From positions 248,001 to 312,000 of the forward strand of contig CANNBJ010000003.1 in the NCBI GenBank assembly GCA_947502835.1: a stretch of DNA of 64,000 bases, given 5' to 3'. Source of the stretch: Bdellovibrionales bacterium. Lineage in GTDB: Bacteria; Bdellovibrionota; UBA1018; CAIMNF01. A model generated the notes under the pieces. It ran no database searches, was not told the DNA's origin, and saw only the letters and a program-made list of their open reading frames with translations. A program made the position numbers and the translations under genes. Below are positions 1 through 64,000 of the stretch, in pieces (the stretch's first letter is position 1; each line of letters opens with the position of its first letter).

Positions 1-1058
1 ATTTGGTTCATGATGTCCGCATTGCTTCGATCGATCTGCTGGATCGAGTTGATCATCTCCTGGACAACGTTCTTTCCTTTTTCTGCATTCTTCTGGCTGC
101 CCTCCGCAAAGTCCTGCGAGCGCGAGGCGTTCTCGGAGTTCCGATTCACCATGGCATTCATTTCTTCCATGGAAGCGGAGGTCTCCTCGAGTGCTGCTGC
201 CTGCTCGGTCACACCGGAAGACAGCTGAACGCTCGTGGATGCGATCTGAGTGGATGCCGATGCAACCTCGTCCGCAGTTTCAGAGAGGCTTGAGGCAAGA
301 CGGCTCAAGATCGAAATTGGATTTCGAATCAAAAGAAACGCAAGAGTGAGAGCGAAGGAGGTGAGGAGAAGTCCCCAGAGGAGAATGGACTTCGTTGAGG
401 ATGCCACGGAGGCCTTCACCGGCTCAAGACTCGAGATGATGGTAAAGGTGCCGCGGAGTTCTCCATCCTTCATGTTCTCCATCTCATACCCCAGGATGTC
501 TTTTCCATTCTTCCAGGGGCTCGTGAGCGGGTCGCCATGACAGGTGAGGCACCCCTGTTTTTCCGAGATCCGGACGGGGCGGCTCACCCGGATGAATTTA
601 CCATCCGCAGTGGTTTCGACGTGTTCCTTCAGTTCCGGATTCGCCTGGAAGCTCTTGATGAGAGCGGTTTCCTCGGGCGTTGCTTGATTGTCTTTGTTTC
701 GGGGGGAATCGGAGGCGACCCGGAACTGGTAGTTTTCCTTGGCGGAGTTGATTTCCCCGATCTGGAAGGCTGCGAAGATGGGAACGCTTTTCAGGACCTT
801 GAGTTTCTGTTCATCTGAAATCTTCCCGTCCGGGAACTTCTTGATGGTTTCCTCAACCACGTTCCCGAGGGTGTCCATTTTGGCAACGTACCCCGCGCCG
901 ACTTCGAGTCGGGACAGGATCGCCCTCGATTTCTCCACAAGGGCCAGCTCCCCGTTGTCCCTCAATTTTCCCGAACTCACGAAAATCGCGGATGCAGTAC
1001 AAATCACGCAGGCAAGGGCAATGGTTAGGAGCATTCGGTTTCTAAAGTTCATTTTCAT
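1..1058 (-). CDS. Methyl-accepting chemotaxis protein with haem-motif sensor domain (partial)
   Basis: This is a membrane chemoreceptor that would signal to CheA/CheW. The window edge removes its C-terminus, so only about 352 codons are visible. A membrane segment lies at about residues 6-27. A periplasmic region follows to about 220 and contains CLTCHGDP at about 170-177, a CxxCH c-type haem-binding motif as found in Tll0287-like (DUF3365) sensors. A second membrane segment is at about 224-244. After it comes an alanine/serine/glutamate-rich coiled coil with VTEQAAALEETSASMEEM, typical of the MCP signalling domain. The ATG at 1058 has a GGAGAA ribosome site 7 bases upstream; a second in-frame ATG lies two codons later. 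The haem motif suggests redox or gas sensing, which is inference. A sigma-28-type promoter lies upstream. Confidence 0.9.
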   Translation of the reverse strand, partial: MKMNFRNRMLLTIALACVICTASAIFVSSGKLRDNGELALVEKSRAILSRLEVGAGYVAKMDTLGNVVEETIKKFPDGKISDEQKLKVLKSVPIFAAFQIGEINSAKENYQFRVASDSPRNKDNQATPEETALIKSFQANPELKEHVETTADGKFIRVSRPVRISEKQGCLTCHGDPLTSPWKNGKDILGYEMENMKDGELRGTFTIISSLEPVKASVASSTKSILLWGLLLTSFALTLAFLLIRNPISILSRLASSLSETADEVASASTQIASTSVQLSSGVTEQAAALEETSASMEEMNAMVNRNSENASRSQDFAEGSQKNAEKGKNVVQEMINSIQQIDRSNADIMNQ

Positions 1059-1098
1059 GAGGGTCTTCTCCGGGAAAGTACTTTTTTCCGATAGTTTC

Positions 1099-1125
1099 CT
1101 ATCGGCTAAGCGGCCGTAATGTTTA
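1099..1125 (-). promoter_or_regulatory. Sigma-28 (FliA)-type promoter of the chemoreceptor gene
   Basis: Read on the minus strand, TAAA (1125-1122) is separated by exactly 15 bases from GCCGATAG (1106-1099). The flagellar sigma-28 consensus is TAAA-N15-GCCGATAA, so only the last base differs. It lies about 40 bases before the chemoreceptor ATG, as expected. The -10 overlaps a perfect 7-bp palindrome, CCGATAG-TTTC-CTATCGG, at 1088-1105. Confidence 0.75.
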
Positions 1126-1184
1126 ATTAATTTAGCTTAATTCCGACCTTTAGCGTTAAATTAATAAATTTTCTTAACATTTGG

Positions 1185-1213
1185 TTTGATTTTTGACGCT
1201 CCGGGCGTATTCT
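1185..1213 (+). promoter_or_regulatory. Possible sigma-70 promoter for the VWA lipoprotein
   Basis: TTTGAT at 1185-1190 and TATTCT at 1208-1213 are 17 bases apart, in an AT-rich divergent region and 44 bases before the ATG at 1258. The match to consensus is only moderate. The rest of 1126-1184 is AT-rich with no other recognisable element. Confidence 0.35.
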
Positions 1214-1257
1214 TAGAGTTGTAGACCAAAATTCTTGGTTATTGAAAGGTGGAACGT

Positions 1258-2565
1258 ATGTTGAACTCAAGGATTAAAGTGATCGCAGAAAGGATTGCAC
1301 AGAAGCTGGCAGTGGCCAGCCTCTTAACCGGGTGTGTGTTTGGGGAGAATCAACAGTTCTTCAGCAAGCTCGAGCCCTCAACCGTGTCCGGATCCGTTCC
1401 GGACCCGGTGTCCGTGTCCGGTGGGACAACCGGCGGAAGCTCCGGTGGATCTTCAACCGGAGGCTCCTCTGGTGGCACCACCGGTGTGGCCGGTGGAAGC
1501 ACTGGTGTGACCGGTGGAAGCACTGGTGTGACCGGTGGAAGCACAAGTGGTGATTCCGGCTCGACCGGCGGATCCACCAGCGGTGGATCTTCCACAGGAG
1601 GCGTGCCCGTTCTCCGGCATGATGACCAATTCGCAGTGCCGGTTGCGGCGGCTCCGAAAATCGACGTGCTCTTTTGCGTCGATAACTCGGGCTCAATGAG
1701 TGACAACCAGCAGATTCTTGCGGATTCCTTCAGTGGATTCATCAATGGATTCATGAATGCTGGTCTTGATTTTCATGTTGGAATCATCACTTCTGATGTG
1801 GATAGCAACAATACCAGCTACTGGCGGACCCGTCTGCCGGATTATCAGGGAGCGAATCGAGGTCTTCTTTTGACCCGATACTCTTCGGATCGTTACCTTA
1901 CCCAGAACACCTCCGGCCTTGTTTCGAAGTTCGAAGACAATGCTCGGGTTGGGATCAAAGGGAGCGGTCGTGAACAATGCTTGAACTCCTTCTTGCACGC
2001 CATGGAAGATTCGGCTCTTCGAGCTGGTGGATGGAATCACGGATTCTTCCGCGAAGACTCCTTGCTCTCGTTCGTGGTTGTATCGGATGAGAACGAAGAC
2101 ATCTCGAATGGTGAAACCATCGAAGCCCGGGTGGATCGACTGAAAGCTCGCGTTGCCGCGCTCTCAGGTGCTGCATCCCGCGGATCACGCTTTGACTTCA
2201 TCATCAACAAGAACTATCCGGCTCCGGCAGTTGCACCGGCTCCGGGTCAGATTCAATACTATCCTGCCCGCTACCTGAAGGCCGCGCAGATCTTGAATGC
2301 GCAAACCTTCGATATCGCACGGAACTTCTCTTCCGACTTGCTCACGATCTCCAGTGGCATGGTTCAGCAGGCGACCCGCGAGTTCACGCTGAGCAAGCGT
2401 CCTTCCTCTGCGGAGTCCCTTGTGGTGAAGATCGATGGCCAGGTGATCCCGGCGGACGCGGTGAATGGATTCATTTACCACGCTGACCGAAATACGATCG
2501 AACTTGTGGGATCGTCCGCGGCACTCTTGCCCGGAAGTGAACTCCAGGTTTCATACCAGATCTAA
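1258..2565 (+). CDS. VWA-domain lipoprotein with Gly/Ser/Thr repeat linker
   Basis: This is a predicted surface or periplasmic lipoprotein of 435 residues. The N-terminus ends in a lipobox-like ASLLTGC at about residues 18-24. A low-complexity Gly/Ser/Thr linker runs from about 55 to 120 and includes tandem TGVTGGS units. A von Willebrand A domain follows, with the metal-site signature DNSGSMS after the strand IDVLFCV; such domains usually mediate adhesion or protein contacts. The C-terminal 80 residues resemble an immunoglobulin-like strand-rich tail. The ATG at 1258 is preferred because GAAAGGTGG sits 5-6 bases upstream; the in-frame GTG at 1249 would put that site inside the gene. It is divergent from the chemoreceptor gene. 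The ligand is unknown. Confidence 0.8.
   Translation: MLNSRIKVIAERIAQKLAVASLLTGCVFGENQQFFSKLEPSTVSGSVPDPVSVSGGTTGGSSGGSSTGGSSGGTTGVAGGSTGVTGGSTGVTGGSTSGDSGSTGGSTSGGSSTGGVPVLRHDDQFAVPVAAAPKIDVLFCVDNSGSMSDNQQILADSFSGFINGFMNAGLDFHVGIITSDVDSNNTSYWRTRLPDYQGANRGLLLTRYSSDRYLTQNTSGLVSKFEDNARVGIKGSGREQCLNSFLHAMEDSALRAGGWNHGFFREDSLLSFVVVSDENEDISNGETIEARVDRLKARVAALSGAASRGSRFDFIINKNYPAPAVAPAPGQIQYYPARYLKAAQILNAQTFDIARNFSSDLLTISSGMVQQATREFTLSKRPSSAESLVVKIDGQVIPADAVNGFIYHADRNTIELVGSSAALLPGSELQVSYQI
1480..1542 (+). repeat. 21-bp in-frame tandem repeat in the lipoprotein linker
   Basis: Two identical 21-base units at 1501-1521 and 1522-1542 encode TGVTGGS. A slightly diverged third unit at 1480-1500 encodes TGVAGGS. 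Changes in copy number would alter linker length without a frameshift. Confidence 0.85.
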
Positions 2566-2595
2566 GGATCGCTGGATTCGAACCAGAAAACCCCG

Positions 2596-2634
2596 CCTCC
2601 CTCCGTGACTTTGGTTCCGGGGGGAGGTTACTTT
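2596..2634. terminator. Bidirectional hairpin between convergent genes
   Basis: A 10-bp stem (2596-2605 with 2618-2627, one G-T pair) has a 12-base loop. It is followed by TTACTTTT on the plus strand and by CGGGGTTTT on the minus strand. It lies just past the stop codons of both convergent genes. Confidence 0.6.
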
Positions 2635-3443
2635 TCGCGGAAGAAGATGAACGGGAACTCGATCCTGGAATAGCCGGGGTGATACCATTTCCGATGACTC
2701 TCGATTTCAAGATTCAAATCCAATGGTGGCACATCTCTGTCGCGTTTCATTACGAGGACCGTTTCGGCGGAGGTGTACGGCTCCACCTCAAGATCCGCGA
2801 ACGGAGTGGTGCGGTTCTTTCTGATGGAGAAGACTTTCGGGTATTTCTTGCTCAAATAGGTCTCTAGCGGAACTGTCTTTCCTCCGCTGAGCACAAAGCT
2901 GACGGGAGGGCACCTGAAGTAGGCGATGCCTCCAGGTTTGAGAGCTCGATACGCACTGTTCAAAATGTGAACCCGCGCTGGCGAATACGTGAAGGCGCCA
3001 TAGTTGTCCACAATGACATCCGCTGTATTGGGATAGCGGAGCAGGGCGGACTCCGCAGAATCCTCCTCAAAGCGAACTTTTGAGGTGGTTCTCTCGGGGG
3101 CGAAATCCCAATGTCTGGCAGAGGAGAAATCGGTGAAGTCGATTGCGATTGCATTCTTGAACTCCCCGGACTCAATTGCATCACGAACAGCAAAACCTTG
3201 CCCGGCCCCAAGGTCGATCAGGGTCTTGGCCATGAAGAAATCGTTCCACCGGATTGCCAGATTGTTTTCGTAATCGCTCCAATCCCTGTGGTTTGTCGCA
3301 GCAGGGGGATTCTTGAGGTACGCGTTGTCTGAAACAAGCTTTTTCAAGCTCGTCCCCATGGCGCAAGAGTCTTCCGTATCTGCATTCGAAAGAGAGGGCG
3401 AAACCAAAAGTGCCAGGTTCAGGATGATCCAGAAAATCTTCAT
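2628..3443 (-). CDS. Exported SAM-methyltransferase-like protein
   Basis: A protein of 271 residues. The first 20 residues form a signal peptide (MKIFWIILNLALLVSPSLSNA). The body resembles a class I Rossmann methyltransferase: LIDLGAGQG (motif I, about residue 75), a following AIAIDFTDF strand, VIVDNYGAF and LKPGGIAYFRCPP. An exported methyltransferase-like protein is odd, because SAM is cytosolic; it may have lost activity or bind another ligand. The ATG is 3 bases after the aldehyde dehydrogenase stop, so it is the last gene of the six-gene operon. A role in ethanolamine-type catabolism is not evident. Confidence 0.6.
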   Translation of the reverse strand: MKIFWIILNLALLVSPSLSNADTEDSCAMGTSLKKLVSDNAYLKNPPAATNHRDWSDYENNLAIRWNDFFMAKTLIDLGAGQGFAVRDAIESGEFKNAIAIDFTDFSSARHWDFAPERTTSKVRFEEDSAESALLRYPNTADVIVDNYGAFTYSPARVHILNSAYRALKPGGIAYFRCPPVSFVLSGGKTVPLETYLSKKYPKVFSIRKNRTTPFADLEVEPYTSAETVLVMKRDRDVPPLDLNLEIESHRKWYHPGYSRIEFPFIFFREK

Positions 3444-3446
3444 TCG

Positions 3447-4811
3447 CTATCCCCTGATGTGCCAGCCACGAGGGTGGGTGAAAGCCAGAATTCCGAGAGT
3501 GGAGAGGGTGGCGCCAAGGCCTGAGTTCTTCCTCCCGGCCCAGGGGAGGTAGGGGCTTACGCGGTCACAGCAATTGACATAGGCCGTGCCCGAATTCACT
3601 TCTGACAGGATGGATTCCGCCCGCGCAAGGTTGGTTGAATACACTGAGGCGGTGAGACCGTACTCTGTATCATTCATGAGACGGATTGCTTCCTGATCAT
3701 TGGCGACCTTCATGATTCCGATGATCGGACCGAAACTTTCCTCCTGCATCACCTGCATGCTGTGATCGACATCAATCAGTGCGGTAGGTTCGAAAAATGC
3801 ACCCTGGGTTCCGGTTCGCTTTCCTCCTGCCAGTATTTTCGCACCTTTCTTTACGGCGTCTTCAATCTGTGTCTCAAGAAATGCAACCTGGGAGGGACGG
3901 GTCAGGGATCCTTGTTGGAATTTTCGATCCGTTGGGTCTCCCGGCCGGAGGGAAAGCGTTTCTTCCTTGAAGTGGCGAATGAATTCATCATAAACGCGAG
4001 CGTGGACATAGACTCGTTCCACCGCGCAGCAGCTTTGTCCGTTGTTGTAGAAGCAGCCTTCCGCGACCGCATTCGCAGTCTTTTTCAAGTCCGCAATTTC
4101 GTCCGTCACATAGAGAGGATCTTTTCCCCCGAGTTCAAGCCCCACAGGAACCAGTTTGTGGGCCACTTTCTCGGCGATCGACCGGCCAGTCTTGTAGCTT
4201 CCGGTAAAGAAGTAGCCGTGAAGCGGGAGTTTCAATAGCTCTTCACCGGAGCTTGCACCGCCAATTACCGCAGTGAAAACATCGTTTGGAATTCCGGACT
4301 CATGCAGGAGTCGTTCGATGTGGAGTCCTGTCAGGGTTGCGAACTCGGAAGGTTTGTAGAGCACGGCGTTTCCTGCGATGAGAGCCGGAATGAAAACATT
4401 CACACCCACAAGGTAGGGGTAGTTCCAGGCAGAAATATTGGCAATCACTCCAAGAGGGTCGTGCCCCAACACTTCTTTCATTCCACCTTCTGTTCGAACG
4501 GGCTTTGGCTCAAGGGTTGCCTTGGATTGCTCGAGGAAAAACCGGATCCGGTTCCGTGCGCCGTTCAACTCATTGTTGGACTCCTGAATGGGCTTGCCCA
4601 CTTCGAGTGTCAGGTCGCGAGTGAGGGTTTCGCGTTCCTTCTCAAGGAGGTCATGAAACTTCTGAATGCAGGAAATTCTATGATCAAGCCCGGCTTTCTT
4701 CCATGCGCCCTGGGCTGCAAATGCACGCTCGAACTTGGCCTTGATTTCAAGGGGAGTGGATTCAGCGATTTCGCGGATCAGGCTACCGGTTGCGGGATTC
4801 ATGATCTTCAT
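3447..4811 (-). CDS. NAD(P)-dependent aldehyde dehydrogenase
   Basis: An aldehyde dehydrogenase superfamily enzyme of 454 residues. It shows the catalytic glutamate loop LELGGKDPLYV (about 225) and the catalytic cysteine in NNGQSCCAVERV (about 260), plus EESFGPIIG in the C-terminal half. The nearest familiar enzymes are succinate-semialdehyde and gamma-glutamyl-aminoaldehyde dehydrogenases. The start codon overlaps the hydrolase stop by 4 bases. From context, the predicted step is oxidation of gamma-glutamyl-aminoacetaldehyde to gamma-glutamylglycine. The family assignment is firm; the substrate is inference from the operon. Confidence 0.9.
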   Translation of the reverse strand: MKIMNPATGSLIREIAESTPLEIKAKFERAFAAQGAWKKAGLDHRISCIQKFHDLLEKERETLTRDLTLEVGKPIQESNNELNGARNRIRFFLEQSKATLEPKPVRTEGGMKEVLGHDPLGVIANISAWNYPYLVGVNVFIPALIAGNAVLYKPSEFATLTGLHIERLLHESGIPNDVFTAVIGGASSGEELLKLPLHGYFFTGSYKTGRSIAEKVAHKLVPVGLELGGKDPLYVTDEIADLKKTANAVAEGCFYNNGQSCCAVERVYVHARVYDEFIRHFKEETLSLRPGDPTDRKFQQGSLTRPSQVAFLETQIEDAVKKGAKILAGGKRTGTQGAFFEPTALIDVDHSMQVMQEESFGPIIGIMKVANDQEAIRLMNDTEYGLTASVYSTNLARAESILSEVNSGTAYVNCCDRVSPYLPWAGRKNSGLGATLSTLGILAFTHPRGWHIRG

Positions 4812-5545
4812 TTGAGTTGCTCCAAAAAATAATCAAGAAGGGGGTTCGGGTCAACCACCACGTCGCTGAGCGTGTGGGAAAACTCGGGATGCCATTGCAC
4901 TCCAAGGACAGGCACGGATCCCGAATGGTGAAATGCTTCGATCAGACCATCCTGTGCGGATTTGGCATCGACGACCAGATCCTTTCCCAGGGTTTTTACT
5001 CCTTGGTGGTGGACGGAGTTCACGGTGAGGCGATCCTGTTGGTAGATTTTTTTGATCAGACCATTCGGGGTGCACTCCACCTCATGATAAATCCGGTCAT
5101 ACTTTTCAGCGTTCCGGTGCTCAACGGGAGTTTTAGTCTGAAGGCCAAGGTCTTGGTAAAGAGTGCCGCCAAAATACACGTTCAAGAGCTGAAAGCCCCG
5201 ACAGATCCCAAGTACGGGCTTTTCCTGCTTCACAGCCCAATCCAGAATGGAAAGCTCATAGGCATCGCGATGCGCATCCCCAGGCCATCGACCGTTTTCG
5301 ATCGGAGTTTCCCCATAGGTGCCGGGAGCGATGTCAGACCCCCCTTGAAAGACAAATCCCTGCATTTCGGAAAGAAATGGTGCAAGCTGATCCTTGGGCA
5401 GATCCGGTATGAGAATCGGCATGTAGCCCTTTCTTGCAAGAAAGCGACTCATGTCATGCTCAAAATAACTGAGCTGCTTGTGACCGAAAACCGCACGCGT
5501 CGGATCCGGATACATGAAGCAGGCGCTGACACCGATTCGAATCAT
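4808..5545 (-). CDS. Class I amidotransferase-like gamma-glutamyl hydrolase (peptidase C26, PuuD-like)
   Basis: A protein of 245 residues in the C26 family, which includes PuuD and folate gamma-glutamyl hydrolases. The nucleophile elbow is GICRGFQLLNVYFGG (Cys about 115), and the catalytic His and Glu lie in GVQWHPEFS near the end. It would act in the cytosol, cutting a gamma-glutamyl amide to release glutamate plus the product acid (glycine if the pathway is for ethanolamine). Four-base overlaps link it to the alcohol dehydrogenase upstream and the aldehyde dehydrogenase downstream, which implies translational coupling. Confidence 0.88.
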   Translation of the reverse strand: MIRIGVSACFMYPDPTRAVFGHKQLSYFEHDMSRFLARKGYMPILIPDLPKDQLAPFLSEMQGFVFQGGSDIAPGTYGETPIENGRWPGDAHRDAYELSILDWAVKQEKPVLGICRGFQLLNVYFGGTLYQDLGLQTKTPVEHRNAEKYDRIYHEVECTPNGLIKKIYQQDRLTVNSVHHQGVKTLGKDLVVDAKSAQDGLIEAFHHSGSVPVLGVQWHPEFSHTLSDVVVDPNPLLDYFLEQLK

Positions 5546-6699
5546 GCAAGGGCCCTTTTGTAGATCGTTTCAAAATCCGCGCGCGTGACGGGGCGCTCAT
5601 TTGAGCCGTGGCAAGGGTCAAGGATGGCCAGATCCGAGAGCCGAGCAATGTGGTTCTCATGAACCTTGAGCTCCTTCAAGGATGCAGGAATGCCAAGTTT
5701 TCGGTTGAGTTCTCGAAGCCAAGCAACGAACCCTTCCGCGCTGGGATTCGGGATCCCGATGGTGCTTGCGATGGTTCTCATTCGTTCGCCCGACACTGGG
5801 AGATTGAATTCCATTCCAAAGGGGATCATGACCGCATTGGCAAGGCCGTGGTGCATGTCCACCACAGTGGAGAGCGGGTGGGCAAGCGAGTGAACGATGC
5901 CGAGTCCTTTCTGAAATGCGGCTGCTCCCATGAGGGCACCCATCATCATGTCTGCGCGCGATTCAATGGTTGGAGCGTGGGTCGCAGTTTCAAGACTCCT
6001 TGAAATCAGTCGGATTCCCTCGAGGGCAACACCATCACAAAGAGGGGAGTAGCTTTTGGCGAGATAGGCCTCGACACAATGGGTGAGCGCATCCATCCCT
6101 GTGGTCGCCGTAACCATTGCGGGAAGCCCCATGGTGAGCTCAGGATCCGCAAAAACTTTTTTTGCCATGAGTTTCGGGGAGAAAAGGATTTTCTTTTCGT
6201 GAGTGGTGTCATCCGAAATCACGGTCGAACGCCCAACTTCGGAGCCCGTGCCAGAGGTGGTGGGAACCGTTACAAAATAGGGAACGGGGCCTGTGACAAA
6301 ACGATCACCGCCCATTGCGTCATCATACTCGAACAAATCGAGTTCATGGTGGGTTTTCAGGGCGATTGCCCGCGCCACATCCATGCTAGCTCCACCCCCG
6401 AAGCCCACAATCGAATCACATTGGCTCTTGTGAAAATGAGCGACACCCGCAAGGACATTGGACTTGACCGGGTTCTTTGCAATCTCCGAGAAAACCTCGA
6501 CCAAAACTCCGGAAGCCTTGATTTGCGAAATCACCCTTTCGAAAACCGGGAGCTTCACAAGTCCCGGGTCCGATACCAGCAGGACGCGCTTCAATCCCTG
6601 CTCTTTGAGATGTGGTCCGAGTTCATCGATTACGCCTCGGCCAAAACGGATCGAAGTTGGAAAATTGTACTGATACCGCTGATTCTGTTGAAAGCTCAT
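5542..6699 (-). CDS. Iron-containing (group III) alcohol dehydrogenase
   Basis: A protein of 385 residues. The nucleotide site GGGASMDVARAIAL and TTSGTGSEVGRSTVI are typical of Fe-ADHs. The metal ligands appear in AHPLSTVVDMHHGLANA and in LDPCHGSNERP near the C-terminus. It would oxidise a primary alcohol to an aldehyde with NAD. In putrescine operons this position is held by the flavin oxidase PuuB. An alcohol dehydrogenase here implies a substrate ending in CH2OH, such as gamma-glutamylethanolamide. The start is supported by AGGAG 7 bases upstream, and it lies 15 bases after the ligase stop. Confidence 0.9.
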   Translation of the reverse strand: MSFQQNQRYQYNFPTSIRFGRGVIDELGPHLKEQGLKRVLLVSDPGLVKLPVFERVISQIKASGVLVEVFSEIAKNPVKSNVLAGVAHFHKSQCDSIVGFGGGASMDVARAIALKTHHELDLFEYDDAMGGDRFVTGPVPYFVTVPTTSGTGSEVGRSTVISDDTTHEKKILFSPKLMAKKVFADPELTMGLPAMVTATTGMDALTHCVEAYLAKSYSPLCDGVALEGIRLISRSLETATHAPTIESRADMMMGALMGAAAFQKGLGIVHSLAHPLSTVVDMHHGLANAVMIPFGMEFNLPVSGERMRTIASTIGIPNPSAEGFVAWLRELNRKLGIPASLKELKVHENHIARLSDLAILDPCHGSNERPVTRADFETIYKRALA

Positions 6700-6714
6700 C
6701 GAAATCTCCTGTGT

Positions 6715-8055
6715 CTAAATGATTTCAAAATAACGTTTGTATTCCCAATCAGTCACTGCTTTTGCGTGCTGTCGGCACTCCCATTCCCGCGTGGCCGCGT
6801 AATGGGTGACGAACTCCTCACCGAAAAGCTCTTTTGCGACATCCGAGCTCTTGAAGTTTTGAGTGGCATTCCAGAGGTTTCCGGGGAGTACGCCGTTTGA
6901 GAGATCCCGGTAGCCATTGCCCGTGGTGGGCTTCACCGAGAGCTTCATCTTCTTTTTGATTCCGTAGAGGCCGGAAGCAAGCGAGGCCGCATGAGCAAGA
7001 TAAGGGTTTGCATCACTTCCCACCACGCGAAGCTCAATGCGGGTGGATTTTGAACCGCCGGGAAGAGCGCGAATGCAGGTCGTGCGATTGTCAATCGCCC
7101 AGGTGATGGTTGTGGGAGCCCAGGCTCCCTCCACCAGTCGCTTGAATGAATTGATCGTGGGTGCATACATGGGCAGCACGTGAGGCATGCAGTGGAGTTG
7201 GCCTGCAATGTAGCTCTCCATAAGTGAGCTCATTTTTGTTTTGGATTTCTCATCAAAGAAGAGATTCTTTTTGTCATCCCAAAGACTCTGGTGGAGATGT
7301 CCCGAGCAGCCCGGGAGGTTCTGATCGATCTTTGCCATGAAGGTCGGCATGATTCCATGCCGTAGCCCGATTTCCTTCACTCCCGACTTGAAAAGAACTG
7401 CGCGATCCGCCGACTCCAAAACGTCCGCATACAGGATCGCAGCCTCGAGAACGCCAGGGCCCGTTTCGGTGTGCAGACCCTCGAGGGGCACCCGGAACTT
7501 CATCATGAGGTCGTAGATTTCATTCAGAAACGCTGAATTTCGAGCCATCCGAAGGAGCGAGTATCCGAACATGCCCGGGGTGAGGTGCGCCGGTTTGTTG
7601 AAATTGCGGGCATTGAGCTCTTCTGTGGTTTCGCGAAAATTGAACCATTCGAACTCTTGTCCGAAGTACGCATGGAAGCCGGCTTTCTCGGCCTGGGAAT
7701 TCACCCGCTTCAAAAGAGAGCGGGGGCAGATCTCAAGATCAAAGTCGCCAAGGAAAAACGACACATCCTGATCCCAAGGAATCGTGCGATACGTTCCAAG
7801 GTCGAGTCTGGCCACTGCATCCGGATAGCCGGTATGCCAACCGGTGTACTTCATGTCTTCATAGGCAAGATCGCTCGAGTCCCAACCGAATACCACATTG
7901 CAAAATCCAAATCCCCCCTCGAGCAGACTCATGAACTTGGCCTTGTGAAGATACTTCCCGCGCAGAATTCCGTCGATGTCCGTGATTGCCACTTTCACCT
8001 TTGGGTTCGGGGACTTCTTTACCGCCTCGATGATGTCTTTTGGTTTCAGGTTCAT
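6715..8055 (-). CDS. Glutamine-synthetase-family gamma-glutamylamide ligase (PuuA/GlnA4-like)
   Basis: A type-I-like glutamine synthetase fold of 446 residues. Metal and substrate motifs are visible: FGQEFEWF (about 125), TETGPGVLEAAI, GCSGHLHQSLWDD, NRTTCIRAL and STRIELRVVGSDANPYLA. The N-terminal AITDIDGILRGKYL is typical of the PuuA/FluG-like branch rather than housekeeping GlnA. Such enzymes couple glutamate to amines using ATP. A GGAGG four bases upstream fixes the start, and it overlaps the permease stop (ATGA). A longer frame reading up to 8673 lies inside the permease gene and is not used. The likely substrate is ethanolamine, by operon logic. Confidence 0.88.
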   Translation of the reverse strand: MNLKPKDIIEAVKKSPNPKVKVAITDIDGILRGKYLHKAKFMSLLEGGFGFCNVVFGWDSSDLAYEDMKYTGWHTGYPDAVARLDLGTYRTIPWDQDVSFFLGDFDLEICPRSLLKRVNSQAEKAGFHAYFGQEFEWFNFRETTEELNARNFNKPAHLTPGMFGYSLLRMARNSAFLNEIYDLMMKFRVPLEGLHTETGPGVLEAAILYADVLESADRAVLFKSGVKEIGLRHGIMPTFMAKIDQNLPGCSGHLHQSLWDDKKNLFFDEKSKTKMSSLMESYIAGQLHCMPHVLPMYAPTINSFKRLVEGAWAPTTITWAIDNRTTCIRALPGGSKSTRIELRVVGSDANPYLAHAASLASGLYGIKKKMKLSVKPTTGNGYRDLSNGVLPGNLWNATQNFKSSDVAKELFGEEFVTHYAATREWECRQHAKAVTDWEYKRYFEII

Positions 8056-9389
8056 GATGCCTCCATTCGGCTGCGAATTCTCAGGGAGCTGAGTGCAAGT
8101 GTTAGAATAGCGATGTACAGAATTCCAAGATTCGGATTGAAAACAAACATGGACACAAGCGCAATCAGCGCGATCAGGAGTGCAAAGGCTTGCGAACCCG
8201 GATAAAGCGGTGCTTTGAAGGGACGGTGGAGGGTGGGCTCTGTTTTCCGCAACTTGAAGAAGGAAAGGAGCGAGAGCGCATAAAGAGTGATCGCTCCAAA
8301 GCAGGAGATCGTGATGATCTCTGCCGTTTTTCCGGAGTAAAGGGCAATCAGACCAATCAAGGCGTTGGCAATCAATGCGTTGGCCGGGGTTTGGAATTTC
8401 GGATGTACTCGATTCAATACTCCCGGCAAATGGCCCGCGCGTGCAAACTCGAGGGTGACCCGCCCTGCAGCCAGGATCAAACCATGAAAGGAGGCAATCA
8501 AGCCAAAGAGACCGATGGTGAGAAGCAGATGGTAGAGGAGGTGGTCTTTTCCGACAACATGGGAGAGGGCAAGGGGGAGGGGTGAGTCTGATGTGGTTTG
8601 CGATCCTGCCACGGGGTAGACGATGGCCTCCCAGCCGGCAACTCCAATGGAGGAGACAAAGGTCAAAATGCAAAGAACCACCAGAGTGGCAATGGAACTC
8701 CCGAACCCAAGAAGGATATTGCGCTGGGGATTCCGTGTTTCCTCAGCGACATTCGCCACACCTTCAATTCCCAAGAAGAACCAGATGGCAAAGGGAATGG
8801 ATGCGAAGATTCCGGTGACTCCGGCGGGCAGGGCATTCGTGCTGAGATTCTTGAACTCAAAATGAGGAAGAGTGACGCCGGAAAAGATCAGGAGCTCGAG
8901 CACCGCAAAGATCGTAATGAAAAGCTCAAACCGTGCGGCCGCCTTCACTCCCAGGATGTTCAGGCCGGTGAACAGCAGAAATGCGAGAGTGGAAATGAGG
9001 AGAATCGGAAGGTCTGGAAAAAATTCGTGAAAGTATGCGCCAATCGCAAAGGCGATGGCGGGTGGAGCAAAGAGAAACTCGATGAGTTGTGCTACGCCCG
9101 CGACAAATCCCAACGTGGGCCCGAGTGCCCTGCTTGCATAATCAAATCCTCCGCCGGCCTTCGGGATCGCGCAGGCGAGCTCGGTGTAGCTGAAGGTGAA
9201 GAACACATACATCAGCATGATGAAGAAGGTGGAGATCGCAAGACCCAGAGTCCCGCCCGCAGGGAGACCCAGGTTCCATCCGAAATACATTCCGGAAATG
9301 ACGTAGCCCACGCCCAATCCCCAAAGCATGACGGGGCCAAGCGTTTGCGCGAGCGAGTGAGTGTGCGCGGGTTTTTGTTTCGAGGTCAT
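8052..9389 (-). CDS. APC-family amino acid/amine permease, ethanolamine-permease-like
   Basis: A transporter of 445 residues with about 12 hydrophobic segments. YVISGMYFGWNLGLPAGG and the segment with YTELACAIPKAGGGFDYASRALGP resemble the ethanolamine permease subfamily of the APC superfamily. It would import the amine across the inner membrane. The ATG at 9389 has GGGGAG about 7 bases upstream and is preferred to the in-frame ATG at 9422. It is the first gene of the operon and begins only 40 bases after the tRNA-Arg 3' end on the same strand, with no clear terminator between. Transport of ethanolamine rather than another amine is inferred. Confidence 0.85.
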   Translation of the reverse strand: MTSKQKPAHTHSLAQTLGPVMLWGLGVGYVISGMYFGWNLGLPAGGTLGLAISTFFIMLMYVFFTFSYTELACAIPKAGGGFDYASRALGPTLGFVAGVAQLIEFLFAPPAIAFAIGAYFHEFFPDLPILLISTLAFLLFTGLNILGVKAAARFELFITIFAVLELLIFSGVTLPHFEFKNLSTNALPAGVTGIFASIPFAIWFFLGIEGVANVAEETRNPQRNILLGFGSSIATLVVLCILTFVSSIGVAGWEAIVYPVAGSQTTSDSPLPLALSHVVGKDHLLYHLLLTIGLFGLIASFHGLILAAGRVTLEFARAGHLPGVLNRVHPKFQTPANALIANALIGLIALYSGKTAEIITISCFGAITLYALSLLSFFKLRKTEPTLHRPFKAPLYPGSQAFALLIALIALVSMFVFNPNLGILYIAILTLALSSLRIRSRMEAS

Positions 9390-9429
9390 GATCTCCCCTG
9401 TCATGAACTGCACTGCCATCAAATCAAAA

Positions 9430-9507
9430 TGGCGTCCTCTAGAGGATTCGAACCTCTGACCTTTAGCTCCGGAGGCTAACGCTCTATCCAGGCTGAGCTA
9501 AGAGGAC
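9430..9507 (-). tRNA. tRNA-Arg (anticodon CCG)
   Basis: The cloverleaf is complete: acceptor GTCCTCT/AGAGGAC, D-arm GCTC...GAGC, anticodon stem TTAGC/GCTAA around loop CTCCGGA, T-loop TTCGAATC, discriminator G and an encoded CCA. It reads CGG arginine codons. Transcription would run into the permease operon. Confidence 0.95.
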
Positions 9508-9542
9508 GCAAAATCAGCCGATGCTGGACGCTAACACTGTTT

Positions 9543-9571
9543 ATTCGAGCGGTAAAGTGAGGTGACTGCAA
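9543..9571 (-). promoter_or_regulatory. Possible promoter of tRNA-Arg and the permease operon
   Basis: On the minus strand TTGCAG (9571-9566) and TCGAAT (9548-9543) are 17 bases apart and end about 36 bases before the tRNA. The match is moderate, and no alternative was seen in 9508-9591. Confidence 0.35.
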
Positions 9572-9591
9572 TCGTCCTCGAACCCTTGGGA

Positions 9592-9705
9592 GTCATCCCT
9601 TTGGAATTATGGGGATTACGCCGACTCTTGCGAGTCAGGAATGACGAAAGCAAGGCCGCAGGACGCGGCTCGGAGGTGTAATCCCCATAATTCCAAAGGA
9701 ATGAC
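9592..9705. repeat. 28-bp-arm palindromic element with 58-base core
   Basis: The left arm 9592-9619 and right arm 9678-9705 are inverted repeats with one mismatch in 28 bases. Weaker symmetry continues outward for about 12 more bases. The core 9620-9677 contains the decamer CCGCAGGACG, also present in the cores near 26.7 kb and 53.4 kb. No reading frame is credible in this region. Confidence 0.85.
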
Positions 9706-9788
9706 ACCTGCGGGCTCAAAGGCGATGCCAACTTGCGATCGATGAAATTCATTTACTTCAGGGGTCTCTTCGGATACTCAGGGTCGCG

Positions 9789-10580
9789 ATGAAAAATGCA
9801 TTCCTGATTTTCCTGATGGCCCAGTTCCTGAACGTTCAAATCCAAACTGCTTATGGAAGTGAGGGGATTCGGGAGGTCGCCCGATCTGCGCTCGAATCCG
9901 AACTTCTCACAAAGCTTGAAAAGCGCCTCGAAGGTCTCGGGGAGCGCCGTCGGATGTACCTTGCCTATCGACTCTTCAAGCTCGACATCAAGCTCCGCAA
10001 TCGGCTGGCGCTGATGAGTGATGAGCAGGTGCGCAATCGACTTGAGCGCAGACTTTCGGATGAGATGGCTGAATCAATCGACTCGAAGAATTCCGAGGAT
10101 CAGGCCATCGCAGAGGAACTGGCTTCCATCGATGGATTGGATGCGATCGAGGCACCCGAAGAAGTTGTCTCAAAAGGAGGCTTTGCCGAGCCGGGATTGA
10201 TTACCAAAGCAGCCTTGCTTGCAGATGCGGATCAGCTCCTCGAATCGCTCGGAGCGGTCCGAGGTGAATCCGGTGAGCTCTTCAAAGTCTCTTATTCCAG
10301 CTTCAAGGAACACCTGAGCAATGATCTGGGCAAAGTGGTCCTGAAGGTGATTTTGTCCCTGATCGTTTTAACTCTTGGATTGGCGATCATTACCGTCGCT
10401 TTGGTCTATCTTGTGGTCTATGCAATCGCAGGGGTGGTCACTACCACTGCCTGGTTTTATGTTATCTTGTTTGGAACCCTGATTGCGATGTTTTTCGGGA
10501 TCCGCGCAATCATTCGGGCTTCGGTGGAGATCAGTCCGTCGCGGATTCGGATTTGGGATCACTTCAATCAAAGTAGCTGA
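9789..10580 (+). CDS. Exported/membrane protein of unknown function
   Basis: A protein of 263 residues in no family I recognise. A signal peptide covers about residues 1-24 (MKNAFLIFLMAQFLNV...AYGS). A charged, probably helical region of about 50-150 is rich in Glu, Leu and Arg. Two strongly hydrophobic segments lie at about 185-210 and 215-240, followed by a short basic tail. The next gene on the same strand begins about 90 bases later and also encodes a large exported membrane protein, so the two may work together. The gene starts 84 bases after the palindrome. Confidence 0.6.
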   Translation: MKNAFLIFLMAQFLNVQIQTAYGSEGIREVARSALESELLTKLEKRLEGLGERRRMYLAYRLFKLDIKLRNRLALMSDEQVRNRLERRLSDEMAESIDSKNSEDQAIAEELASIDGLDAIEAPEEVVSKGGFAEPGLITKAALLADADQLLESLGAVRGESGELFKVSYSSFKEHLSNDLGKVVLKVILSLIVLTLGLAIITVALVYLVVYAIAGVVTTTAWFYVILFGTLIAMFFGIRAIIRASVEISPSRIRIWDHFNQSS

Positions 10581-10669
10581 TTTTGCTTTTATTTCAGTAA
10601 TTTTTCTACAAAAGCCAGATAAAATTTGCTACTACTGACCCTTCGCTTTTGCTCTAAAGGAGGGTGAAG

Positions 10670-13600
10670 TTGTCCAGTACTCTTGATTCCATCAAAATGA
10701 CCCTTTCCCGTCTCATCGCGGGTGTGCTTGTTTTCCAGTTTCTGTTGATGCCGGTTGCGCACGGGCAGACCCAGCCGCCCGCATCCAGTGGCTTTGAGGA
10801 AGGGGATTCTGCGCCGAGCGGGATGTCCGGAGAAGATCCGACTCTTCCCGGGAGCGAGGCTGAGGCGATTCAAGATGCCGAAGATCTGAAACAGGTCATT
10901 GAAGGCAACAGTGACCGGGTTCGTCTGAGGCTCGATACCTATGGATTTTACGATCTTCTCAGTGATCCCGACTTTGCCGAAAGCAAGACCGTGGTTCCCC
11001 ATGGGGCGATCCGGATTGCAACTCGCGAGGATCGTCACTTCGAACTCTCCTACCGGAACAGGAAGATCCTCGAGTCGCGCTTCCCTGTGAAGGCGATTTC
11101 CCGTTTTGGCGATTTTTTGGTGTTTATCGAGGAGAAGGCATATGTTTCCTCGATTCCTGAAGCTGAACGCGCATTGGTGACTTCCGAATCGGGCATTCAA
11201 TATCTGTCGTTCATTGATCTCAAGCAGTACTCCATGATGTTCGGAAGATCCCAAAGCACGCCGCCGATCTTCACCCTGCCGGTTGCTGCAAATGGCGAAG
11301 TCACAAGTTTTGTGGACGCAGGCGCTGAGCTCGTCCTTGAATCCGCGGGTGGAAAAAGCGTTCTCCTTCCGCACACCATTCTTGAAACCTGGTCACGGGA
11401 AATCTACGGACTGGCACTGGATGTGTCGGCGAGACTCCTGACTCCGGGCACTTATTCGACCATTGGTGGCGTGATCGAGGAGCTTGAGCTCTATTTCAAA
11501 GAGGCGATGGACGAGGCTGCCATGGTCGAAGTACCGGAGCAGGCTATTGCCGCACGTAGAATTCGCGAGCAATTGGTTGAGAAGATCAAGGCCCGGAGGT
11601 TCAGCCCCGAGACCATCCAGAATGATGAAGGTGTGAAGGCCGGAATCGAGCAGACAGGAAAGTCTCTTGTCTTGCAGAGAAAGGTGTCGACCCGACTCCG
11701 GATGCTTTGGCAGAGACTTAGCTTTCCTTCACCGATTGAATCCGCGAAAACCATCAAGGAGTCGCTTGCCCTTGCTGCCTATGGTCTTACGCACTGGAAT
11801 CAAAAGGGTGCCGCTTCCATCAAGGAAGGAACTCTCCAGCTCCTGGACCATCGCTATGCGAAGATCGCCATTCGACTCGGGGTTCCCGTGGCATCCGCCG
11901 CAATGCTGGGTGCCGCATACCCTGTTGAGTTCTCGGAGTTTGCAACCCAGGTGATGAATCAGGGATCGCTTGCGATCCACGGGACCATCGGTTTCACGCG
12001 GAACCTGTTTGATCTCGGCCTTGATTCTGTGGTTGAAACCCTGAAGGGATTGAAACCCTCCAATTTTTATCAAGCCTACCTTGCGGATGGGAAGGCACCG
12101 AAGTTCGCGGTCGGTGTAACTGCGATTTTCACAACAGGTGTTGCAATTCTGGCAACACCCTTGCTCGTGGTGAACAGCTGGCTCTTGGTCCGCGATTTGA
12201 AAAGAAGCGGATCGTTTTCGGTTGATGCGTTCATTGAACGGCAGCGCTCGCAGCTCGTGAGTTACCTCAATGTGCAAGCCGAGACGCAGAAGAAGCTCTC
12301 TCTTCGGTTCGGAGTGGAGGCAAATACCGAATTCACGGCGCAGGATCACGAAGAAGTGAAGCGGATTCTTGCCGAGGTGAAGGATCGGGACCGAAGCGTA
12401 CTTCTGAAGGTGTTTGATCGGGCTAAAGAGTCTGCATCCGATATCCGCGGACGGTTTTTGGAGCGGGTCGCGAAGTGGAAAGTGTTTCGCAAGAAAACCT
12501 GGGATGGCGGAGGCGCTGAGGCCAGAGTCGATGCGGTGGAGGAAGCTCCCGTGGAAGAGGCGCTTCTTGATTCCGAGACGATCGCAAGGTCAAGGATTCA
12601 TAGCTTCGGAAGCGCCCTTCAGTCTTTCCTGATTTCTTATCCGTCCATCACCGAAGGGTTTTCGGCACTTGTGCGGGGCTGGAACGGATTCACGATCTTC
12701 CGGACCATGTTCTGGAGTCCTACTCTTTGGACGATTCAGATGCTCTATCCGAACTTCACCAATGTGGCCCTGGGCGATGGGTCCAGCCGAGAGGTGAACG
12801 TGCCGAGTCGCGCGAATGGCGGACTCGATCCGGCTCCTCTTGCCATGAAGCGGGTTTTCCAGTTCCTGACCCATAGCTCGAATCTTCAGTTGATCCGGGC
12901 ATGGGAGCACAAGGTTCTGCCAATCGAGCGAGCGCTTTTTCAAAAGGCAATGGAATACGGGTTCGGAGCGATCGCAGGCGAAGTGCGTCGCGAGTCTGGG
13001 GATCTCAAGCCCTTGTTCAAGAACGTGACCTCACTTACCGATCGCAGGTTCCAGGAACTGAGTTGGAAACAGAAGATCTTCTTCATGAGATATGTCGAGT
13101 CCCTGACTGCGCGGGGACTTCAAAAGCTCTTGACCGAGACGATTGAAAAAGCCGGCAATCTTGATGGCGAGATGATGTCCGTTCGTGAGCTTTCGATTCC
13201 AGAACTCAAGCAGCGATCGCTCCTTCTGATTGATCAAGTGCAGATTGACGCCGAAGTCGCGAAGCGGTTGATCGAGGCTGAGGTACAAAGCGGTGTTGCT
13301 CTTCAGGATGCCAGGTCGGCAGTAAAGGGATTGAATCCCAATCAACTGCTCGATCGCTTGCGGCTCGGAGCCCTTGGGGTCGTGGAGCCGAAGAACACGC
13401 CATCGTTCAAGAGGGTTCAGGTGGTGCTTGAGATGATGCAGAAGCCCGAGTCCATGCCGCGTGCGGTACGGGCAACGCTTTCCTCTCTGATCATGGCCAA
13501 AGTTCTTGGTGTCGGCATGACCCTGATCGCGCTTTCTGCCATGAGCGGGTCGATCCTTCAGCCATTTTATCCTGATGCGATGTTCGGGCCGGACAGCTAT

Positions 13601-14386
13601 TTCTATATGGGGAAATATCCCTTCGTGAATGGCATCCTGCTTGGATTGGCCACAGGGATGATGGCGAATTCCTGGGTGAAGCTTCAGCAGGACGCCTCCC
13701 ATTCGGACCACTTCGGAGAGGTTCCAAGTGGAGCTGATGCGAAAAAGGGGTACCTGAGCTGGTTCTACAAGCAGAGCTTCAAGAACAAGGAAAACACTTT
13801 CTGGGGTAACCAAAAAACCTATTGGAACATCATCTGGGGCAATATGAAGCCTGCCTTCGTGTTGATCCTCTTCACCAACATGATTGGTCTTGGTCGGTTT
13901 GACCTGGATGGCTATATCAGCGGTTATCTGCTGTCCTTCGGAGTCCTGAATACCGGCTTCAACATGATGATGGAGCAGGGGAGCGAGTTTGCATCCTATT
14001 ATCCGCTCAAGGATTTTCCCGAGCGGCTCCGGAGTCACCCTTCGGTTCAGGAGTACCTTGCAAAGAAGCAGCAGGTGTATCGGTTCTACTTTGCACTCTT
14101 TGAGAAGACCTTTGTCGATCTGCAGGAGTTGACCATCAGCAACTTCCAGCGGATGGGCGGGGCCCTTGCGACCGTCACCTACAAAAACGAGGCACTCTCC
14201 AGGATGATCTTCGGAGGCTATACCCCGACCGAGCTCGTGTATTCCGGGGTCGAGTGGCTGAAGGAAAAGACCGCGGGAATTCCTGTTTTGGGAGACGCGG
14301 CAATGTCGATGGGAGAGGCCTGCAAGCGCTTTCTCCTTCCGAATTACACCTCCTGGGACAAGGTCAAGCCACCATCCGGGCCGTGA
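10670..14386 (+). CDS. Very large exported membrane protein of unknown function
   Basis: About 1238 residues, family not recognised. A signal peptide is visible (MTLSRLIAGVLVFQFLLMP...HGQ). Hydrophobic segments lie around residues 410-430 and 475-500, and a C-terminal group of three or four lies at about 945-1110. The long stretches between them are charged and mostly helical. The start is uncertain. AAGGAGG at 10657-10663 abuts the GTG at 10664, so TTG at 10670 (6 bases away) or ATG at 10697 fits better. The 3' end overlaps the convergent acyltransferase gene by 43 bases. A long antisense frame at 13031-14449 looks like a shadow. An envelope role is suggested only by topology. Confidence 0.6.
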   Translation: MSSTLDSIKMTLSRLIAGVLVFQFLLMPVAHGQTQPPASSGFEEGDSAPSGMSGEDPTLPGSEAEAIQDAEDLKQVIEGNSDRVRLRLDTYGFYDLLSDPDFAESKTVVPHGAIRIATREDRHFELSYRNRKILESRFPVKAISRFGDFLVFIEEKAYVSSIPEAERALVTSESGIQYLSFIDLKQYSMMFGRSQSTPPIFTLPVAANGEVTSFVDAGAELVLESAGGKSVLLPHTILETWSREIYGLALDVSARLLTPGTYSTIGGVIEELELYFKEAMDEAAMVEVPEQAIAARRIREQLVEKIKARRFSPETIQNDEGVKAGIEQTGKSLVLQRKVSTRLRMLWQRLSFPSPIESAKTIKESLALAAYGLTHWNQKGAASIKEGTLQLLDHRYAKIAIRLGVPVASAAMLGAAYPVEFSEFATQVMNQGSLAIHGTIGFTRNLFDLGLDSVVETLKGLKPSNFYQAYLADGKAPKFAVGVTAIFTTGVAILATPLLVVNSWLLVRDLKRSGSFSVDAFIERQRSQLVSYLNVQAETQKKLSLRFGVEANTEFTAQDHEEVKRILAEVKDRDRSVLLKVFDRAKESASDIRGRFLERVAKWKVFRKKTWDGGGAEARVDAVEEAPVEEALLDSETIARSRIHSFGSALQSFLISYPSITEGFSALVRGWNGFTIFRTMFWSPTLWTIQMLYPNFTNVALGDGSSREVNVPSRANGGLDPAPLAMKRVFQFLTHSSNLQLIRAWEHKVLPIERALFQKAMEYGFGAIAGEVRRESGDLKPLFKNVTSLTDRRFQELSWKQKIFFMRYVESLTARGLQKLLTETIEKAGNLDGEMMSVRELSIPELKQRSLLLIDQVQIDAEVAKRLIEAEVQSGVALQDARSAVKGLNPNQLLDRLRLGALGVVEPKNTPSFKRVQVVLEMMQKPESMPRAVRATLSSLIMAKVLGVGMTLIALSAMSGSILQPFYPDAMFGPDSYFYMGKYPFVNGILLGLATGMMANSWVKLQQDASHSDHFGEVPSGADAKKGYLSWFYKQSFKNKENTFWGNQKTYWNIIWGNMKPAFVLILFTNMIGLGRFDLDGYISGYLLSFGVLNTGFNMMMEQGSEFASYYPLKDFPERLRSHPSVQEYLAKKQQVYRFYFALFEKTFVDLQELTISNFQRMGGALATVTYKNEALSRMIFGGYTPTELVYSGVEWLKEKTAGIPVLGDAAMSMGEACKRFLLPNYTSWDKVKPPSGP

Positions 14387-15444
14387 GATCGAGCCAAGAC
14401 CCTGCCCGCGAACCACTTTGAAAAGCGGATTCCGGGTTGATCCACCCAACGGGTGAGAAGGTGGGACGCTCCGATCAGCAGTGCGGTGGAAAGGGCAAAA
14501 TTCAGAGTGATCTTCCCCATGCTTTCGTGACTTGCATGCTTAAGCCCGAGCCAAGAGGTGAAAGATGTGAGCACGAGGAAGTGGATGGCGTAGAGTGAGT
14601 ACGAGATTCTACCCAAAAAATCCGGGATTCCCTGCGCAAGGTGCTTTCGAAAGGATGTGGAATGGATTAGGACGTACATGAGTACCGACGCGCTCAGTCC
14701 TCGTACGAAGTCCGCATTTCTGCCGGCAGGATCTCCAAACGGAATGGCAATCAGTGCAAGTGCGATCAAGAGCCACCGAGGAGGCTTGTGAAGGGGGATT
14801 CTGGTAAGGGCCGCCCCCAGGAAAAAGGGGAGTACCCCCTTCCAGCTTCCAGTGATCAGGGCGATCAGGGAGAGTCCTGCCAGGGATTTCATTCCAGTCC
14901 TGAAAATGAACAATGCAAAAAATAACAAGTAGGACGAAATCAGCTCATAGCCAATGGTCCAGAGGCTCGGATTGAAACTAGTGCTCGACTTAAAGTTGAA
15001 AAAGACTCCCCAAAGGGACTGAAGTAGAGCATCCCCGAAATTACCTGAAAAATTCAAGTAGCGGCTGAGCCAACTCGATCCGACAAGTTTCGAATACTCC
15101 GGTGAATGGATGAAGCCCAGCGAAAGAGCAAGGCTTGTTAAGAGGATTGAGACCAGAACCAAGGGAAGGAGGCGGAGATAGCGTCGCAGGGCCAGGTCTA
15201 TGACGTGACGGGGGAACTCACTTGCTGTCATATTCCTGCTTTTCCATGCGAGAACAAATCCGGAGTGGGCAAAGAACCACGATACCGCGAGGTCTGGATT
15301 GAGAATCATGTTTTTCCAGGTGTGCTCCGAGAAATGAAAGGAGGGGTCAAAAATCAGGAGGAAGTGATGTACGAACACGATGAAGGCCGCAATGCCCCGC
15401 ATGCCCTCTAAGCCTTCGACTCTGGCCGCAGGAGGCACCGTCAT
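14344..15444 (-). CDS. Acyltransferase 3 family membrane protein (OafA/YrhL-like)
   Basis: An integral membrane O-acyltransferase of 366 residues with about ten hydrophobic segments. The family hallmark is at the N-terminus: LEGMRGIAAFIVFVHHFL, with the His pair expected to be catalytic. SYSLYAIHFLVL and a C-terminal RWVDQPG are also typical. Members acylate lipopolysaccharide, peptidoglycan or exported sugars using acyl-CoA. The start overlaps the GH1 gene stop by 4 bases, so it ends a five-gene operon. The target sugar is unknown, but the adjacent glycosidase makes a carbohydrate plausible. Confidence 0.85.
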   Translation of the reverse strand: MTVPPAARVEGLEGMRGIAAFIVFVHHFLLIFDPSFHFSEHTWKNMILNPDLAVSWFFAHSGFVLAWKSRNMTASEFPRHVIDLALRRYLRLLPLVLVSILLTSLALSLGFIHSPEYSKLVGSSWLSRYLNFSGNFGDALLQSLWGVFFNFKSSTSFNPSLWTIGYELISSYLLFFALFIFRTGMKSLAGLSLIALITGSWKGVLPFFLGAALTRIPLHKPPRWLLIALALIAIPFGDPAGRNADFVRGLSASVLMYVLIHSTSFRKHLAQGIPDFLGRISYSLYAIHFLVLTSFTSWLGLKHASHESMGKITLNFALSTALLIGASHLLTRWVDQPGIRFSKWFAGRVLARSHGPDGGLTLSQEV

Positions 15445-16850
15445 TTGAATCTCCAGTCCTTCCCTGAAACCGGTCGGACACCGGGAGTCGCAAGTCCTGT
15501 GACACCATCCTCACTCCGGCAAAAGGGGCGTGAATCACCGCGATGGTTCTGCACGAGCGTCCAGGTGAGGTTTCGAAGGTCATCCGAAACCCCGCGGGCT
15601 ATCACGATTTCGCGGTAGACATCAAAACTCTTGCGAGGTGTTCGCTTCAAACCATTCCCGCGATCCACAGAAAAAAGTCCGAATTTCGGGCAATATCCAT
15701 CGGACCATTCCAGATTGTCGGAAAGGGTCCACACAAAATAGCCCCGAACCGGAATCTGCTCAAGAAGTGCTTGCTCGATCACTTTCAGGTGTTCGACCAG
15801 ATATGCAGGCCTGAGCCAGTCGGTCGAATCAGCGATTCCATTCTCTGTGATCAGAATCGGTAGCTCTGGGAAGCGTTCGTGGATTTCACGCAAAAGCTCA
15901 AGGAGCCCCTTCGGATCAACGGCTCGTCCCGCTTCCGAGTATTCCTCCTCAGGATCGAGATCAATCCTTGAGCCCTTGATCCACTCCGCTCCATAATAAT
16001 TGAATCCGAAGAAATCCAGAGTGCCCCGCGCCCGCTCCGGCATCCGCCAATTCAGGGTCCGATCTAAAAAAGAGGCCGTGATTTGATCCCACCAGTGGTT
16101 GCCCCGATAGCGAGCCATGTTGTGGGCAAGACCGATCTTGATCCCCGGATACTTTGCATGTGCCCAATGGTAGAGCTCAATGTGCGAGTCGCTCATGCGA
16201 TCCATCGCGCGAATGGATTCCCCTCGAAAGGGGCCCAAGGCAAGAAAGGAAAAGAGAGTGCGTGTTTCTCCGGGGGGCCATAGCCCCTGGGCATAGGCAA
16301 GGGACACGAAAATATTCCCCTCGTTGAAGCTCGCCCACCAGTCGACATCCGATTGGAATTCATCGATGAGGCGTTTGCTGAAGCTCAGGAAATGATCTTT
16401 CATGGAATCCACAAGCCAGCCACCCTTTGCCTGGGCCCACTTCGGAACCGAGTGATGCATGAGGGTGAGCATGATCTTGAGTTTTCGTGCCCGGATTTTT
16501 CGGATCAGGTCTTTGTACTTTGCAATTGCGGCCTCATCAAAGCGGTTCTCCTCGGGCATGATCCGGCCCCAATCGAGGCCCAGTCGATACACACTGACTC
16601 CTGATTCTGAAACGGCGTTGATCTCAGGATCCGGATCCGTGAAAAACCGAAGCCTGTCCTGTGCCATCGGCGTTTCCTTGAATCCTGCAATCTTCCCTTG
16701 GTTTGCCCAGTCGCTCCAGATGTCATCAAGCCCGTCCTCGACTTGAGCAGGCGCGGTCGCGATTCCGAATTCGATCTGATCAAAGGGGGCAGCGGAAGCC
16801 GAAAATTGAAACAGAAACATCAGTACTAAAATGATTCTAGGCCGACTCAT
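15441..16850 (-). CDS. Exported glycoside hydrolase family 1 (beta-glycosidase)
   Basis: A GH1 enzyme of 469 residues with a signal peptide (MSRPRIILVLMFLFQFSASA). The acid/base motif reads SFNEGN (usual TFNEP), the nucleophile motif ITENGIAD (TENG) is intact, and WTLSDNLEWSDGY near the C-terminus is typical. It should release beta-linked glucose or galactose outside the cytoplasm; export is unusual, as most bacterial GH1 enzymes are cytosolic. The ATG at 16850 has GGAGAA about 8 bases upstream and gives the signal peptide. A longer in-frame start at 16895 would bury it. It overlaps the upstream membrane-protein gene by 14 bases. Confidence 0.88.
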   Translation of the reverse strand: MSRPRIILVLMFLFQFSASAAPFDQIEFGIATAPAQVEDGLDDIWSDWANQGKIAGFKETPMAQDRLRFFTDPDPEINAVSESGVSVYRLGLDWGRIMPEENRFDEAAIAKYKDLIRKIRARKLKIMLTLMHHSVPKWAQAKGGWLVDSMKDHFLSFSKRLIDEFQSDVDWWASFNEGNIFVSLAYAQGLWPPGETRTLFSFLALGPFRGESIRAMDRMSDSHIELYHWAHAKYPGIKIGLAHNMARYRGNHWWDQITASFLDRTLNWRMPERARGTLDFFGFNYYGAEWIKGSRIDLDPEEEYSEAGRAVDPKGLLELLREIHERFPELPILITENGIADSTDWLRPAYLVEHLKVIEQALLEQIPVRGYFVWTLSDNLEWSDGYCPKFGLFSVDRGNGLKRTPRKSFDVYREIVIARGVSDDLRNLTWTLVQNHRGDSRPFCRSEDGVTGLATPGVRPVSGKDWRFK

Positions 16851-17496
16851 AATCAGTTCTCCAAGCCCTGGCACAAATGAAACCAAAGGCTCCATAGTAG
16901 ATCACATTCGGAATCACACGCACAGCAAAGCCCATGTCGTTCGTAGGAACAGGCAGGACAAGGATAAGCACGTCAGCGATCACCCAAAAAGAATAGAAAG
17001 TGAGCGAAAGATTCCGGATGCGCCTTGCAGGTGCGACCCGGTCAAGTCGGGTGAGTTTTCCGTACACCAGAATCCAAACCAGAAACATGGATTCGTAGGT
17101 CAGAAAGAGGATTCTGGGTGTCTGACCCAGTGTCATCGCTCCCGCAAGAATCGGGACCACAAGACTTGAGGCGACTCCCCGCCAATGGAACTTCCTTGAA
17201 TCCATTGCAAGAAAGATCCGATAATCCCCGGCCCAGACAAAAAGAAACGGGATGATGGAGGCAAGCTGTGCGGGGAGCGTGCCCAATCCAACCACATGAT
17301 TGGCTGTAAGCCACGAATCGAGGGTTGAGATGAGCGCCCAGAGAAGAATGAAATTCCGGATCGGACGTTTTTTTTCAGAAGCAAGACTTCGAAGGCTAAG
17401 CAAGGCAAGTCCGGTTCCAAAAAGATTGGATAGCCACAGCAGCATCGGATGCTGAATCGGGCTCTGGTAGAAAGCTTCAAAAACGGAAGGGTTCAC
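16837..17496 (-). CDS. Multi-spanning membrane protein of unknown function
   Basis: A protein of 219 residues with six or seven hydrophobic segments (around 18-36, 48-65, 75-95, 108-125, 130-145, 165-185, 190-208) joined by short basic loops such as SLASEKKRP and RLDRVAPARRIRN. I do not recognise the family. It overlaps the cytochrome gene by 4 bases and the GH1 gene by 14 bases, so it is translated with them. A quinone- or haem-linked partner for the neighbouring cytochrome is possible but not shown. Confidence 0.6.
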   Translation of the reverse strand: MNPSVFEAFYQSPIQHPMLLWLSNLFGTGLALLSLRSLASEKKRPIRNFILLWALISTLDSWLTANHVVGLGTLPAQLASIIPFLFVWAGDYRIFLAMDSRKFHWRGVASSLVVPILAGAMTLGQTPRILFLTYESMFLVWILVYGKLTRLDRVAPARRIRNLSLTFYSFWVIADVLILVLPVPTNDMGFAVRVIPNVIYYGAFGFICARAWRTDYESA

Positions 17497-18356
17497 TTGG
17501 GTTTCCTTTCACGTGAGATCGGAGAGGAGATGCTCTTTAGGTACTCCACCACTTCGCGGGCAATGAGGGCGCGATCGGGATGATCCGGGGCCAAGGGCGG
17601 CATCCCATTCGGGATTCGAAAGGATGCAGGGTTCAAGAGCCATTCCGGCAGCAACTCAGTTCGCCAATACCGGGTGACATTCCGCGGAGAATGGAGCTCA
17701 GGCCCAACCTTGCCCCCGACGCCTCCCAAAGAGTGGCATTTCAGGCAATGTACTTTGAAATTCGAAAACCCTCGAAATTCAGCAGGGGATGCGCCTTTTT
17801 TTGGAAGGGGAATCGAATCGCCTGCACCCAAGATCTCAATTTTCGCCTCCGTCCATTGAAAGGGCCATCCATAGTCGCCCTCTGCCCGAATAGCGAGGTC
17901 CTTGATGTTTTCCCATACGAGGTAGGCCGGAAACAGGTCAGTGAGCTTCTCGGGTGCGACATCTTTTTTCAGGATTTTGAATTCAGTTTGTCCGGTTCTC
18001 CGGATGGCAAGAAGCGCGCGATGCTCAAGGATTCGGCTCAAGGGGACGCTCAGCTGATATCCATCAAGGCACCTCATGCGAAGTTGATGGGTGGTTCCGA
18101 GCTTCTGCCATTGGTCTCCATAAACACGGTCCATGACCTCAGTCAGGGAATACCCTTCGAATTCAATTTCTGTTTTTTCATACGGGTCCATGACCCGAAG
18201 TTTTTGGAGCGCAAGCGAGGAGTCCTTGGTTTTTTGATCAAGGGCTCCTTCGAAGTGCACCGGCAGCAGGAAAGTGGCCGCAGTTGCTTTTGGAAGTGAA
18301 ATCGAAACGCAAATGACCGCCGAAATCAAAAGCGACAGGCAACTCATTGGTGCCAT
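17493..18356 (-). CDS. Periplasmic c-type cytochrome with molybdopterin-domain-like N-terminus
   Basis: A protein of 287 residues. A signal peptide covers about 1-26. The region 30-160 (with EGYSLTEVMDRVYG and RCLDGYQLSVPLSRIL) loosely resembles the sulfite-oxidase-like molybdopterin fold, but no cofactor cysteine is obvious. The C-terminal third is a monohaem cytochrome c domain with CLKCHSLGG (haem attachment) and NGMPPLAPDHPD supplying the likely axial methionine. It would carry electrons in the periplasm. It overlaps folE by 13 bases and the membrane protein gene by 4. Confidence 0.72.
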   Translation of the reverse strand: MAPMSCLSLLISAVICVSISLPKATAATFLLPVHFEGALDQKTKDSSLALQKLRVMDPYEKTEIEFEGYSLTEVMDRVYGDQWQKLGTTHQLRMRCLDGYQLSVPLSRILEHRALLAIRRTGQTEFKILKKDVAPEKLTDLFPAYLVWENIKDLAIRAEGDYGWPFQWTEAKIEILGAGDSIPLPKKGASPAEFRGFSNFKVHCLKCHSLGGVGGKVGPELHSPRNVTRYWRTELLPEWLLNPASFRIPNGMPPLAPDHPDRALIAREVVEYLKSISSPISRERKPK

Positions 18357-18898
18357 GAGCCGGTTTCAAATTCGGTCCGCGTGAAGGCGTTGGGATCGGA
18401 TGGTCCACGACTGCACATGCACAGGTGCCGGCCGTCTGAGGTCACGCGGACCGCGCGCGCATGTCCGGATTTCATGATTTCCTCTGCGATTTCTTTTACG
18501 AGATCCTCTTGAATCTGAAAGCGTCTTGCATAGGCTTGCACAAGACGGGGGAATTTTCCGAGACCCAGAATCCGATCACCGGGAAGGTATTCGATGCTGA
18601 TCTTGCCGAAAAATGGAAGAAAGTGATGGGCACACAAAGAATAATAGGTGATGTCCGCAATGGTCACTTTCGATACCCGCTCGCCGGGTTCGACTGTGCG
18701 GGTGATCTTCAGGATCTTTGACGGATCCATCTCGTAGCCCGAAAGAAGCTCGCGATAGGCTTTCACGACTCGCTTCTCGCATGTCAGCTCTTCTTCCGGA
18801 TCTGGAATTTCTCCCCGCCCGAACCACGCGAGAGCGCGGGGGTCTTTCGTGATATTTTTTGAAATCCAATCGATCAGGTGATTTGAGGAATGAGCCAT
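18344..18898 (-). CDS. folE: GTP cyclohydrolase I
   Basis: A protein of 184 residues that converts GTP to 7,8-dihydroneopterin triphosphate, the first step of folate or tetrahydropterin synthesis. The zinc and catalytic motifs are intact: YSLCAHHFLPFFGKI (Cys and two His), the stretch from GLGKFPRLVQ to YARRFQIQE, and the second zinc cysteine in HLCMCSRGP. The length matches the family. It is the first gene of a minus-strand operon whose other members have no folate role. An 80-base divergent region separates it from the next plus-strand gene. Confidence 0.95.
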   Translation of the reverse strand: MAHSSNHLIDWISKNITKDPRALAWFGRGEIPDPEEELTCEKRVVKAYRELLSGYEMDPSKILKITRTVEPGERVSKVTIADITYYSLCAHHFLPFFGKISIEYLPGDRILGLGKFPRLVQAYARRFQIQEDLVKEIAEEIMKSGHARAVRVTSDGRHLCMCSRGPSDPNAFTRTEFETGSWHQ

Positions 18899-18978
18899 GT
18901 GCGCAGGGTAAACGGACTCGGTAAAAAACGCCAGCAGGAGCTGGTATTGTTCGAAAAACAGAGGTAGTGTTCGGGTCG

Positions 18979-19593
18979 ATGAAATTGCGATTGGGCTGGA
19001 TGGTTTTTCTTCTAAGTTTCTTGGCCGCCGGGCGTTCGGGAGCCGCTGATGTGAAACGAATCGCCGAGAGGTATCAAGCGGAATTCCATTCCGGATACAC
19101 CGAGGGGCAGTGCGGGCAGAACATCAACGGGTTTCTCCTGCGCTTGATTCAATCGCGGGTGGACATTTCCTGCGTTGTCGGCTTTTTCGGGGACGGGGGT
19201 GGTGATGTTTCCGTGTATCACGCACGGAATCTCCATGGAGTACCTGAGCGACGAACTTGGTTTCACCATTATTTCATCGTGATTCCGACTCATGCGGGAT
19301 GTGCGCGTGAAGCCTATCAACCAAGGACAACCGATCAGGTGGTCGATTTCGACTTTGGCAATGAGCCCCGCCTGGTGCCCTTTCGTGAATATTTGGAGAC
19401 CATGTGGCTCTCCAAACGTCTTCATTCCAACCCTGCAGCGGTAAGGACGGATTTTTCGGCAGGCATCACCTCATTTCAGGTGGTGGATGCATCTCGCGCT
19501 TTGCGTGCACGGACGCCCGACGAAAGAAAACGATCCGTGATGATCGAGAAGCTCAGGCTACGCGAAGCTTATCTTTCAATCTTGGGCAATTGA
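18979..19593 (+). CDS. Exported protein, possible papain-like cysteine hydrolase
   Basis: A protein of about 204 residues with a signal peptide (MKLRLGWMVFLLSFLAAGRSGA). The order of QCGQNINGF, then RTWFHHYFIVI, then VVDFDFGNEP matches the Cys-His-Asp order of papain-like or NlpC-like hydrolases. This is pattern matching only; I do not recognise the family. A GTG at 18967 is an alternative start, but its GAGG is too close. The 3' end overlaps the convergent gene by 25 bases. Confidence 0.5.
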   Translation: MKLRLGWMVFLLSFLAAGRSGAADVKRIAERYQAEFHSGYTEGQCGQNINGFLLRLIQSRVDISCVVGFFGDGGGDVSVYHARNLHGVPERRTWFHHYFIVIPTHAGCAREAYQPRTTDQVVDFDFGNEPRLVPFREYLETMWLSKRLHSNPAAVRTDFSAGITSFQVVDASRALRARTPDERKRSVMIEKLRLREAYLSILGN

Positions 19594-20624
19594 GCGTCCC
19601 TCACCGCATCTGAAAACACCTGCCGGAATACCGGGGTCGGTACGGTCACGGAAATCAAGTCGAGCTCCCCGTTCTCGATTCCGCGAAGACCGTGTTTCAT
19701 GAGAATGTAATTCACTTGAGCCATGGCAATGGAATAGTTCACGCGATCAAATGGCAAACCAGCCGAGAAGATTTGAATATAGTCCGCAAGCAAGTGAAGG
19801 AGCTTTTCTTCAGGAGCGTCCGAGGGAAGTTGTCTCAGTGTTTCCATAATGGATGCAAGTTCTTCAACATAGGTTTTCGAGACAGGGTTCGATGGATACC
19901 GGTAGCGAATGAGAAAGTCCTGACTCCCTGGACCGACGTTGAGAGTTGTCAGTTGGACCTCGGGCTGGTGGGGCTCTGGGATCGCATGAATGGGTACCTG
20001 GTAACTTCGACCGGGAGCTTCTTCTTCGAGATAAGTACGGAAAGCCGGGGGTAGGGACCCCGGCGTGAAATGCTCCGAGATTTGAAAATGCAGATAGGGA
20101 CTCATGAAAAGGCTCGACATTTCATACCGAAAGCGACCGCGGCTTGAGGGCGAGAGGGCATGGCTGTCAGAAGTGGAGAGGTAGGGATGGTTTCCGTCCA
20201 GCCCCATCGTAAGGATCACATGTTGGATCCGCAGCATTCTTTGGAAGGATTCTTTGCTCTCGCCTTCAAACCAGGGTGCAAAGGATTCGCGGATTGAATC
20301 AGTGATGTTCTGAAGGTAGTTTTGATTCAGGATTGGTTCTCCCGCATGTCGTGTGAACAAGCGAATCACCTCCCGATCCTGAAGAGAGTGTTCCCGCAGG
20401 AGGGTGATCATCGGTGATTCGATGATCACTTCTGACTTTTTTGGAGAGGGGCGTCCCAGCACCCATTCGCGAGCTCGAACGAGAGAATCGCGACAGGAAA
20501 AGGGAGCAGCCCATCCCAAATCCGGGGCTTGGATCGAGAAGAGTGTCCAGGCAAGCAGGACGCGAACCGAGAGCCGAGAAAAGGGGATGTGGAGGGAATC
20601 CATGCTTGAGTGTTTTGGTACCAT
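19569..20624 (-). CDS. Exported protein of unknown function
   Basis: About 351 residues. A signal peptide is visible (FSRLSVRVLLAWTLFSIQAPDLGWA), followed by mixed helical and strand sequence without a recognised domain. The C-terminal 80 residues (around LLADYIQIFSAGLPFDRVNYSIAMAQ) are predicted helical. The start may be the ATG at 20624 or the one at 20603; neither has a good ribosome site. It is divergent from the helicase gene, with about 120 bases between them, and its 3' end overlaps the convergent gene at 18979-19593. Confidence 0.5.
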   Translation of the reverse strand: MVPKHSSMDSLHIPFSRLSVRVLLAWTLFSIQAPDLGWAAPFSCRDSLVRAREWVLGRPSPKKSEVIIESPMITLLREHSLQDREVIRLFTRHAGEPILNQNYLQNITDSIRESFAPWFEGESKESFQRMLRIQHVILTMGLDGNHPYLSTSDSHALSPSSRGRFRYEMSSLFMSPYLHFQISEHFTPGSLPPAFRTYLEEEAPGRSYQVPIHAIPEPHQPEVQLTTLNVGPGSQDFLIRYRYPSNPVSKTYVEELASIMETLRQLPSDAPEEKLLHLLADYIQIFSAGLPFDRVNYSIAMAQVNYILMKHGLRGIENGELDLISVTVPTPVFRQVFSDAVRDAQLPKIER

Positions 20625-20743
20625 ATTTAGGTCGGTTTTGGTTGGATTTTGTTCAAGTACATTTGAAAAAAGCCGGGGGTTCACTCCCATTTCAACGATT
20701 CAAGTGGAGCTTGCCTCAGGGCAGTATTGCGCTTTTGGTTGAA

Positions 20744-23700
20744 ATGGTGGCAGACTCGGCAACAAACATGACTGAACAGCGACCTCAGGGCAATCGGCGC
20801 CGAAGGCATAGACCTAGACGGCCCGAGAAAGCAGCGCCCCCCGAACCCCAAGTTACAGAAGCCGCAAGCGGCGAGGCACCGCCACGCCCGGAGCGTCAGG
20901 ACCGTCCTGCCGGGAATCCCAGTGGCTTGGAACAGCGGTGCATCAGGCAGTTCCCAAGATCTGTTCTTGGTCGGGGCCGTCAGTATTTTCAAACAGGAAA
21001 AGTTTCTGATCCGACCATGATGGGGGAGGCATTTTCCCTCACGGTGATCGGACAAGGCGAGCGGTACGCCATCTGGGTCGATTTCTCAAAGGCTGCCGCC
21101 GCCGGGACCGTGGAGGTTCGTTGCACCTGTCCCTATTTTGAAACGGCAGGGCTTTGCAAGCACCTTTGGGCTTCGATCATCAAGCTCGAGCGCTCAGGCC
21201 TTTCGGCAAGGGTGCCAGGCACAGGGCATCTTCGCCTTCTCCGGGATGGCGGGCGCCCGGCCAACTCAGTCTCCAATGGGCAAAGGCCGGTCTTTGGACC
21301 AACCGTGCCCCAGGGAGCAGGCTCTGCAGCGAACGGGTCTTGGACCGAAAGATTGGATCAGATTCAGGGCAAAAGCGGTCGCTCCGTCAACGCTGGGAAC
21401 ATGAGTGCCGCGTTTGTGATCAATGCGATTGAAATGGCCACCACTGGAAAACTGGTTCTTGATTTCTGGAGCCGTCGTCGTGGAATGGGCAGCGATGCGG
21501 GGCCGCTTCGTCCGGATCGCGCACCCGATAGGGATCTTCAGCTTCTCGCCGACCCCCGCGATCAGGAAGTGGTCGCGCTCCTGACCCGAACGAGTGATCC
21601 CAAAATGGTGACTTCGTTTGGCCGCTCCTGCACCCGCTTTACAGTAGACCCCGTTGTCGAGTCCCAGATCCTGACGACTCTTACGGGATCAGGAAACGCT
21701 TTTCTTTCCCGCTCGCCAAACGGTTCCCCCGACAATGCGGATCGCCCCCTTCGAATGGATCGAGGCAAGCCGTGGGACATGGAATTGGAAGTTCAGGACG
21801 CGGGCGCGCGCTATCGCCTAAGCGGAGTGCTGAAGCGCGATCAGGAGACCCGGCCGATCAGTGAGCCGATCGGGGTGCTGAGCTCAGGACTTCTCCTTTT
21901 TGGCGATCAGATCGGACGCTTAGCCGAACCTCGCCATGCGAAATGGATCAAGAATCTGCGTCAGGGCGAATTTTTCGTCCCGCGCGAGCAGGTCGATGCT
22001 TTTGTGAAACGCATTTTTACCGATGCGGATGCCCCTACTGTGAATTGGCCTGAAGGCTTGGCGTGGGAGAGAAGCGTGATCGAGCCCGTTCCTCAAGGCG
22101 TTTTCCTGCCGCTTGGAAACGATCCCTCCACGGGACGCATGACGCTTACGGTGAGCTTTGATTACGCAGGCCATGTGGTTGCACTGTCTGATTCTTCGAA
22201 AAGCGTGGTCGATGTGGAGAACCGCAAGGTTTACATTCGCAACTCCGATTTTGAAGAGGCTGCTCTTACCCAGGCGCTCGAGATTCTTCGCGAGTCCTCG
22301 GGCGCGGTACCCATGAACGACCTGCAGCGCTCGGCGACCGAACTCAGTCAGAACGGGTGGCGGGTGATGATTGAAGGGCAGCGCGTGATTCTTGCCGAAG
22401 ATCTGTCGCTGAATGTTTCATCCTCGACCGACTGGTTTGATGTGAGCCTCTCGGCGTCCTTTGCGGGAAATCCCTTCCGAAAGGAAGAGATTCTGGCACT
22501 CCTGGAATCCAAGAGCACAACGGTGCGACTGAAAGACGGCTCGATCGGATTTTTGCCCGAGGAATGGATTGCACGCTATTCGACCTTGAAGGGACTAGGC
22601 GAACAGTCCGAGCCAGGCTTGCTTCGCTTCAAGAAAAGTCAGGGACTACTCCTGAATGCGGCACTTGGAGACGATGATGATGTCCGCGGAGACAAGGGCT
22701 TTGAATCGTTTCGAACCCGCATCCTGAAGTATGATCTGACCAAAACCGTGAAAGCGCCGGTCGGGTTCAAGGGCAAACTTCGAAATTATCAAAAAGAGGG
22801 CCTCACCTGGCTTACTTTTTTAAAGGATTTTGAATCGGGCGGGGTGTTGGCCGATGACATGGGGCTTGGAAAAACCATTCAGGTGCTCGCGTTCCTGCTG
22901 TCCCGAAAGAAGGAGTCGAAGGGTCCGTCTCTCGTGGTGGCCCCGAAGAGCTTGGTGTTCAACTGGATGGATGAGGCCGAAAAGTTCGCCCCAACATTGA
23001 AGGTCGTCCGCTATGTCGGAGAGGGGCGCAAGAAGATCACCCAAGAGATCGGAGACGCGGATCTGGTAGTCACGACCTATGGCACGCTTCGGGCGGATAT
23101 CGAAAAGCTTCGCACTCAGGAGTTTGATGTCGCAATCATCGATGAAGCCCAGTTCATCAAAAACCCGAAATCTCAGGCGGCTGTTGCGTGCAAGCAACTG
23201 AGGGCTAAGCACCGGATTGCCCTCACAGGCACGCCGATCGAAAACTCGATTCAAGACTTGCTGTCGATTCTGGAGTTCACGAATCCCGGGCTTTTGACCT
23301 TCCCTGCGGGTGCGGACGCACCAAAGGATGTGGAATCGGCACTCGCGCGGCTTCTTCGTCCCTTCATGCTGAGACGTACCAAAGAGGCGGTATTGACCGA
23401 GCTTCCAGAAAAATCAGAACAGGTCTTGTTCTGTGAAATGAGTGCGGACGAAGCAGAATACTATTCTGTGATTCGCGAGCGCTACCGCGAATCGATTGAG
23501 CAATCAGTCGAGAAGAACGGACTCGCGAAGTCAAAGCTCCATGTTCTTGAGGCTTTGCTTCGCTTGCGCCAGGCGGCTTGTCACGCGGGCCTCATTGATG
23601 AGGCGAAGCGGGATGTGCCGAGTGCCAAGCTTGAGCTGCTGCTAACGCAGCTGAAAGAGGTGATTGCAGAAGGGCACAAGGCGATCGTGTTTTCGCAGTT

Positions 23701-24130
23701 CACGAGCCTGCTGTCTATTGTGAAGTCATCTTTAGAGGCAGAGGGGATTGCATACGAGTACTTGGACGGGCAGACCGTGGACCGCAAAGCCCCCGTGGAT
23801 CGCTTTCAATCAGACGGAGGAGCGCCGGTGTTTGTCGTGAGCCTGAAAGCGGGCGGAACCGGATTAAATCTCACACTTGCGGATTATGTGTTCATCCTCG
23901 ATCCGTGGTGGAACCCGGCAGTCGAGGCGCAGGCGATCGGGCGGGCGCACCGGATGGGGCAAAAGAACAAGGTCTTCGCCTATCGTTTGGTCGCACGGGG
24001 AACTGTTGAAGAAAAAATCCTCGAGCTCCAGAAGAAGAAAAAAGGAATTGCCGAGTCGATCGTGTCCGAAGATACCGATTTCATGAAGAAGCTGTCAAAA
24101 GAGGATCTCGCGAATCTTTTCGAGGTTTGA
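20744..24130 (+). CDS. SNF2-family ATPase with SWIM zinc finger
   Basis: A protein of about 1128 residues. A basic, proline-rich N-terminus (RRRRHRPRRPEKAAPPEP) is followed by a SWIM zinc finger at about 126-140 (CTCPYF...GLCKH). The Swi2/Snf2 motor occupies the last 450 residues: DDMGLGKTIQV (Walker A, about 703), IDEAQFIKNP (about 798), LTGTPIENS, and the second lobe with SLKAGGTGLNLT and IGRAHRMGQ (about 1064). These proteins translocate on duplex DNA and remodel bound protein; bacterial HepA-like members act on RNA polymerase. The start is uncertain (ATG 20744 or 20768). A frame open back to 20441 overlaps the divergent gene and is not used. It has no obvious partner gene. Confidence 0.88.
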   Translation: MVADSATNMTEQRPQGNRRRRHRPRRPEKAAPPEPQVTEAASGEAPPRPERQDRPAGNPSGLEQRCIRQFPRSVLGRGRQYFQTGKVSDPTMMGEAFSLTVIGQGERYAIWVDFSKAAAAGTVEVRCTCPYFETAGLCKHLWASIIKLERSGLSARVPGTGHLRLLRDGGRPANSVSNGQRPVFGPTVPQGAGSAANGSWTERLDQIQGKSGRSVNAGNMSAAFVINAIEMATTGKLVLDFWSRRRGMGSDAGPLRPDRAPDRDLQLLADPRDQEVVALLTRTSDPKMVTSFGRSCTRFTVDPVVESQILTTLTGSGNAFLSRSPNGSPDNADRPLRMDRGKPWDMELEVQDAGARYRLSGVLKRDQETRPISEPIGVLSSGLLLFGDQIGRLAEPRHAKWIKNLRQGEFFVPREQVDAFVKRIFTDADAPTVNWPEGLAWERSVIEPVPQGVFLPLGNDPSTGRMTLTVSFDYAGHVVALSDSSKSVVDVENRKVYIRNSDFEEAALTQALEILRESSGAVPMNDLQRSATELSQNGWRVMIEGQRVILAEDLSLNVSSSTDWFDVSLSASFAGNPFRKEEILALLESKSTTVRLKDGSIGFLPEEWIARYSTLKGLGEQSEPGLLRFKKSQGLLLNAALGDDDDVRGDKGFESFRTRILKYDLTKTVKAPVGFKGKLRNYQKEGLTWLTFLKDFESGGVLADDMGLGKTIQVLAFLLSRKKESKGPSLVVAPKSLVFNWMDEAEKFAPTLKVVRYVGEGRKKITQEIGDADLVVTTYGTLRADIEKLRTQEFDVAIIDEAQFIKNPKSQAAVACKQLRAKHRIALTGTPIENSIQDLLSILEFTNPGLLTFPAGADAPKDVESALARLLRPFMLRRTKEAVLTELPEKSEQVLFCEMSADEAEYYSVIRERYRESIEQSVEKNGLAKSKLHVLEALLRLRQAACHAGLIDEAKRDVPSAKLELLLTQLKEVIAEGHKAIVFSQFTSLLSIVKSSLEAEGIAYEYLDGQTVDRKAPVDRFQSDGGAPVFVVSLKAGGTGLNLTLADYVFILDPWWNPAVEAQAIGRAHRMGQKNKVFAYRLVARGTVEEKILELQKKKKGIAESIVSEDTDFMKKLSKEDLANLFEV

Positions 24131-24175
24131 TCCCACCGGTTCTGTTTTAACAGGAGTGTGGTAAGATGGTTTATC

Positions 24176-25153
24176 ATGAGTTTCAGGGTTTGCGCGGGCA
24201 TTGCAATCAGTTTGGTTTTGTTTCCAAGCCTCACCTTTGCTGCTGCTTGCCGCGATGAGCTCGTGTCGATTGCATCCCCTTCTTTGATTCCCACTCAGAG
24301 CGGAATCGACCTCTTGAAAGGCAAGCCCACTCTCCATCGGGTGGAACAGGGCCAGATCGAGGAATTTGGAAACCACGCCAGGCAAATTGCAAACTCGGGA
24401 TCGAGCAATCGGGGTGTGTTCAGACTGATCGAAAATAGAAAAACTAAGTCCATCTTGAAGATCACTCTTTATCGGGTGAGCGAGGCGCATCCTTCAGGGT
24501 TCTTAAGCGCACTTCAGGGAATGATCCTTCAAGCCCGTGAAGGCGGTCCAAAGGTTTACGACTTTGGCAGTATTGTCGAGCCCAATGGGCGCCGCTATTT
24601 CTATGTTGAACTTGAACCCCTTTTTGCTGGTGAGAGGGTCTCAAACTTGAAGGATTTGAAATTCGATCAGCCGAATCTGATTCGCGAGCTTTCGGAAAAA
24701 CAGGTTCCGGTGGCCAAGAAAATGGGAGAACAGCTTGCGTCGGTGTTTGAGCGCAGGATCCTCCCGATCGATCCTGATTTTTTTGTCAGCCAATCTGGAG
24801 AGGTGCGATGGATCGATGGCGAGCGCTGGACCGATGTGGGTTCCTATCGAAACCGGGTCTATGAGTTTGGCGATTGCTTTTGGACGATTTACGAATACTT
24901 AAAAAAGGCAACCGGAAGGGATGAAGCACTTTGGAGACGGAACTCCAGAGCTTTTCTGGGCTCCTTTTTTCTCAGGCTCAAACAGAGTCCCTTGATGAGT
25001 GATTCAGATCGGGCGCGCTTTCTTCGGGAAATATTTAAAGGTCAGATTTCAAAGGACTTGCTTGATTTCGCAAGTTCTCGATCCATTCCAGCAAATGAGG
25101 TCAAGCGGATCTATCAGGATGCGCTTGAGGCATATCATGGTTCCGGGTTGTGA
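24176..25153 (+). CDS. Exported protein of unknown function, faintly kinase-like
   Basis: A protein of 325 residues with a signal peptide (MSFRVCAGIAISLVLFPSLTFA). The middle has GVFRLIENRKTKSILKITLY, GGPKVYDFG and DPDFFVSQSGEVRWIDGE. The order loosely recalls a kinase-like N-lobe strand, hinge and catalytic/metal loops, but no key motif is convincing. It starts 45 bases after the helicase stop, so the two may be co-transcribed. An in-frame GTG at 24158 has GGAG only one base away. It is convergent with the metalloprotease-like gene, 7 bases apart. Confidence 0.5.
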   Translation: MSFRVCAGIAISLVLFPSLTFAAACRDELVSIASPSLIPTQSGIDLLKGKPTLHRVEQGQIEEFGNHARQIANSGSSNRGVFRLIENRKTKSILKITLYRVSEAHPSGFLSALQGMILQAREGGPKVYDFGSIVEPNGRRYFYVELEPLFAGERVSNLKDLKFDQPNLIRELSEKQVPVAKKMGEQLASVFERRILPIDPDFFVSQSGEVRWIDGERWTDVGSYRNRVYEFGDCFWTIYEYLKKATGRDEALWRRNSRAFLGSFFLRLKQSPLMSDSDRARFLREIFKGQISKDLLDFASSRSIPANEVKRIYQDALEAYHGSGL

Positions 25154-25160
25154 TCGGTGA

Positions 25161-26309
25161 TCAAACCACTCTTCGTGTTCTGTTCCACTGAAAAATGGAG
25201 TAAAGGAACACAAAGAAGAAGCAAACCTTCCCAAGTTTCAGAAAATGATCAGTGATCTCCGAAAGACCCCAGCCATAGGTTTCGTTTAAAACTTTGAAGT
25301 CTGAATCCAATCCATATGCAGCGATTTCAGGCAGTTCTTGTTTTCCCGATCGGATCTCCTGAAAGAAGAAGAATCTTTGAACCATACCGTATGCTCCGCA
25401 GAATAGAAGCGCCGGCCGGATCAATGCCCATTGGCGCACAGGAACTTGATGGAAGAATGCGCAGACCAGGAGAGTCCCTAAAATCCACGTGCCACCCTCT
25501 CCACCGTAGGTGATTGCCATGTTCTGCTGGGTTGGAGAGAGAACCCAGGTGAACCAAAACGATAAGAACATGAATCCTTGTGAAATCAGAAGCGGAAAAC
25601 GCAGCTTCTTTTGATGGGAATAATTTGCAAAAAAAAGCAGAATCAGGTTCGTAATCACATAGATCCAGACCGATCGAGTGTACGATAGACGTAAGGTGAC
25701 GAAGGGGAGTGGAACTGCAGCACGAGAGCAGAGCCACGCTGTCATGGCATGCCCCAACTCGTGGATGGGCATTGAAATTGCTCCATACAGGAAAAAGCGA
25801 ATGATCGGAAAAAAAGATTCAATCAGGGCGCTCAGTGCAAATGCGCACGGAAGTGCCAGTAAATTTACCCAGCGGTCATTGGATGTGGGCATGAAAGAGT
25901 CTTCATGAATATTCTCGACCGAGGGAGCGGTGAATTCCCTCCGAATCCTTTGAACTGCCGCGTATTCTCCTGCATCAAGCAAGATCCCCTCGCATTCCGC
26001 GCAGTAGTCAATTTCCAGCTCTGCCATCGGAGAGAACTTCATGACTTTGAGATCCTTCTCCGGAATACAGACTGGGCACTTGAGTCCGGAGTCTCGCGAT
26101 CGCCGAAGAGAAAACGCGAGGTCGGGGAGATCCTTCGGAAGACCACAAATCTTTCCGATGCCGCCTGCCTTGAACCACATGACCTTGCAGTCCTGACAAA
26201 AATCCACCGTGGTCACTAGATCGATTTCAAAGGGTGAAACCGCCTCTCCACACTTCGGACAGGGGAAGCCCTGAGGATCCTGAGGGTTGGGCTTTCTAGG
26301 GTCAGTCAT
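25161..26309 (-). CDS. Membrane metalloprotease-like protein with two N-terminal zinc ribbons
   Basis: A protein of 382 residues. Two TFIIB-type zinc ribbons occupy about 15-125: CPKCG...CQDCKVMWF and CPVC...CAECEGILLD. About six to seven membrane segments follow. SMPIHELGHAMTAW (about 180) carries HExxH inside a hydrophobic stretch, the zinc site of site-2 protease (M50)-like enzymes, and the whole recalls M50-type or peptidase-associated membrane proteins. A second zinc ligand motif (usually NPDG) is not obvious, so activity is uncertain. The cytosolic ribbons could bind a substrate tail or nucleic acid. Confidence 0.65.
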   Translation of the reverse strand: MTDPRKPNPQDPQGFPCPKCGEAVSPFEIDLVTTVDFCQDCKVMWFKAGGIGKICGLPKDLPDLAFSLRRSRDSGLKCPVCIPEKDLKVMKFSPMAELEIDYCAECEGILLDAGEYAAVQRIRREFTAPSVENIHEDSFMPTSNDRWVNLLALPCAFALSALIESFFPIIRFFLYGAISMPIHELGHAMTAWLCSRAAVPLPFVTLRLSYTRSVWIYVITNLILLFFANYSHQKKLRFPLLISQGFMFLSFWFTWVLSPTQQNMAITYGGEGGTWILGTLLVCAFFHQVPVRQWALIRPALLFCGAYGMVQRFFFFQEIRSGKQELPEIAAYGLDSDFKVLNETYGWGLSEITDHFLKLGKVCFFFVFLYSIFQWNRTRRVV

Positions 26310-26380
26310 TTCCCCTCCGCCGAAAAAGGATTGTTTCAGTTTTCATCCTTCTTCAATGATAACCGAAGCGATAGAAATGA

Positions 26381-26797
26381 CAAAAGCCTGAGTCCGAGGA
26401 TCCCTGTACGCTGATTCTCATTTTGTGTGATGGAGAAAGGTTTGGGTATCCACGGGGAGTCACTCGCCACATCCTGTGGCTCGCCCTTCGGGCGGCACTC
26501 ACGAGGTTCGCGCCGTGCAATTTTATCTTCCTGATAAAATTGTCGAACCCCTGAGCTCGCATTCGTATACGAACGCTCGCGCGTGCCTTCACCTCCTCCG
26601 TGGGGACGCCATTTTCCTCTCCATTTGAACGAGCACAGGTAACGCGCAGGGATCCTTGTACGAATGGGATACGAGTTCCGCAGGACGAATGGCAAAGCCT
26701 TGAGTCCGAGGACTGTTTGAAGTAGGCCATTCGTACAAGGATCCCTATGCGCTAATTTTGATTTTGTGAGATGGAGAGGAAAATGGCGTCCCCACGG
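26381..26797. repeat. tRNA-Glu-linked palindromic array
   Basis: This non-coding stretch is built from copies of the tRNA-Glu 3' end and flank. An exact 27-base inverted copy of 26771-26797 (which includes the last 14 bases of the tRNA) lies at 26598-26624. An exact 20-bp inverted pair is at 26648-26667 and 26727-26746, around a core at 26668-26726. A degraded direct copy of flank 26740-26777 (32 of 38 bases) lies at 26399-26436, fused to a core fragment at 26381-26400. Between 26461 and 26597 are several small perfect hairpins, for example CAATTTTATC/GATAAAATTG around 26518-26542, TTCGTATACGAA and GCCACA/TGTGGC. Confidence 0.85.
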
Positions 26798-26859
26798 GGA
26801 GTCGAACCCCGGTTACTGCCGTGAAAAGGCAATGTCCTAGGCCTCTAGACGATGGGGAC
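26784..26859 (-). tRNA. tRNA-Glu (anticodon TTC)
   Basis: The acceptor GTCCCCA/TGGGGAC, anticodon loop TTTTCAC on a TTGCC/GGCAG stem, T-arm CCGGGGTTCGACTCCCCG (last pair into the loop region), discriminator G and encoded CCA are all present. It reads GAA and GAG. Its 3' end is duplicated in the downstream array. Confidence 0.95.
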
Positions 26860-27140
26860 GCATTAGAAAAGAGGAAGTCTTCTTCTAGCTGAGATGCAAA
26901 ACGAATACAAGGAAAAACAAAAGCAAGGAGGGGAGAACGGTTCTGTTTTCCGGGGTGAAAGGGAGTTATCGGGAGCGAGGGGTAGAGTTGGTTATTAAAT
27001 AATTGCAATCATTGACTTTTTTTCGAGAATGCGAACTCGGGCCCTTGACGATCACCCGACCTCCGGAGCCAGGGTACATTCTCGGGCGGGAATCGAAAAA
27101 AGAGCCCGGGATTTTAAATAAAGGATGTAGAATAAAGAGT
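26860..27140. other. Intergenic leader between tRNA-Glu and sppA
   Basis: This 281-base divergent region has no gene. Nested inverted repeats (CGAGAATG 27024-27031 with CATTCTCG 27077-27084, and inside them TCGGG with CCCGA) lie 55-120 bases before the sppA start and could fold in its leader. No convincing -35/-10 pair was found for either gene. Confidence 0.4.
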
Positions 27141-28145
27141 ATGGACGAAATCAAAAAGAAAAACATCAATCCCCTGGCCTTGATCCTCGGGCTTTCTGCG
27201 GCGCTGTTCGTGTTTTTTCTGATCTTTTCCTTTGCCTATTTCTTTCTGAAGGGGGGTTCGGATTCTTGGAAGGAAACCGAGACCAAGAATGCTTTCAATG
27301 AGAAGCGCGAATACATTGCAGTCATTGAGTTGAAGGGTGTGATCCTCGAGTCAAAGAAAGTGCTTCGCAACCTCAAGGATGCAGCGGAGGACAAGGAGGT
27401 GAAGGCCGTGGTTCTTCGACTGAATTCCCCGGGGGGAGCGGTGGCTCCTTCGCAGGAAATTTATGAGGCGGTGAAGAAGTACGAGAAGCCGCTTGTGATT
27501 TCCATGGGGAGTGTCGCCGCTTCGGGAGCGTTCTATGTGGCGGCTGGGGCGAAGAAGGTGTTCGCAAATGCGGGCACACTGACCGGCTCGATCGGTGTGA
27601 TCATGGAGTTCATGAATCTGAGAAAGCTGTATGATTGGGCCAAGGTAGAACGGTACTCGATCAAGACCGGAAAATTCAAGGATAGCGGCGCGGATTACCG
27701 GGAGCTCGTGCCCGAGGAGCGGGAGTACTTTCAAACACTCGTTCTCGATACGCTCGATCAGTTCAAGGCCGCAGTGGCCGAGGGGCGGAAGCTTACGGCA
27801 GAAGAGGTGAATGCGGTTGCCGACGGGAGAGTCTTCACAGGAGTGCAGGCAAAAAAGCTGAAGCTGGTGGATGAGATCGGTACCCTTCAGGACGCCGTGG
27901 ATTTCGCGGCAAAAGAGGCCAAGATCAAAGGAAAGGTCCGTACGGTTTATCCCACCAAGAGACCCAAAGGCCTCCAGGACCTGTTGCTCGGAGGTGCCAT
28001 GGAAGACGAGGAGACTTTCGAGGAGGAACATTCCTTCATCGACCGGATCGTGTCCAGGGTGGCCGACCGGATTACCGGAATGAAACACAATGGAGCGGAG
28101 ATCCTGCCAGCAGGACTCTATTCGATCTGGAATGGCGCACGCTGA
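27141..28145 (+). CDS. sppA: Signal peptide peptidase SppA
   Basis: A membrane-anchored serine protease of 334 residues that degrades cleaved signal peptides. One N-terminal membrane segment lies at about 10-36. The catalytic serine lies in GSVAASGAFYVAAG and the general-base lysine in SIKTGKFKDSG, as in short (67K-half) SppA enzymes. NSPGGAV is also typical. The ATG at 27141 places the membrane anchor at the N-terminus; the frame is open back to 27003 but without support. Its last 14 bases overlap the rsmB-like start. Confidence 0.9.
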   Translation: MDEIKKKNINPLALILGLSAALFVFFLIFSFAYFFLKGGSDSWKETETKNAFNEKREYIAVIELKGVILESKKVLRNLKDAAEDKEVKAVVLRLNSPGGAVAPSQEIYEAVKKYEKPLVISMGSVAASGAFYVAAGAKKVFANAGTLTGSIGVIMEFMNLRKLYDWAKVERYSIKTGKFKDSGADYRELVPEEREYFQTLVLDTLDQFKAAVAEGRKLTAEEVNAVADGRVFTGVQAKKLKLVDEIGTLQDAVDFAAKEAKIKGKVRTVYPTKRPKGLQDLLLGGAMEDEETFEEEHSFIDRIVSRVADRITGMKHNGAEILPAGLYSIWNGAR

Positions 28146-29361
28146 GCCGGGCCGGAAGGCCGCGCAATCTCTGGTCGGACTCAGGAGTCTTGTGGCAAGA
28201 GTGCTTGCCCATGTAGGCTCGTCCAAGGACTCGCTTGAGGAGTCGGTGAACCGGGTCTTGACCTCGGAGAGCGAAAAAACATTCCAGGATTTCGACCGGG
28301 CTTGGATGTACGAAGTCGCATCCGGAGTTCTCCGGTACCGGGGAAGGCTTGATTTCATCATCGATACTTACTCATTGAAAAAGAAACCCACCGGAGAAAT
28401 CCGGAGGTTCCTTCAGATCGGGATCTACCAGTTGCTCGCCCAGGATGTTCCACCTCCGCTTGCGGTTTCCGAAACCGTCCAGGCGATCCGCTTGAACGAT
28501 GGTGAGGCCCCCTCCAAGTTTGCGAATGCCCTTCTTCGAAAAGTTGCCGATTCGCGCGAATCCTGGATCAACTGGAAGGTCTCGGAGTCGTCCCCGTTTG
28601 AAGAACAGGTGGCGTGGTGCAGTCTCCCCGAGTGGCTATTCAAAAAACTCAGGAAAGAGCGGGGGTCTCCTTGGGTTTTCGCGTTTTCACAGTCGGCATT
28701 GGAGCGTCCGCAGGTCTGGTACCGCACCCGCACCGAAACCATTCTCCTGAACGAGGGCTATCGGGGCAATGAGCCACCGGGCTTTGTGCAGGACATTTCA
28801 AATCAGAAGCTCGTGGAGGAGGTTGCAGAGGTGTTAAAATATCGCCCCGGAAAACCGCCCCGCATCCTTGATCTGTGTTCCGCTCCGGGGGGCAAGTCCA
28901 TGGGGCTTGCCTATGCGGGTTTTCCGGTGATCGCCACCGACATCGATGAGGATCGCCTGCAGCGGGTGCGGGAGAATGTGAATCGTCTTGAGCTCCAGAG
29001 TCAGGTCGAGGTCCGTGCCTATCCCTCGATTCACGAATCAGATGAGAAATTCGATGTGATTTGGATCGATGCGCCCTGCTCAAGCACCGGCATCATCCGG
29101 AGGCATCCGGAGATCAAATGGAATCGCACCTTCCATGATGTGGAGCGGATGGTGCTTGCACAAGCGGAACTCATGACCTGGGCCAGCCGGCACCTCGAGG
29201 ACGGAGGAGTGGTGGTTTATTCGACTTGCTCCGTTTTGGATGCCGAAAACCGTACCAATGTGGCCGGCTTTGAAGTTCAGAAGCAATGGGAATGGGCCCC
29301 CCAGAACGCCCCCGGAGGGGACGGGATCCGCGCCGTTCTTTATTTACACAAAAATTGTTGA
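28132..29361 (+). CDS. rsmB: RsmB-like 16S rRNA cytosine-C5 methyltransferase
   Basis: A protein of 409 residues. An N-terminal NusB-like helical domain (about 15-140, with YEVASGVLRYRGRLDFII) is followed by a Sun/NOP2 methyltransferase domain. SAM-binding LCSAPGGKS (about 245), motif IV DAPCSSTGIIRRHPEIKWNR and motif VI STCSVL carry the two expected cysteines. RsmB makes m5C967 in 16S rRNA. The ATG at 28132 overlaps sppA by 14 bases; an earlier in-frame ATG at 28090 would overlap more. A second Sun-family gene lies at 46680-47942. Confidence 0.87.
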   Translation: MAHAEPGRKAAQSLVGLRSLVARVLAHVGSSKDSLEESVNRVLTSESEKTFQDFDRAWMYEVASGVLRYRGRLDFIIDTYSLKKKPTGEIRRFLQIGIYQLLAQDVPPPLAVSETVQAIRLNDGEAPSKFANALLRKVADSRESWINWKVSESSPFEEQVAWCSLPEWLFKKLRKERGSPWVFAFSQSALERPQVWYRTRTETILLNEGYRGNEPPGFVQDISNQKLVEEVAEVLKYRPGKPPRILDLCSAPGGKSMGLAYAGFPVIATDIDEDRLQRVRENVNRLELQSQVEVRAYPSIHESDEKFDVIWIDAPCSSTGIIRRHPEIKWNRTFHDVERMVLAQAELMTWASRHLEDGGVVVYSTCSVLDAENRTNVAGFEVQKQWEWAPQNAPGGDGIRAVLYLHKNC

Positions 29362-29414
29362 ACCACCATTTCGGCTTTGATAAGGTCCGACCCGTCAGGG
29401 AGGAGCTTGAGCTC

Positions 29415-30944
29415 ATGGGAATCGCATCATTCGTTTTGGTTCTTGGATCCGTCTTTCTCGCAGCACCGGAGGGGAATGCTTCGAAAATCACAGCCGGAGG
29501 GGTCGATGATCCCCGGAGTTTCGATACGACCTGGCATCCCGTCAATTACAGCTGGCACTTCAACGCCCTTCCTCTTCAGGGATCGGTTGAAAACAAACAC
29601 ATTCCTTGGGCTGACAGCTACTGGCCCATGCAACGGGGAGGCATGTCCTACCGGTGGAGGGAGTTTCAGGACAGGAACGCCGAAGTTCCGCTTTCCGCAA
29701 CGGAGCGGAAAAAGGAGTTTTTCCAGGTGCATCGCTACACCCGCGCGGAACTCCTTCGCATGTCCCCCGGTGACAGGCGCGAGCGGGTGGCGAGTCTGTC
29801 ACCGCTTGAAAAATTTTCAATCCTGAATGGCGATTACGACTACAAGCTTGTGAACAAGTTCTCAAACCCCGGCAATGCGGCACTCAGTTCGTGGCAGGGG
29901 TACTGTCACGCGTGGGCCCCGGTTTCCCTGCATTACCCCGAGCCGAATCCCGTCGCGGCAACCAACCCCGACGGAATCGAGGTTGCTTTCGGATCTTCCG
30001 ACATCAAGGCAATCATGATTTCAAGTTATGCGGAGCGGGTGAAGGTTTCCTTTTCCTCGTTCATGAATGGAATCGGCCGGCGCATTGGAAATGTGTTCAA
30101 GAAAATCGGTGGATCCACGATTCCGGATCCCGACGCAACCTTTGTGGGTCAAAGATGTGCGAAGCGTTTTTTGTATCCAACGACGAAGTTCAAGAATGGA
30201 AAAGAGGTCTTCTCGGATTACGGCGATCCGGCAGGCATCATGGATTCAGAGTATCGTTCGGTAGTGGAGTCCTTTCGGGACAAAGCGCTTGCACTCCGCT
30301 TCTTTCCGGAAGGCGGTCCTTCTCCGACAGACCCTGGCTTCGTTCAAAAGGTGATGGCGAACAAGGAGGACCCTGCCTGTCGTGATGTGAATGCAGGAGC
30401 ATTCCATATCGTGATCGGAAACCAACTTGGTCTGATGCGCGAGGGGTTTCTGATCGACAAGACCCGGGACGTGGAGGTGTGGAACCAACCGGTGTTCCGG
30501 TATGATTCCGGGATTGTAGGTTGGTCTGCGCCCGATGCCGGCGCAAGTCCCGGGACCGAGCGGGTGGTACACGTGAAGACGCGGCTCTATTTTGCCGATG
30601 ATACGGATTACGGTTGGGCCTTTTGGTACCCGACGCTTCCTTCCGTGTTCGGGATTTCCTCGCCGTTCACCGGAGAATACGAGCGTTATCAGCAATTCTT
30701 GATTCGGGAGGGTGATCTTACGGAGCCCGGAAAGTATCCCGAGGGAATCCTCGATTATGCGGACTACGAATACAAGATCGATCTCGACCGTGACGGGGTG
30801 ATTCTGGGCGGGGAGTGGATCACCTTTGATCGTCCGGATTTCCTCTGGCTTTTCCGCAAGACCGGGTTTTCGGGCGACTACGCGAAACTCAATTGGATTT
30901 ATCACCCGATCGAGCTGCCGGAAGGCCAGCCTGTCGGATTCTAG
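29415..30944 (+). CDS. Exported transglutaminase-elicitor-like protein
   Basis: A protein of 509 residues with a signal peptide (MGIASFVLVLGSVFLAAPEGNA). A candidate Cys-His-Asp/Asn active site is visible: GYCHAWAPVSL (Cys about 164), NAGAFHIVIGNQLG and EVWNQPVF. The C-terminal YEYKIDLDRDGVILGGEW and RPDFLWLF resemble the transglutaminase-elicitor (GP42-like) family. Members cross-link proteins or act as papain-fold hydrolases outside the cell. The start is chosen for the signal peptide, with GGAGG about 11 bases upstream; the frame is open to 29286. It could help modify host or cell-wall protein, which is inference. Confidence 0.68.
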   Translation: MGIASFVLVLGSVFLAAPEGNASKITAGGVDDPRSFDTTWHPVNYSWHFNALPLQGSVENKHIPWADSYWPMQRGGMSYRWREFQDRNAEVPLSATERKKEFFQVHRYTRAELLRMSPGDRRERVASLSPLEKFSILNGDYDYKLVNKFSNPGNAALSSWQGYCHAWAPVSLHYPEPNPVAATNPDGIEVAFGSSDIKAIMISSYAERVKVSFSSFMNGIGRRIGNVFKKIGGSTIPDPDATFVGQRCAKRFLYPTTKFKNGKEVFSDYGDPAGIMDSEYRSVVESFRDKALALRFFPEGGPSPTDPGFVQKVMANKEDPACRDVNAGAFHIVIGNQLGLMREGFLIDKTRDVEVWNQPVFRYDSGIVGWSAPDAGASPGTERVVHVKTRLYFADDTDYGWAFWYPTLPSVFGISSPFTGEYERYQQFLIREGDLTEPGKYPEGILDYADYEYKIDLDRDGVILGGEWITFDRPDFLWLFRKTGFSGDYAKLNWIYHPIELPEGQPVGF

Positions 30945-30951
30945 GGGCGAT

Positions 30952-31245
30952 TCATTTTTTTGGTGGAGCGTTCAAGGCGGCCGAAGCGGTGAGAACCGCA
31001 AGCCGGATGTCAGGATAGTACTCGGCCTTTCTGAGGGACTCCTCTTCGAATTGTTTGAGTACTTGGTCGAGCAATTCCTTGTTCTTGTTCCGAAGATCTT
31101 CATTTTCTGCAAGGGATGCCTTGATTTGCTCGAGCTTTCGCTCAAGCACCTCAGCCTGCGTGTCGAGGCCTGATTTCTGGGTCTGGAGTTCCTTCACCTG
31201 GTTTACCACGGTGTCCTGGGGCACCACTTCGGCCTTGATGTTCAC
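30952..31245 (-). CDS. Small coiled-coil protein
   Basis: A protein of 97 residues. Residues 10-75 form a heptad-like Leu/Glu/Lys/Gln-rich coiled coil (VNQVKELQTQKSGLDTQAEV and onward). The last 20 residues are Ala-rich. No family recognised. The start overlaps the STAS-like gene stop by 4 bases, making it the last gene of a five-gene minus-strand cluster. Confidence 0.6.
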   Translation of the reverse strand: MNIKAEVVPQDTVVNQVKELQTQKSGLDTQAEVLERKLEQIKASLAENEDLRNKNKELLDQVLKQFEEESLRKAEYYPDIRLAVLTASAALNAPPKK

Positions 31246-31847
31246 AGCTTGATCTCCATTCCGTATGCGGTCTTGAGTTCTTCGAGGGCGGTTGTGACTT
31301 TTTGGTTGTGCTCTTGGTCGCTGGGAGTCGAGCGGGTTTGTTCCTTCATGCGCTCCCCCATGAATGAGGTGATCCGGGTGAGCATCCGGTTCTGTTCCTT
31401 GAGCGTGATGTTCTCAAGCACGATTTTCTGGGCCTGGTCCGCGTCCCCGCCGAGCTTGTCCACTTCCGACTTCAATTCCTCGACACGGGCGCGAAGCACG
31501 TGGATTTCATCCTCAAGGGTGAGGCGCTCCCCGATCTGCCGAAGCTTGAAGCCTCCCAGGCGTTGAAAGAGCAGGCTCAGGCTCAGAAAGTCCGAGAGCC
31601 CCTTTCCTTTTCCAATCCAATACACCTTGTGCTTGGCGCTTTTCGAAAGAAGCTTCTTCAGGTCGATCAGGGGTTTCACGTAGAGGGGGTCCAAGATTGC
31701 AAGAGTGAAGTTCACGACGAGCGGCTCTTCCAGGGTTTTGACCAGGGTTTCAAGGCCGATCGCCAGGATCCGGATCTGCGAAAGCTCGACTGATCCGCGG
31801 ATGGAGAAACAGGAGATGCCCTCGAAACGCTCAAATTTTAGCTTCAT
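31242..31847 (-). CDS. STAS-like domain protein with C-terminal coiled coil
   Basis: A protein of 201 residues. The first 100 (KFERFEGISCFSIRGSVELS..., then EPLVVNFTLAILDP, then HKVYWIGKGKGLSDFLSL) resemble a STAS / anti-anti-sigma fold. Residues 110-195 are a coiled coil (LRARVEELKSEVDKLGGDADQ). The usual phosphorylated Ser/Thr is not clear. The ATG at 31847 has GGAG 8 bases upstream and overlaps the upstream gene's end by 17 bases. It may be a signalling partner of the HDOD-like protein next door. Confidence 0.55.
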   Translation of the reverse strand: MKLKFERFEGISCFSIRGSVELSQIRILAIGLETLVKTLEEPLVVNFTLAILDPLYVKPLIDLKKLLSKSAKHKVYWIGKGKGLSDFLSLSLLFQRLGGFKLRQIGERLTLEDEIHVLRARVEELKSEVDKLGGDADQAQKIVLENITLKEQNRMLTRITSFMGERMKEQTRSTPSDQEHNQKVTTALEELKTAYGMEIKL

Positions 31848-32850
31848 TCTTGATCTCCGGGGTGAGGGACAACTCAAGGTATTGCAATTCGGGGAGGGTG
31901 TCACCCACGCGGCCTGCTCCCTTGAAGTCCGAACCCGTCACGCGTTCTTTCAGCGCTGCGCCGAGCATCGCCATTCCCGAAAGGTCATGGACGTCACGAA
32001 GTCCGCTGATCCACGAAAGGTAGGGAGCACCCCAGACCGACATGGCCTCGTCGAGCGGAGTGAACTCCGGAATCATCTGGGCGACAAAGGTCGCGATGAT
32101 CCCGTGGTGAACACCGAATTTCTGCGTCTCCATGCAAAGTCGCACAGGCTCGGTGTATTTGAGGGAGGAGAGTTTCTTGTAGAATTCCGGTCCCTCGGAG
32201 GGTCTCAGCATGCAGATCATCAGTTGTGAAAGCTGACGTACAAAGGCGGCCGCAGGGGTGAGTTTCTCAAGAGAGAGCTTTTTCTTGTAGCGGGCCACCT
32301 TCAGGGTGGTTTGCCCTTGTTCAACAGCGCGCTGGAAGGCCTGGGCAATCGGTTCGTCGAACTTTGCACCGCCGAGGTTCACCATGGGGGTCTTCGAGAG
32401 ATAAAGGAGAAAATCAAAGATGAGACCGCCTGCAAAGACAAGATCCTTGTAGCGGCTTTCCTCCCCGAACAGGTTTCTCGCTTCATTGGAATACTTCAAA
32501 AGCTCATTTGCCTTGCCGGGGAGCTTCCCGGTCGCTTCGTCCATCTGGAGTTCCTTGGTCTTCAGAACCTGGTTCATGAGGTTCGCAAGCATCCAGAGCT
32601 GGGTTGCGCGGGTGGTGTAAAAGCGAATGTGCTCCTCAAGAGGAACCTCGATATCCTGGGGGTTCAGCGACTTGATCAAGGTCTGGAAGGGTGGAATCAG
32701 GTGGGGATTGAGACTGAAGTTCTTGACGAGATGGGTAACCCGATCTTCGACATTGTCCGGTTCAAAAAGCAGGGGCGTGAGTTTCGTGGCTGCGAATGGC
32801 CCGATGATTTGTTTGAATAAATCCTCGATCAGAGCCACGCCGGGATTCAC
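31831..32850 (-). CDS. Helical protein of unknown function, possibly HDOD-like
   Basis: A protein of 339 residues, mostly helical and cytosolic. KFGVHHGIIATFVAQMIPEF, LSWISGLRDVHDLSGMAML and LVFAGGLIFDFLLYL resemble the helices of HDOD domains, but without strong signature residues. It overlaps psd by 4 bases upstream and the STAS-like gene by 17 downstream. Function unknown; a signalling or scaffold role is plausible from its neighbours. Confidence 0.5.
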   Translation of the reverse strand: MNPGVALIEDLFKQIIGPFAATKLTPLLFEPDNVEDRVTHLVKNFSLNPHLIPPFQTLIKSLNPQDIEVPLEEHIRFYTTRATQLWMLANLMNQVLKTKELQMDEATGKLPGKANELLKYSNEARNLFGEESRYKDLVFAGGLIFDFLLYLSKTPMVNLGGAKFDEPIAQAFQRAVEQGQTTLKVARYKKKLSLEKLTPAAAFVRQLSQLMICMLRPSEGPEFYKKLSSLKYTEPVRLCMETQKFGVHHGIIATFVAQMIPEFTPLDEAMSVWGAPYLSWISGLRDVHDLSGMAMLGAALKERVTGSDFKGAGRVGDTLPELQYLELSLTPEIKNEAKI

Positions 32851-33746
32851 TCGATGAGTTCTCCCAAGGGCTGCCCGAGAGGAACCCAGGTCTCAAGACC
32901 GCGTGCGCTGTTCTCCAGAAGATCCTGGGCAAGCTTGAATTTTTCCTTTTGAAACAACCAGATCACGGTCGACCCCCCAAATAAAAAATACCCCTTTTCA
33001 AGCCCCTTTTCAAATTTAAGTGGCAACGGTGTGCGTTCCGAGTAAGCGCTTTGAACAATCTTCCCCACGCCGAGCGCGCCCACTTCGATCATCGCAGACA
33101 TGCCAATTTTCGGGTGCTCCATGATGGCGACTTGGCGCTCATTCTTGAGAAAAACCCGGGGGACGGACTCGATCGCAACAGGATTCACGGAATGAAGCGC
33201 TCCTGCAACCCGGTAGTGTCGGGTGAGCAAACCCGAGAAAGGAAAATGGAAGCGGTGGTAGTCGACGGGACACAAGCGGGCCAGAATCATGCAGCCACCC
33301 TCAAACCCTCGGGCAAGGGCGGCATCCCCGAGCAGTTCCTCGAGATCGATCTCCATGCCCTTCACTGCGAAGGTTTGACTCGGCTTCAGGTCCGGAAACA
33401 CGAGATAGCGCGCCTCCGCTCCGGCGCAAATTTCGCGCTCGCTGCGGGAGAATGGCCTTTTACCCGGCTTGAATTTCCGGATGAAAAAATCATTGAAGCA
33501 GGCGTACTGTGCTTCCTCGAAATCACCCATGTCGATCCCGTACCGGGAGATGAAGTCCTCGATCTTCGATCGGCTCAAAAGGGAGTCCTCGTAAGCACCG
33601 AAGAGCCGGCTCAACCATCGTTTGGAAAAGAAATGGTCGGTGAGGAAGAATCCGATCGCGCTCCGATAGGCCCATTCAAGATAGGAGCCCCCGTAGACTT
33701 TTTCGGTTTCAACGTTTCGGGTGACGCGATTGTAGTAACGGATCAT
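32847..33746 (-). CDS. psd: Phosphatidylserine decarboxylase proenzyme
   Basis: A protein of 299 residues that decarboxylates phosphatidylserine to phosphatidylethanolamine at the inner membrane. The self-cleavage site is FGGSTVIWLF, near the C-terminus; the serine becomes the pyruvoyl group. CPVDYHRFHFPFSG and LHSVNPVAI are the other family blocks. The GGST form and length fit the longer (type II-like) bacterial enzymes rather than E. coli LGST. Its start lies 38 bases inside the 3' end of the Rsm22-like gene. Confidence 0.92.
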   Translation of the reverse strand: MIRYYNRVTRNVETEKVYGGSYLEWAYRSAIGFFLTDHFFSKRWLSRLFGAYEDSLLSRSKIEDFISRYGIDMGDFEEAQYACFNDFFIRKFKPGKRPFSRSEREICAGAEARYLVFPDLKPSQTFAVKGMEIDLEELLGDAALARGFEGGCMILARLCPVDYHRFHFPFSGLLTRHYRVAGALHSVNPVAIESVPRVFLKNERQVAIMEHPKIGMSAMIEVGALGVGKIVQSAYSERTPLPLKFEKGLEKGYFLFGGSTVIWLFQKEKFKLAQDLLENSARGLETWVPLGQPLGELIE

Positions 33747-34947
33747 GGATCACTTCGCCTCTGAAAATGGGTTTCTTGGGTGTGGGTTCATAGGTGAATC
33801 GCCCCGGTCGGCACACCAGATTCCTGAGACCGGAGGAAGTGCGAATCGGGTCGCTGATCACGCGGACCAACCCCTTTGGAAAAACAGCCTTTTTTTCTGA
33901 TTTCCGCGAGGCAAACCAGACATAGGAAAACTTGAGCCATTCCCGAACGCCTCCGAGCTTGATCGAGAACTTCCGGAAAAAATCCCCCGGCAGTTTTGCC
34001 GGCACCGAGAAGTGGCACCAGTTTTTTCCGGAGGAGAGAGGGCACTTCTCGCGATGCAGGCACGGTCCCCAGAGGGGAAGCGACGCATCGGAGAGCATGA
34101 CTTCGTCACGGATGGTGGAAAGACGCTGGGAGGGCTCACGGAATGCGGGCTCAAGAAGGAGAACACCTCCGCCCTTCGGATCCGCGAGGAAGGGGGCAAG
34201 ACCCTGTTGGAAGATCGCGGCCCCGGGAGCCCCTTCGTTCAGCACATTTCCAAAAAGAACCAAGGAAGCATCAAAGGAGAATCCCTTCGGATGTTTCCAC
34301 CAGGGACGCACCTCGGTCTTCAGGGTGATCGAGCCGTCGATTTCAGGGAAGAGCTCAAGGAGACGGGAGAGAAGTTGTTCCCCGTCCTTCAGGATGGCTT
34401 CGTTGTGGTCAATCCACAGAAGCTCGATCGAAAAGGGAAGCTTGACCTTCGAGGACGCCGAGCCCTTTTCATGGTGGCTCAGGATCCGGTCAAGGGCATG
34501 GCACAAGAATGCAATCGATGCAGTGCCCGGTCCGGCTCCCACATCGATGATCCGGAGTGCCCCGCGTTCGCGCGCGTCCAGGAGTGCCGAATCGACTGCT
34601 TCGGGGTGGCGATCAAAGAGGGTCAGGAACTTGGCTCCCTGAAGTCCGAAAAAGTAAAGGAAGTAACTCGAGCGGAACCGGGCGGTGGTGAAGTAGTTCG
34701 GAAGTCGCGAGGTTTCCCGTCCCGAGGTGAAGAACTCGGAGAGTTCGAGCAGGCCTTTGGAGAAAAAATTGACATCCTCCTTCGAGAAGGGCTTTTTCTT
34801 CCACGATTCAGCGGGAGAGAAACGGTCCTTCACGAACGCGGGAAGCGTTTCGTCGAGCAGCCGGGACCATCGTTCTGGAAAATGGGGAGTCTCGGCAAGC
34901 GAGAAGGTTTTTGGAGCAATTTTCATTGAAGCTTTGGTATACTTCAT
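33709..34947 (-). CDS. Rsm22-like SAM-dependent methyltransferase
   Basis: A protein of about 412 residues. LRIIDVGAGPGTASIAFLC (motif I), ELLWIDHNEAIL and DASLVLFGNVLNE match the Rsm22 / mitochondrial small-subunit methyltransferase-like family. KCPL...GKNWCHFSVPAK supplies cysteines typical of its metal-binding part, as does CLHREKC. Such proteins are linked to assembly of the ribosomal small subunit. The start may be the ATG at 34947 or 34926; a frame open to 35307 runs under the divergent gene and is rejected. It heads the psd cluster. Confidence 0.7.
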   Translation of the reverse strand: MKYTKASMKIAPKTFSLAETPHFPERWSRLLDETLPAFVKDRFSPAESWKKKPFSKEDVNFFSKGLLELSEFFTSGRETSRLPNYFTTARFRSSYFLYFFGLQGAKFLTLFDRHPEAVDSALLDARERGALRIIDVGAGPGTASIAFLCHALDRILSHHEKGSASSKVKLPFSIELLWIDHNEAILKDGEQLLSRLLELFPEIDGSITLKTEVRPWWKHPKGFSFDASLVLFGNVLNEGAPGAAIFQQGLAPFLADPKGGGVLLLEPAFREPSQRLSTIRDEVMLSDASLPLWGPCLHREKCPLSSGKNWCHFSVPAKLPGDFFRKFSIKLGGVREWLKFSYVWFASRKSEKKAVFPKGLVRVISDPIRTSSGLRNLVCRPGRFTYEPTPKKPIFRGEVIHDPLLQSRHPKR

Positions 34948-34975
34948 TTTGTGGCGGAATTGAAAAGGAGTTTCA

Positions 34976-35455
34976 ATGTGGCCTAAAGACAGGACGTCGG
35001 TCATCCGGCAGTGGATGAAACAGATTGAGAACCAGGGGTTCAAGTTTTTTTGCGTGAGTTGCCGGCGGGAACGCAGGCAAACCCCCCCTCCGAAAGCGGG
35101 GTCTCCCGCTTTTTTCCTACAGGTGGTTCTGGCCACGCTTTTCTTCACACTTCTCTTCTGGCCCTTGATGGGTGCAAAGGGCTTTCTTGCGTTTTTGATT
35201 CCCATGGGCGCGATTCTCGAAGCGGTGTACCGGCTGAAAATGCGATCCGCCATGGTCTGTCCTGATTGTAAATTCGATCCGATCCTGTACCTCGTGGATC
35301 GTCCCAAGGCACTTCTTCAAGTGGAGGACGCCTGGAGAAAAAAGTTCACGCAAAAAGGGATCCCTTTTCCTGAGAAAACAAAGGCATCCGCATTGGCTCG
35401 AAGAAGCCTTGACTTCCCCGACACAACGGGCGTAAGTCAGAGGCATGTCAATTAA
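34976..35455 (+). CDS. Small membrane protein with zinc-ribbon-like cysteines
   Basis: A protein of 159 residues. FFCVSC (about 25) and MVCPDC (about 95) flank two hydrophobic segments (about 45-60 and 63-78), so the two CxxC halves could pair into one cytosolic zinc ribbon. AAAAGGAG lies 8 bases before the ATG. The gene overlaps the ssb start by 11 bases. Function unknown. Confidence 0.6.
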
Positions 35456-35927
35456 TAAAGTGATCTTGATCGGGAACCTCGGCCAGAATCCGGAAGTGAA
35501 GCATTCCGCATCCGGACAGGCAATTTGCAACCTGAGCATCGCAACCAATGAATCCTGGACGGATAAAAACGGACAGAAGCAGGAAAAAACCGAGTGGCAT
35601 CGGGTGGTTGTGTTTGGAAAGCTTGCTGAAATCTGCGGACAGTACCTTCAAAAGGGGCGTCAGGCCTACATTGAAGGAAAATTGCAGACCCGGTCCTGGC
35701 AAGACAAGGACAATCAAACACGCTACACCACGGAGATCGTAGCGCAGAGTGTTCAGTTTCTTGGTGGAAACGCAGGTGCTTCCCGGTCGTCCAACCAGGA
35801 GTATGGAAACTCCGGGTACGGTGCAAGTCAGGGAGGCACTCCCAACTATGGAGCCAACTCCAACTATGGAGCAGGTGCTTCCTTCCAGTCCGAACCGACC
35901 TTCACCGAAGAAGATGTGCCATTTTAA
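35445..35927 (+). CDS. ssb: Single-stranded DNA-binding protein
   Basis: A protein of 160 residues that coats single-stranded DNA in replication and repair. The OB fold covers 1-105 ([43 protein letters not shown]). A Gly/Ser/Asn/Tyr-rich flexible linker follows, with repeated NYGA units, and it ends in the acidic tip EEDVPF that binds partner proteins. The start overlaps the preceding gene. The next gene begins directly after the stop codon. Confidence 0.96.
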
Positions 35928-36644
35928 ATGACACAGACCGAACCCAGGGTTCTCATTGTCATTCCTACTTACAATGAGATTGAAAACCTGGAACCCATCA
36001 CAAAAGCGGTACTCTCCCGAACCCCTTCGAGTGTTCACATCCTTGTTGTGGATGATGGATCACCCGACGGCACGGGCAAGCGTGCGGATGAGCTGAGCGC
36101 ATCAGAACCCAGAATCCACGTTCTTCATCGAACCAAGAAGGAAGGGCTCGGGCCCGCATACATTGCCGGATTCCGGTGGGGATTTTCCCAGAATTTTGAA
36201 CGGTTGATCGAGATGGATGCGGATTTCTCCCACAAACCGGAGTTCCTGCCCACAATGTTGTCCCTTCTCAACGAGCATGATTTCGTGATCGGTTCCCGCT
36301 ATGTGCCAGGGGGCGGAACCGTGAATTGGGGACTTGGCCGCAAGATCATCAGTCGCGGGGGGAGTCTTTATGCCCGCACGGTGCTTGGTGCCCCGATCCG
36401 GGATTTCACGGGCGGTTTCAACGGATGGAATCGAAAGGTGCTCGAGTCGATCGACCTCGGGACCCTCGAGGCGGGTGGGTATTCCTTTCAAATCGAGTTG
36501 AAATACCGCGCATTCAAAAAGGGATTTCGCGGGAAAGAGTTCCCGATCATTTTTGAGGACCGGCGTGTCGGGAAGTCGAAAATGAGCTCGAAAATCGTGT
36601 TCGAGGCCCTCGCTCTCGTTCCGAAACTCCGCTTTAAAACCTGA
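35928..36644 (+). CDS. GT2 glycosyltransferase, polyprenyl-phosphate mannosyltransferase-like
   Basis: A protein of 238 residues. VLIVIPTYNEIENL, VVDDGSPDGTG, EMDADFSHKPEF (DxD region) and VIGSRYVPGGG are the blocks of the dolichol/polyprenol-phosphate mannose synthase family. It would transfer a sugar from GDP or UDP to a lipid-phosphate carrier on the cytosolic face. Membrane anchors found in some members are absent. The ATG follows the ssb stop with no gap. Confidence 0.9.
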   Translation: MTQTEPRVLIVIPTYNEIENLEPITKAVLSRTPSSVHILVVDDGSPDGTGKRADELSASEPRIHVLHRTKKEGLGPAYIAGFRWGFSQNFERLIEMDADFSHKPEFLPTMLSLLNEHDFVIGSRYVPGGGTVNWGLGRKIISRGGSLYARTVLGAPIRDFTGGFNGWNRKVLESIDLGTLEAGGYSFQIELKYRAFKKGFRGKEFPIIFEDRRVGKSKMSSKIVFEALALVPKLRFKT

Positions 36645-36668
36645 ACAAAAACAGATAGAATCCCCCCG

Positions 36669-37619
36669 ATGTCAAAAAGGTGGATTCTATCTCGAGCACA
36701 TGGCTTGGCTGCCTTGGGGCTTCTCCTTGCGTTCGTGCTGGTTGGTGCGGGTCGAAGTGGTTTCGCTTCGGGGCGATCCTCCCATGACAAGCACCTGCAC
36801 ACCCTGATCCTCGTCGACAAGAAAACCAATCAGCTCCATGTGGCCCACTATGAAGCGGACGATTCCTACCGGATCCTGAAGACCTATCACGCCACCACGG
36901 GGAAGGTGAAAGGTGACAAGGAGGAGGAGGGAGATTTGAAAACCCCCGAGGGTGTGTATCAGTTCTCCTCAAAGATCCTTCCGCCCAGGCTCAAGCCGAA
37001 GTTCGGGGCGATGGCGTTTTATGTGAACTATCCGAACCAATACGATCAGATTGCGGATTGCACCGGGAACAATATCATGTTGCACGGAACCAATGAGCCC
37101 GATCGATTGAAGAGGGACTTTGACAGCGAGGGCTGCGTTGTGGTCCTGAATGAGGAGTTGAGGGAGATCGAGGCTTCCATCGAGGTGGGGCTCACGCCTG
37201 TCCTGATCTTTGATCATCTCACCCCCGAGTACAAGAGCGGCGGACGGGACGAGAAGCTCCATCGGTTCTTCGACTCCTGGATCAAGGACTGGGAGAGCCG
37301 GGATGTCGAAAAATACATGAGTCACTACCACACGGATTTCTCATCACCCATCAAGGGGAAGAGATTCGACAGGGAGTCCTGGAAGGCCTACAAATCAGCG
37401 CTCACAAAGAAGTATTCGATGATCCGTGTGAATGCGAGTGAGCCTTATTTCTTCCGTCATCCCAAATACACGATGATGATGTTCACGCAGGATTACGAGT
37501 CCGAGCTGAAAAATGGAAAAAAAGGGCTTGTTTCCCGCGGGACAAAAACCCTCTATATCGCCGAGGAAAACGGTGAGCCGAAGATCATTTCGGAAAACTT
37601 CAGTCAGATGATGTGGTGA
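36669..37619 (+). CDS. L,D-transpeptidase/carboxypeptidase with C-terminal NTF2-like domain (Csd6-like)
   Basis: A protein of 316 residues with a signal peptide or anchor at about 8-35. The YkuD catalytic domain covers about 45-185. MLHGTNEPDRLKRDF and SEGCVVV form the His and Cys active site (about 138-155), where the usual SxGC is intact but the following arginine is replaced. Residues 200-316 resemble an NTF2/SnoaL-like domain (FFDSWIKDWESRDVEKYMSHY). The same two-domain order is seen in Helicobacter Csd6, which trims peptidoglycan peptides and affects cell shape. It acts in the periplasm. An FAD gene follows 7 bases later. Confidence 0.85.
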   Translation: MSKRWILSRAHGLAALGLLLAFVLVGAGRSGFASGRSSHDKHLHTLILVDKKTNQLHVAHYEADDSYRILKTYHATTGKVKGDKEEEGDLKTPEGVYQFSSKILPPRLKPKFGAMAFYVNYPNQYDQIADCTGNNIMLHGTNEPDRLKRDFDSEGCVVVLNEELREIEASIEVGLTPVLIFDHLTPEYKSGGRDEKLHRFFDSWIKDWESRDVEKYMSHYHTDFSSPIKGKRFDRESWKAYKSALTKKYSMIRVNASEPYFFRHPKYTMMMFTQDYESELKNGKKGLVSRGTKTLYIAEENGEPKIISENFSQMMW

Positions 37620-37626
37620 GGACAGG

Positions 37627-38868
37627 ATGAAAGTGCACTCAAGGAATGCGGATGTTTTGATCGTGGGTGGCGGGCTCATCGGCAGCGCCATTGCCATGGG
37701 GCTTGCCCGCGAAGGTGCTCGATCGGTTACCGTGGTGGATCTCGATCTCGGGGGCGAGTGGAGCAGCAGCGAGCTGAACGCAGGAGGGGTCAGGGCAACG
37801 TGGTCCCAACGGGTGAATTTGCAAGCATCCAAGAGTTCCATCGAGTACTTCGGAACTCTCGGGGACTCGATCGGATATCGTGATTGCGGATATTTGTGGC
37901 TTCATCGTCCGGAGACCTTCGAGTCCGCGCTCAAGGCACGGGAAATGCAAGTTCGGGAAGGGTGGGCCGTGGATGTGCTGGATGTGGAGCAGATCCGGAA
38001 CCGTTGTCCCTTCATTGACAAGACTTCGGATCTTGCGGGAGCACTGTTCGGGGTGAAGGACGGACTGGTGAATCCGAACCGTTTGAAGGAACACTATCGC
38101 GAACTCGCCCGTGAGGCAGGAGTGGTCTTTCTGGATGGCGTTTTCGTTACGAGCGCATCTCGCTCAACCAACTGGAGCGTCCGGGCTTTCCAATTCCGGG
38201 ACACGCTCAAGAGCGAGGAAAAACGAAGAATTCTCGAACAAAATCCCACAAGCGCGGAAGCCTTCGAGAAGGAACAGGGTGAGTGGGTGGAGTTCACAGC
38301 GAAACAAGTGGTCAATGCCGCAGGAGCATGGGCCCCGAAGCTCGCAGCCTTGCTCGGATATTCGTGTCCGTCCGAGCCCGTTCGCCGGCAGATCTCCTTG
38401 TTTCATGCGCGCGACCTTGATCTCACTCCGTATGGAATGATCATTGATCCAAGCGGGGTCTACTTTCATCCTGAATCCATTTACGGCCTCTCCGGATTTG
38501 CCACTCCCGGGGAGGGAGCGGGATTCAATTTCCACTATGACGCTGATGCTTTTTTCGAGGAGCACATCTGGCCCGCGCTGTATGAACGGTCCACAGCCTT
38601 TGAAAGTCTCAGGCACGTCAGCGGATGGGCAGGTCTCTATGAGAACTCACCGGATCATCACGCAATCGTAGGCCCTGTGGAGGCGGCTCCCGGTGTGTTT
38701 GAAGCCCATTCATTCTCCGGTCATGGAGCCATGCAGAGCTATGCGGTGGGACTCGCGGTTGCCGAGATCATGGCAAGGGGGCGATATGAATCTCTCGATT
38801 TTTCCGAGCTCTCCGGATCCCGGTTCAAGAACGGTCGCCCGATCGCAAGTGAGACCTGGGTGATTTAG
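37627..38868 (+). CDS. FAD-dependent oxidoreductase (DAO/sarcosine oxidase-like)
   Basis: A protein of 413 residues. The N-terminal Rossmann motif is ADVLIVGGGLIGSAIAMGLA. NAGGVRATWS, the cofactor strand VVNAAGAWAPKLAALLG and the C-terminal SGHGAMQSYAVGLAVAEIMA are typical of the D-amino-acid/sarcosine/glycine oxidase group. It oxidises a secondary or primary amine or related substrate, not defined here. A 38-residue insertion around 185-225 is Glu/Arg rich. The next gene begins directly after its stop. Confidence 0.85.
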   Translation: MKVHSRNADVLIVGGGLIGSAIAMGLAREGARSVTVVDLDLGGEWSSSELNAGGVRATWSQRVNLQASKSSIEYFGTLGDSIGYRDCGYLWLHRPETFESALKAREMQVREGWAVDVLDVEQIRNRCPFIDKTSDLAGALFGVKDGLVNPNRLKEHYRELAREAGVVFLDGVFVTSASRSTNWSVRAFQFRDTLKSEEKRRILEQNPTSAEAFEKEQGEWVEFTAKQVVNAAGAWAPKLAALLGYSCPSEPVRRQISLFHARDLDLTPYGMIIDPSGVYFHPESIYGLSGFATPGEGAGFNFHYDADAFFEEHIWPALYERSTAFESLRHVSGWAGLYENSPDHHAIVGPVEAAPGVFEAHSFSGHGAMQSYAVGLAVAEIMARGRYESLDFSELSGSRFKNGRPIASETWVI

Positions 38869-39903
38869 ATGAGAGGGACCCGGAGTCTTTTCGTACTTGA
38901 AGCCGCATTGAAGCAGGGAATCGGTTCCGGAATTGCGGCGTCTTTCGGAAGAATCGGCGAATCCGGAAAGAACCGCATATTTCTTGGCAGTCATTCCCGT
39001 TTCCCGGGATCCAAACCCGTGGGTGAGGATTCTTGCTTTGACCTTGCATCCCTGACAAAGATTCTCGCGACCACCCTTCTTTGCATGAAGAAGGTGGAGA
39101 CGGGGACTCTCGCCCTTGATTCACGACTTGAGTTGCTGTTGACTCATCGTTCAGGGCTTCCTGCCTGGCGTCCCTTTTATGAGCAGATGAGATTGCGATA
39201 TGGTGAACGCTTGGGGAGTGTTTCGCGTCAGGTGCGGGTGGAGGCGTTTGATTCCCTCGTGGATGTCGTTGGAATTGACAATTCCGCGGTTGGACGGGTT
39301 GTGTACTCGGATCTGGGCTTTTTGCATCTTGAGCGAATTTTAGGAAGAAGTTTTGAGGACGATCTGCGTGCGCTTTACTCCGTGGTCCCGGATTTGCGTC
39401 TTCATTTTCGTAACGCAGAAGGTGTTCCGGCGTCGGACCGGGAGAAGTATGTCATGACCGAACTCTGCCCATGGCGTGGTCCTCTCCAAGGTGAGGTGCA
39501 CGATGACAATACCTGGTCAAGGGGCGGGGTTGCTGGACATGCGGGGCTTTTTGGTCGGCTGTGTGATCTGGAGTCATGGGTGGACGCGCTTCTGGGAGAA
39601 CGCTTTGTCTCCCTTTCCACCGTGCGTTCGTTTTCAAGAACCGTTTGCGATCAGCAGGGAAACCGCAGGGCGCTTGGCTTTGATGTGCCTGCCCTGGACG
39701 GGAGCGGATCCACCGGTTTTTCATTTTCACCGGCGACCATCGGGCATCTCGGATTTACGGGCACTTCCCTTTGGATGGATCTGGATCAGGGAGTGTATGC
39801 GATACTTCTCACCAATCGGGTTCATCCCGTGAGGTCAGATGATCGCATCCGTGTGCTTCGAAGGAGATTTCATGAAGCGGTTCGGGAGGATTTGCATGGT
39901 TGA
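38869..39903 (+). CDS. Beta-lactamase-family serine hydrolase
   Basis: A protein of 344 residues. DLASLTKILATT carries the SxxK active site (about 65), and VVYSDLGFLHLE holds the YxD/N element. HLGFTGTS near the C-terminus replaces KTG. This points to a class C-like esterase, transpeptidase or D-amino-peptidase rather than a drug-resistance enzyme. No signal peptide is seen. The ATG abuts the FAD gene stop, and the 3' end overlaps the M48 gene by 32 bases. Confidence 0.82.
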   Translation: MRGTRSLFVLEAALKQGIGSGIAASFGRIGESGKNRIFLGSHSRFPGSKPVGEDSCFDLASLTKILATTLLCMKKVETGTLALDSRLELLLTHRSGLPAWRPFYEQMRLRYGERLGSVSRQVRVEAFDSLVDVVGIDNSAVGRVVYSDLGFLHLERILGRSFEDDLRALYSVVPDLRLHFRNAEGVPASDREKYVMTELCPWRGPLQGEVHDDNTWSRGGVAGHAGLFGRLCDLESWVDALLGERFVSLSTVRSFSRTVCDQQGNRRALGFDVPALDGSGSTGFSFSPATIGHLGFTGTSLWMDLDQGVYAILLTNRVHPVRSDDRIRVLRRRFHEAVREDLHG

Positions 39904-40711
39904 GGCCAAAAAGTGGAACATCGTTTTTTTTCTGATCCCGCTCCTGCTGGTCGCCTGTGCGACCTCGCCGCTCGGGCGCCGGCAGATCGTGCTTCTTAGC
40001 GAGGGGAAGATGAATGAAATGGGCGCCCAGTCGTTTGAGGAGTTGAAGGCGAAAACCCCGATCGAACGGGATCCGAAGATCAACCAGTATGTACAGTGCG
40101 TGGTCGCACCCATCATGGAAGCGGCAAAAGGGAGAGTCAGTGTCCAGAAGTGGGAGGTGGTCGTGTTCAAGGATCCTTCCGCGAACGCATTCGCACTCCC
40201 CGGAGGAAAAATCGGTGTTCATACCGGAATTCTCCCTGTGGCAAAAACGCAGGCCCAGTTGGCAGCGGTCCTCGGCCATGAGGTGGGGCATGTGATGGCT
40301 CAGCATGGAAATGAGCGTGTGTCGCAGGGGCAGCTGGCTTCCATCTTGCTCGGGGCCGCGGATGTAGCGGTGAAAGACATGAGCGACACCCAGAAAAAAC
40401 TGCTGATGACGGGGCTTGGTGTGGGAGTCCAATTTGGAGCGCTCCTTCCGTTCGGCCGGACGCAAGAGAGCGAGGCTGATTTGATTGGCCTTGATCTCAT
40501 GGCAAAGGCGGGATTCGATCCGGGTGAAAGTGTGGAGCTTTGGAAGAATATGGCGGCAGCATCGGGAGGGAAGTCTCCACCTGAATGGATGTCCACCCAT
40601 CCGTCCAGTGACTCGAGGATCGCAAACTTGAGGTCTCATATCCCGGAACACAGGGCCGACTACCTGAGGGTGGTTCAGTCGGGCCGTGTCCCGAGATGCA
40701 CTTTGAACTAA
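39872..40711 (+). CDS. M48-family metalloprotease lipoprotein (LoiP/BepA-like)
   Basis: A protein of 279 residues. The N-terminal lipobox is LLLVACATS, so it should be anchored in a membrane facing the periplasm. The zinc site is HEVGHVMAQHG with the third ligand in ESEADLIGLDLM. GKIGVHTGILP is also characteristic. Such proteases handle outer-membrane protein quality control. The ATG at 39872 has AAGGAG 7 bases upstream, inside the preceding gene. Later ATG 39896 would also keep the lipobox. Confidence 0.9.
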   Translation: MKRFGRICMVEAKKWNIVFFLIPLLLVACATSPLGRRQIVLLSEGKMNEMGAQSFEELKAKTPIERDPKINQYVQCVVAPIMEAAKGRVSVQKWEVVVFKDPSANAFALPGGKIGVHTGILPVAKTQAQLAAVLGHEVGHVMAQHGNERVSQGQLASILLGAADVAVKDMSDTQKKLLMTGLGVGVQFGALLPFGRTQESEADLIGLDLMAKAGFDPGESVELWKNMAAASGGKSPPEWMSTHPSSDSRIANLRSHIPEHRADYLRVVQSGRVPRCTLN

Positions 40712-40754
40712 ACAAGGCTGGCAAGAATGCCCTCCCTCGGCTATGCTCCCCGCC

Positions 40755-41240
40755 ATGCCCATCTCGATCAAAGACACAATTTTTTTGAGGGCGTTTTCTT
40801 TTGCCAAAATCCCGCTTTTGTTCGCTGCGGGTCCCAAGGTGGTGTCTCTGGATGAGCGCTCCTGTGTGGTCTCGCTTCCTTTCCGCAGAGGAAATCGCAA
40901 TCATCTCGGATCAATGTATTTTGGTGCTCTGTGCATCGGGGCGGATGCTGCTGGCGGATTGATCGCAGCCAAGCTTCTCCGGAACGTGAAGTCCGGAAAG
41001 GGGAGCCTCATCTTCAAGGATTTCACAGCCAAGTTCCTGAAACGCCCGGAGGGGGAAACCCACTTCATCTGTCGATCGGGGGAGCAGATCCGCGAGGCTG
41101 TTGAGCGGGCGGAGAAAAGCGGTGAGCGCGTGGAGCTTCCTGTGCCCGTCACTGCAACGGTTCCCTCCGTGTCGGGAGATGAGCCCGTTGCTGAATTCGT
41201 CCTGACCCTTTCCCTCAAGGTGAGAAAGTCCGAATCATGA
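40755..41240 (+). CDS. Hotdog-fold DUF4442/thioesterase-like protein
   Basis: A protein of 161 residues (165 if ATG 40743 is used). RNHLGSMYFGALCIGADAAGG is the long helix of a hotdog fold; FKDFTAKFLKRPEGETHF and the last strand VAEFVLTLSLKVRK complete it. DUF4442 proteins are presumed acyl-CoA thioesterases. Its stop overlaps the next start by 4 bases. Confidence 0.75.
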   Translation: MPISIKDTIFLRAFSFAKIPLLFAAGPKVVSLDERSCVVSLPFRRGNRNHLGSMYFGALCIGADAAGGLIAAKLLRNVKSGKGSLIFKDFTAKFLKRPEGETHFICRSGEQIREAVERAEKSGERVELPVPVTATVPSVSGDEPVAEFVLTLSLKVRKSES

Positions 41241-42037
41241 GCTTCCGTTTCGACAAGTATGCGCATTACGAGAATTCTGTTCAAACTCCGGAGGAGCATG
41301 TCCGGATTTTCGAGCGGATGTTTCTGGACATCCGGAACCGTCAGGCGCTCTCCCTGCGGGAGGATTTTTGCGGGACATTCCTGATTTCAAGCGAGTGGGT
41401 GAAATCCCATCCCGGGCGGACGGCGCTCGGTCTCGATCTCGATCCGGAGCCGCTTGAGTACGGAAGGAAGCACACGCTCTCCGGGATGACCTTCCACGAG
41501 AAAAAGCGACTGACGCTGTTGCGTGAGAATGTGTGCACTCCTCAAAAGAGGAAATCAGAGATCATCGGGGCCGGAAATTTTTCGTTTTTCATTTTCAAAA
41601 CCCGCGAGGAATTGAAGGAGTATTTCACCGCCGCACTCCAGTCGCTCAGTCGGGATGGAATCTTTGTCCTGGAAATGGCGGGGGGGCCCGGCTTCATCCT
41701 GTCTGGACGGGAGCAGAAGACCTATCGGGTGCGGGGGCTCGGAAGATTCACGTATTATTGGGACCAGAAGTCCTTTGATCCGATCCATCATCATGGCCAC
41801 TACGCGATTCACTTCAAGGATCGGACTGGAAGAATGCATCGGGATTGCTTTACCTATGATTGGAGGGTTTGGACGATTCCGGAGCTTCGGGAAATCATGA
41901 AGGAAGCCGGATTCCCCGAGACCCGGATTTATTGGGAGGATCCGGGACCGGACGGACAAGGAAATGGCGAATACATCCATTCCGAAAAGGGAGACAATGC
42001 CCATTCCTGGATCGCTTTTGTGGTTGGCATCAAATGA
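41237..42037 (+). CDS. Class I SAM-dependent methyltransferase
   Basis: A protein of 266 residues. LREDFCGTFLISSEW stands in for motif I and TALGLDLDPEPLEYG is the second strand with its acidic residue. LSRDGIFVLEMAGGPGF and FTYYWDQKSFDPI continue the fold. The substrate is unknown. The start overlaps the DUF4442 gene by 4 bases, and mpl begins 21 bases downstream. Confidence 0.75.
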   Translation: MSFRFDKYAHYENSVQTPEEHVRIFERMFLDIRNRQALSLREDFCGTFLISSEWVKSHPGRTALGLDLDPEPLEYGRKHTLSGMTFHEKKRLTLLRENVCTPQKRKSEIIGAGNFSFFIFKTREELKEYFTAALQSLSRDGIFVLEMAGGPGFILSGREQKTYRVRGLGRFTYYWDQKSFDPIHHHGHYAIHFKDRTGRMHRDCFTYDWRVWTIPELREIMKEAGFPETRIYWEDPGPDGQGNGEYIHSEKGDNAHSWIAFVVGIK

Positions 42038-42058
42038 TTTCTCTTTCAAAATGACAAA

Positions 42059-43495
42059 ATGGGCGAGTCTTCGGGATTGAGTCAATTCAAGCATGTACAC
42101 ATCATCGGGGTTTGCGGAACCCTCATGGGATCATTTGCCGCGTTTCTCAAGCGTTCGGGAATCCGTGTTACGGGGAGCGACCAGAATGTGTACCCCCCGA
42201 TGAGTGATGTGCTTCTTCAGGCCGGAGTCGAGTTGTTTTCCCCGTATGATGCGGGCAATCCGGGGCGCATTGGCGGGAAGCCCGATCTCGTGGTTGTCGG
42301 CAATGTCATCAGCAAGGGCAATCCGGAAATGGCGGCTTTTGTGGAGAGGGGGGATGTGTATGTTTCCCTCCCGGAGTTCATGGAGCAAAACCTCCTGCCA
42401 GGCACCCGCAATCTTGTGGTTGCCGGAACCCATGGAAAGACCACCACGTCGAGTCTCCTTGCCCATGTGCTTGCTTCAGCCGGGAAGATCCCCTCGTATT
42501 TCATCGGGGGCGTGTCACAGAGTCTTCCTCACAGCTTTCACGTTGAACCGAAAGGCTCCTACTTCGTCCTTGAAGGGGATGAATACGACACCGCATTCTG
42601 GGACAAAGTTCCGAAGTTCAATCACTACCTTCCGAATGATGTCATTTTGACCTCGGTCGAGTTCGATCATGCCGACATCTATGCGGATCTCGCGGCTGTG
42701 AAGCGTGCATTCTCCGGATTGGTCTCGAGAATCAGGCCGGGTGGGCGTCTGATCGCCTGTGTTGAAACCGAGAATGTCCGTGAAAAGGTGCGGGAGGCGA
42801 AGGTGCCGGTGATCACCTATTCAAGGAATTCCTCGGACTATGCGGATTACACATTTTCCGGGCTTGTCTCTTCCGCTTCGGGAATCGAGTTCGATGTGTT
42901 TTACCGCTCTGAGAAGATTGATCGAATTGCGATTCAGTTGCCGGGCGAGCACAATGCCCTCAATGCCCTTGCGGTGTACATTGAATGCCGTGAGTTGGGA
43001 CTCACTCCTGCCGAGATCAAGTCGGGCCTCGCCTCCTTCCGTGGCATCAAGCGCAGACAGGAAGAACGCGCTGAAATCAATGGGGTTTTGGTGATCGATG
43101 ACTTCGCCCATCATCCCACAGCGGTCCGGGAAACCCTGAAGGCCCTGCGTGCAAAGTATTCAGGCAGGCGCCTGGTCGCCGTGTTCGAGCCAAGATCCGC
43201 CACTTCCCGCCGAAAGGTGTTTCAGAAAGAGTATGCGGAAGCGTTCGATCTTGCCGACTCCGTGAAGATCGCAGTTGCATTTGATCAAAGCAAAATCCCG
43301 TCCGACCAGCAGTTCAGCAGCCAGGATCTGGTGTCGGATCTCACGAAGAAGGGAAAAGATGCTTCTTTTTTTGAATCGGTCGAGGAGGGCGTCAAGGTCG
43401 TGGCGAGCGAGTCCAAGGCGGGCGACGTGGTGGCGGTTCTCTCCAATGGTGGTTTCGGCGGCTTTATCCCGAAGCTGATCGATGCCCTGGCTTGA
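42059..43495 (+). CDS. mpl: UDP-N-acetylmuramate:L-Ala-gamma-D-Glu-meso-DAP ligase
   Basis: A Mur ligase of 478 residues that reattaches recycled murein tripeptide to UDP-MurNAc. HIIGVCGTLMGSFAAFLKRSG at the N-terminus and the ATP loop GTHGKTTTSSLLAHV (about 125) are diagnostic, as are EGDEYDTAFWDK and VEFDHADIY, which distinguish Mpl from MurC. DFAHHPTAVRETL marks the C-terminal domain. It is cytosolic. With the L,D-transpeptidase upstream it points to active peptidoglycan turnover and recycling. Confidence 0.95.
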   Translation: MGESSGLSQFKHVHIIGVCGTLMGSFAAFLKRSGIRVTGSDQNVYPPMSDVLLQAGVELFSPYDAGNPGRIGGKPDLVVVGNVISKGNPEMAAFVERGDVYVSLPEFMEQNLLPGTRNLVVAGTHGKTTTSSLLAHVLASAGKIPSYFIGGVSQSLPHSFHVEPKGSYFVLEGDEYDTAFWDKVPKFNHYLPNDVILTSVEFDHADIYADLAAVKRAFSGLVSRIRPGGRLIACVETENVREKVREAKVPVITYSRNSSDYADYTFSGLVSSASGIEFDVFYRSEKIDRIAIQLPGEHNALNALAVYIECRELGLTPAEIKSGLASFRGIKRRQEERAEINGVLVIDDFAHHPTAVRETLKALRAKYSGRRLVAVFEPRSATSRRKVFQKEYAEAFDLADSVKIAVAFDQSKIPSDQQFSSQDLVSDLTKKGKDASFFESVEEGVKVVASESKAGDVVAVLSNGGFGGFIPKLIDALA

Positions 43496-43560
43496 GCGGC
43501 GGGCTTCGGGCAATCTTTGCCGATTTTTCAAGGGATTCCCCTGACATATCCTGAAAAGAG

Positions 43561-45252
43561 ATGTCTACGGTTTCGGATTCCACTTCCTATTCACGCTCCC
43601 TGCAAAGGCTTCAGGACTCCTACGAGTCGGAGCTTGAGAAGGCGCGTGAGAATCAGGCAAAGGAAATGGAGCGGGTCCGTGATTCCTATCGTGAGGAAAT
43701 CAAAGAGTCCAAAGAGGACGCAAGGCAAGAGATCCGGAAGTTGAAAGAGGAGCTCTACGATTCCCAAGGCAAACGGGCTGGGGCGGAGGCCAAGCGGGAG
43801 CACGACGAGCAGGCCAGGTTTGCGGGGTACCGTGAAGAGACAGAGCGGGAGAGTGCGAAACGGCTCGATTCCCAGCAGAAATTTTCGGAGGCGAGGCTTG
43901 AGTCGGTGGTGCGTGAAAGCCGTGATGAGACCGAGCGGGCTCTACAGGCCCAGAAGGATTCGCATCGGGAAGAAATGAAACCCATGCGCGAAGAATTGGC
44001 TCTCTACCGCAGCGAGGGCCGTGATCCCGAAGCCGAACGCGCCAGTGCACGCCAGGAAGAAATTGCAACCTACGAGTCCGAGCACCGTACCGAGAAAAAG
44101 ACCATCGTGGACTCCTACGAGCGGATGCTGGAGCGGATGAGAAATCACGAGGAGGAGCTTCAGGATCTTTATTCGCGGAAGTTGACCGAAGCCGAGGTCG
44201 GGTCCAATGCGAAAAGTCGGGAGTCGATCCGTCAGCTCAAGGCGGAGTTTGCAGAGGCGATGAAAGCCCAGCGTGCCGAACGCAAGAGGGTCGAGCAGGC
44301 GCTGCAGGACGAGCTCAAGGCGGAACGCACCCGGAGCGAGAGTCGAAGTCAACAGGTCGTCCAACGGAGCCAGGAGGACACCTCGCGCGCGCTTCGGGAG
44401 AAGGATCAGGCCTATCTCGGGTTTCTAAAATCCAATGCGAAGCGGGTGAATGCCGAAATGAAGGCGCGTGAGGATGTGATTCGCGATCTCTCGACCACCA
44501 CGGATGCCAGACGGGTTTCACCCGCCCTGGTGGAGAAGCTCCGGACCGGAGAAGCGCTTCGATCTGAAGAGAAACTTCAAAGGATCCGTGAAGCGGGAAT
44601 GGCGCAGCTCGGGGCGATTCGGGAGCACGACCACTCGGAGCGGAGCGCGATCCGCGAACACTATGAAGAAATGGCCCGCTCGAGGGAACAGGAATTCCGC
44701 AAGAGCGAGGGAGCGGGGAGGCGGGAGATGGTTGCGGCCTACCAAGACATCCAGGATGCCCATGAGTCGAAGTTCACGGATCTCGAAAATCGCGCACGCA
44801 GCACTGTAGGGAAACTCCATGAGGAGCAGGAAATGAGCCTCGTTCGCCAGGAGAGGCGAAATCAGATGGCTCTGCAGGAGCAACGGGATTCATTGAGAGA
44901 GGAAAAGAACCGCGAGGTGGAGGATCTGAAGCTCGACTCCCACCTCAAGGATCGGCAGTGGTCGATCAAGGTCAATGACCAGCGCAGGGAGCTTGAAAAG
45001 AAGCTCGCCATGGAGAAGGATGCACACGAGCGGGAGGTTGCCGGGCTCAAGAGCGAGTTCCAGAAGAAGCTGCATGAGCAGGACCGGGACTCGAAGCGCA
45101 TAGTCGAGGAAAAAGATCGGTCCTTAAAACATCAGCTGAAGCAGCAAGACCTCGCATACAAGGAAAAAGAGCGATTTTTGGTCGAGCATTATGAGGAAGA
45201 GCTTGATAGGATGAAGCGCACCAATGCTCACCTCATCGCGAAGAAAAGTTAA
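43561..45252 (+). CDS. Long coiled-coil protein
   Basis: A protein of 563 residues, almost entirely Glu/Arg/Lys/Gln/Ala, with continuous coiled-coil character from about 10 to 555. Short motifs such as DSYREE, DSYERM and REHYEEM recur. One break near 300-325 (DLSTTTDARRVSPALVEKLR) divides it. No membrane segment or signal peptide is seen. It resembles cytoskeletal or scaffold proteins only in composition. AAAAGAG precedes the ATG. Its last 29 bases overlap pyk, so the two are probably co-expressed. Confidence 0.7.
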   Translation: MSTVSDSTSYSRSLQRLQDSYESELEKARENQAKEMERVRDSYREEIKESKEDARQEIRKLKEELYDSQGKRAGAEAKREHDEQARFAGYREETERESAKRLDSQQKFSEARLESVVRESRDETERALQAQKDSHREEMKPMREELALYRSEGRDPEAERASARQEEIATYESEHRTEKKTIVDSYERMLERMRNHEEELQDLYSRKLTEAEVGSNAKSRESIRQLKAEFAEAMKAQRAERKRVEQALQDELKAERTRSESRSQQVVQRSQEDTSRALREKDQAYLGFLKSNAKRVNAEMKAREDVIRDLSTTTDARRVSPALVEKLRTGEALRSEEKLQRIREAGMAQLGAIREHDHSERSAIREHYEEMARSREQEFRKSEGAGRREMVAAYQDIQDAHESKFTDLENRARSTVGKLHEEQEMSLVRQERRNQMALQEQRDSLREEKNREVEDLKLDSHLKDRQWSIKVNDQRRELEKKLAMEKDAHEREVAGLKSEFQKKLHEQDRDSKRIVEEKDRSLKHQLKQQDLAYKEKERFLVEHYEEELDRMKRTNAHLIAKKS

Positions 45253-46714
45253 GATTGTCTGTACGCTGGGTCCCTCCAGCAACACCCGTGAAAAAATTGA
45301 AACACTGGTCCGGGCAGGACTCGATACCGCCCGACTCAATTTCAGTCATGGAACCCATGATGTGCATCGGGGACTGTTCGGGTCGGTCCGGGATGCCGCC
45401 ACTGCCGTCGGAAAGCATGTTGGGATTCTTCAGGATCTGCAAGGGCCAAAACTCAGGGTGGGGAAGCTTCCGCAAGGAGGCATCCAATTGAAGGCGGGTG
45501 ACGAGGTTCTTTTGTATCCCGAAGGAACCGATCCGCGCTCCTCGACGACCGGAAGAATCGCGATTCCCATCTCTTCCGAAATTGCAGAACCGCTTTCAAA
45601 GGACGTCCGGAAGGGCTCGCGGATTCTGTTTGATGACGGGAAGATCTGGAGCGAAGTGAAGGAAGTTCATCCACCGGAGATGGTGGTCACCGTGTCCGTG
45701 GGAGGCAAGCTCACTTCCAACAAGGGGATGAATCTTCCCGGAACGCCTCTTTCTCTTCCTTGTGTGACTGAGAAGGATTTGAAGGACCTGAAACTTGGAC
45801 TCGAGCTTGGTGTGGATTCGGTTGCGCTCTCCTTTGTCAGGACACCGAAGGACATCCAAACGGTTCGTGATCAGATCCGGAAGAACAGCAACCATCATCC
45901 GCTTCTTGTGGCAAAAATCGAGCGGGAAGAGGCGGTGTTTGCACCAGAGGGGATTCTAGAGGTAACCGACGGCATCCTCATCGCACGCGGAGACATGGCG
46001 GTGGAGCTCGGGGCGGAGAAGGTTCCGATCGTGCAAAAAATGCTGATTCGCATGTCCAATGAGCTCGGGGTTCCCGTCATCACTGCGACCCAGATGCTCG
46101 AGAGCATGATCTCCTCTCCCACGCCGACTCGCGCCGAGGCTTCCGATGTGGCGAACGCGGTTTTCGACGGAACCGACGCGGTGATGTTGTCCGCGGAATC
46201 GGCGTCAGGGGAGTATCCGGTCGAGGCGGTGGAAACCATGGCCCGCATCGTTCGTGAGGCGGAGAGCGAAACAAAATATTCCGTTCATGCAAATTTGATC
46301 CCCATGTCGGGATCCATCGTGGAATCCATCGAGTTCAGCGCCTCCCGAATTGCGACTCATGTGGGCGCAAGCGCCATTGCGTGTCTCACCCATTCCGGAA
46401 CTGCGGCGAGAACGCTCGCAAAATACCGTCCTGAAACGCCGATCGTTGCCATTATGGACAATGAGGCTTCGCTTCGCAGGCTTTCCTTTGTCTGGGGTGT
46501 GGATGGAGTGTTGATCCCCGAGCTTGTGGCGACAGATGACCTCTTTGGAATGGTTTCGAGAGTGCTTGTCGACCACCGGCGCGCCGAGGAGGAGGATCTC
46601 ATTGTAGTGACAGCGGGAATCCCGAGCCTTGGGCGCGGAACCACAAACACGGTGAAGGTCCACCAGATCAAGTTGAAGAATGAAAGCAAAGATCCTAAGC
46701 GAAGCGTTCGCTGA
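45224..46714 (+). CDS. pyk: Pyruvate kinase
   Basis: A protein of 496 residues that makes pyruvate and ATP from phosphoenolpyruvate and ADP. RKVKIVCTLGPSS, LDTARLNFSHG, LVAKIEREEAV (catalytic Lys) and ILIARGDMAVELGAEKV (metal ligands) are intact, as is the TQMLESMI substrate loop. The C-terminal allosteric domain follows. The ATG lies inside the coiled-coil gene and the 3' end overlaps the methyltransferase gene by 35 bases, an unusual chain of overlaps for a glycolytic gene. Confidence 0.96.
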   Translation: MLTSSRRKVKIVCTLGPSSNTREKIETLVRAGLDTARLNFSHGTHDVHRGLFGSVRDAATAVGKHVGILQDLQGPKLRVGKLPQGGIQLKAGDEVLLYPEGTDPRSSTTGRIAIPISSEIAEPLSKDVRKGSRILFDDGKIWSEVKEVHPPEMVVTVSVGGKLTSNKGMNLPGTPLSLPCVTEKDLKDLKLGLELGVDSVALSFVRTPKDIQTVRDQIRKNSNHHPLLVAKIEREEAVFAPEGILEVTDGILIARGDMAVELGAEKVPIVQKMLIRMSNELGVPVITATQMLESMISSPTPTRAEASDVANAVFDGTDAVMLSAESASGEYPVEAVETMARIVREAESETKYSVHANLIPMSGSIVESIEFSASRIATHVGASAIACLTHSGTAARTLAKYRPETPIVAIMDNEASLRRLSFVWGVDGVLIPELVATDDLFGMVSRVLVDHRRAEEEDLIVVTAGIPSLGRGTTNTVKVHQIKLKNESKDPKRSVR

Positions 46715-47942
46715 ATTCTGCGAGAGTCGCACCCACCTGGATTCCCTTTTGTCGAAAGTGGAGCCCGGGCAGAAATCGCGGGTGGCGGGTCTCTTGGGTG
46801 CGTTTTTGCGCCGTCCGTGGACAATCGCATCCCGATTCAAGATCCAACTGGAGCCGACTCCGGAGGAGTTTTGGGACCTCAATTTCATCCGCCTGAAGAA
46901 ACACTCCGGTATTCACGCAACGCTTGCCGAGATGTGGGAGCATTGGAAGGATCTTCCGCGCGAAGGCGGGATCGAGGATTTCCCTCCCGAACTGGTGGAT
47001 TCCTGGAAGAAGGAATGGGGTACGAACACTGGAATCGGGCTCTGCAAACTCCTGAGTCAGGATCCGCTCACGACTCTTCGATTCCACCGAAGGGCATTTC
47101 AGGATTCAGGTGAATTGAAACCTGAGGTGGAGATCTGGCTTCAAGGGACAACCCTTCCCAAATCGAGGCCGGGAAACTGGATGAGAAGTGCGCGGATCTT
47201 CAAGGGATACGCAACCGTTCAACGAAACGAGCTCTATCACCAGGGGTATTTCGAGATTCAGGATGAGGGCTCCCAATTGATGGCGGCGTTTTCCCTGTTT
47301 CCGGGAGAAGTGGGGGCGGTTCTCGGAGGCTCCCCGATTGTCGAAAGGCCTGTGAATCATGCTCGTCCGGAAATTCCCCGTTCGTCGGGTGTTCGGGTGG
47401 TGGATGCATGTGCGGGCGCTGGAGGAAAATCGCTTGCAATCGCGGATCTGATGGGGGGCAAGGGACAGGTTTTTGCCTATGATGTGTATGACAAGAAAAT
47501 CAAGAGTTTGAAGGTTCGCTTGGAGAGGTCGAGTGAGAACAATATCAAGGCGGTCCTGATGCCGACGGATCAGGCAAACTTCCTTGATCCTTACCGTGAA
47601 TCCGTGGATGTGGTGCTCGTCGACTCTCCTTGCAGCGGTCATGGTGTTCTTCGGCGAAATCCCGATATCAAATGGAACCGGAAGCCATTGGCGCTTCCCA
47701 AGGGTCAGTCCGAACGCCCCATTTCCGAACTGCAGACGGAGATTCTTTCCGGATATGCAGGTCTTGCCCGTCCTGGGGGGCGGGTCGTCTATGGAGTTTG
47801 CACCTTTCACAAGGAGGAAACCTTGGGCGTTGTGAACGGGTTCCTCGCGGCAAATCCTGGATTCGAGTTGGAGGCCATGGGGTATTCCGGTCCCTATGAT
47901 ACGGATGGATTTTTCATGGCAGCGATGAGACGCGGGAAATGA
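46680..47942 (+). CDS. Sun/NOP2-family rRNA cytosine-C5 methyltransferase
   Basis: A protein of 420 residues. The C-terminal half has the SAM loop VVDACAGAGGKSLAIADLMG, motif IV VDSPCSGHGVLRRNPDIKWNRK and motif VI YGVCTFHKEE, with both catalytic cysteines. The N-terminal 200 residues lack a clear NusB domain, unlike the gene at 28132, so the target base is probably different. Its start overlaps pyk by 35 bases. A terminator for the convergent gene lies directly after its stop. Confidence 0.85.
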   Translation: MKAKILSEAFAEFCESRTHLDSLLSKVEPGQKSRVAGLLGAFLRRPWTIASRFKIQLEPTPEEFWDLNFIRLKKHSGIHATLAEMWEHWKDLPREGGIEDFPPELVDSWKKEWGTNTGIGLCKLLSQDPLTTLRFHRRAFQDSGELKPEVEIWLQGTTLPKSRPGNWMRSARIFKGYATVQRNELYHQGYFEIQDEGSQLMAAFSLFPGEVGAVLGGSPIVERPVNHARPEIPRSSGVRVVDACAGAGGKSLAIADLMGGKGQVFAYDVYDKKIKSLKVRLERSSENNIKAVLMPTDQANFLDPYRESVDVVLVDSPCSGHGVLRRNPDIKWNRKPLALPKGQSERPISELQTEILSGYAGLARPGGRVVYGVCTFHKEETLGVVNGFLAANPGFELEAMGYSGPYDTDGFFMAAMRRGK

Positions 47943-47975
47943 AAAAGGGGAGGCCCCGTGTGCCGGGAACTCCCC
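47942..47975 (-). terminator. Rho-independent terminator of the response-regulator operon
   Basis: On the minus strand a GGGGAG/CTCCCC stem (47970-47975 with 47947-47952), extended by an inner CCCG/CGGG stem, is followed by TTTTT at 47946-47942. It lies about 26 bases past the response regulator stop. Confidence 0.75.
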
Positions 47976-48001
47976 TCACTCAAGAAGGTTTCAATTCAAA
48001 A

Positions 48002-48724
48002 TCAGGCTGCTTTTTTCGTGTTCCGGTAGACAGATGCATCGATCTGGTGGCGGCGAAGCAGTCTCAGGAAGTTGCTTCTGTCCACCGCTGCTTCCTTCGC
48101 GGCCGCAGTCACGTTGCCCCCGTGTTTAGCAAGAACCTGGGTAAGGTATTCTTTTTCGAATGCCTCAGACCATTTCTTTTTCAATACCGTGTAGCTGGAG
48201 GTGTTTTCCTTTTCGCTCCACTGATCCACGTCAATGGAGGTCTGGGGAACAAAGGTGAGCTCATTTGCCTGTGGCTTGCCTGATCCGTTTTCCGTTCCGG
48301 CCGAAAATTGAACCACATTCTGGGCATAGGTTTCGTTTTCTTTTTCGAGGGAGCGCTCCTTCAATGCGCGGTTCACCGCATGAACCATCTCCTCCATGTC
48401 GAAGGGCTTTTCGAGATAGTCGGACGCACCAATTCGGAGTGCTTGGATGGCGGTCGATTTTTCTCCATGACCGGTCATGACAATCACCTTCATGCCGGTG
48501 TGCTGCTCCTTCACCTCTTGGGTGAAGGTGATTCCGTCTTTTCCGGGCATCTTCACATCACTCACGATGAGAGAAATGTTCCGATTCTGTGCCAGTACGG
48601 CACCAGCCTCTGACGCATCATTGGCGGTCAGAACCGTGTGACCTTCCCGTTCAAATCGTGCTTTCAGCAGTTTGCGGATTGCCTCTTCATCATCAACAAT
48701 CATTACGACGTTTTTTGTGTTCAT
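48002..48724 (-). CDS. Response regulator with Fis-type HTH (no AAA+ domain)
   Basis: A protein of 240 residues. The receiver domain covers 1-120: MIVDDEE acidic pocket, phospho-acceptor in IVSDVKMPG (about Asp 55), VMTGHG and the Lys in LEKPFD. A linker of about 60 residues leads to a C-terminal Fis-type helix-turn-helix (FEKEYLTQVLAKHGGNVTAAAKEAAVDRSNFLRLL). The sigma-54-activating AAA+ domain of NtrC-type regulators is missing, as in RegA/ActR-type regulators. It overlaps the kinase gene by 4 bases and is almost surely its partner. Confidence 0.9.
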   Translation of the reverse strand: MNTKNVVMIVDDEEAIRKLLKARFEREGHTVLTANDASEAGAVLAQNRNISLIVSDVKMPGKDGITFTQEVKEQHTGMKVIVMTGHGEKSTAIQALRIGASDYLEKPFDMEEMVHAVNRALKERSLEKENETYAQNVVQFSAGTENGSGKPQANELTFVPQTSIDVDQWSEKENTSSYTVLKKKWSEAFEKEYLTQVLAKHGGNVTAAAKEAAVDRSNFLRLLRRHQIDASVYRNTKKAA

Positions 48725-49872
48725 GCGACCTCTCCTTCTTGAGTTATGCCCAGTGGGCGGAATGTGAGTTTGAATTCGGTGCCATGGCCGGGTTCACTTT
48801 GAACCTCGATCGTGGCACCAAGCCTTTTTAAGATTCCATAACTGATGCTGAGCCCGAGTCCCGTTCCCTTTCCCACTTCCTTGGTGGTGTAGAAGGGATC
48901 AAAGATCCTGTTCCGGATTTCGGCGTTCATGCCGCAGCCGTCATCGGATACGCGGACTTCGATCGCACCAGCGGGGGCTGTGATTCCGACGCGAATGAGC
49001 CCGCGGCCCGGATGGGATGCTTCGATGGCATCCCGGGCGTTGCTCATCAGATTCACAAAGACTTGCTCCAACTGGATGGGGTTTGCGAGTGTGAGCGGGA
49101 TTTGGGGGGCAACTTCGATTTCAAGCCGGATTCCTTTTTGAGCAAAACTGTGACTCATGAGTCTTGCCGCCTCTCGCATCGCATGCTCGATCGAGGTTTC
49201 GGTGGTTTCGTTGCCAGCCTCTCGGGCGAAAGATCGAAGCGACTTGATGATCTCCGCCATTTTCTTCGCCGCATGAATGATGTCGTGGGCAAACTCGGTT
49301 CCGGTCGGGGAAAGCTTTTCGAATTCAACGAGCTCTTGGCTGAAACCGAGGATTGCCTGAAGGGGCTGGTTCAGTTCGTGGGCGATCCCGGAGGAAAGCT
49401 CACCCAAGGACGCGAGTTTTGCCGACTGTGTGAGTGCGGTTTGAGTGCGGTGCAACTCCTGGAATGCCTGGTTGAGCTCCACATGGTTGCGAATCAGTTG
49501 TTGTTCCAGATTCTGTTTTACCTGAACGTCCTCGACCACGGCGAGAAACGCATCCCCGGATCCGCCCTGCAAGGGGGAGACCCTGAGTTCAACTGGGATT
49601 TTCTCGCCATCCAGACCCTCCAACAGAAGGCCTTCGTGGCGACCGGGACTGGAGATCACCCCGAGATCGAGCTTTCGTTCCCGAACCAGACTGATCGCAG
49701 GTTTGATTTCAAAGCGCGTGACGGGTGCCTTTCCGAAGAGCTTCTCGAACTCCGGATTCGCCCAGAGGGTGTGCGAAGGACCGTGGTATACGAGAAGGGG
49801 CATTGGAAAGGACTCAAGTCCATCCGGGATGGCAAACTGCGAGGGTGCGATTTTCAGCTTGTTAATGGCCAC
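48721..49872 (-). CDS. Cytosolic PAS histidine kinase
   Basis: A protein of about 383 residues. A PAS-like sensor covers about 20-125 (MPLLVYHGPSHTLWANPEFEK). The dimerisation/phosphoacceptor domain has the H-box LSSGIAHELNQPLQAILGF. The ATP-binding domain has FVNLMSNARDAIEA (N-box), VSDDGCGM and GTGLGLSISYGIL. No membrane segment is present, so it senses an internal cue. The start is uncertain: GTG 49872 or TTG 49896, both overlapping the HDOD gene stop. It phosphorylates the adjacent response regulator. Confidence 0.9.
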   Translation of the reverse strand: MAINKLKIAPSQFAIPDGLESFPMPLLVYHGPSHTLWANPEFEKLFGKAPVTRFEIKPAISLVRERKLDLGVISSPGRHEGLLLEGLDGEKIPVELRVSPLQGGSGDAFLAVVEDVQVKQNLEQQLIRNHVELNQAFQELHRTQTALTQSAKLASLGELSSGIAHELNQPLQAILGFSQELVEFEKLSPTGTEFAHDIIHAAKKMAEIIKSLRSFAREAGNETTETSIEHAMREAARLMSHSFAQKGIRLEIEVAPQIPLTLANPIQLEQVFVNLMSNARDAIEASHPGRGLIRVGITAPAGAIEVRVSDDGCGMNAEIRNRIFDPFYTTKEVGKGTGLGLSISYGILKRLGATIEVQSEPGHGTEFKLTFRPLGITQEGEVA

Positions 49873-50701
49873 TGAGAATTGCCCCCGCTTTTTCAAATTC
49901 TTTCTGGAAGTGGATCTCGAGTGCCTCGAGCGCCCCTGTGCTGAGCCCCAGTCGAGTCTGGGTCTCGTTCATGGCGGCTTCGATGGTCGGGTCGAAGTTT
50001 CCCGAGTTTCCGAGATTCCGGAAGTTCACCCGGAGGTTCGCCCATTGAATCAGGGTGCACGCACGGTCGTTTTTCACGGAATGGTGATGGGCGATTGCGT
50101 TTTGGATTCCCGGGGGAAGCTTCCAGTGTCGGGCGAGTTCGAGCCCGAGTTCAACATGTGTGCTGTCGCCAAGCTCCTTTTCCGCCGCAAGAAAGGAGAG
50201 TTTCTTTTCGCGGGCGAGCCGAACGATCCGGCTCAGGTGCTCGGGTGCGATTTCAAGCAAAATGAGTTTGCCGACATCGTGAATGAGCCCACCGATGAAC
50301 GCGTCCGAGGGACTTTCCATCTGAAGCGTGCGTGCGGTCATTTCCGCGAGTTGTCCCACGGCAAAGGAATGGAGCCAAAAAGGGGCGAGCGAGAATTCAC
50401 GGATTCCTTGGGTCTTGAAGGATCCGAATACGGAACTCGTCAGAACGATTTGTGCGATGGTGGTGAATCCGAGGTATTGAAGGGCCTTTGAAACGTCCGA
50501 CACTCCTCCAGGAATGGAGTAATAGGATGAGTTTGCCAGGCGCAACACCTTTGCCGAGAGTCCTACATCGGATTTGATCAAATCCGAGATCTCCCCGAGG
50601 GTTGCCGTCGGCGATTGCATGCGTTCTGTCACGCGCATCGCGATTTGCGGCAGGACCGGGAGTGATTGGATCTTTTCGATCCAGGGAGAGTGTGTACTCA
50701 T
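49862..50701 (-). CDS. HDOD-domain signalling protein
   Basis: A protein of about 279 residues. The HDOD domain occupies most of it: SLPVLPQIAMRVTERMQSP, ISDLIKSDVGLSAKVLRLANS, SVSDVSKALQYLGF-like helices (GVSDVSKALQYLGF) and FIGGLIHDVGKLIL. Such proteins regulate motility, development or stress signalling without HD phosphodiesterase chemistry. It is first in a three-gene minus-strand operon with the kinase and regulator. ATG 50701 or GTG 50704 may be used. Confidence 0.85.
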   Translation of the reverse strand: MSTHSPWIEKIQSLPVLPQIAMRVTERMQSPTATLGEISDLIKSDVGLSAKVLRLANSSYYSIPGGVSDVSKALQYLGFTTIAQIVLTSSVFGSFKTQGIREFSLAPFWLHSFAVGQLAEMTARTLQMESPSDAFIGGLIHDVGKLILLEIAPEHLSRIVRLAREKKLSFLAAEKELGDSTHVELGLELARHWKLPPGIQNAIAHHHSVKNDRACTLIQWANLRVNFRNLGNSGNFDPTIEAAMNETQTRLGLSTGALEALEIHFQKEFEKAGAILSGH

Positions 50702-50805
50702 CACTCTATGTATCGGCCGACACAGGTCCGAACTTGAGGAAAAGAGGGAAACCCGAGGAGGATCAATCGGTTGACGGGGAGGGGGCTTTGAAGGAAGCTA
50801 GGGGC

Positions 50806-51702
50806 ATGACCACCGTCTCCAGAGCCGCACTTCTTCCGATCCTGGCCTTGTTTGCGGTCCAGCTGATTTTCGGGTTCAATTATGCGGCCGCAAAGGTCGT
50901 GCTTGAGCATTATCCGCCGACGGTTTGGGGAGCTCTCAGGCTTCTGCTGTGCGCCCTTGTGATGTTCGGAGCCTCCGGATTCCTCGTGCCCCGGGAGAAG
51001 AGGGTGGTTCATCGTTCTTTTCTTCTCAGAACCGCACTTTACGGAACGATCGGAATGGCCTTAACCCAGTTTTTCTTCCTGATGGGATTGCGCCATACCA
51101 CCACCGTCAATGCCGCCATCATGAATACCATGACTCCGCTGTTCACGCTCCTGGTGGGCGTCCTGACAGGAATCGAAAAGGGGACTCCGCGGCGATGGCT
51201 GGGATTTCTTCTCGCGATCACTGGTGCGGTTGTGATCCGCGATCTGAGTGAGTTCCATTTCGGGAGCGACACACTGGTGGGGGATCTGTTCACCATCCTG
51301 AATTGCATCTCACTTGCGGCATATTTCACCTTGAGTGCCGGATTCCTGAGGGAACATTCGCCTTTTTGGGCCACTGCGTGGATGTTCCTGTTTGGTGCGA
51401 TCGTGCTCTTCCTCTTCTCCGGAAGTGAGTTGCCCTTGTTGTTTCAATCCGGATTGGATCAACGTTTTTATCTCGCCGCAGCTTACAACGTGGTGTTTGC
51501 AACGCTCATCACCTATTTCCTGAATGCATGGACCCTGACCAAAGTCAGTCCCTCGGTGGTGGCGATCTTTTTTTATTTCCAGCCCGTCATTGCGGTCTTC
51601 AATGGATGGCTGAATCTGGGTGAATCCCCGAATGCCAGGACATTCGCCGCGATGGGACTGATCTTCGGGGGGCTTGGGCTCGGAGTGGTGAGGAAGAAAT
51701 GA
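50806..51702 (+). CDS. EamA/DMT-family transporter
   Basis: A protein of 298 residues with ten hydrophobic segments in two EamA repeats (for example FNYAAAKVVLEHYPPTVWGA and FFYFQPVIAVFNGWLNLGE). It is an inner-membrane exporter or importer of small metabolites; substrate unknown. The ATG at 50806 follows AAGGAAG and begins at the first membrane segment. The frame is open to 50602, but that part runs under the divergent HDOD gene. Its stop overlaps the RDD gene start by 4 bases. Confidence 0.88.
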   Translation: MTTVSRAALLPILALFAVQLIFGFNYAAAKVVLEHYPPTVWGALRLLLCALVMFGASGFLVPREKRVVHRSFLLRTALYGTIGMALTQFFFLMGLRHTTTVNAAIMNTMTPLFTLLVGVLTGIEKGTPRRWLGFLLAITGAVVIRDLSEFHFGSDTLVGDLFTILNCISLAAYFTLSAGFLREHSPFWATAWMFLFGAIVLFLFSGSELPLLFQSGLDQRFYLAAAYNVVFATLITYFLNAWTLTKVSPSVVAIFFYFQPVIAVFNGWLNLGESPNARTFAAMGLIFGGLGLGVVRKK

Positions 51703-52112
51703 ACTACGCAGGTTTCTGGGTCCGGGCCATTGCCCACTTGGTTGATTTTCTGATTTGGAACGGAGTGGAGTTCGCACTGGAGTGGGGGATCACCAAGGTC
51801 TTGGGTTTGTCGGCGATGGGTGAGCAGGTGGTGGGCGTGGTTCTCTCCCTCTGCATTGCATTTCTCTATTATGTCGAGATTCCGCTTCGATTCGGAACCA
51901 CCCCCGGAAAGAGGATTTTCGGAATCAGGGTCGTGAGGATCGAGACCGGTGAGCCTCCTGCGCGAAGGATTCTGCTCCTCCGGCTCGTGGGATATGTGAT
52001 TTCATACCTGCCGCTCGGGTGCGGATTTCTGATGGTCATGTTCCACCCGAGAAAGCTTGGACTTCACGATCTTGTGGCGGGGACCGCGAGCATCCGGAAA
52101 GAGTTCAATTGA
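51699..52112 (+). CDS. RDD-family membrane protein
   Basis: A protein of 137 residues with three to four membrane segments. AGFWVRAIAHLVDFLIW carries the Arg and Asp of the RDD motif, and TPGKRIFGIRVVR and HPRKLGLHDLVAGT are the other conserved blocks. Function in the family is poorly defined (some members relate to ion exchange). Its 3' end overlaps the convergent small gene by 8 bases. Confidence 0.88.
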   Translation: MNYAGFWVRAIAHLVDFLIWNGVEFALEWGITKVLGLSAMGEQVVGVVLSLCIAFLYYVEIPLRFGTTPGKRIFGIRVVRIETGEPPARRILLLRLVGYVISYLPLGCGFLMVMFHPRKLGLHDLVAGTASIRKEFN

Positions 52113-52314
52113 GCTTTTCGTCCCAAAGTTCCCTGGAAAAAATGCGGAGTTCGTTCAGTTTCTTCCACAGATCGGCTCGATACCCTTCGGGAGAATCAAA
52201 ACACTCTTGCTCAAGTTGCCAAAGGTCGTGGTGCAGGCGGTTCACTGCAGTTTGGAGTCCCTCGGTTCTTGCAATCTCACGGTAGGTTTCCTTGGAGATG
52301 GGTGCATCGCTCAT
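52105..52314 (-). CDS. Small acidic protein of unknown function
   Basis: A protein of 69 residues, all helical in character (YREIARTEGLQTAVNRLHHD, WKKLNELRIFSRELWDEKL), with no signal peptide. No family recognised. It is convergent with the RDD gene and divergent from the FecR-like gene 43 bases away. Confidence 0.5.
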   Translation of the reverse strand: MSDAPISKETYREIARTEGLQTAVNRLHHDLWQLEQECFDSPEGYRADLWKKLNELRIFSRELWDEKLN

Positions 52315-52357
52315 AATTGTTTTTCAGACTAATCCCGCGTGATATTCTTGTAAACCA

Positions 52358-53137
52358 GTGAGACTCGGCTATTTGGTCCTTTTCATCCTGCAGTGCGTAC
52401 CCCCGGTTCTTGCCTCCACAGTGGTCCTACCCGAGGATGAGGTGATTCTACCTCCTTTGTTGAATCGGGTGCGATCGGATCTGGGGGGGAATCCGGAGGG
52501 GGTGAATGTGAGGTCTGTGGGAGGTCCGGAGAGACGGGCGGTCTCGGGCGAGTGGTTTGATTATGGAGACACCCTGAGCCTCCCTGCCTCGGCCTCGTTT
52601 GAGGTCATTCAGAGTGAGGATTTTGCCTGGGTCGGGGGAGGGGTGTTCCAGGGAACGCTTGGAAATTACAAAAGGACCGGCACCTCGCTCACCCAATATG
52701 CGCTCTCCATGAAACGGGGATGGATCCGGGTCTGGATCAAACCGGGAAAGTTCGATTCTGTGGTCCGGATCGAGGGGAACGGGGATGCCTTTACGGCAAA
52801 AGATGCTGAATTTTGGCTTAATTTCAAGAGTAGGGCGACTGACATCTATGTGATTCGGGGGGAAGTGATTTCAAAGATCGCCGATCAGAGATTCGGCTCC
52901 GGTGTTTATGTGAGCCTGAAGACCGGCCAGAAAACCCCTTGGGCCCGCTCAGAGGGGTGGGCGGCCCCCGCAATGGAGGTGCCCATCGCTGCGTCCTACC
53001 CCGGATTTGTCCGCCTCTCTGGAGAGGTGGCCAAGGACTGGGAAGAGGGCAAAACGAAGGAGATTTTCGGAAACTTTCGGAAAAAGGGGTGGAGAAAGTT
53101 CCATCGGCTGACTCCGGATCAAAAAAAACGCCAATGA
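52358..53137 (+). CDS. Exported FecR-like protein
   Basis: A protein of 259 residues with a signal peptide (MRLGYLVLFILQCVPPVLAS). LSMKRGWIRVWIKPGKFDSV, RIEGNGDAFTAKDAEFWL and TDIYVIRGEVISK resemble the beta-strand pattern of FecR domains, here free in the periplasm rather than tied to a sigma factor. The basic C-terminus (RKKGWRKFHRLTPDQKKRQ) is unusual. The only suitable start is a GTG, with no clear ribosome site. tRNA-Pro follows. Confidence 0.6.
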   Translation: MRLGYLVLFILQCVPPVLASTVVLPEDEVILPPLLNRVRSDLGGNPEGVNVRSVGGPERRAVSGEWFDYGDTLSLPASASFEVIQSEDFAWVGGGVFQGTLGNYKRTGTSLTQYALSMKRGWIRVWIKPGKFDSVVRIEGNGDAFTAKDAEFWLNFKSRATDIYVIRGEVISKIADQRFGSGVYVSLKTGQKTPWARSEGWAAPAMEVPIAASYPGFVRLSGEVAKDWEEGKTKEIFGNFRKKGWRKFHRLTPDQKKRQ

Positions 53138-53143
53138 TTGGGC

Positions 53144-53172
53144 TTGCCGATTGGCCTCCCTTTGATTATGGT
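53144..53172 (+). promoter_or_regulatory. Promoter of tRNA-Pro
   Basis: TTGCCG (53144-53149) and TATGGT (53167-53172) are 17 bases apart and end 19 bases before the tRNA, a normal distance for a tRNA promoter. It lies just past the FecR-like gene. Confidence 0.5.
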
Positions 53173-53191
53173 TGGCCTTTGAAGAAATAGT

Positions 53192-53248
<57 letters not shown>

Positions 53249-53267
<19 letters not shown>

Positions 53268-53594
53268 TTCTTTTCCTTACTCACTTCCACCCAGATTAAA
53301 GTATTTCCCCGTTCCATCCAAAGGCTCCCGCTTCAGACAGTCCTCGGACTCTCGCATTCGCGATCGTCCTGCGGAACTCGCGTCAGCCTTTGGATGGAAC
53401 GGGGAGTTCATTTGAATCTGCATGGGGGGTAAGGGAGAGAATGGTCGAGTCGGAAGGGATGAGGACTCGCGTGAAACTCCCCGCGAGTTCGTTCACGAGG
53501 ACAGGATGGCCGAGTGTGCGGAGCGAACAAAAGTTCGCGAAGCCCGAAGGGTTCCGACCAGTATGGGAGGAACAATCCCGCCGGCTCGACCATT
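53249..53594. repeat. tRNA-Pro-linked palindromic array
   Basis: The tRNA 3' end and flank 53256-53280 recur inverted at 53429-53453 (22 of 25 bases). An exact 20-bp inverted pair 53307-53326/53385-53404 encloses a 58-base core (53327-53384). Then 53574-53594 is an exact 21-base direct copy of tRNA sequence 53249-53269. The segment 53454-53573 holds small hairpins (GCGAAC/GTTCGC; CGTGAA/TTCACG). A 168-codon open frame crosses the array but has no protein support. After 53595 nothing recognisable is seen until the next gene. Confidence 0.85.
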
Positions 53595-53666
53595 TTCTCC
53601 TCACTCCTTATGATTCTGGGTTCCGCACGCTCCATGCGAGCGCTTCCGAAAACGCCCGGGAAACAT

Positions 53667-54131
53667 TTACTTTAGCTCCTCTTCCACCCCGCACTCGAGC
53701 ATTTCAGCGCCATAATACGGATTCCGGAGGTCGCCCTTTGCTTGCAGCCAATAGGCCTTTTTCATGGGGCAATAGGCGAGGATCAGAAGAGGGGTTGACG
53801 CCTTTTTGGCTTGGCCCTTCACAACGCCCTTCATCTTCGGGAGCAGGAGATCCGAGAGTTTCTGGAAGCGATCGCGGAACTCCGCGATGCTCTTAGCCGA
53901 CTCGAGAGGTGAAGCGAGGGATGCCGCCTTGAGTTGTCCGGTTTTCGTGAGGGCCTGCGCGAGCTCTTTTCCTGCTGCCGGAACACCGGCAATCGAGTCC
54001 TTGGCGAGTGTGCTCTGGATGCTGAGGTAGGGGGCTACCCAAAGGGGGTGTGCCTCTGCGAAAGCGGGAGTCGTCACGGAAAGCAGGATGGCGGCGAGAA
54101 AACGAAAGGAGGCGGATTTCAAGGTCTTCAT
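53667..54131 (-). CDS. Exported DUF3347-like protein
   Basis: A protein of 154 residues with a signal peptide (MKTLKSASFRFLAAILLSVTTPAFA). The C-terminal AYCPMKKAYWLQ and NPYYGAEMLECG match the DUF3347 pattern, a periplasmic domain often found with metal-efflux (CusB-like) proteins. The Cys/Met residues could bind metal. It lies 24 bases downstream of another exported-protein gene on the same strand. A copper or silver role is a guess from the family. Confidence 0.7.
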   Translation of the reverse strand: MKTLKSASFRFLAAILLSVTTPAFAEAHPLWVAPYLSIQSTLAKDSIAGVPAAGKELAQALTKTGQLKAASLASPLESAKSIAEFRDRFQKLSDLLLPKMKGVVKGQAKKASTPLLILAYCPMKKAYWLQAKGDLRNPYYGAEMLECGVEEELK

Positions 54132-54155
54132 GATCCGGCAATCTTACCGGGCCGA

Positions 54156-55124
54156 TCACTTCTTGTAAAACCGGATTGCGCCGTTCAGATCCTGCTCGAT
54201 CTCCTGGAAGGAAAGCGCCTTCACTTCGGACTCGGAACCGATGCACTCAAGCCGGATCTGTCGGGGACTGTGGTTCCAGTTTCCGAAAACCAACTCCACG
54301 GTTTTGGATTCGGGCTTGGGGAGGTAGCCGAGGAATGCGAACTTCGAACCCTTCAGGTAGCGAGCGTTGATGGATTTTTCCTTTTGGGAAACCATCTGGC
54401 AGCGGCGTCCCACCATGAGAGAGGCATCGGTTTCTTCAGCATAGGCCTTGAGGTTGGCGCCGAAAAGAAGTTGGATCCCCGAGGTTCCCGGAAGGCCTGA
54501 GCCAAAAGCCGCATTGTAGCGAAAACCCTTCAGGTCCTTCAAGGTCAGAAGTTCGCGGGGGGAAATGCGTTTCTTCGTCTGGAGCTCCCGGATGGCATGG
54601 GGAACGCGGATGTTCAATTTGTGGCCGGAATAGGCTTCGAAATCGGCAACCGACCAAGCCTGGATGTTCGGATGGGAGCATCCGAGTTCCAGTCGCTGCA
54701 CGGGAGCGGTTCTTGAAACCAATTGAAGCTGGAGCGCCTCGTACTGGAATGCAATCAATCCGAGCTCAAAAACAACACCGGATTCAATCCGGGATCCGGG
54801 CGCCTGGCCAAGCACGGAGTTGTAGTAGGCATGACCCGCGGATTCGACGTGGGTAACATCGCGGACAAAACAGGCCCGGCCGAGTTTCGCTTCACCTGAG
54901 GCATTCAGGGCGATTCGAGAGGTGAAGGTAAGGCTCGGGCTCAGTTTGGTGGCTTTCGGGGAGGAGCTCAGGGTACGACCGATGCGTACGGGAGTGGCAT
55001 TTTTGAAGAGGTGGGAGAAGGGGATCTCGTTCTCGGCGCGATGTGCTGCCAGGGCGATGGAAGCAGGTGCAAGCATGCTGGCCATCAGCACAATCAAACT
55101 CGTCGATGCAATCTGCTTTCCCAT
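54156..55124 (-). CDS. Exported protein of unknown function
   Basis: A protein of 322 residues with a signal peptide (MGKQIASTSLIVLMASMLAPA). The sequence appears to be two related halves: LGRACFVRDV...HVESAGHAYYNSVLG with LELGCSHP, and VGRRCQMVSQKEKSINARYLKG with IRLECIGS, each with a paired cysteine pattern. This suggests an internal duplication of a disulfide-bonded beta domain. No known family recognised. A sigma-54-like element lies just upstream. Confidence 0.6.
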   Translation of the reverse strand: MGKQIASTSLIVLMASMLAPASIALAAHRAENEIPFSHLFKNATPVRIGRTLSSSPKATKLSPSLTFTSRIALNASGEAKLGRACFVRDVTHVESAGHAYYNSVLGQAPGSRIESGVVFELGLIAFQYEALQLQLVSRTAPVQRLELGCSHPNIQAWSVADFEAYSGHKLNIRVPHAIRELQTKKRISPRELLTLKDLKGFRYNAAFGSGLPGTSGIQLLFGANLKAYAEETDASLMVGRRCQMVSQKEKSINARYLKGSKFAFLGYLPKPESKTVELVFGNWNHSPRQIRLECIGSESEVKALSFQEIEQDLNGAIRFYKK

Positions 55125-55135
55125 ACCCTGAAGAG

Positions 55136-55151
55136 AGCAGGGTCCGTGCCA
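55136..55151 (-). promoter_or_regulatory. Sigma-54-like promoter element
   Basis: On the minus strand CTGGCACG, four bases and CTGCT keep GG and GC exactly ten bases apart, as in -24/-12 promoters (consensus TGGCACG-N4-TTGCW). The start of transcription would fall at about 55126, only two bases before the ATG, which argues for caution. Confidence 0.35.
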
Positions 55152-55276
55152 GCCAAAATGCGCTAAAGCACTTCCCATCTCGAAATGACCAAAAACTCGT
55201 CACTTTCAGGAAAAACTGTCCAGATTTTAGTCAATCAAGGGCGGGATTCCGGAGGAGCTTCGCGGCCCGGTGCGCG

Positions 55277-56773
55277 CTAAAAGGCGCGCTTTCTCTTGGA
55301 GGAGGGAAGGATGTTCAACATCTCACGGTATTTCGCAACGGTTCTCCTTGCGATGTCCACGTTGTCTTTCGCAAGAAGATCCACGATCTGCTGATCGGAG
55401 AGTGGTTTTTTCGGATCCTCCCGCGTGACCAGCTGTTTGATTTTTTCTTTCACAGCCGAGCTCGCGAGCGCGTCACTTCCGTCACTCGAATTGATGCTCG
55501 AATTGAAGAAATACTTCAGCTCGAAGGTGCCTACGGGTGTGTGCACGTACTTGTTTGTCGTGACCCGGGAAATGGTCGACTCATGCATTCCCACATCCGA
55601 TGCGATGTCCTTGAGAACCATGGGTTTCAAGAATTGGCTGCCTTTTTCAAAGAAATCCCGCTGTCGGGCCAAAACCGCCTCCGTTACCCTGTAGATCGTT
55701 TTCTGCCGGTTTTGGATGGAGCGAATCAACCAGAGTGCGGCACGGAGTTTTTCCTGGACGTATTCCTTGGTTTTTCCACCGGATGCTTTTCCTTCGGCGG
55801 CCTCTTTTTGAACGATGCTCTTGTAGTAGCTTGAGACCCGAAGCCGAGGAATGCCATCGTCGTTCATGTGGATGACGTACTGATTTCCCACTTTTTGAAT
55901 GTAGATATCCGGCTGGATGTACTGTGTGTCGGGTTGGGTGAACAGGCTTCCCGGACGCGGCTCGAATTCATGGATGATTTTTTGCGCTTCCACCACTTGC
56001 TCAATGGGAGCGTTCAGGGCTTTTGCTATGGCCGGGATGTTGTGCTTTTCGAGATCCGCCATGTGTTCGTCGATGATTTTTTCGACCAAAGGCTGTCGAG
56101 GGTTCAGGAGGCGGGCCTGGACATGGAGACACTCTTTCAGGCTTCTTGATCCGATCCCGAGCGGGTCGAAGTTCTGGATCATTTTCAGGATCTCCTCGGC
56201 ATCTTCGGGGTCGATACCGGCCTGCGATGCAAGAGCATTCAGGTCCCCCTCAAAATAGCCATCATCGTTCAAGCTTGCGATGATGAGCTGGGCCAGACGC
56301 TGCTCGTTCTCCATCAGGTTCAGCATGGAGAGCTGCCATTGGAGATGCTCTTCCAGCGAGGATGTCTTGGTCAGGGTGTTTTCGTAGGTCGGGGTTTCAT
56401 CCGAAGTTTCCTTCATGGAAGGGGCGCTTCCGGAGCCTTCGTTGAAATCCTCAAGATAGGCGTCCCAATTCACATCATCCTTGCCCTTCAGCATTTGCTC
56501 CTCGGGCACGGGATCCTTCACCTGGGATGCCTCATCGGCTTGCTGCTGGATTTCGGGATCGAAGGTTTCTCCATCCGCAGCAGTCTCGAGATTGTCTTGC
56601 GGGGCATCGCCCTCACCCGCCTCTTCAAGAACGGGGTTTTCCGTGAGCTCCTGGTTGATGAGTTCCGCCAGTTCCATGTGATTCAGTTGCAGGAGTTTGA
56701 TCGCCTGCTGGAGCTGCGGGGTCATCACGAGGTTCTGACCGAGTTTCAGTCCTTGTTTGAGTTGAATGCCCAT
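55277..56773 (-). CDS. rpoN: RNA polymerase sigma-54 factor
   Basis: A protein of 498 residues. Region I is Gln/Leu rich (LKLGQNLVMTPQLQQAIKLLQLNH). An acidic region II follows (about 60-130). The core-binding and HTH regions come next, and the RpoN box reads ARRTVAKYRE, with the last residues basic (SSKRKRAF). It directs -24/-12 promoters with AAA+ activators. It sits downstream of lptB, a common arrangement in proteobacteria. Confidence 0.97.
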   Translation of the reverse strand: MGIQLKQGLKLGQNLVMTPQLQQAIKLLQLNHMELAELINQELTENPVLEEAGEGDAPQDNLETAADGETFDPEIQQQADEASQVKDPVPEEQMLKGKDDVNWDAYLEDFNEGSGSAPSMKETSDETPTYENTLTKTSSLEEHLQWQLSMLNLMENEQRLAQLIIASLNDDGYFEGDLNALASQAGIDPEDAEEILKMIQNFDPLGIGSRSLKECLHVQARLLNPRQPLVEKIIDEHMADLEKHNIPAIAKALNAPIEQVVEAQKIIHEFEPRPGSLFTQPDTQYIQPDIYIQKVGNQYVIHMNDDGIPRLRVSSYYKSIVQKEAAEGKASGGKTKEYVQEKLRAALWLIRSIQNRQKTIYRVTEAVLARQRDFFEKGSQFLKPMVLKDIASDVGMHESTISRVTTNKYVHTPVGTFELKYFFNSSINSSDGSDALASSAVKEKIKQLVTREDPKKPLSDQQIVDLLAKDNVDIARRTVAKYREMLNILPSSKRKRAF

Positions 56774-56845
56774 GGTTTCATTCTACTGGCTTTGGCCCGT
56801 TCTTTGCACAAAATAACGAAGGAGCCTTGGTTAAACTGATTTGAT

Positions 56846-57613
56846 TTAAAAACGAAAGTTTTCTCCGAGGTATTTCTCCCGGGCAGCCTTTGAGTTGGCG
56901 ATCTGCGCGGGAGTGCCCTGCTCGAAAATGACTCCGTCCGAGAGGATGCAGCCCCAGTCGCAAATGGAGAGCGTCTCGCGGACGTTGTGATCGGTGATCA
57001 GAACTCCGATATTCTTGTTTTTCAAGGTCAGGATCATCTTCTGGATGTCGGCCACGGCAAGGGGGTCCACGCCTGCGAAGGGCTCATCCAGAAGGATGAA
57101 GGCGGGATCGAGCGCGAGGGCGCGGGCGACCTCCACTCGACGGCGCTCTCCTCCGGAAAGCGTGTAGGCTTCCTGCTTCGAGACTGCATTGAGATTGAAT
57201 TCGTCGAGCAGGCCCTGGAGCCTGATTTTCCGCTCGGAGGGTGTGAGATTCCTGGTTTCAAGGGTTGCAAGGATGTTCTCCTCGACCGAGAGCTTCCGGA
57301 ATACGGACGGCTCTTGCGGGAGATAGGCGATGCCCACCTGTGCCCGCTGGTGCATCTTCCAGCCTGTGATGTCGCGATCATCCAGCTGGACATCTCCCTC
57401 GTCCGGGGCGATGAGGCCTGTGATCATGTAGAAGGTCGTTGTCTTTCCGGCACCATTCAATCCGAGCAGCCCCACAACCTGGCCCGAGTGAACCTCGAGC
57501 GTCACCCCGCGGACAATGGGGCGTCCCTGATAGGCCTTCATCAGGCCTCGCGCCCGCAATTTCCGGGTGGGACCTTTAGCGATTTGTTGGGGGGCTTGTG
57601 TTGTAGATTGCAT
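56846..57613 (-). CDS. lptB: LPS export ABC transporter ATP-binding protein
   Basis: A protein of 255 residues. Walker A GLNGAGKTT, the Q-loop AYLPQEPSVFRKLSVEEN (an LptB hallmark), signature LSGGERRRVEVARAL, Walker B FILLDEPFAGVDP and the switch His in LITDHNVRETL are all present. It powers extraction of LPS from the inner membrane with LptFG. The ATG at 57613 lies 38 bases inside the upstream LptC/LptA-type gene. A frame extending to 58012 belongs to another strand context and is rejected. Confidence 0.95.
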   Translation of the reverse strand: MQSTTQAPQQIAKGPTRKLRARGLMKAYQGRPIVRGVTLEVHSGQVVGLLGLNGAGKTTTFYMITGLIAPDEGDVQLDDRDITGWKMHQRAQVGIAYLPQEPSVFRKLSVEENILATLETRNLTPSERKIRLQGLLDEFNLNAVSKQEAYTLSGGERRRVEVARALALDPAFILLDEPFAGVDPLAVADIQKMILTLKNKNIGVLITDHNVRETLSICDWGCILSDGVIFEQGTPAQIANSKAAREKYLGENFRF

Positions 57614-58670
57614 TGCTCCGTGTGACCTCCACCCTTTCCGAATTCCGGTTGTAGGTGATTGTATCGCCGGTGACTGTATCACGATCCTGATAGAGCTGTG
57701 GAAATTCCGAAAGGGTGATTTCGTTTTCCTTGACGCGGTAAATGCCGCGGCCGCCCGAACCCTGGGTGCTGCTGGACGGATCCCCGAGGTTCTCAAAAAA
57801 CACGTCCTGAAGAGCGAGGATCTCCCGGATCTCCTGTCCGGTGCGCAGCTTGATTTCCATGCGTCTTGATTTGAGAAAAAGTCCCGGATCCGTGGCCACG
57901 ACGAATTGCCGTTCGATGATCCTCGTATCGTCCATCCAAAACTCCAGAGTTTGTTTGGATTGGACGAGATCGCAGTGATCCGAGACCACCTCGAGGGTGC
58001 GTGCGCCGCCAAGGCGAACTTTCACCTTGCTCAGGAGCCGCAGGGTCGAGTCGGCCCCCGAGTAGGTCAGTCCCATGGACTCGAAAAAAAGCGGGGAGGC
58101 AAGATTGGTTTTCTTTCCGCGGGCCTGCTCATTCACCGGAATTTCCAAGCGAAGCGCAGGTCGCAAATCAAGAATGGCGCGCTCGGATTCCACCACGGCG
58201 CCCCCCTTGAAACGGCTCACCACCGAACCGATGAACGTGACTTGGGACTTCACGAGGTCGTAGAGCGCCTCGGCGGAGGTGATTTCCGTTCCTTCCTCCA
58301 AATAGACCTTCGCCTCGCGGATGTGTGCGATCTGGCTCTCCTGGTAGAGGTTGGTCCGTTTCGCGATCAGTTTGAATCTTGGGCTGCCGTTCTCGGTGGA
58401 ATACAAAACCCCGTCCCGGGCGGAATAGGTGGGGGCAATGCTTCGAAGAAACGGCACGGAGGCGAGCGTTTCGGGATCGTTCCTCAAGAATCCAAGCAAA
58501 TCCTTGGGGTGGATGACCCTCATGCCGGTGAAATCCTCCTCAAGCGAGGAGGGGGACAGGAGCAGGAGGTGGGCTACGAAAAAAAAGAAGAGTCCAATCA
58601 ACAAAAAGGATTGGTACTGCGAATTCTTGGACCATTTGATCGTTCGTGACACCAAAAGAGAGTATTGCAT
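57576..58670 (-). CDS. LptC/LptA-type LPS transport protein (possible fusion)
   Basis: A protein of 364 residues. One membrane segment (about 20-42) is followed by an LptC-like beta-jellyroll region (about 60-190, with [19 protein letters not shown] and [17 protein letters not shown]). A second LptA/OstA-like region covers about 190-355 and ends in [19 protein letters not shown], typical of LptA. The length is nearly twice that of LptC alone and close to LptC plus LptA. It would form the periplasmic LPS bridge with LptB, whose gene overlaps its 3' end. Divergent from rpsU by 60 bases. Confidence 0.7.
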
Positions 58671-58730
58671 CTTTTGCCCCGCGCGTGTATCCCTAAAGCT
58701 TCAAAATCCCATAAGAAAGGGGGTGAAATC

Positions 58731-58946
58731 ATGCCAGGAATCGTAATTCGTGAAGGGGACTCTTTTGAGGCCGCCCTGAAGCGTTTCAAAAAGCAGGTCG
58801 AGAAGGCAGGCGTTCTTGCGGAAGTCCGCAAGCGCGAGGCATTCGAAAAGCCCTCTGTGAAACGGAAAAAGAAAGACATCGCTGCGCGCAAAAACCGCTT
58901 CAAGCGCGGGTACAGCAGCCGCCCCTCCAAGAAGTCGTCGTACTGA
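58731..58946 (+). CDS. rpsU: 30S ribosomal protein S21
   Basis: A protein of 71 residues. [25 protein letters not shown] and the basic [16 protein letters not shown] tail identify S21, which helps mRNA binding to 16S rRNA. A strong ribosome site (GGGGGTG) precedes the ATG. It is the first gene of the macromolecular synthesis operon, with a strong terminator directly after it. Confidence 0.96.
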
Positions 58947-58968
58947 GGACGGGAATTGATTTTCAACA

Positions 58969-59002
58969 AGCGGCCCTCCGGTTCGGGGGGCCGCTTTTTT
59001 TT
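58969..59002 (+). terminator. Strong terminator/attenuator between rpsU and yqeY
   Basis: The stem AGCGGCCC/GGGCCGCT (58969-58976 with 58988-58995) is followed by eight T residues. It would let rpsU be made in excess over dnaG and rpoD, as known in other macromolecular synthesis operons. Confidence 0.9.
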
Positions 59003-59049
59003 GGCTTTTTTCAACTAAAAAAAGCGCAAGTCTGATAGGCTCGTGGGCC

Positions 59050-59499
59050 ATGCCAAGCCTAAAAGAGATCAATCAGGAAAACATGAAAGTTGCGATGAAG
59101 TCGGGGGACAAGACCACGCTTCAGTTTTCGCGGAATCTCCATGCTGCAATCCGGAAGCGTGAGATTGATGACCGCAAGGATCTTGAAGAGGGAGAGATCC
59201 AAAAGTTGATCGGGACCCTGCTCAAGCAGCGTGAGGAGTCGATCGTTCAGTTCCGCTCGGGTGGACGCGAGGATCTTGCATCAGCCGAAGAGGCGGAGGC
59301 GAAGTATCTTCGTCAGTTCATGCCTGCCCAGCTTTCGGCCGATGAGTTGAAGCCCATTGTTGCCGCAGCCGTAACGGAGTCCGGGGCAAAAGACGCAAAA
59401 GACCTCGGAAAGGTGATGAAGATCCTGCTTCCGAAGGTTCAGGGCAAGGCCGATGGAAAACTGGTCAATCAACTGGTTCGCGAAGCTTTGGGTGGATAG
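59050..59499 (+). CDS. yqeY: GatB/YqeY domain protein
   Basis: A protein of 149 residues. MKSGDKTTLQFSRNLHAAIRKREIDDRK and REESIVQFRSGGREDLASAEEAE form the helical YqeY domain. FMPAQLSADELKPIV and the tail LVNQLVREALGG complete it. It is related to the tRNA-binding tail of GatB, but its own job is not well defined. Its place between rpsU and dnaG is common in many bacteria. Confidence 0.93.
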   Translation: MPSLKEINQENMKVAMKSGDKTTLQFSRNLHAAIRKREIDDRKDLEEGEIQKLIGTLLKQREESIVQFRSGGREDLASAEEAEAKYLRQFMPAQLSADELKPIVAAAVTESGAKDAKDLGKVMKILLPKVQGKADGKLVNQLVREALGG

Positions 59500-59505
59500 A
59501 AGGAT

Positions 59506-61428
59506 TTGAAGTCAAAAGGGCGTTTCAGTGCCGAGTGGATCTCCTCGCTGAAGACCGCGGTTTCCCTTGTGGAGATCGTGGGGGAGAACGTCGAGCTCAG
59601 GAAGACCGGAAACCGGTTCATGGGGCGCTGCCCTTTTCATGGAGATCGTTCGCCGTCATTCTCCGTCAATGCCGAGTTTTACTATTGTTTCGGGTGCAAG
59701 GAGACGGGGGATGCGATTTCCTTCCAGATGAAGCTCCACGGACTCAGTTTTGAGGAGGCCTGCGAGGATTTGGCCGAAAAGGCAAAGATTCCGCTCCCGG
59801 AGGGTACAGCACTTTCGAGTGAGGAGGAGCGGGCGTTTGCCCTGAAGCGGCAGAGAGTGCAGAAAGCCGCGCGATTGAATTATTTTGCCGCCCTCAATTT
59901 TTACCATCAGAATTTGGTCCGTGGCTCGGGCTCTCCGATGTTCGAAGAAGCGCGTGAGTATTTGAAAAAACGCGGAATCAATGCCGCCACGACCGAGAAG
60001 TTCCAGATCGGAATCGCGGGACCCGGCTACGAGGGGCTTACCCGGTTCTTGTCCGACGCAAAGGCGCCTCTGGATCTTGCGCGGGAGTTCGGACTGATCC
60101 GGGCGTCGCAAAAGCAAGCGGGGGATTATGATTTCTTTCGCGAGCGGCTCCTGTTTCCGTTGATTGACATCCGAGGAAGGGTCACCGGATTCGGCGGTCG
60201 AATCATGCCCTCTGCCGAGGCCCGGCCGCAAGAAGTGAAACTTCCCAAATACTTGAACTCCGCCGAAAGCGAGTTGTTCCAGAAGTCGAAATTCCTTTAT
60301 GGACTGTACCAGGCAAAGCTTGCCATCCGCGAGTCCGAGTGTGCGATTGTGGTGGAGGGATACTTCGATGTGATTTCCCTTCATCAGGCCGGGATCGAAA
60401 ATGTGGTGGCTCCCTGCGGGACTTCGCTCACGGAGGATCACCTGAAGACCCTGGGGAGGATCGCAAAAAAGATCATCGTCTTTTTCGATCAGGACGAGGC
60501 GGGGATTTCTGCAACCCGAAAGTCGATGGAGATGGCGCTCAAGACCGGTGTCCTGCTTTACGGGATCCGTTTTGACAGCACTCTGGATCCGGATGAGTTT
60601 CTGCTTGCGGATCCAAAAGGCAATCTTGAGAAACTGAGAGGCTGGATTGATTCGGCGACTCCTCTGCTCGATTCGTCGATTGAGCGGATTTTTTCCGAAA
60701 GTGAAAACAACCTTGAAGCGAGATCCCAGGCGATCAAGACAGCGGTCGGCTGGCTTGCGTCCTTTGGGGATCCGGTCGGGCGATCGGTTCGGGTTTCCCA
60801 ACTCATGGAGCGGTGGAGGGTGCCGCGCGAGGCTCTTGGGATGCTTGCGCCAGAGTCGGGAGTGCGCGGGCCGGCGCGGGCAGGACCGCCCCCAGGCCGC
60901 CCCCCTCGGGAACCGTCTCCCGCCCCCTCAGCCCATCGGCGAAGGCCCATTCCCGTTTCAGATCGCCAGCTGCTCCAGTTCTTTGTGAAATTCTCGAAAT
61001 TCGGGAAGTTTTTCTTGATGGCGCGTCAGGAGCTGCATGAAAAAAATACACTCCCTGACTTGTTTGATGACACCGAAGTGCGCCAGTGGGTGAAGGGACT
61101 CTCCGAGGATCCCGCGGGAATTCCGCGGCTTGCTCATGCTCCTGAGAGTGTGATTCAAGGAGAAGTTTCTCAGGAATTACGGTCTGTTATTATGGAAGGT
61201 CTCCTGCAGGAACCCGTTGCAGGCGAGGAGCAGGTGCTGAGCGGACTCTTGAAGCGCGCGGTGTTTAAGGCTTGGGTACGATTCTCGCATGAACTGAAGG
61301 CAGAAATGGTTGCGGCCGATTCGCGCCAAGATATCGAAAAATTTAGGGAATTGTCCGAACAATTCCTTGACCTGCAAAGAAAATTAAAGGAATTTGAAGA
61401 TTCTTATGTCTCAGGAAAAACCGACTAA
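59506..61428 (+). CDS. dnaG: DNA primase
   Basis: A protein of 640 residues that makes RNA primers at the replication fork. The zinc domain has CPFH...CFGC (about 45-66), and the TOPRIM fold has [15 protein letters not shown] and FFDQDEAG. A proline-rich linker ([20 protein letters not shown], about 455-475) leads to the DnaB-binding C-terminal helices. The start is a TTG just after AGAAGGA; no better start is in frame. Its 3' end overlaps rpoD by 23 bases. Confidence 0.95.
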
Positions 61429-63235
61429 CTCCCCCGGCAAGATCAATCGCAATCACAAAGACATCAAAAAGCTTCTCGACCTTGGGGTGCAGAGGGGGTT
61501 CTTGTCGTACGTGGAAGTGCACGAGCTTCTTCCCTCCGAAATGGTTTCGTCCGAAGAAGTCGATGAAGTCATGGTGCTTCTTGCGGAAAACGAAATCGAG
61601 ATCACCGATGGCCGCAGAAGGCCCGACGACGGGGAAGAGAAGGAAGAGGATTCCCTGCTCGAGGATCTGGCGCAGGAGCCACAAGCAGAAGAAGAGCTCC
61701 AGTCAGACGAATCCGGGGATCTGGTTTCGACCGCAGATTATGCAAAGGGCACAGACCCTGTAAAACTTTACCTGAAAAAAATGGGTTCCGTATCTCTCCT
61801 CACGCGTGAGGGAGAAGTGGAGATTGCCAAGCGAATCGAGGAGGGTGAGCTTGAGATCCTTCGCGCTCTTCTTGCCTCCCGTCTCGGAACCATGGCGATT
61901 GTGGAACTCGGCGAGCGCTTGGAGACCGCAAAGACCAAAGTGAAGGATGTGATTCGCGGGGTGGAGGATGAGGTTTCCCCGGAAGACGAGAAAGAGTATC
62001 TCGACAAGGTGATTCGCGCCGTTTCGAAGGTGAAGTCGCTTCTTTCCTTCCAGGAGAAAATGGATTCGAAGCTTGTGGGGCCCGAGGCACGCAAAACTCC
62101 TGCCAAGGAAAAAGAAGCAATCCGCAACGACATCAAAAAGCGCGAGCGCCAGGTGGAAACCGCCTTCGAGAGCATTGCCTTCAACCGGAAGACGATCAAC
62201 GTGCTCTCGGCCCAGATCAAGGATTATTGGAATCGCGGCCGTGAGCTCAATGAGGAACGCTCCAAAATTTATCAGTATCTCGGCGTGAAGGACGCGGAAG
62301 CGTTCCAAACGGTTGCGGATTACATCAAGGATCCTTCGAAGATCCCTGAAACCTGCAAAAAGTTCGATCTTCCCGAGGCAAAGCTTCTTCAACTGGTGTC
62401 CCAGGAGGATGAAGCGATCAAGAAGCTCGTACGTCTGGAAGGCGAGTCCGGCGTCACCGTGGAGGAACTCAAGCGCATCAACGAGAGTCTCATGATCGGA
62501 GAGCGCAGAGCGGATATCGCAAAGAGCGAGCTCGTGGAGGCGAACCTTCGTCTTGTGGTTTCGATTGCCAAGAAATACACCAACCGCGGATTGCAGTTCC
62601 TCGACCTGATTCAGGAAGGGAACATCGGTCTCATGAAGGCGGTCGACAAGTTCGAGTACCGCCGAGGATACAAATTCTCGACCTACGCGACTTGGTGGAT
62701 TCGCCAGGCCATCACCCGCGCGATCGCAGATCAGGCCCGCACGATCCGGATCCCGGTTCACATGATTGAAACCATCAATAAGCTTGTTCGTACCTCCCGC
62801 ATGCTGATGCAGCAGCTCGGACGCGAGCCTCAGCCCGAGGAGATTGCAGTCAAGATGGAGATGCCCGTCGACAAGGTTCGCAAGGTTCTGAAGATCGCAA
62901 AAGAACCCATTTCGCTTGAGACTCCGATCGGTGAGGAAGAAGATTCTTCTTTAGGTGATTTTATCGAGGATAAAAACATCATCAATCCATCCGAGGCAGT
63001 GATCAGTTTGAACCTCTCCGAGCAAACCCGGAAGGTTCTCTCGACCCTCACGCCTCGCGAAGAAAAAGTGCTTCGCATGCGGTTCGGGATCGGCGAGAAG
63101 TCCGACCATACGCTTGAAGAAGTGGGGCAGGATTTCTTCGTGACCCGCGAGCGGATCCGTCAGATCGAAGCAAAGGCGCTCCGGAAACTTCGGCATCCGA
63201 GCCGATCAAAGCTTCTCAAAGCGTTCGTGGACTGA
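61406..63235 (+). CDS. rpoD: Primary sigma factor RpoD (sigma-70)
   Basis: A protein of 609 residues. Region 1.1 is at the N-terminus ([20 protein letters not shown]), followed by an acidic stretch, region 1.2 ([21 protein letters not shown]), a long non-conserved domain, and regions 2.1-2.4 ([35 protein letters not shown]). Region 3 follows, and 4.2 ends in [19 protein letters not shown]. The ATG at 61406 lies inside dnaG, so the two are translationally linked. Confidence 0.97.
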
Positions 63236-63296
63236 AAAACCAAAAAATATTGCAAGTGATTGCGGCTCGGAAATATCCGATGGGGGACCCTTTTCA

Positions 63297-63596
63297 ATGG
63301 TAAAGGAATTCATAGAGTTCTTGAAGCAATACGGAGTCATCGGGCTTGCCATCGCAGTCATCATTGGCGGCAAGTTGAATGATTTCATCTCCTCTCTCGT
63401 AAATGACCTGCTCATGCCGCTGATCTTCAAGCCAGCCCTTGAGGCCGCTCAAGTGGATGACATTCGCAAGCTCAGTGCCGGTGGGGTTCTCTACGGGAAG
63501 GTGATCGGATCCGCACTTGATTTTGTGATCGTGGCATTCGTGGTGTTCATGATTGCGAAGTTCATTTTGCGCGAACAAGCCGTTTCCAAAAAGTGA
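63297..63596 (+). CDS. mscL: MscL-family mechanosensitive channel (short)
   Basis: A protein of 99 residues. EFIEFLKQYGVIGLAIAVII and DFISSLVNDLLMPLIFKP form the pore helix and its glycine-rich face as in MscL. A second helix (DFVIVAFVVFMIAKFIL) follows. It is shorter than the usual 130 or more residues, with a brief loop and no long C-terminal helix. It would relieve osmotic pressure in the inner membrane. Confidence 0.75.
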   Translation: MVKEFIEFLKQYGVIGLAIAVIIGGKLNDFISSLVNDLLMPLIFKPALEAAQVDDIRKLSAGGVLYGKVIGSALDFVIVAFVVFMIAKFILREQAVSKK

Positions 63597-63606
63597 GGAA
63601 TTGGGC

Positions 63607-64000
63607 ATGAAACTTTTTTTATTCTTATTGCTTCTTTCTACGAGTACCAATGCATTTGCGATCGATGGGCTCAAAAATGAATCAGAAGTCGGAGTGGTAT
63701 TGACCTCCGGAAACAACGAGGTCTCGACCATCAGTGGAAAGCAAGCATCCACCTATGTTTCAGGATTGGATACCTATTCCTTCACGGGAAGGTACCTGAC
63801 TTCTTCGAACGAAGGCATCCAGCAGGCCCTTCAGTGGGGGTTGGGTCTCAAGTATGATCGAGGGCTCGCGGATGATTTCAGTGTGTTTCTTGGTCAAATC
63901 CTGGAGAGCAACATTTTTCAAAACATCAACCAGCGGTATGCCACTGACTTGGGTGGAAAGTTTGTGTTTTACAATTCCGAAAAGGAATTCACCTGGTTTG
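63607..64000 (+). CDS. DUF481-like outer-membrane protein (partial)
   Basis: The window edge cuts the gene after about 131 codons. A signal peptide (MKLFLFLLLLSTSTNAFA) precedes alternating beta strands: NESEVGVVLTSGNNEVSTIS, SFTGRYLTSSNE, WGLGLKYDRGLADDFSVF. This matches DUF481/YdiY outer-membrane barrels, usually salt-induced and of unknown function. GAGGAA lies 6 bases before the ATG. It follows the MscL-like gene closely, so the two may share an osmotic-stress transcript. Confidence 0.75.
   Translation, partial: MKLFLFLLLLSTSTNAFAIDGLKNESEVGVVLTSGNNEVSTISGKQASTYVSGLDTYSFTGRYLTSSNEGIQQALQWGLGLKYDRGLADDFSVFLGQILESNIFQNINQRYATDLGGKFVFYNSEKEFTWF

Follow-up and report, generated by a model that had tools for sequence, protein, structure and literature searches.

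Hairpin-rich, gene-less inserts with copies of the tRNA tail downstream of tRNA and tmRNA genes in a Bdellovibrio-like bacterium

Results

Inserts downstream of tRNA-Glu and tRNA-Pro

Many tRNA genes and the tmRNA gene of this 2.73-Mb Bdellovibrionales genome are followed by gene-less, hairpin-rich inserts of roughly 180–280 bases, which carry a displaced copy and often also an inverted copy of the tail of that very tRNA. These inserts look like a previously undescribed family of tiny elements that insert at tRNA ends. Our starting point was a stretch of 64 kb, hereafter the window, in which the region downstream of tRNA-Glu had been described in the original prediction as tRNA 3′ end and flank, a core, an exact 27-base inverted copy of the tRNA end, a hairpin cluster and a degraded direct copy of the flank, with arms specific to this tRNA and a core shared with the tRNA-Pro locus. 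We could confirm this observation, with the one correction that the 27-nt inverted copy includes 13 nt of the trailer and is therefore not a copy of the mature tRNA end alone. The features of both loci are collected in Table 1.

At tRNA-Glu the two outer arms are 146 nt apart, and the inner palindrome consists of perfect arms around a 59-nt core. Within the degraded part the trailer copy (26392–26436) is 82% identical and is followed by a broken second copy of the core (26376–26400). The tRNA-Pro locus repeats this plan with the same core and nearly the same spacings (outer spacing 148 nt, loop 58 nt), but with copies of its own tail. A scan of the whole window for closely spaced inverted repeats (score 14 or more) returned only five pairs, two at tRNA-Glu, two at tRNA-Pro and one 5′ of tRNA-Arg, the latter having only the palindrome. 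Exact copies of both core blocks occur in the whole genome only at the Glu and Pro loci. Single-strand folding of the inner palindromes gave z-scores of −6.9 to −8.7.

Table 1. Features of the two loci and of a related palindrome (positions in the window)
Position	Strand	Feature	Evidence
26784–26859	−	tRNA-Glu(ttc); its last 21 nt (26784–26804, C56 to A76) are the segment copied downstream	ARAGORN and Rfam RF00005
26771–26797	−	outer arm: tRNA 3′ end plus 13 nt of trailer	exact 27-nt inverted match to 26598–26624
26727–26746	−	inner palindrome, tRNA-proximal arm	20/20 complementary to 26648–26667
26668–26726	−	class B core of palindrome 1 (CTTCAAACAGTCCTCG...CTGCGGAACTCG), in the terminator slot	shared with tRNA-Pro, tmRNA, orthologues in genomes G008 and G011, and Bdellovibrio intergenic sites
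26648–26667	−	inner palindrome, distal arm	
26598–26624	−	A′: inverted copy of the tRNA-Glu 3′ end and trailer start	27/27; tRNA-Glu ranks 1 among 41 tails
26462–26597	−	hairpin cluster (second cluster type, contains GGGGTTCGAC copied from the T-arm)	sequence; not matched by the type I model R3
26450–26461	−	displaced direct copy of the tRNA-Glu T-arm (GACTCCCCGTGG)	rank 1 of 41
26376–26449	−	displaced trailer copy and a truncated second palindrome whose proximal arm and first core box are deleted	repeat families D1 and D2
53192–53267	+	tRNA-Pro(tgg), second locus with the same plan	
53306–53326	+	inner palindrome at tRNA-Pro, proximal arm (21 nt)	
53327–53384	+	class B core at tRNA-Pro	
53385–53405	+	inner palindrome at tRNA-Pro, distal arm	
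53429–53453	+	A′: inverted copy of the tRNA-Pro 3′ end and trailer	25-nt arm, spacing 148; rank 1 of 41
53454–53573	+	hairpin cluster at tRNA-Pro	
53574–53594	+	displaced direct copy of the tRNA-Pro 3′ end (AATCCCGCCGGCTCGACCATT)	score 19, rank 1 of 41
9592–9705		related palindrome (28-nt arms, 58-nt core), about 85 bp 5′ of tRNA-Arg(ccg); no tail copies	core alignable by eye to the one behind tRNA-Ser(tga) (stretch L049, 1650–1708)

Census of tRNA and tmRNA genes

The absence of such arrays from other tRNA genes had been named as an outcome that would refute the original prediction. We analyzed all 40 tRNA loci and the tmRNA gene and scored the last 21 nt of every gene against every downstream flank. 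For 14 of the 41 genes the gene's own tail gives the best direct match, always downstream and in the same orientation. The own tail also gives the best inverted match, at lower scores, for Glu, Pro, Gln, Ser-tga, Arg-acg, tmRNA, Met and Ser-gga, and the inverted copy (A′) is strong at only 6–8 of the units in this genome. The upstream flanks contain nothing comparable except where a neighbouring tRNA gene lies. A covariance model of one core class (class A, model R1) has 11 clear hits in the genome, all of them behind tRNA or tmRNA genes. At the tmRNA gene three units follow each other, of class B, A and A, each separated by a fresh copy of the tmRNA tail.

Conserved layout and a branched module

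We then compared the units across genus-mates and more distant families (genomes are numbered with G, the stretches taken from them with L). The geometry is preserved: the palindrome lies 13–21 nt after the tRNA, the inverted T-arm usually at +131 to +149 and the direct tail copy usually at +250 to +277. At Leu-cag, Ala-tgc, one Met and Ser-cga, and in a short form at Asp, an ordinary intrinsic terminator replaces the palindrome while the rest of the layout remains. Thus the first hairpin occupies a terminator slot.

The most constant part lies between A′ and the direct copy. This module (type Ia) is 106–108 nt long at Gln, Arg-tcg, Met, Arg-ccg, Cys, Ser-cga and tmRNA. Its alignment (A5; 71% mean column identity) gives a closing stem made by A′ and the tail copy, a three-way junction with two hairpins and a further hairpin ending at the tail copy. 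Compensatory changes on both sides are seen in 17 of 37 pairs, P1 varies with tRNA identity, and G-U outnumbers A-C. The right junction is usually GC followed by C56, and T54 and T55 are not retained. A model built from eight such modules (R3) found further modules at other tRNA/tmRNA tails, including two Val copies, the second and third tmRNA units, Leu and Met, which were not in the training set, and at two orphan loci with tRNA-tail fragments. It found nothing in about 200 kb of control DNA, comprising the 64-kb window and about 150 kb of other DNA, apart from the Arg-tcg unit itself.

The clusters at Glu and Pro are of a second type which R3 does not match and whose structure is less well defined. 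In L039 (from 1578), L052 (from 1574) and L124 (from 1281) this second type contains the T-arm 5′ strand and T-loop of its own tRNA (e.g., CGTGTTCGA at Arg-tct and CGTGGGTTCGA at Ser-gga) followed by a hairpin insert, as if the displaced tRNA copy had itself been interrupted at the T-loop.

Presence, absence and accretion of units

At the orthologous tRNA-Glu/sppA site six relatives (L138–L142 and L144) have no unit, whereas the site is occupied in the window, in L137 and in L145. Of the latter two, one has the class B unit followed by a class A unit and one has a minimal form with palindrome and tail copy only. At Arg-tcg in G008 the left trailer is new, while the right trailer, beyond the displaced tail, resembles the trailer seen in the genome of the window. 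Met in G011 has a newer unit before an older broken one, and older units farther from the tRNA have palindromes broken near the centre (L102, L121, L135 and L136). The modules fall into two families that each span many tRNAs, and Arg-ccg and Met carry different families in different genomes. In addition, the variable loop of the last hairpin is nearly the same at Arg-acg and Ser-cga of the genome of the window, and at its Gln and an orphan unit in G002. Movement between tRNAs, or recombination between units, must therefore have happened.

Search for a recombinase and for related sequences

A search with Pfam PF00589 showed four tyrosine recombinases in the genome: XerC- and XerD-like proteins, a third Xer-like protein and a phage-type integrase. 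None of them reaches the cut-off for integron integrases. The third Xer-like protein was considered as a partner of the units, but it is absent from several genus-mates which carry units. In G005 (contig 509, L220 2121–3533) a tyrosine recombinase gene of 404 aa ends about 100 nt before a palindrome unit that starts with a tRNA-like CCGCCA end, with a displaced tmRNA 3′ fragment about 300 nt beyond. In G002 (contig 266, L217 2852–7447) two units in the same orientation bracket about 4 kb with a LysR-type regulator, a methyltransferase and other genes, which looks like cargo between cassettes; AbiE-like genes and a homologous tyrosine recombinase gene follow. This association is suggestive only. 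In G084 an autonomous element between inverted hairpins was considered, but the pair flanks ordinary genes.

No match was found in phage records, and plasmid matches covered only the tRNA itself. Comparison with Rfam returned only tRNA and tmRNA, weak matches on one locus being far below the gathering scores. A binding site of a tRNA-primed retroelement was considered and rejected because the inverted copy runs past CCA into the trailer, so that a mature tRNA is not the source. Literature searches, which cannot be regarded as complete, found no description of such elements.

Palindrome cores outside tRNA genes and concerted change of the arms

The class B core is not tRNA-specific. In complete genomes of another genus (Bdellovibrio-type) and in G095 it occurs in several to about ten copies per genome, mostly at non-tRNA intergenic sites, each with its own near-perfect arms of 20–45 nt. 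Orthologous copies show paired substitutions: 15 doubly changed pairs stay Watson–Crick, 6 of them transversions, against 7 other changes. Twice, at L247/L305 (genomes G109 and G120) and at tRNA-Pro, almost the whole arm pair is replaced while the core stays, and at L247/L305 the flanks are 88–96% identical. These findings fit template-switch copying between arms (PMC8794818). In L304 (47–91, contig 1 of G120) the palindrome centre reads as N, possibly an assembly gap at a long hairpin.

We also asked whether the arms are RNA stems under selection. In about 1300 arm pairs there are 1194 Watson–Crick, 20 G-T and 12 A-C pairs, with no strong G-U signature. Neither can we claim that arms are always duplicated target flank, since at the one well-resolved empty site in Bdellovibrio about ten species hold a short, terminator-like hairpin instead and no single copy of the arm is present.

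Discussion

The displaced tail, which starts in the T-loop and lies always downstream and in the same orientation, is the signature of site-specific integration into tRNA genes (PMC4383910), and T-loop attachment sites are established (PMC1762012). We therefore tentatively propose, as the best of several explanations and without regarding it as established, that the units are small non-coding integrative elements entering at the 3′ part of tRNA and tmRNA genes. In this view each insertion would leave the tRNA with a tail that may be supplied by the element, a new trailer with a hairpin in the terminator slot (a long palindrome of class A, B or similar, or an ordinary intrinsic terminator), the inverted copy A′ of the T-arm/acceptor end, the branched module and the displaced old tail starting at C56 to about A58. 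New units would enter next to the tRNA, and older ones would be pushed away and decay, the long palindromes breaking near their centre. The tail copies, the layout, the tRNA specificity, the tandem accretion, the presence or absence at an orthologous site, the conserved module and the concerted evolution of the arms are borne out by our analysis. We only infer, however, that a tyrosine recombinase acting in trans cuts in the T-loop, as for phages and islands of the T-loop class, that A′ pairs with the direct tail copy so that a folded single strand rebuilds the attachment site, and that units are retargeted to new tRNAs. The units contain no gene, no recombinase was shown to act on them and no circular or excised form was observed. 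Presence and absence could also arise by deletion between the direct copies.

The original prediction had inferred a fold-back or template-switching process or a small mobile palindrome which copies the tRNA end, and this interpretation is partly supported. The arms are specific to the adjacent tRNA, many other tRNAs carry the plan, the concerted arm changes fit template switching, and the unit behaves like a mobile element. The palindrome core is, however, not itself the agent which copies the tRNA, because class B cores occur at non-tRNA sites and ordinary terminators can take the place of the core at tRNAs.

Template switching alone, in which a polymerase copies the tail forward, turns at a hairpin, copies it backward and turns again, would give the order tail, inverted tail, tail which is seen at Glu, Pro, Gln, tmRNA and others, and hairpin-rich tRNA genes might simply be prone to this. 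Template switching also creates and maintains hairpins (PMC8794818). Yet it does not create the 106–108 nt module shared by different tRNAs and by tmRNA, nor new trailers and terminators to the left of the displaced tail, and the Bdellovibrio empty site examined has no single arm copy; we consider it unlikely as the sole process. We regard as equally unlikely that the units are a host-encoded cis-acting RNA module for tRNA 3′ processing, termination or regulation, with the palindrome as terminator or RNase III site and with A′ and the cluster competing with the tail fold. The terminator slot, the position of the non-tRNA class B palindromes between genes, the terminator-like hairpins found in other species in the one case examined and the excess of G-U over A-C in the module agree with this view. 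On the other hand most tRNAs lack a unit, the tRNA-Glu site is empty in six relatives, the arms show little G-U bias, unlike RNA stems under selection, and displaced tails and tandem decaying copies are not needed for processing. Least likely appear scars of ordinary tRNA-targeted islands (phages, ICEs) whose attL and attR ends remained after loss of the cargo. The tRNA with a displaced 3′ fragment is their classical signature, two units lie beside integrase genes, one pair brackets 4 kb of cargo, and integrases sit near tRNA-Glu in L139 and L144. But independent deletions would not leave the same structured module at seven different tRNA/tmRNA identities, nor three consecutive units at tmRNA.

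A more far-reaching reading, which is not excluded but which we consider unlikely on present evidence, is that of a new class of gene-less mobile element in Bdellovibrionota whose folded single strand carries both a sense and an antisense copy of the T-arm/acceptor tail of the host tRNA. This would let a recombinase acting in trans stack terminator-bearing cassettes behind any tRNA or tmRNA, with the target specificity rewritten by fold-back copying of the tail of each new tRNA. Since island finders discard tRNA-fragment intervals which are under 2 kb and without an integrase (PMC4383910), a whole size class of tRNA-linked elements could be invisible. If the folded-site model holds, tRNA genes host integron-like cassette stacking and the arrays become a natural record of insertions. 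The orthologous palindromes also give clean bacterial examples of multi-base compensatory change and whole-arm replacement in perfect hairpins, which bears on how long stems arise and persist.

With the tRNA/tmRNA-targeted islands of tyrosine recombinases (the Islander principle; T-loop class, e.g., mycobacteriophage Ms6) the units share the displaced 3′ fragment in the same orientation downstream and starting in the T-loop, the tandem arrays, the use of tmRNA, and presence or absence at an orthologous tRNA. They differ by a size of about 180–280 bp instead of at least 2 kb, by the inverted tail copy and the branched module and by the lack of an integrase inside, only the orphan loci in G002 and G005 having a neighbouring integrase; the length and integrase filters of Islander would discard them (PMC4383910). 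The inverted copy and the covarying closing stem suggest a folded single-strand site as in integrons and CTXphi (PMC4792948). Like attC sites, the units have a conserved structure with variable sequence, complementary arms, the newest unit nearest the fixed site and a length in the attC range. The fixed site is, however, a tRNA T-arm, the GTT/AAC crossover motif is not present at the right junction, and no integron integrase reached the cut-off in this genome, so we claim only a working analogy. In the case of the CTXphi attP, two inverted copies of the target separated by a hairpin region could likewise pair to rebuild a double-stranded target, which we infer by analogy; the targets here are tRNA/tmRNA tails rather than a dif-like site acted on by XerCD, and there are no phage genes.

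Template-switch (quasipalindrome) mutations also produce multi-base compensatory changes and perfect arms in one event (PMC8794818), but they are a mutation process and not an element, and do not supply the conserved module. The rtT repeats of E. coli tyrT, on which a literature search found nothing usable, are repeats downstream of a tRNA which include the tRNA 3′ end; they are direct only and at one locus, and an inverted copy or a branched module is not known from them. REP/REPIN and MITE elements are likewise short non-coding intergenic palindromes. REP/REPIN elements have conserved palindrome arms at scattered intergenic sites and a RAYT partner, whereas here the core is conserved and the arms differ at every locus, the reverse of REP and MITE, and insertion in this genus is strictly at tRNA/tmRNA tails, as for all 11 class A hits in the genome. 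In contrast to MITEs with their conserved terminal inverted repeats and short target duplication, no terminal repeats are shared between loci, and the direct repeat is the tRNA tail of about 21 nt.
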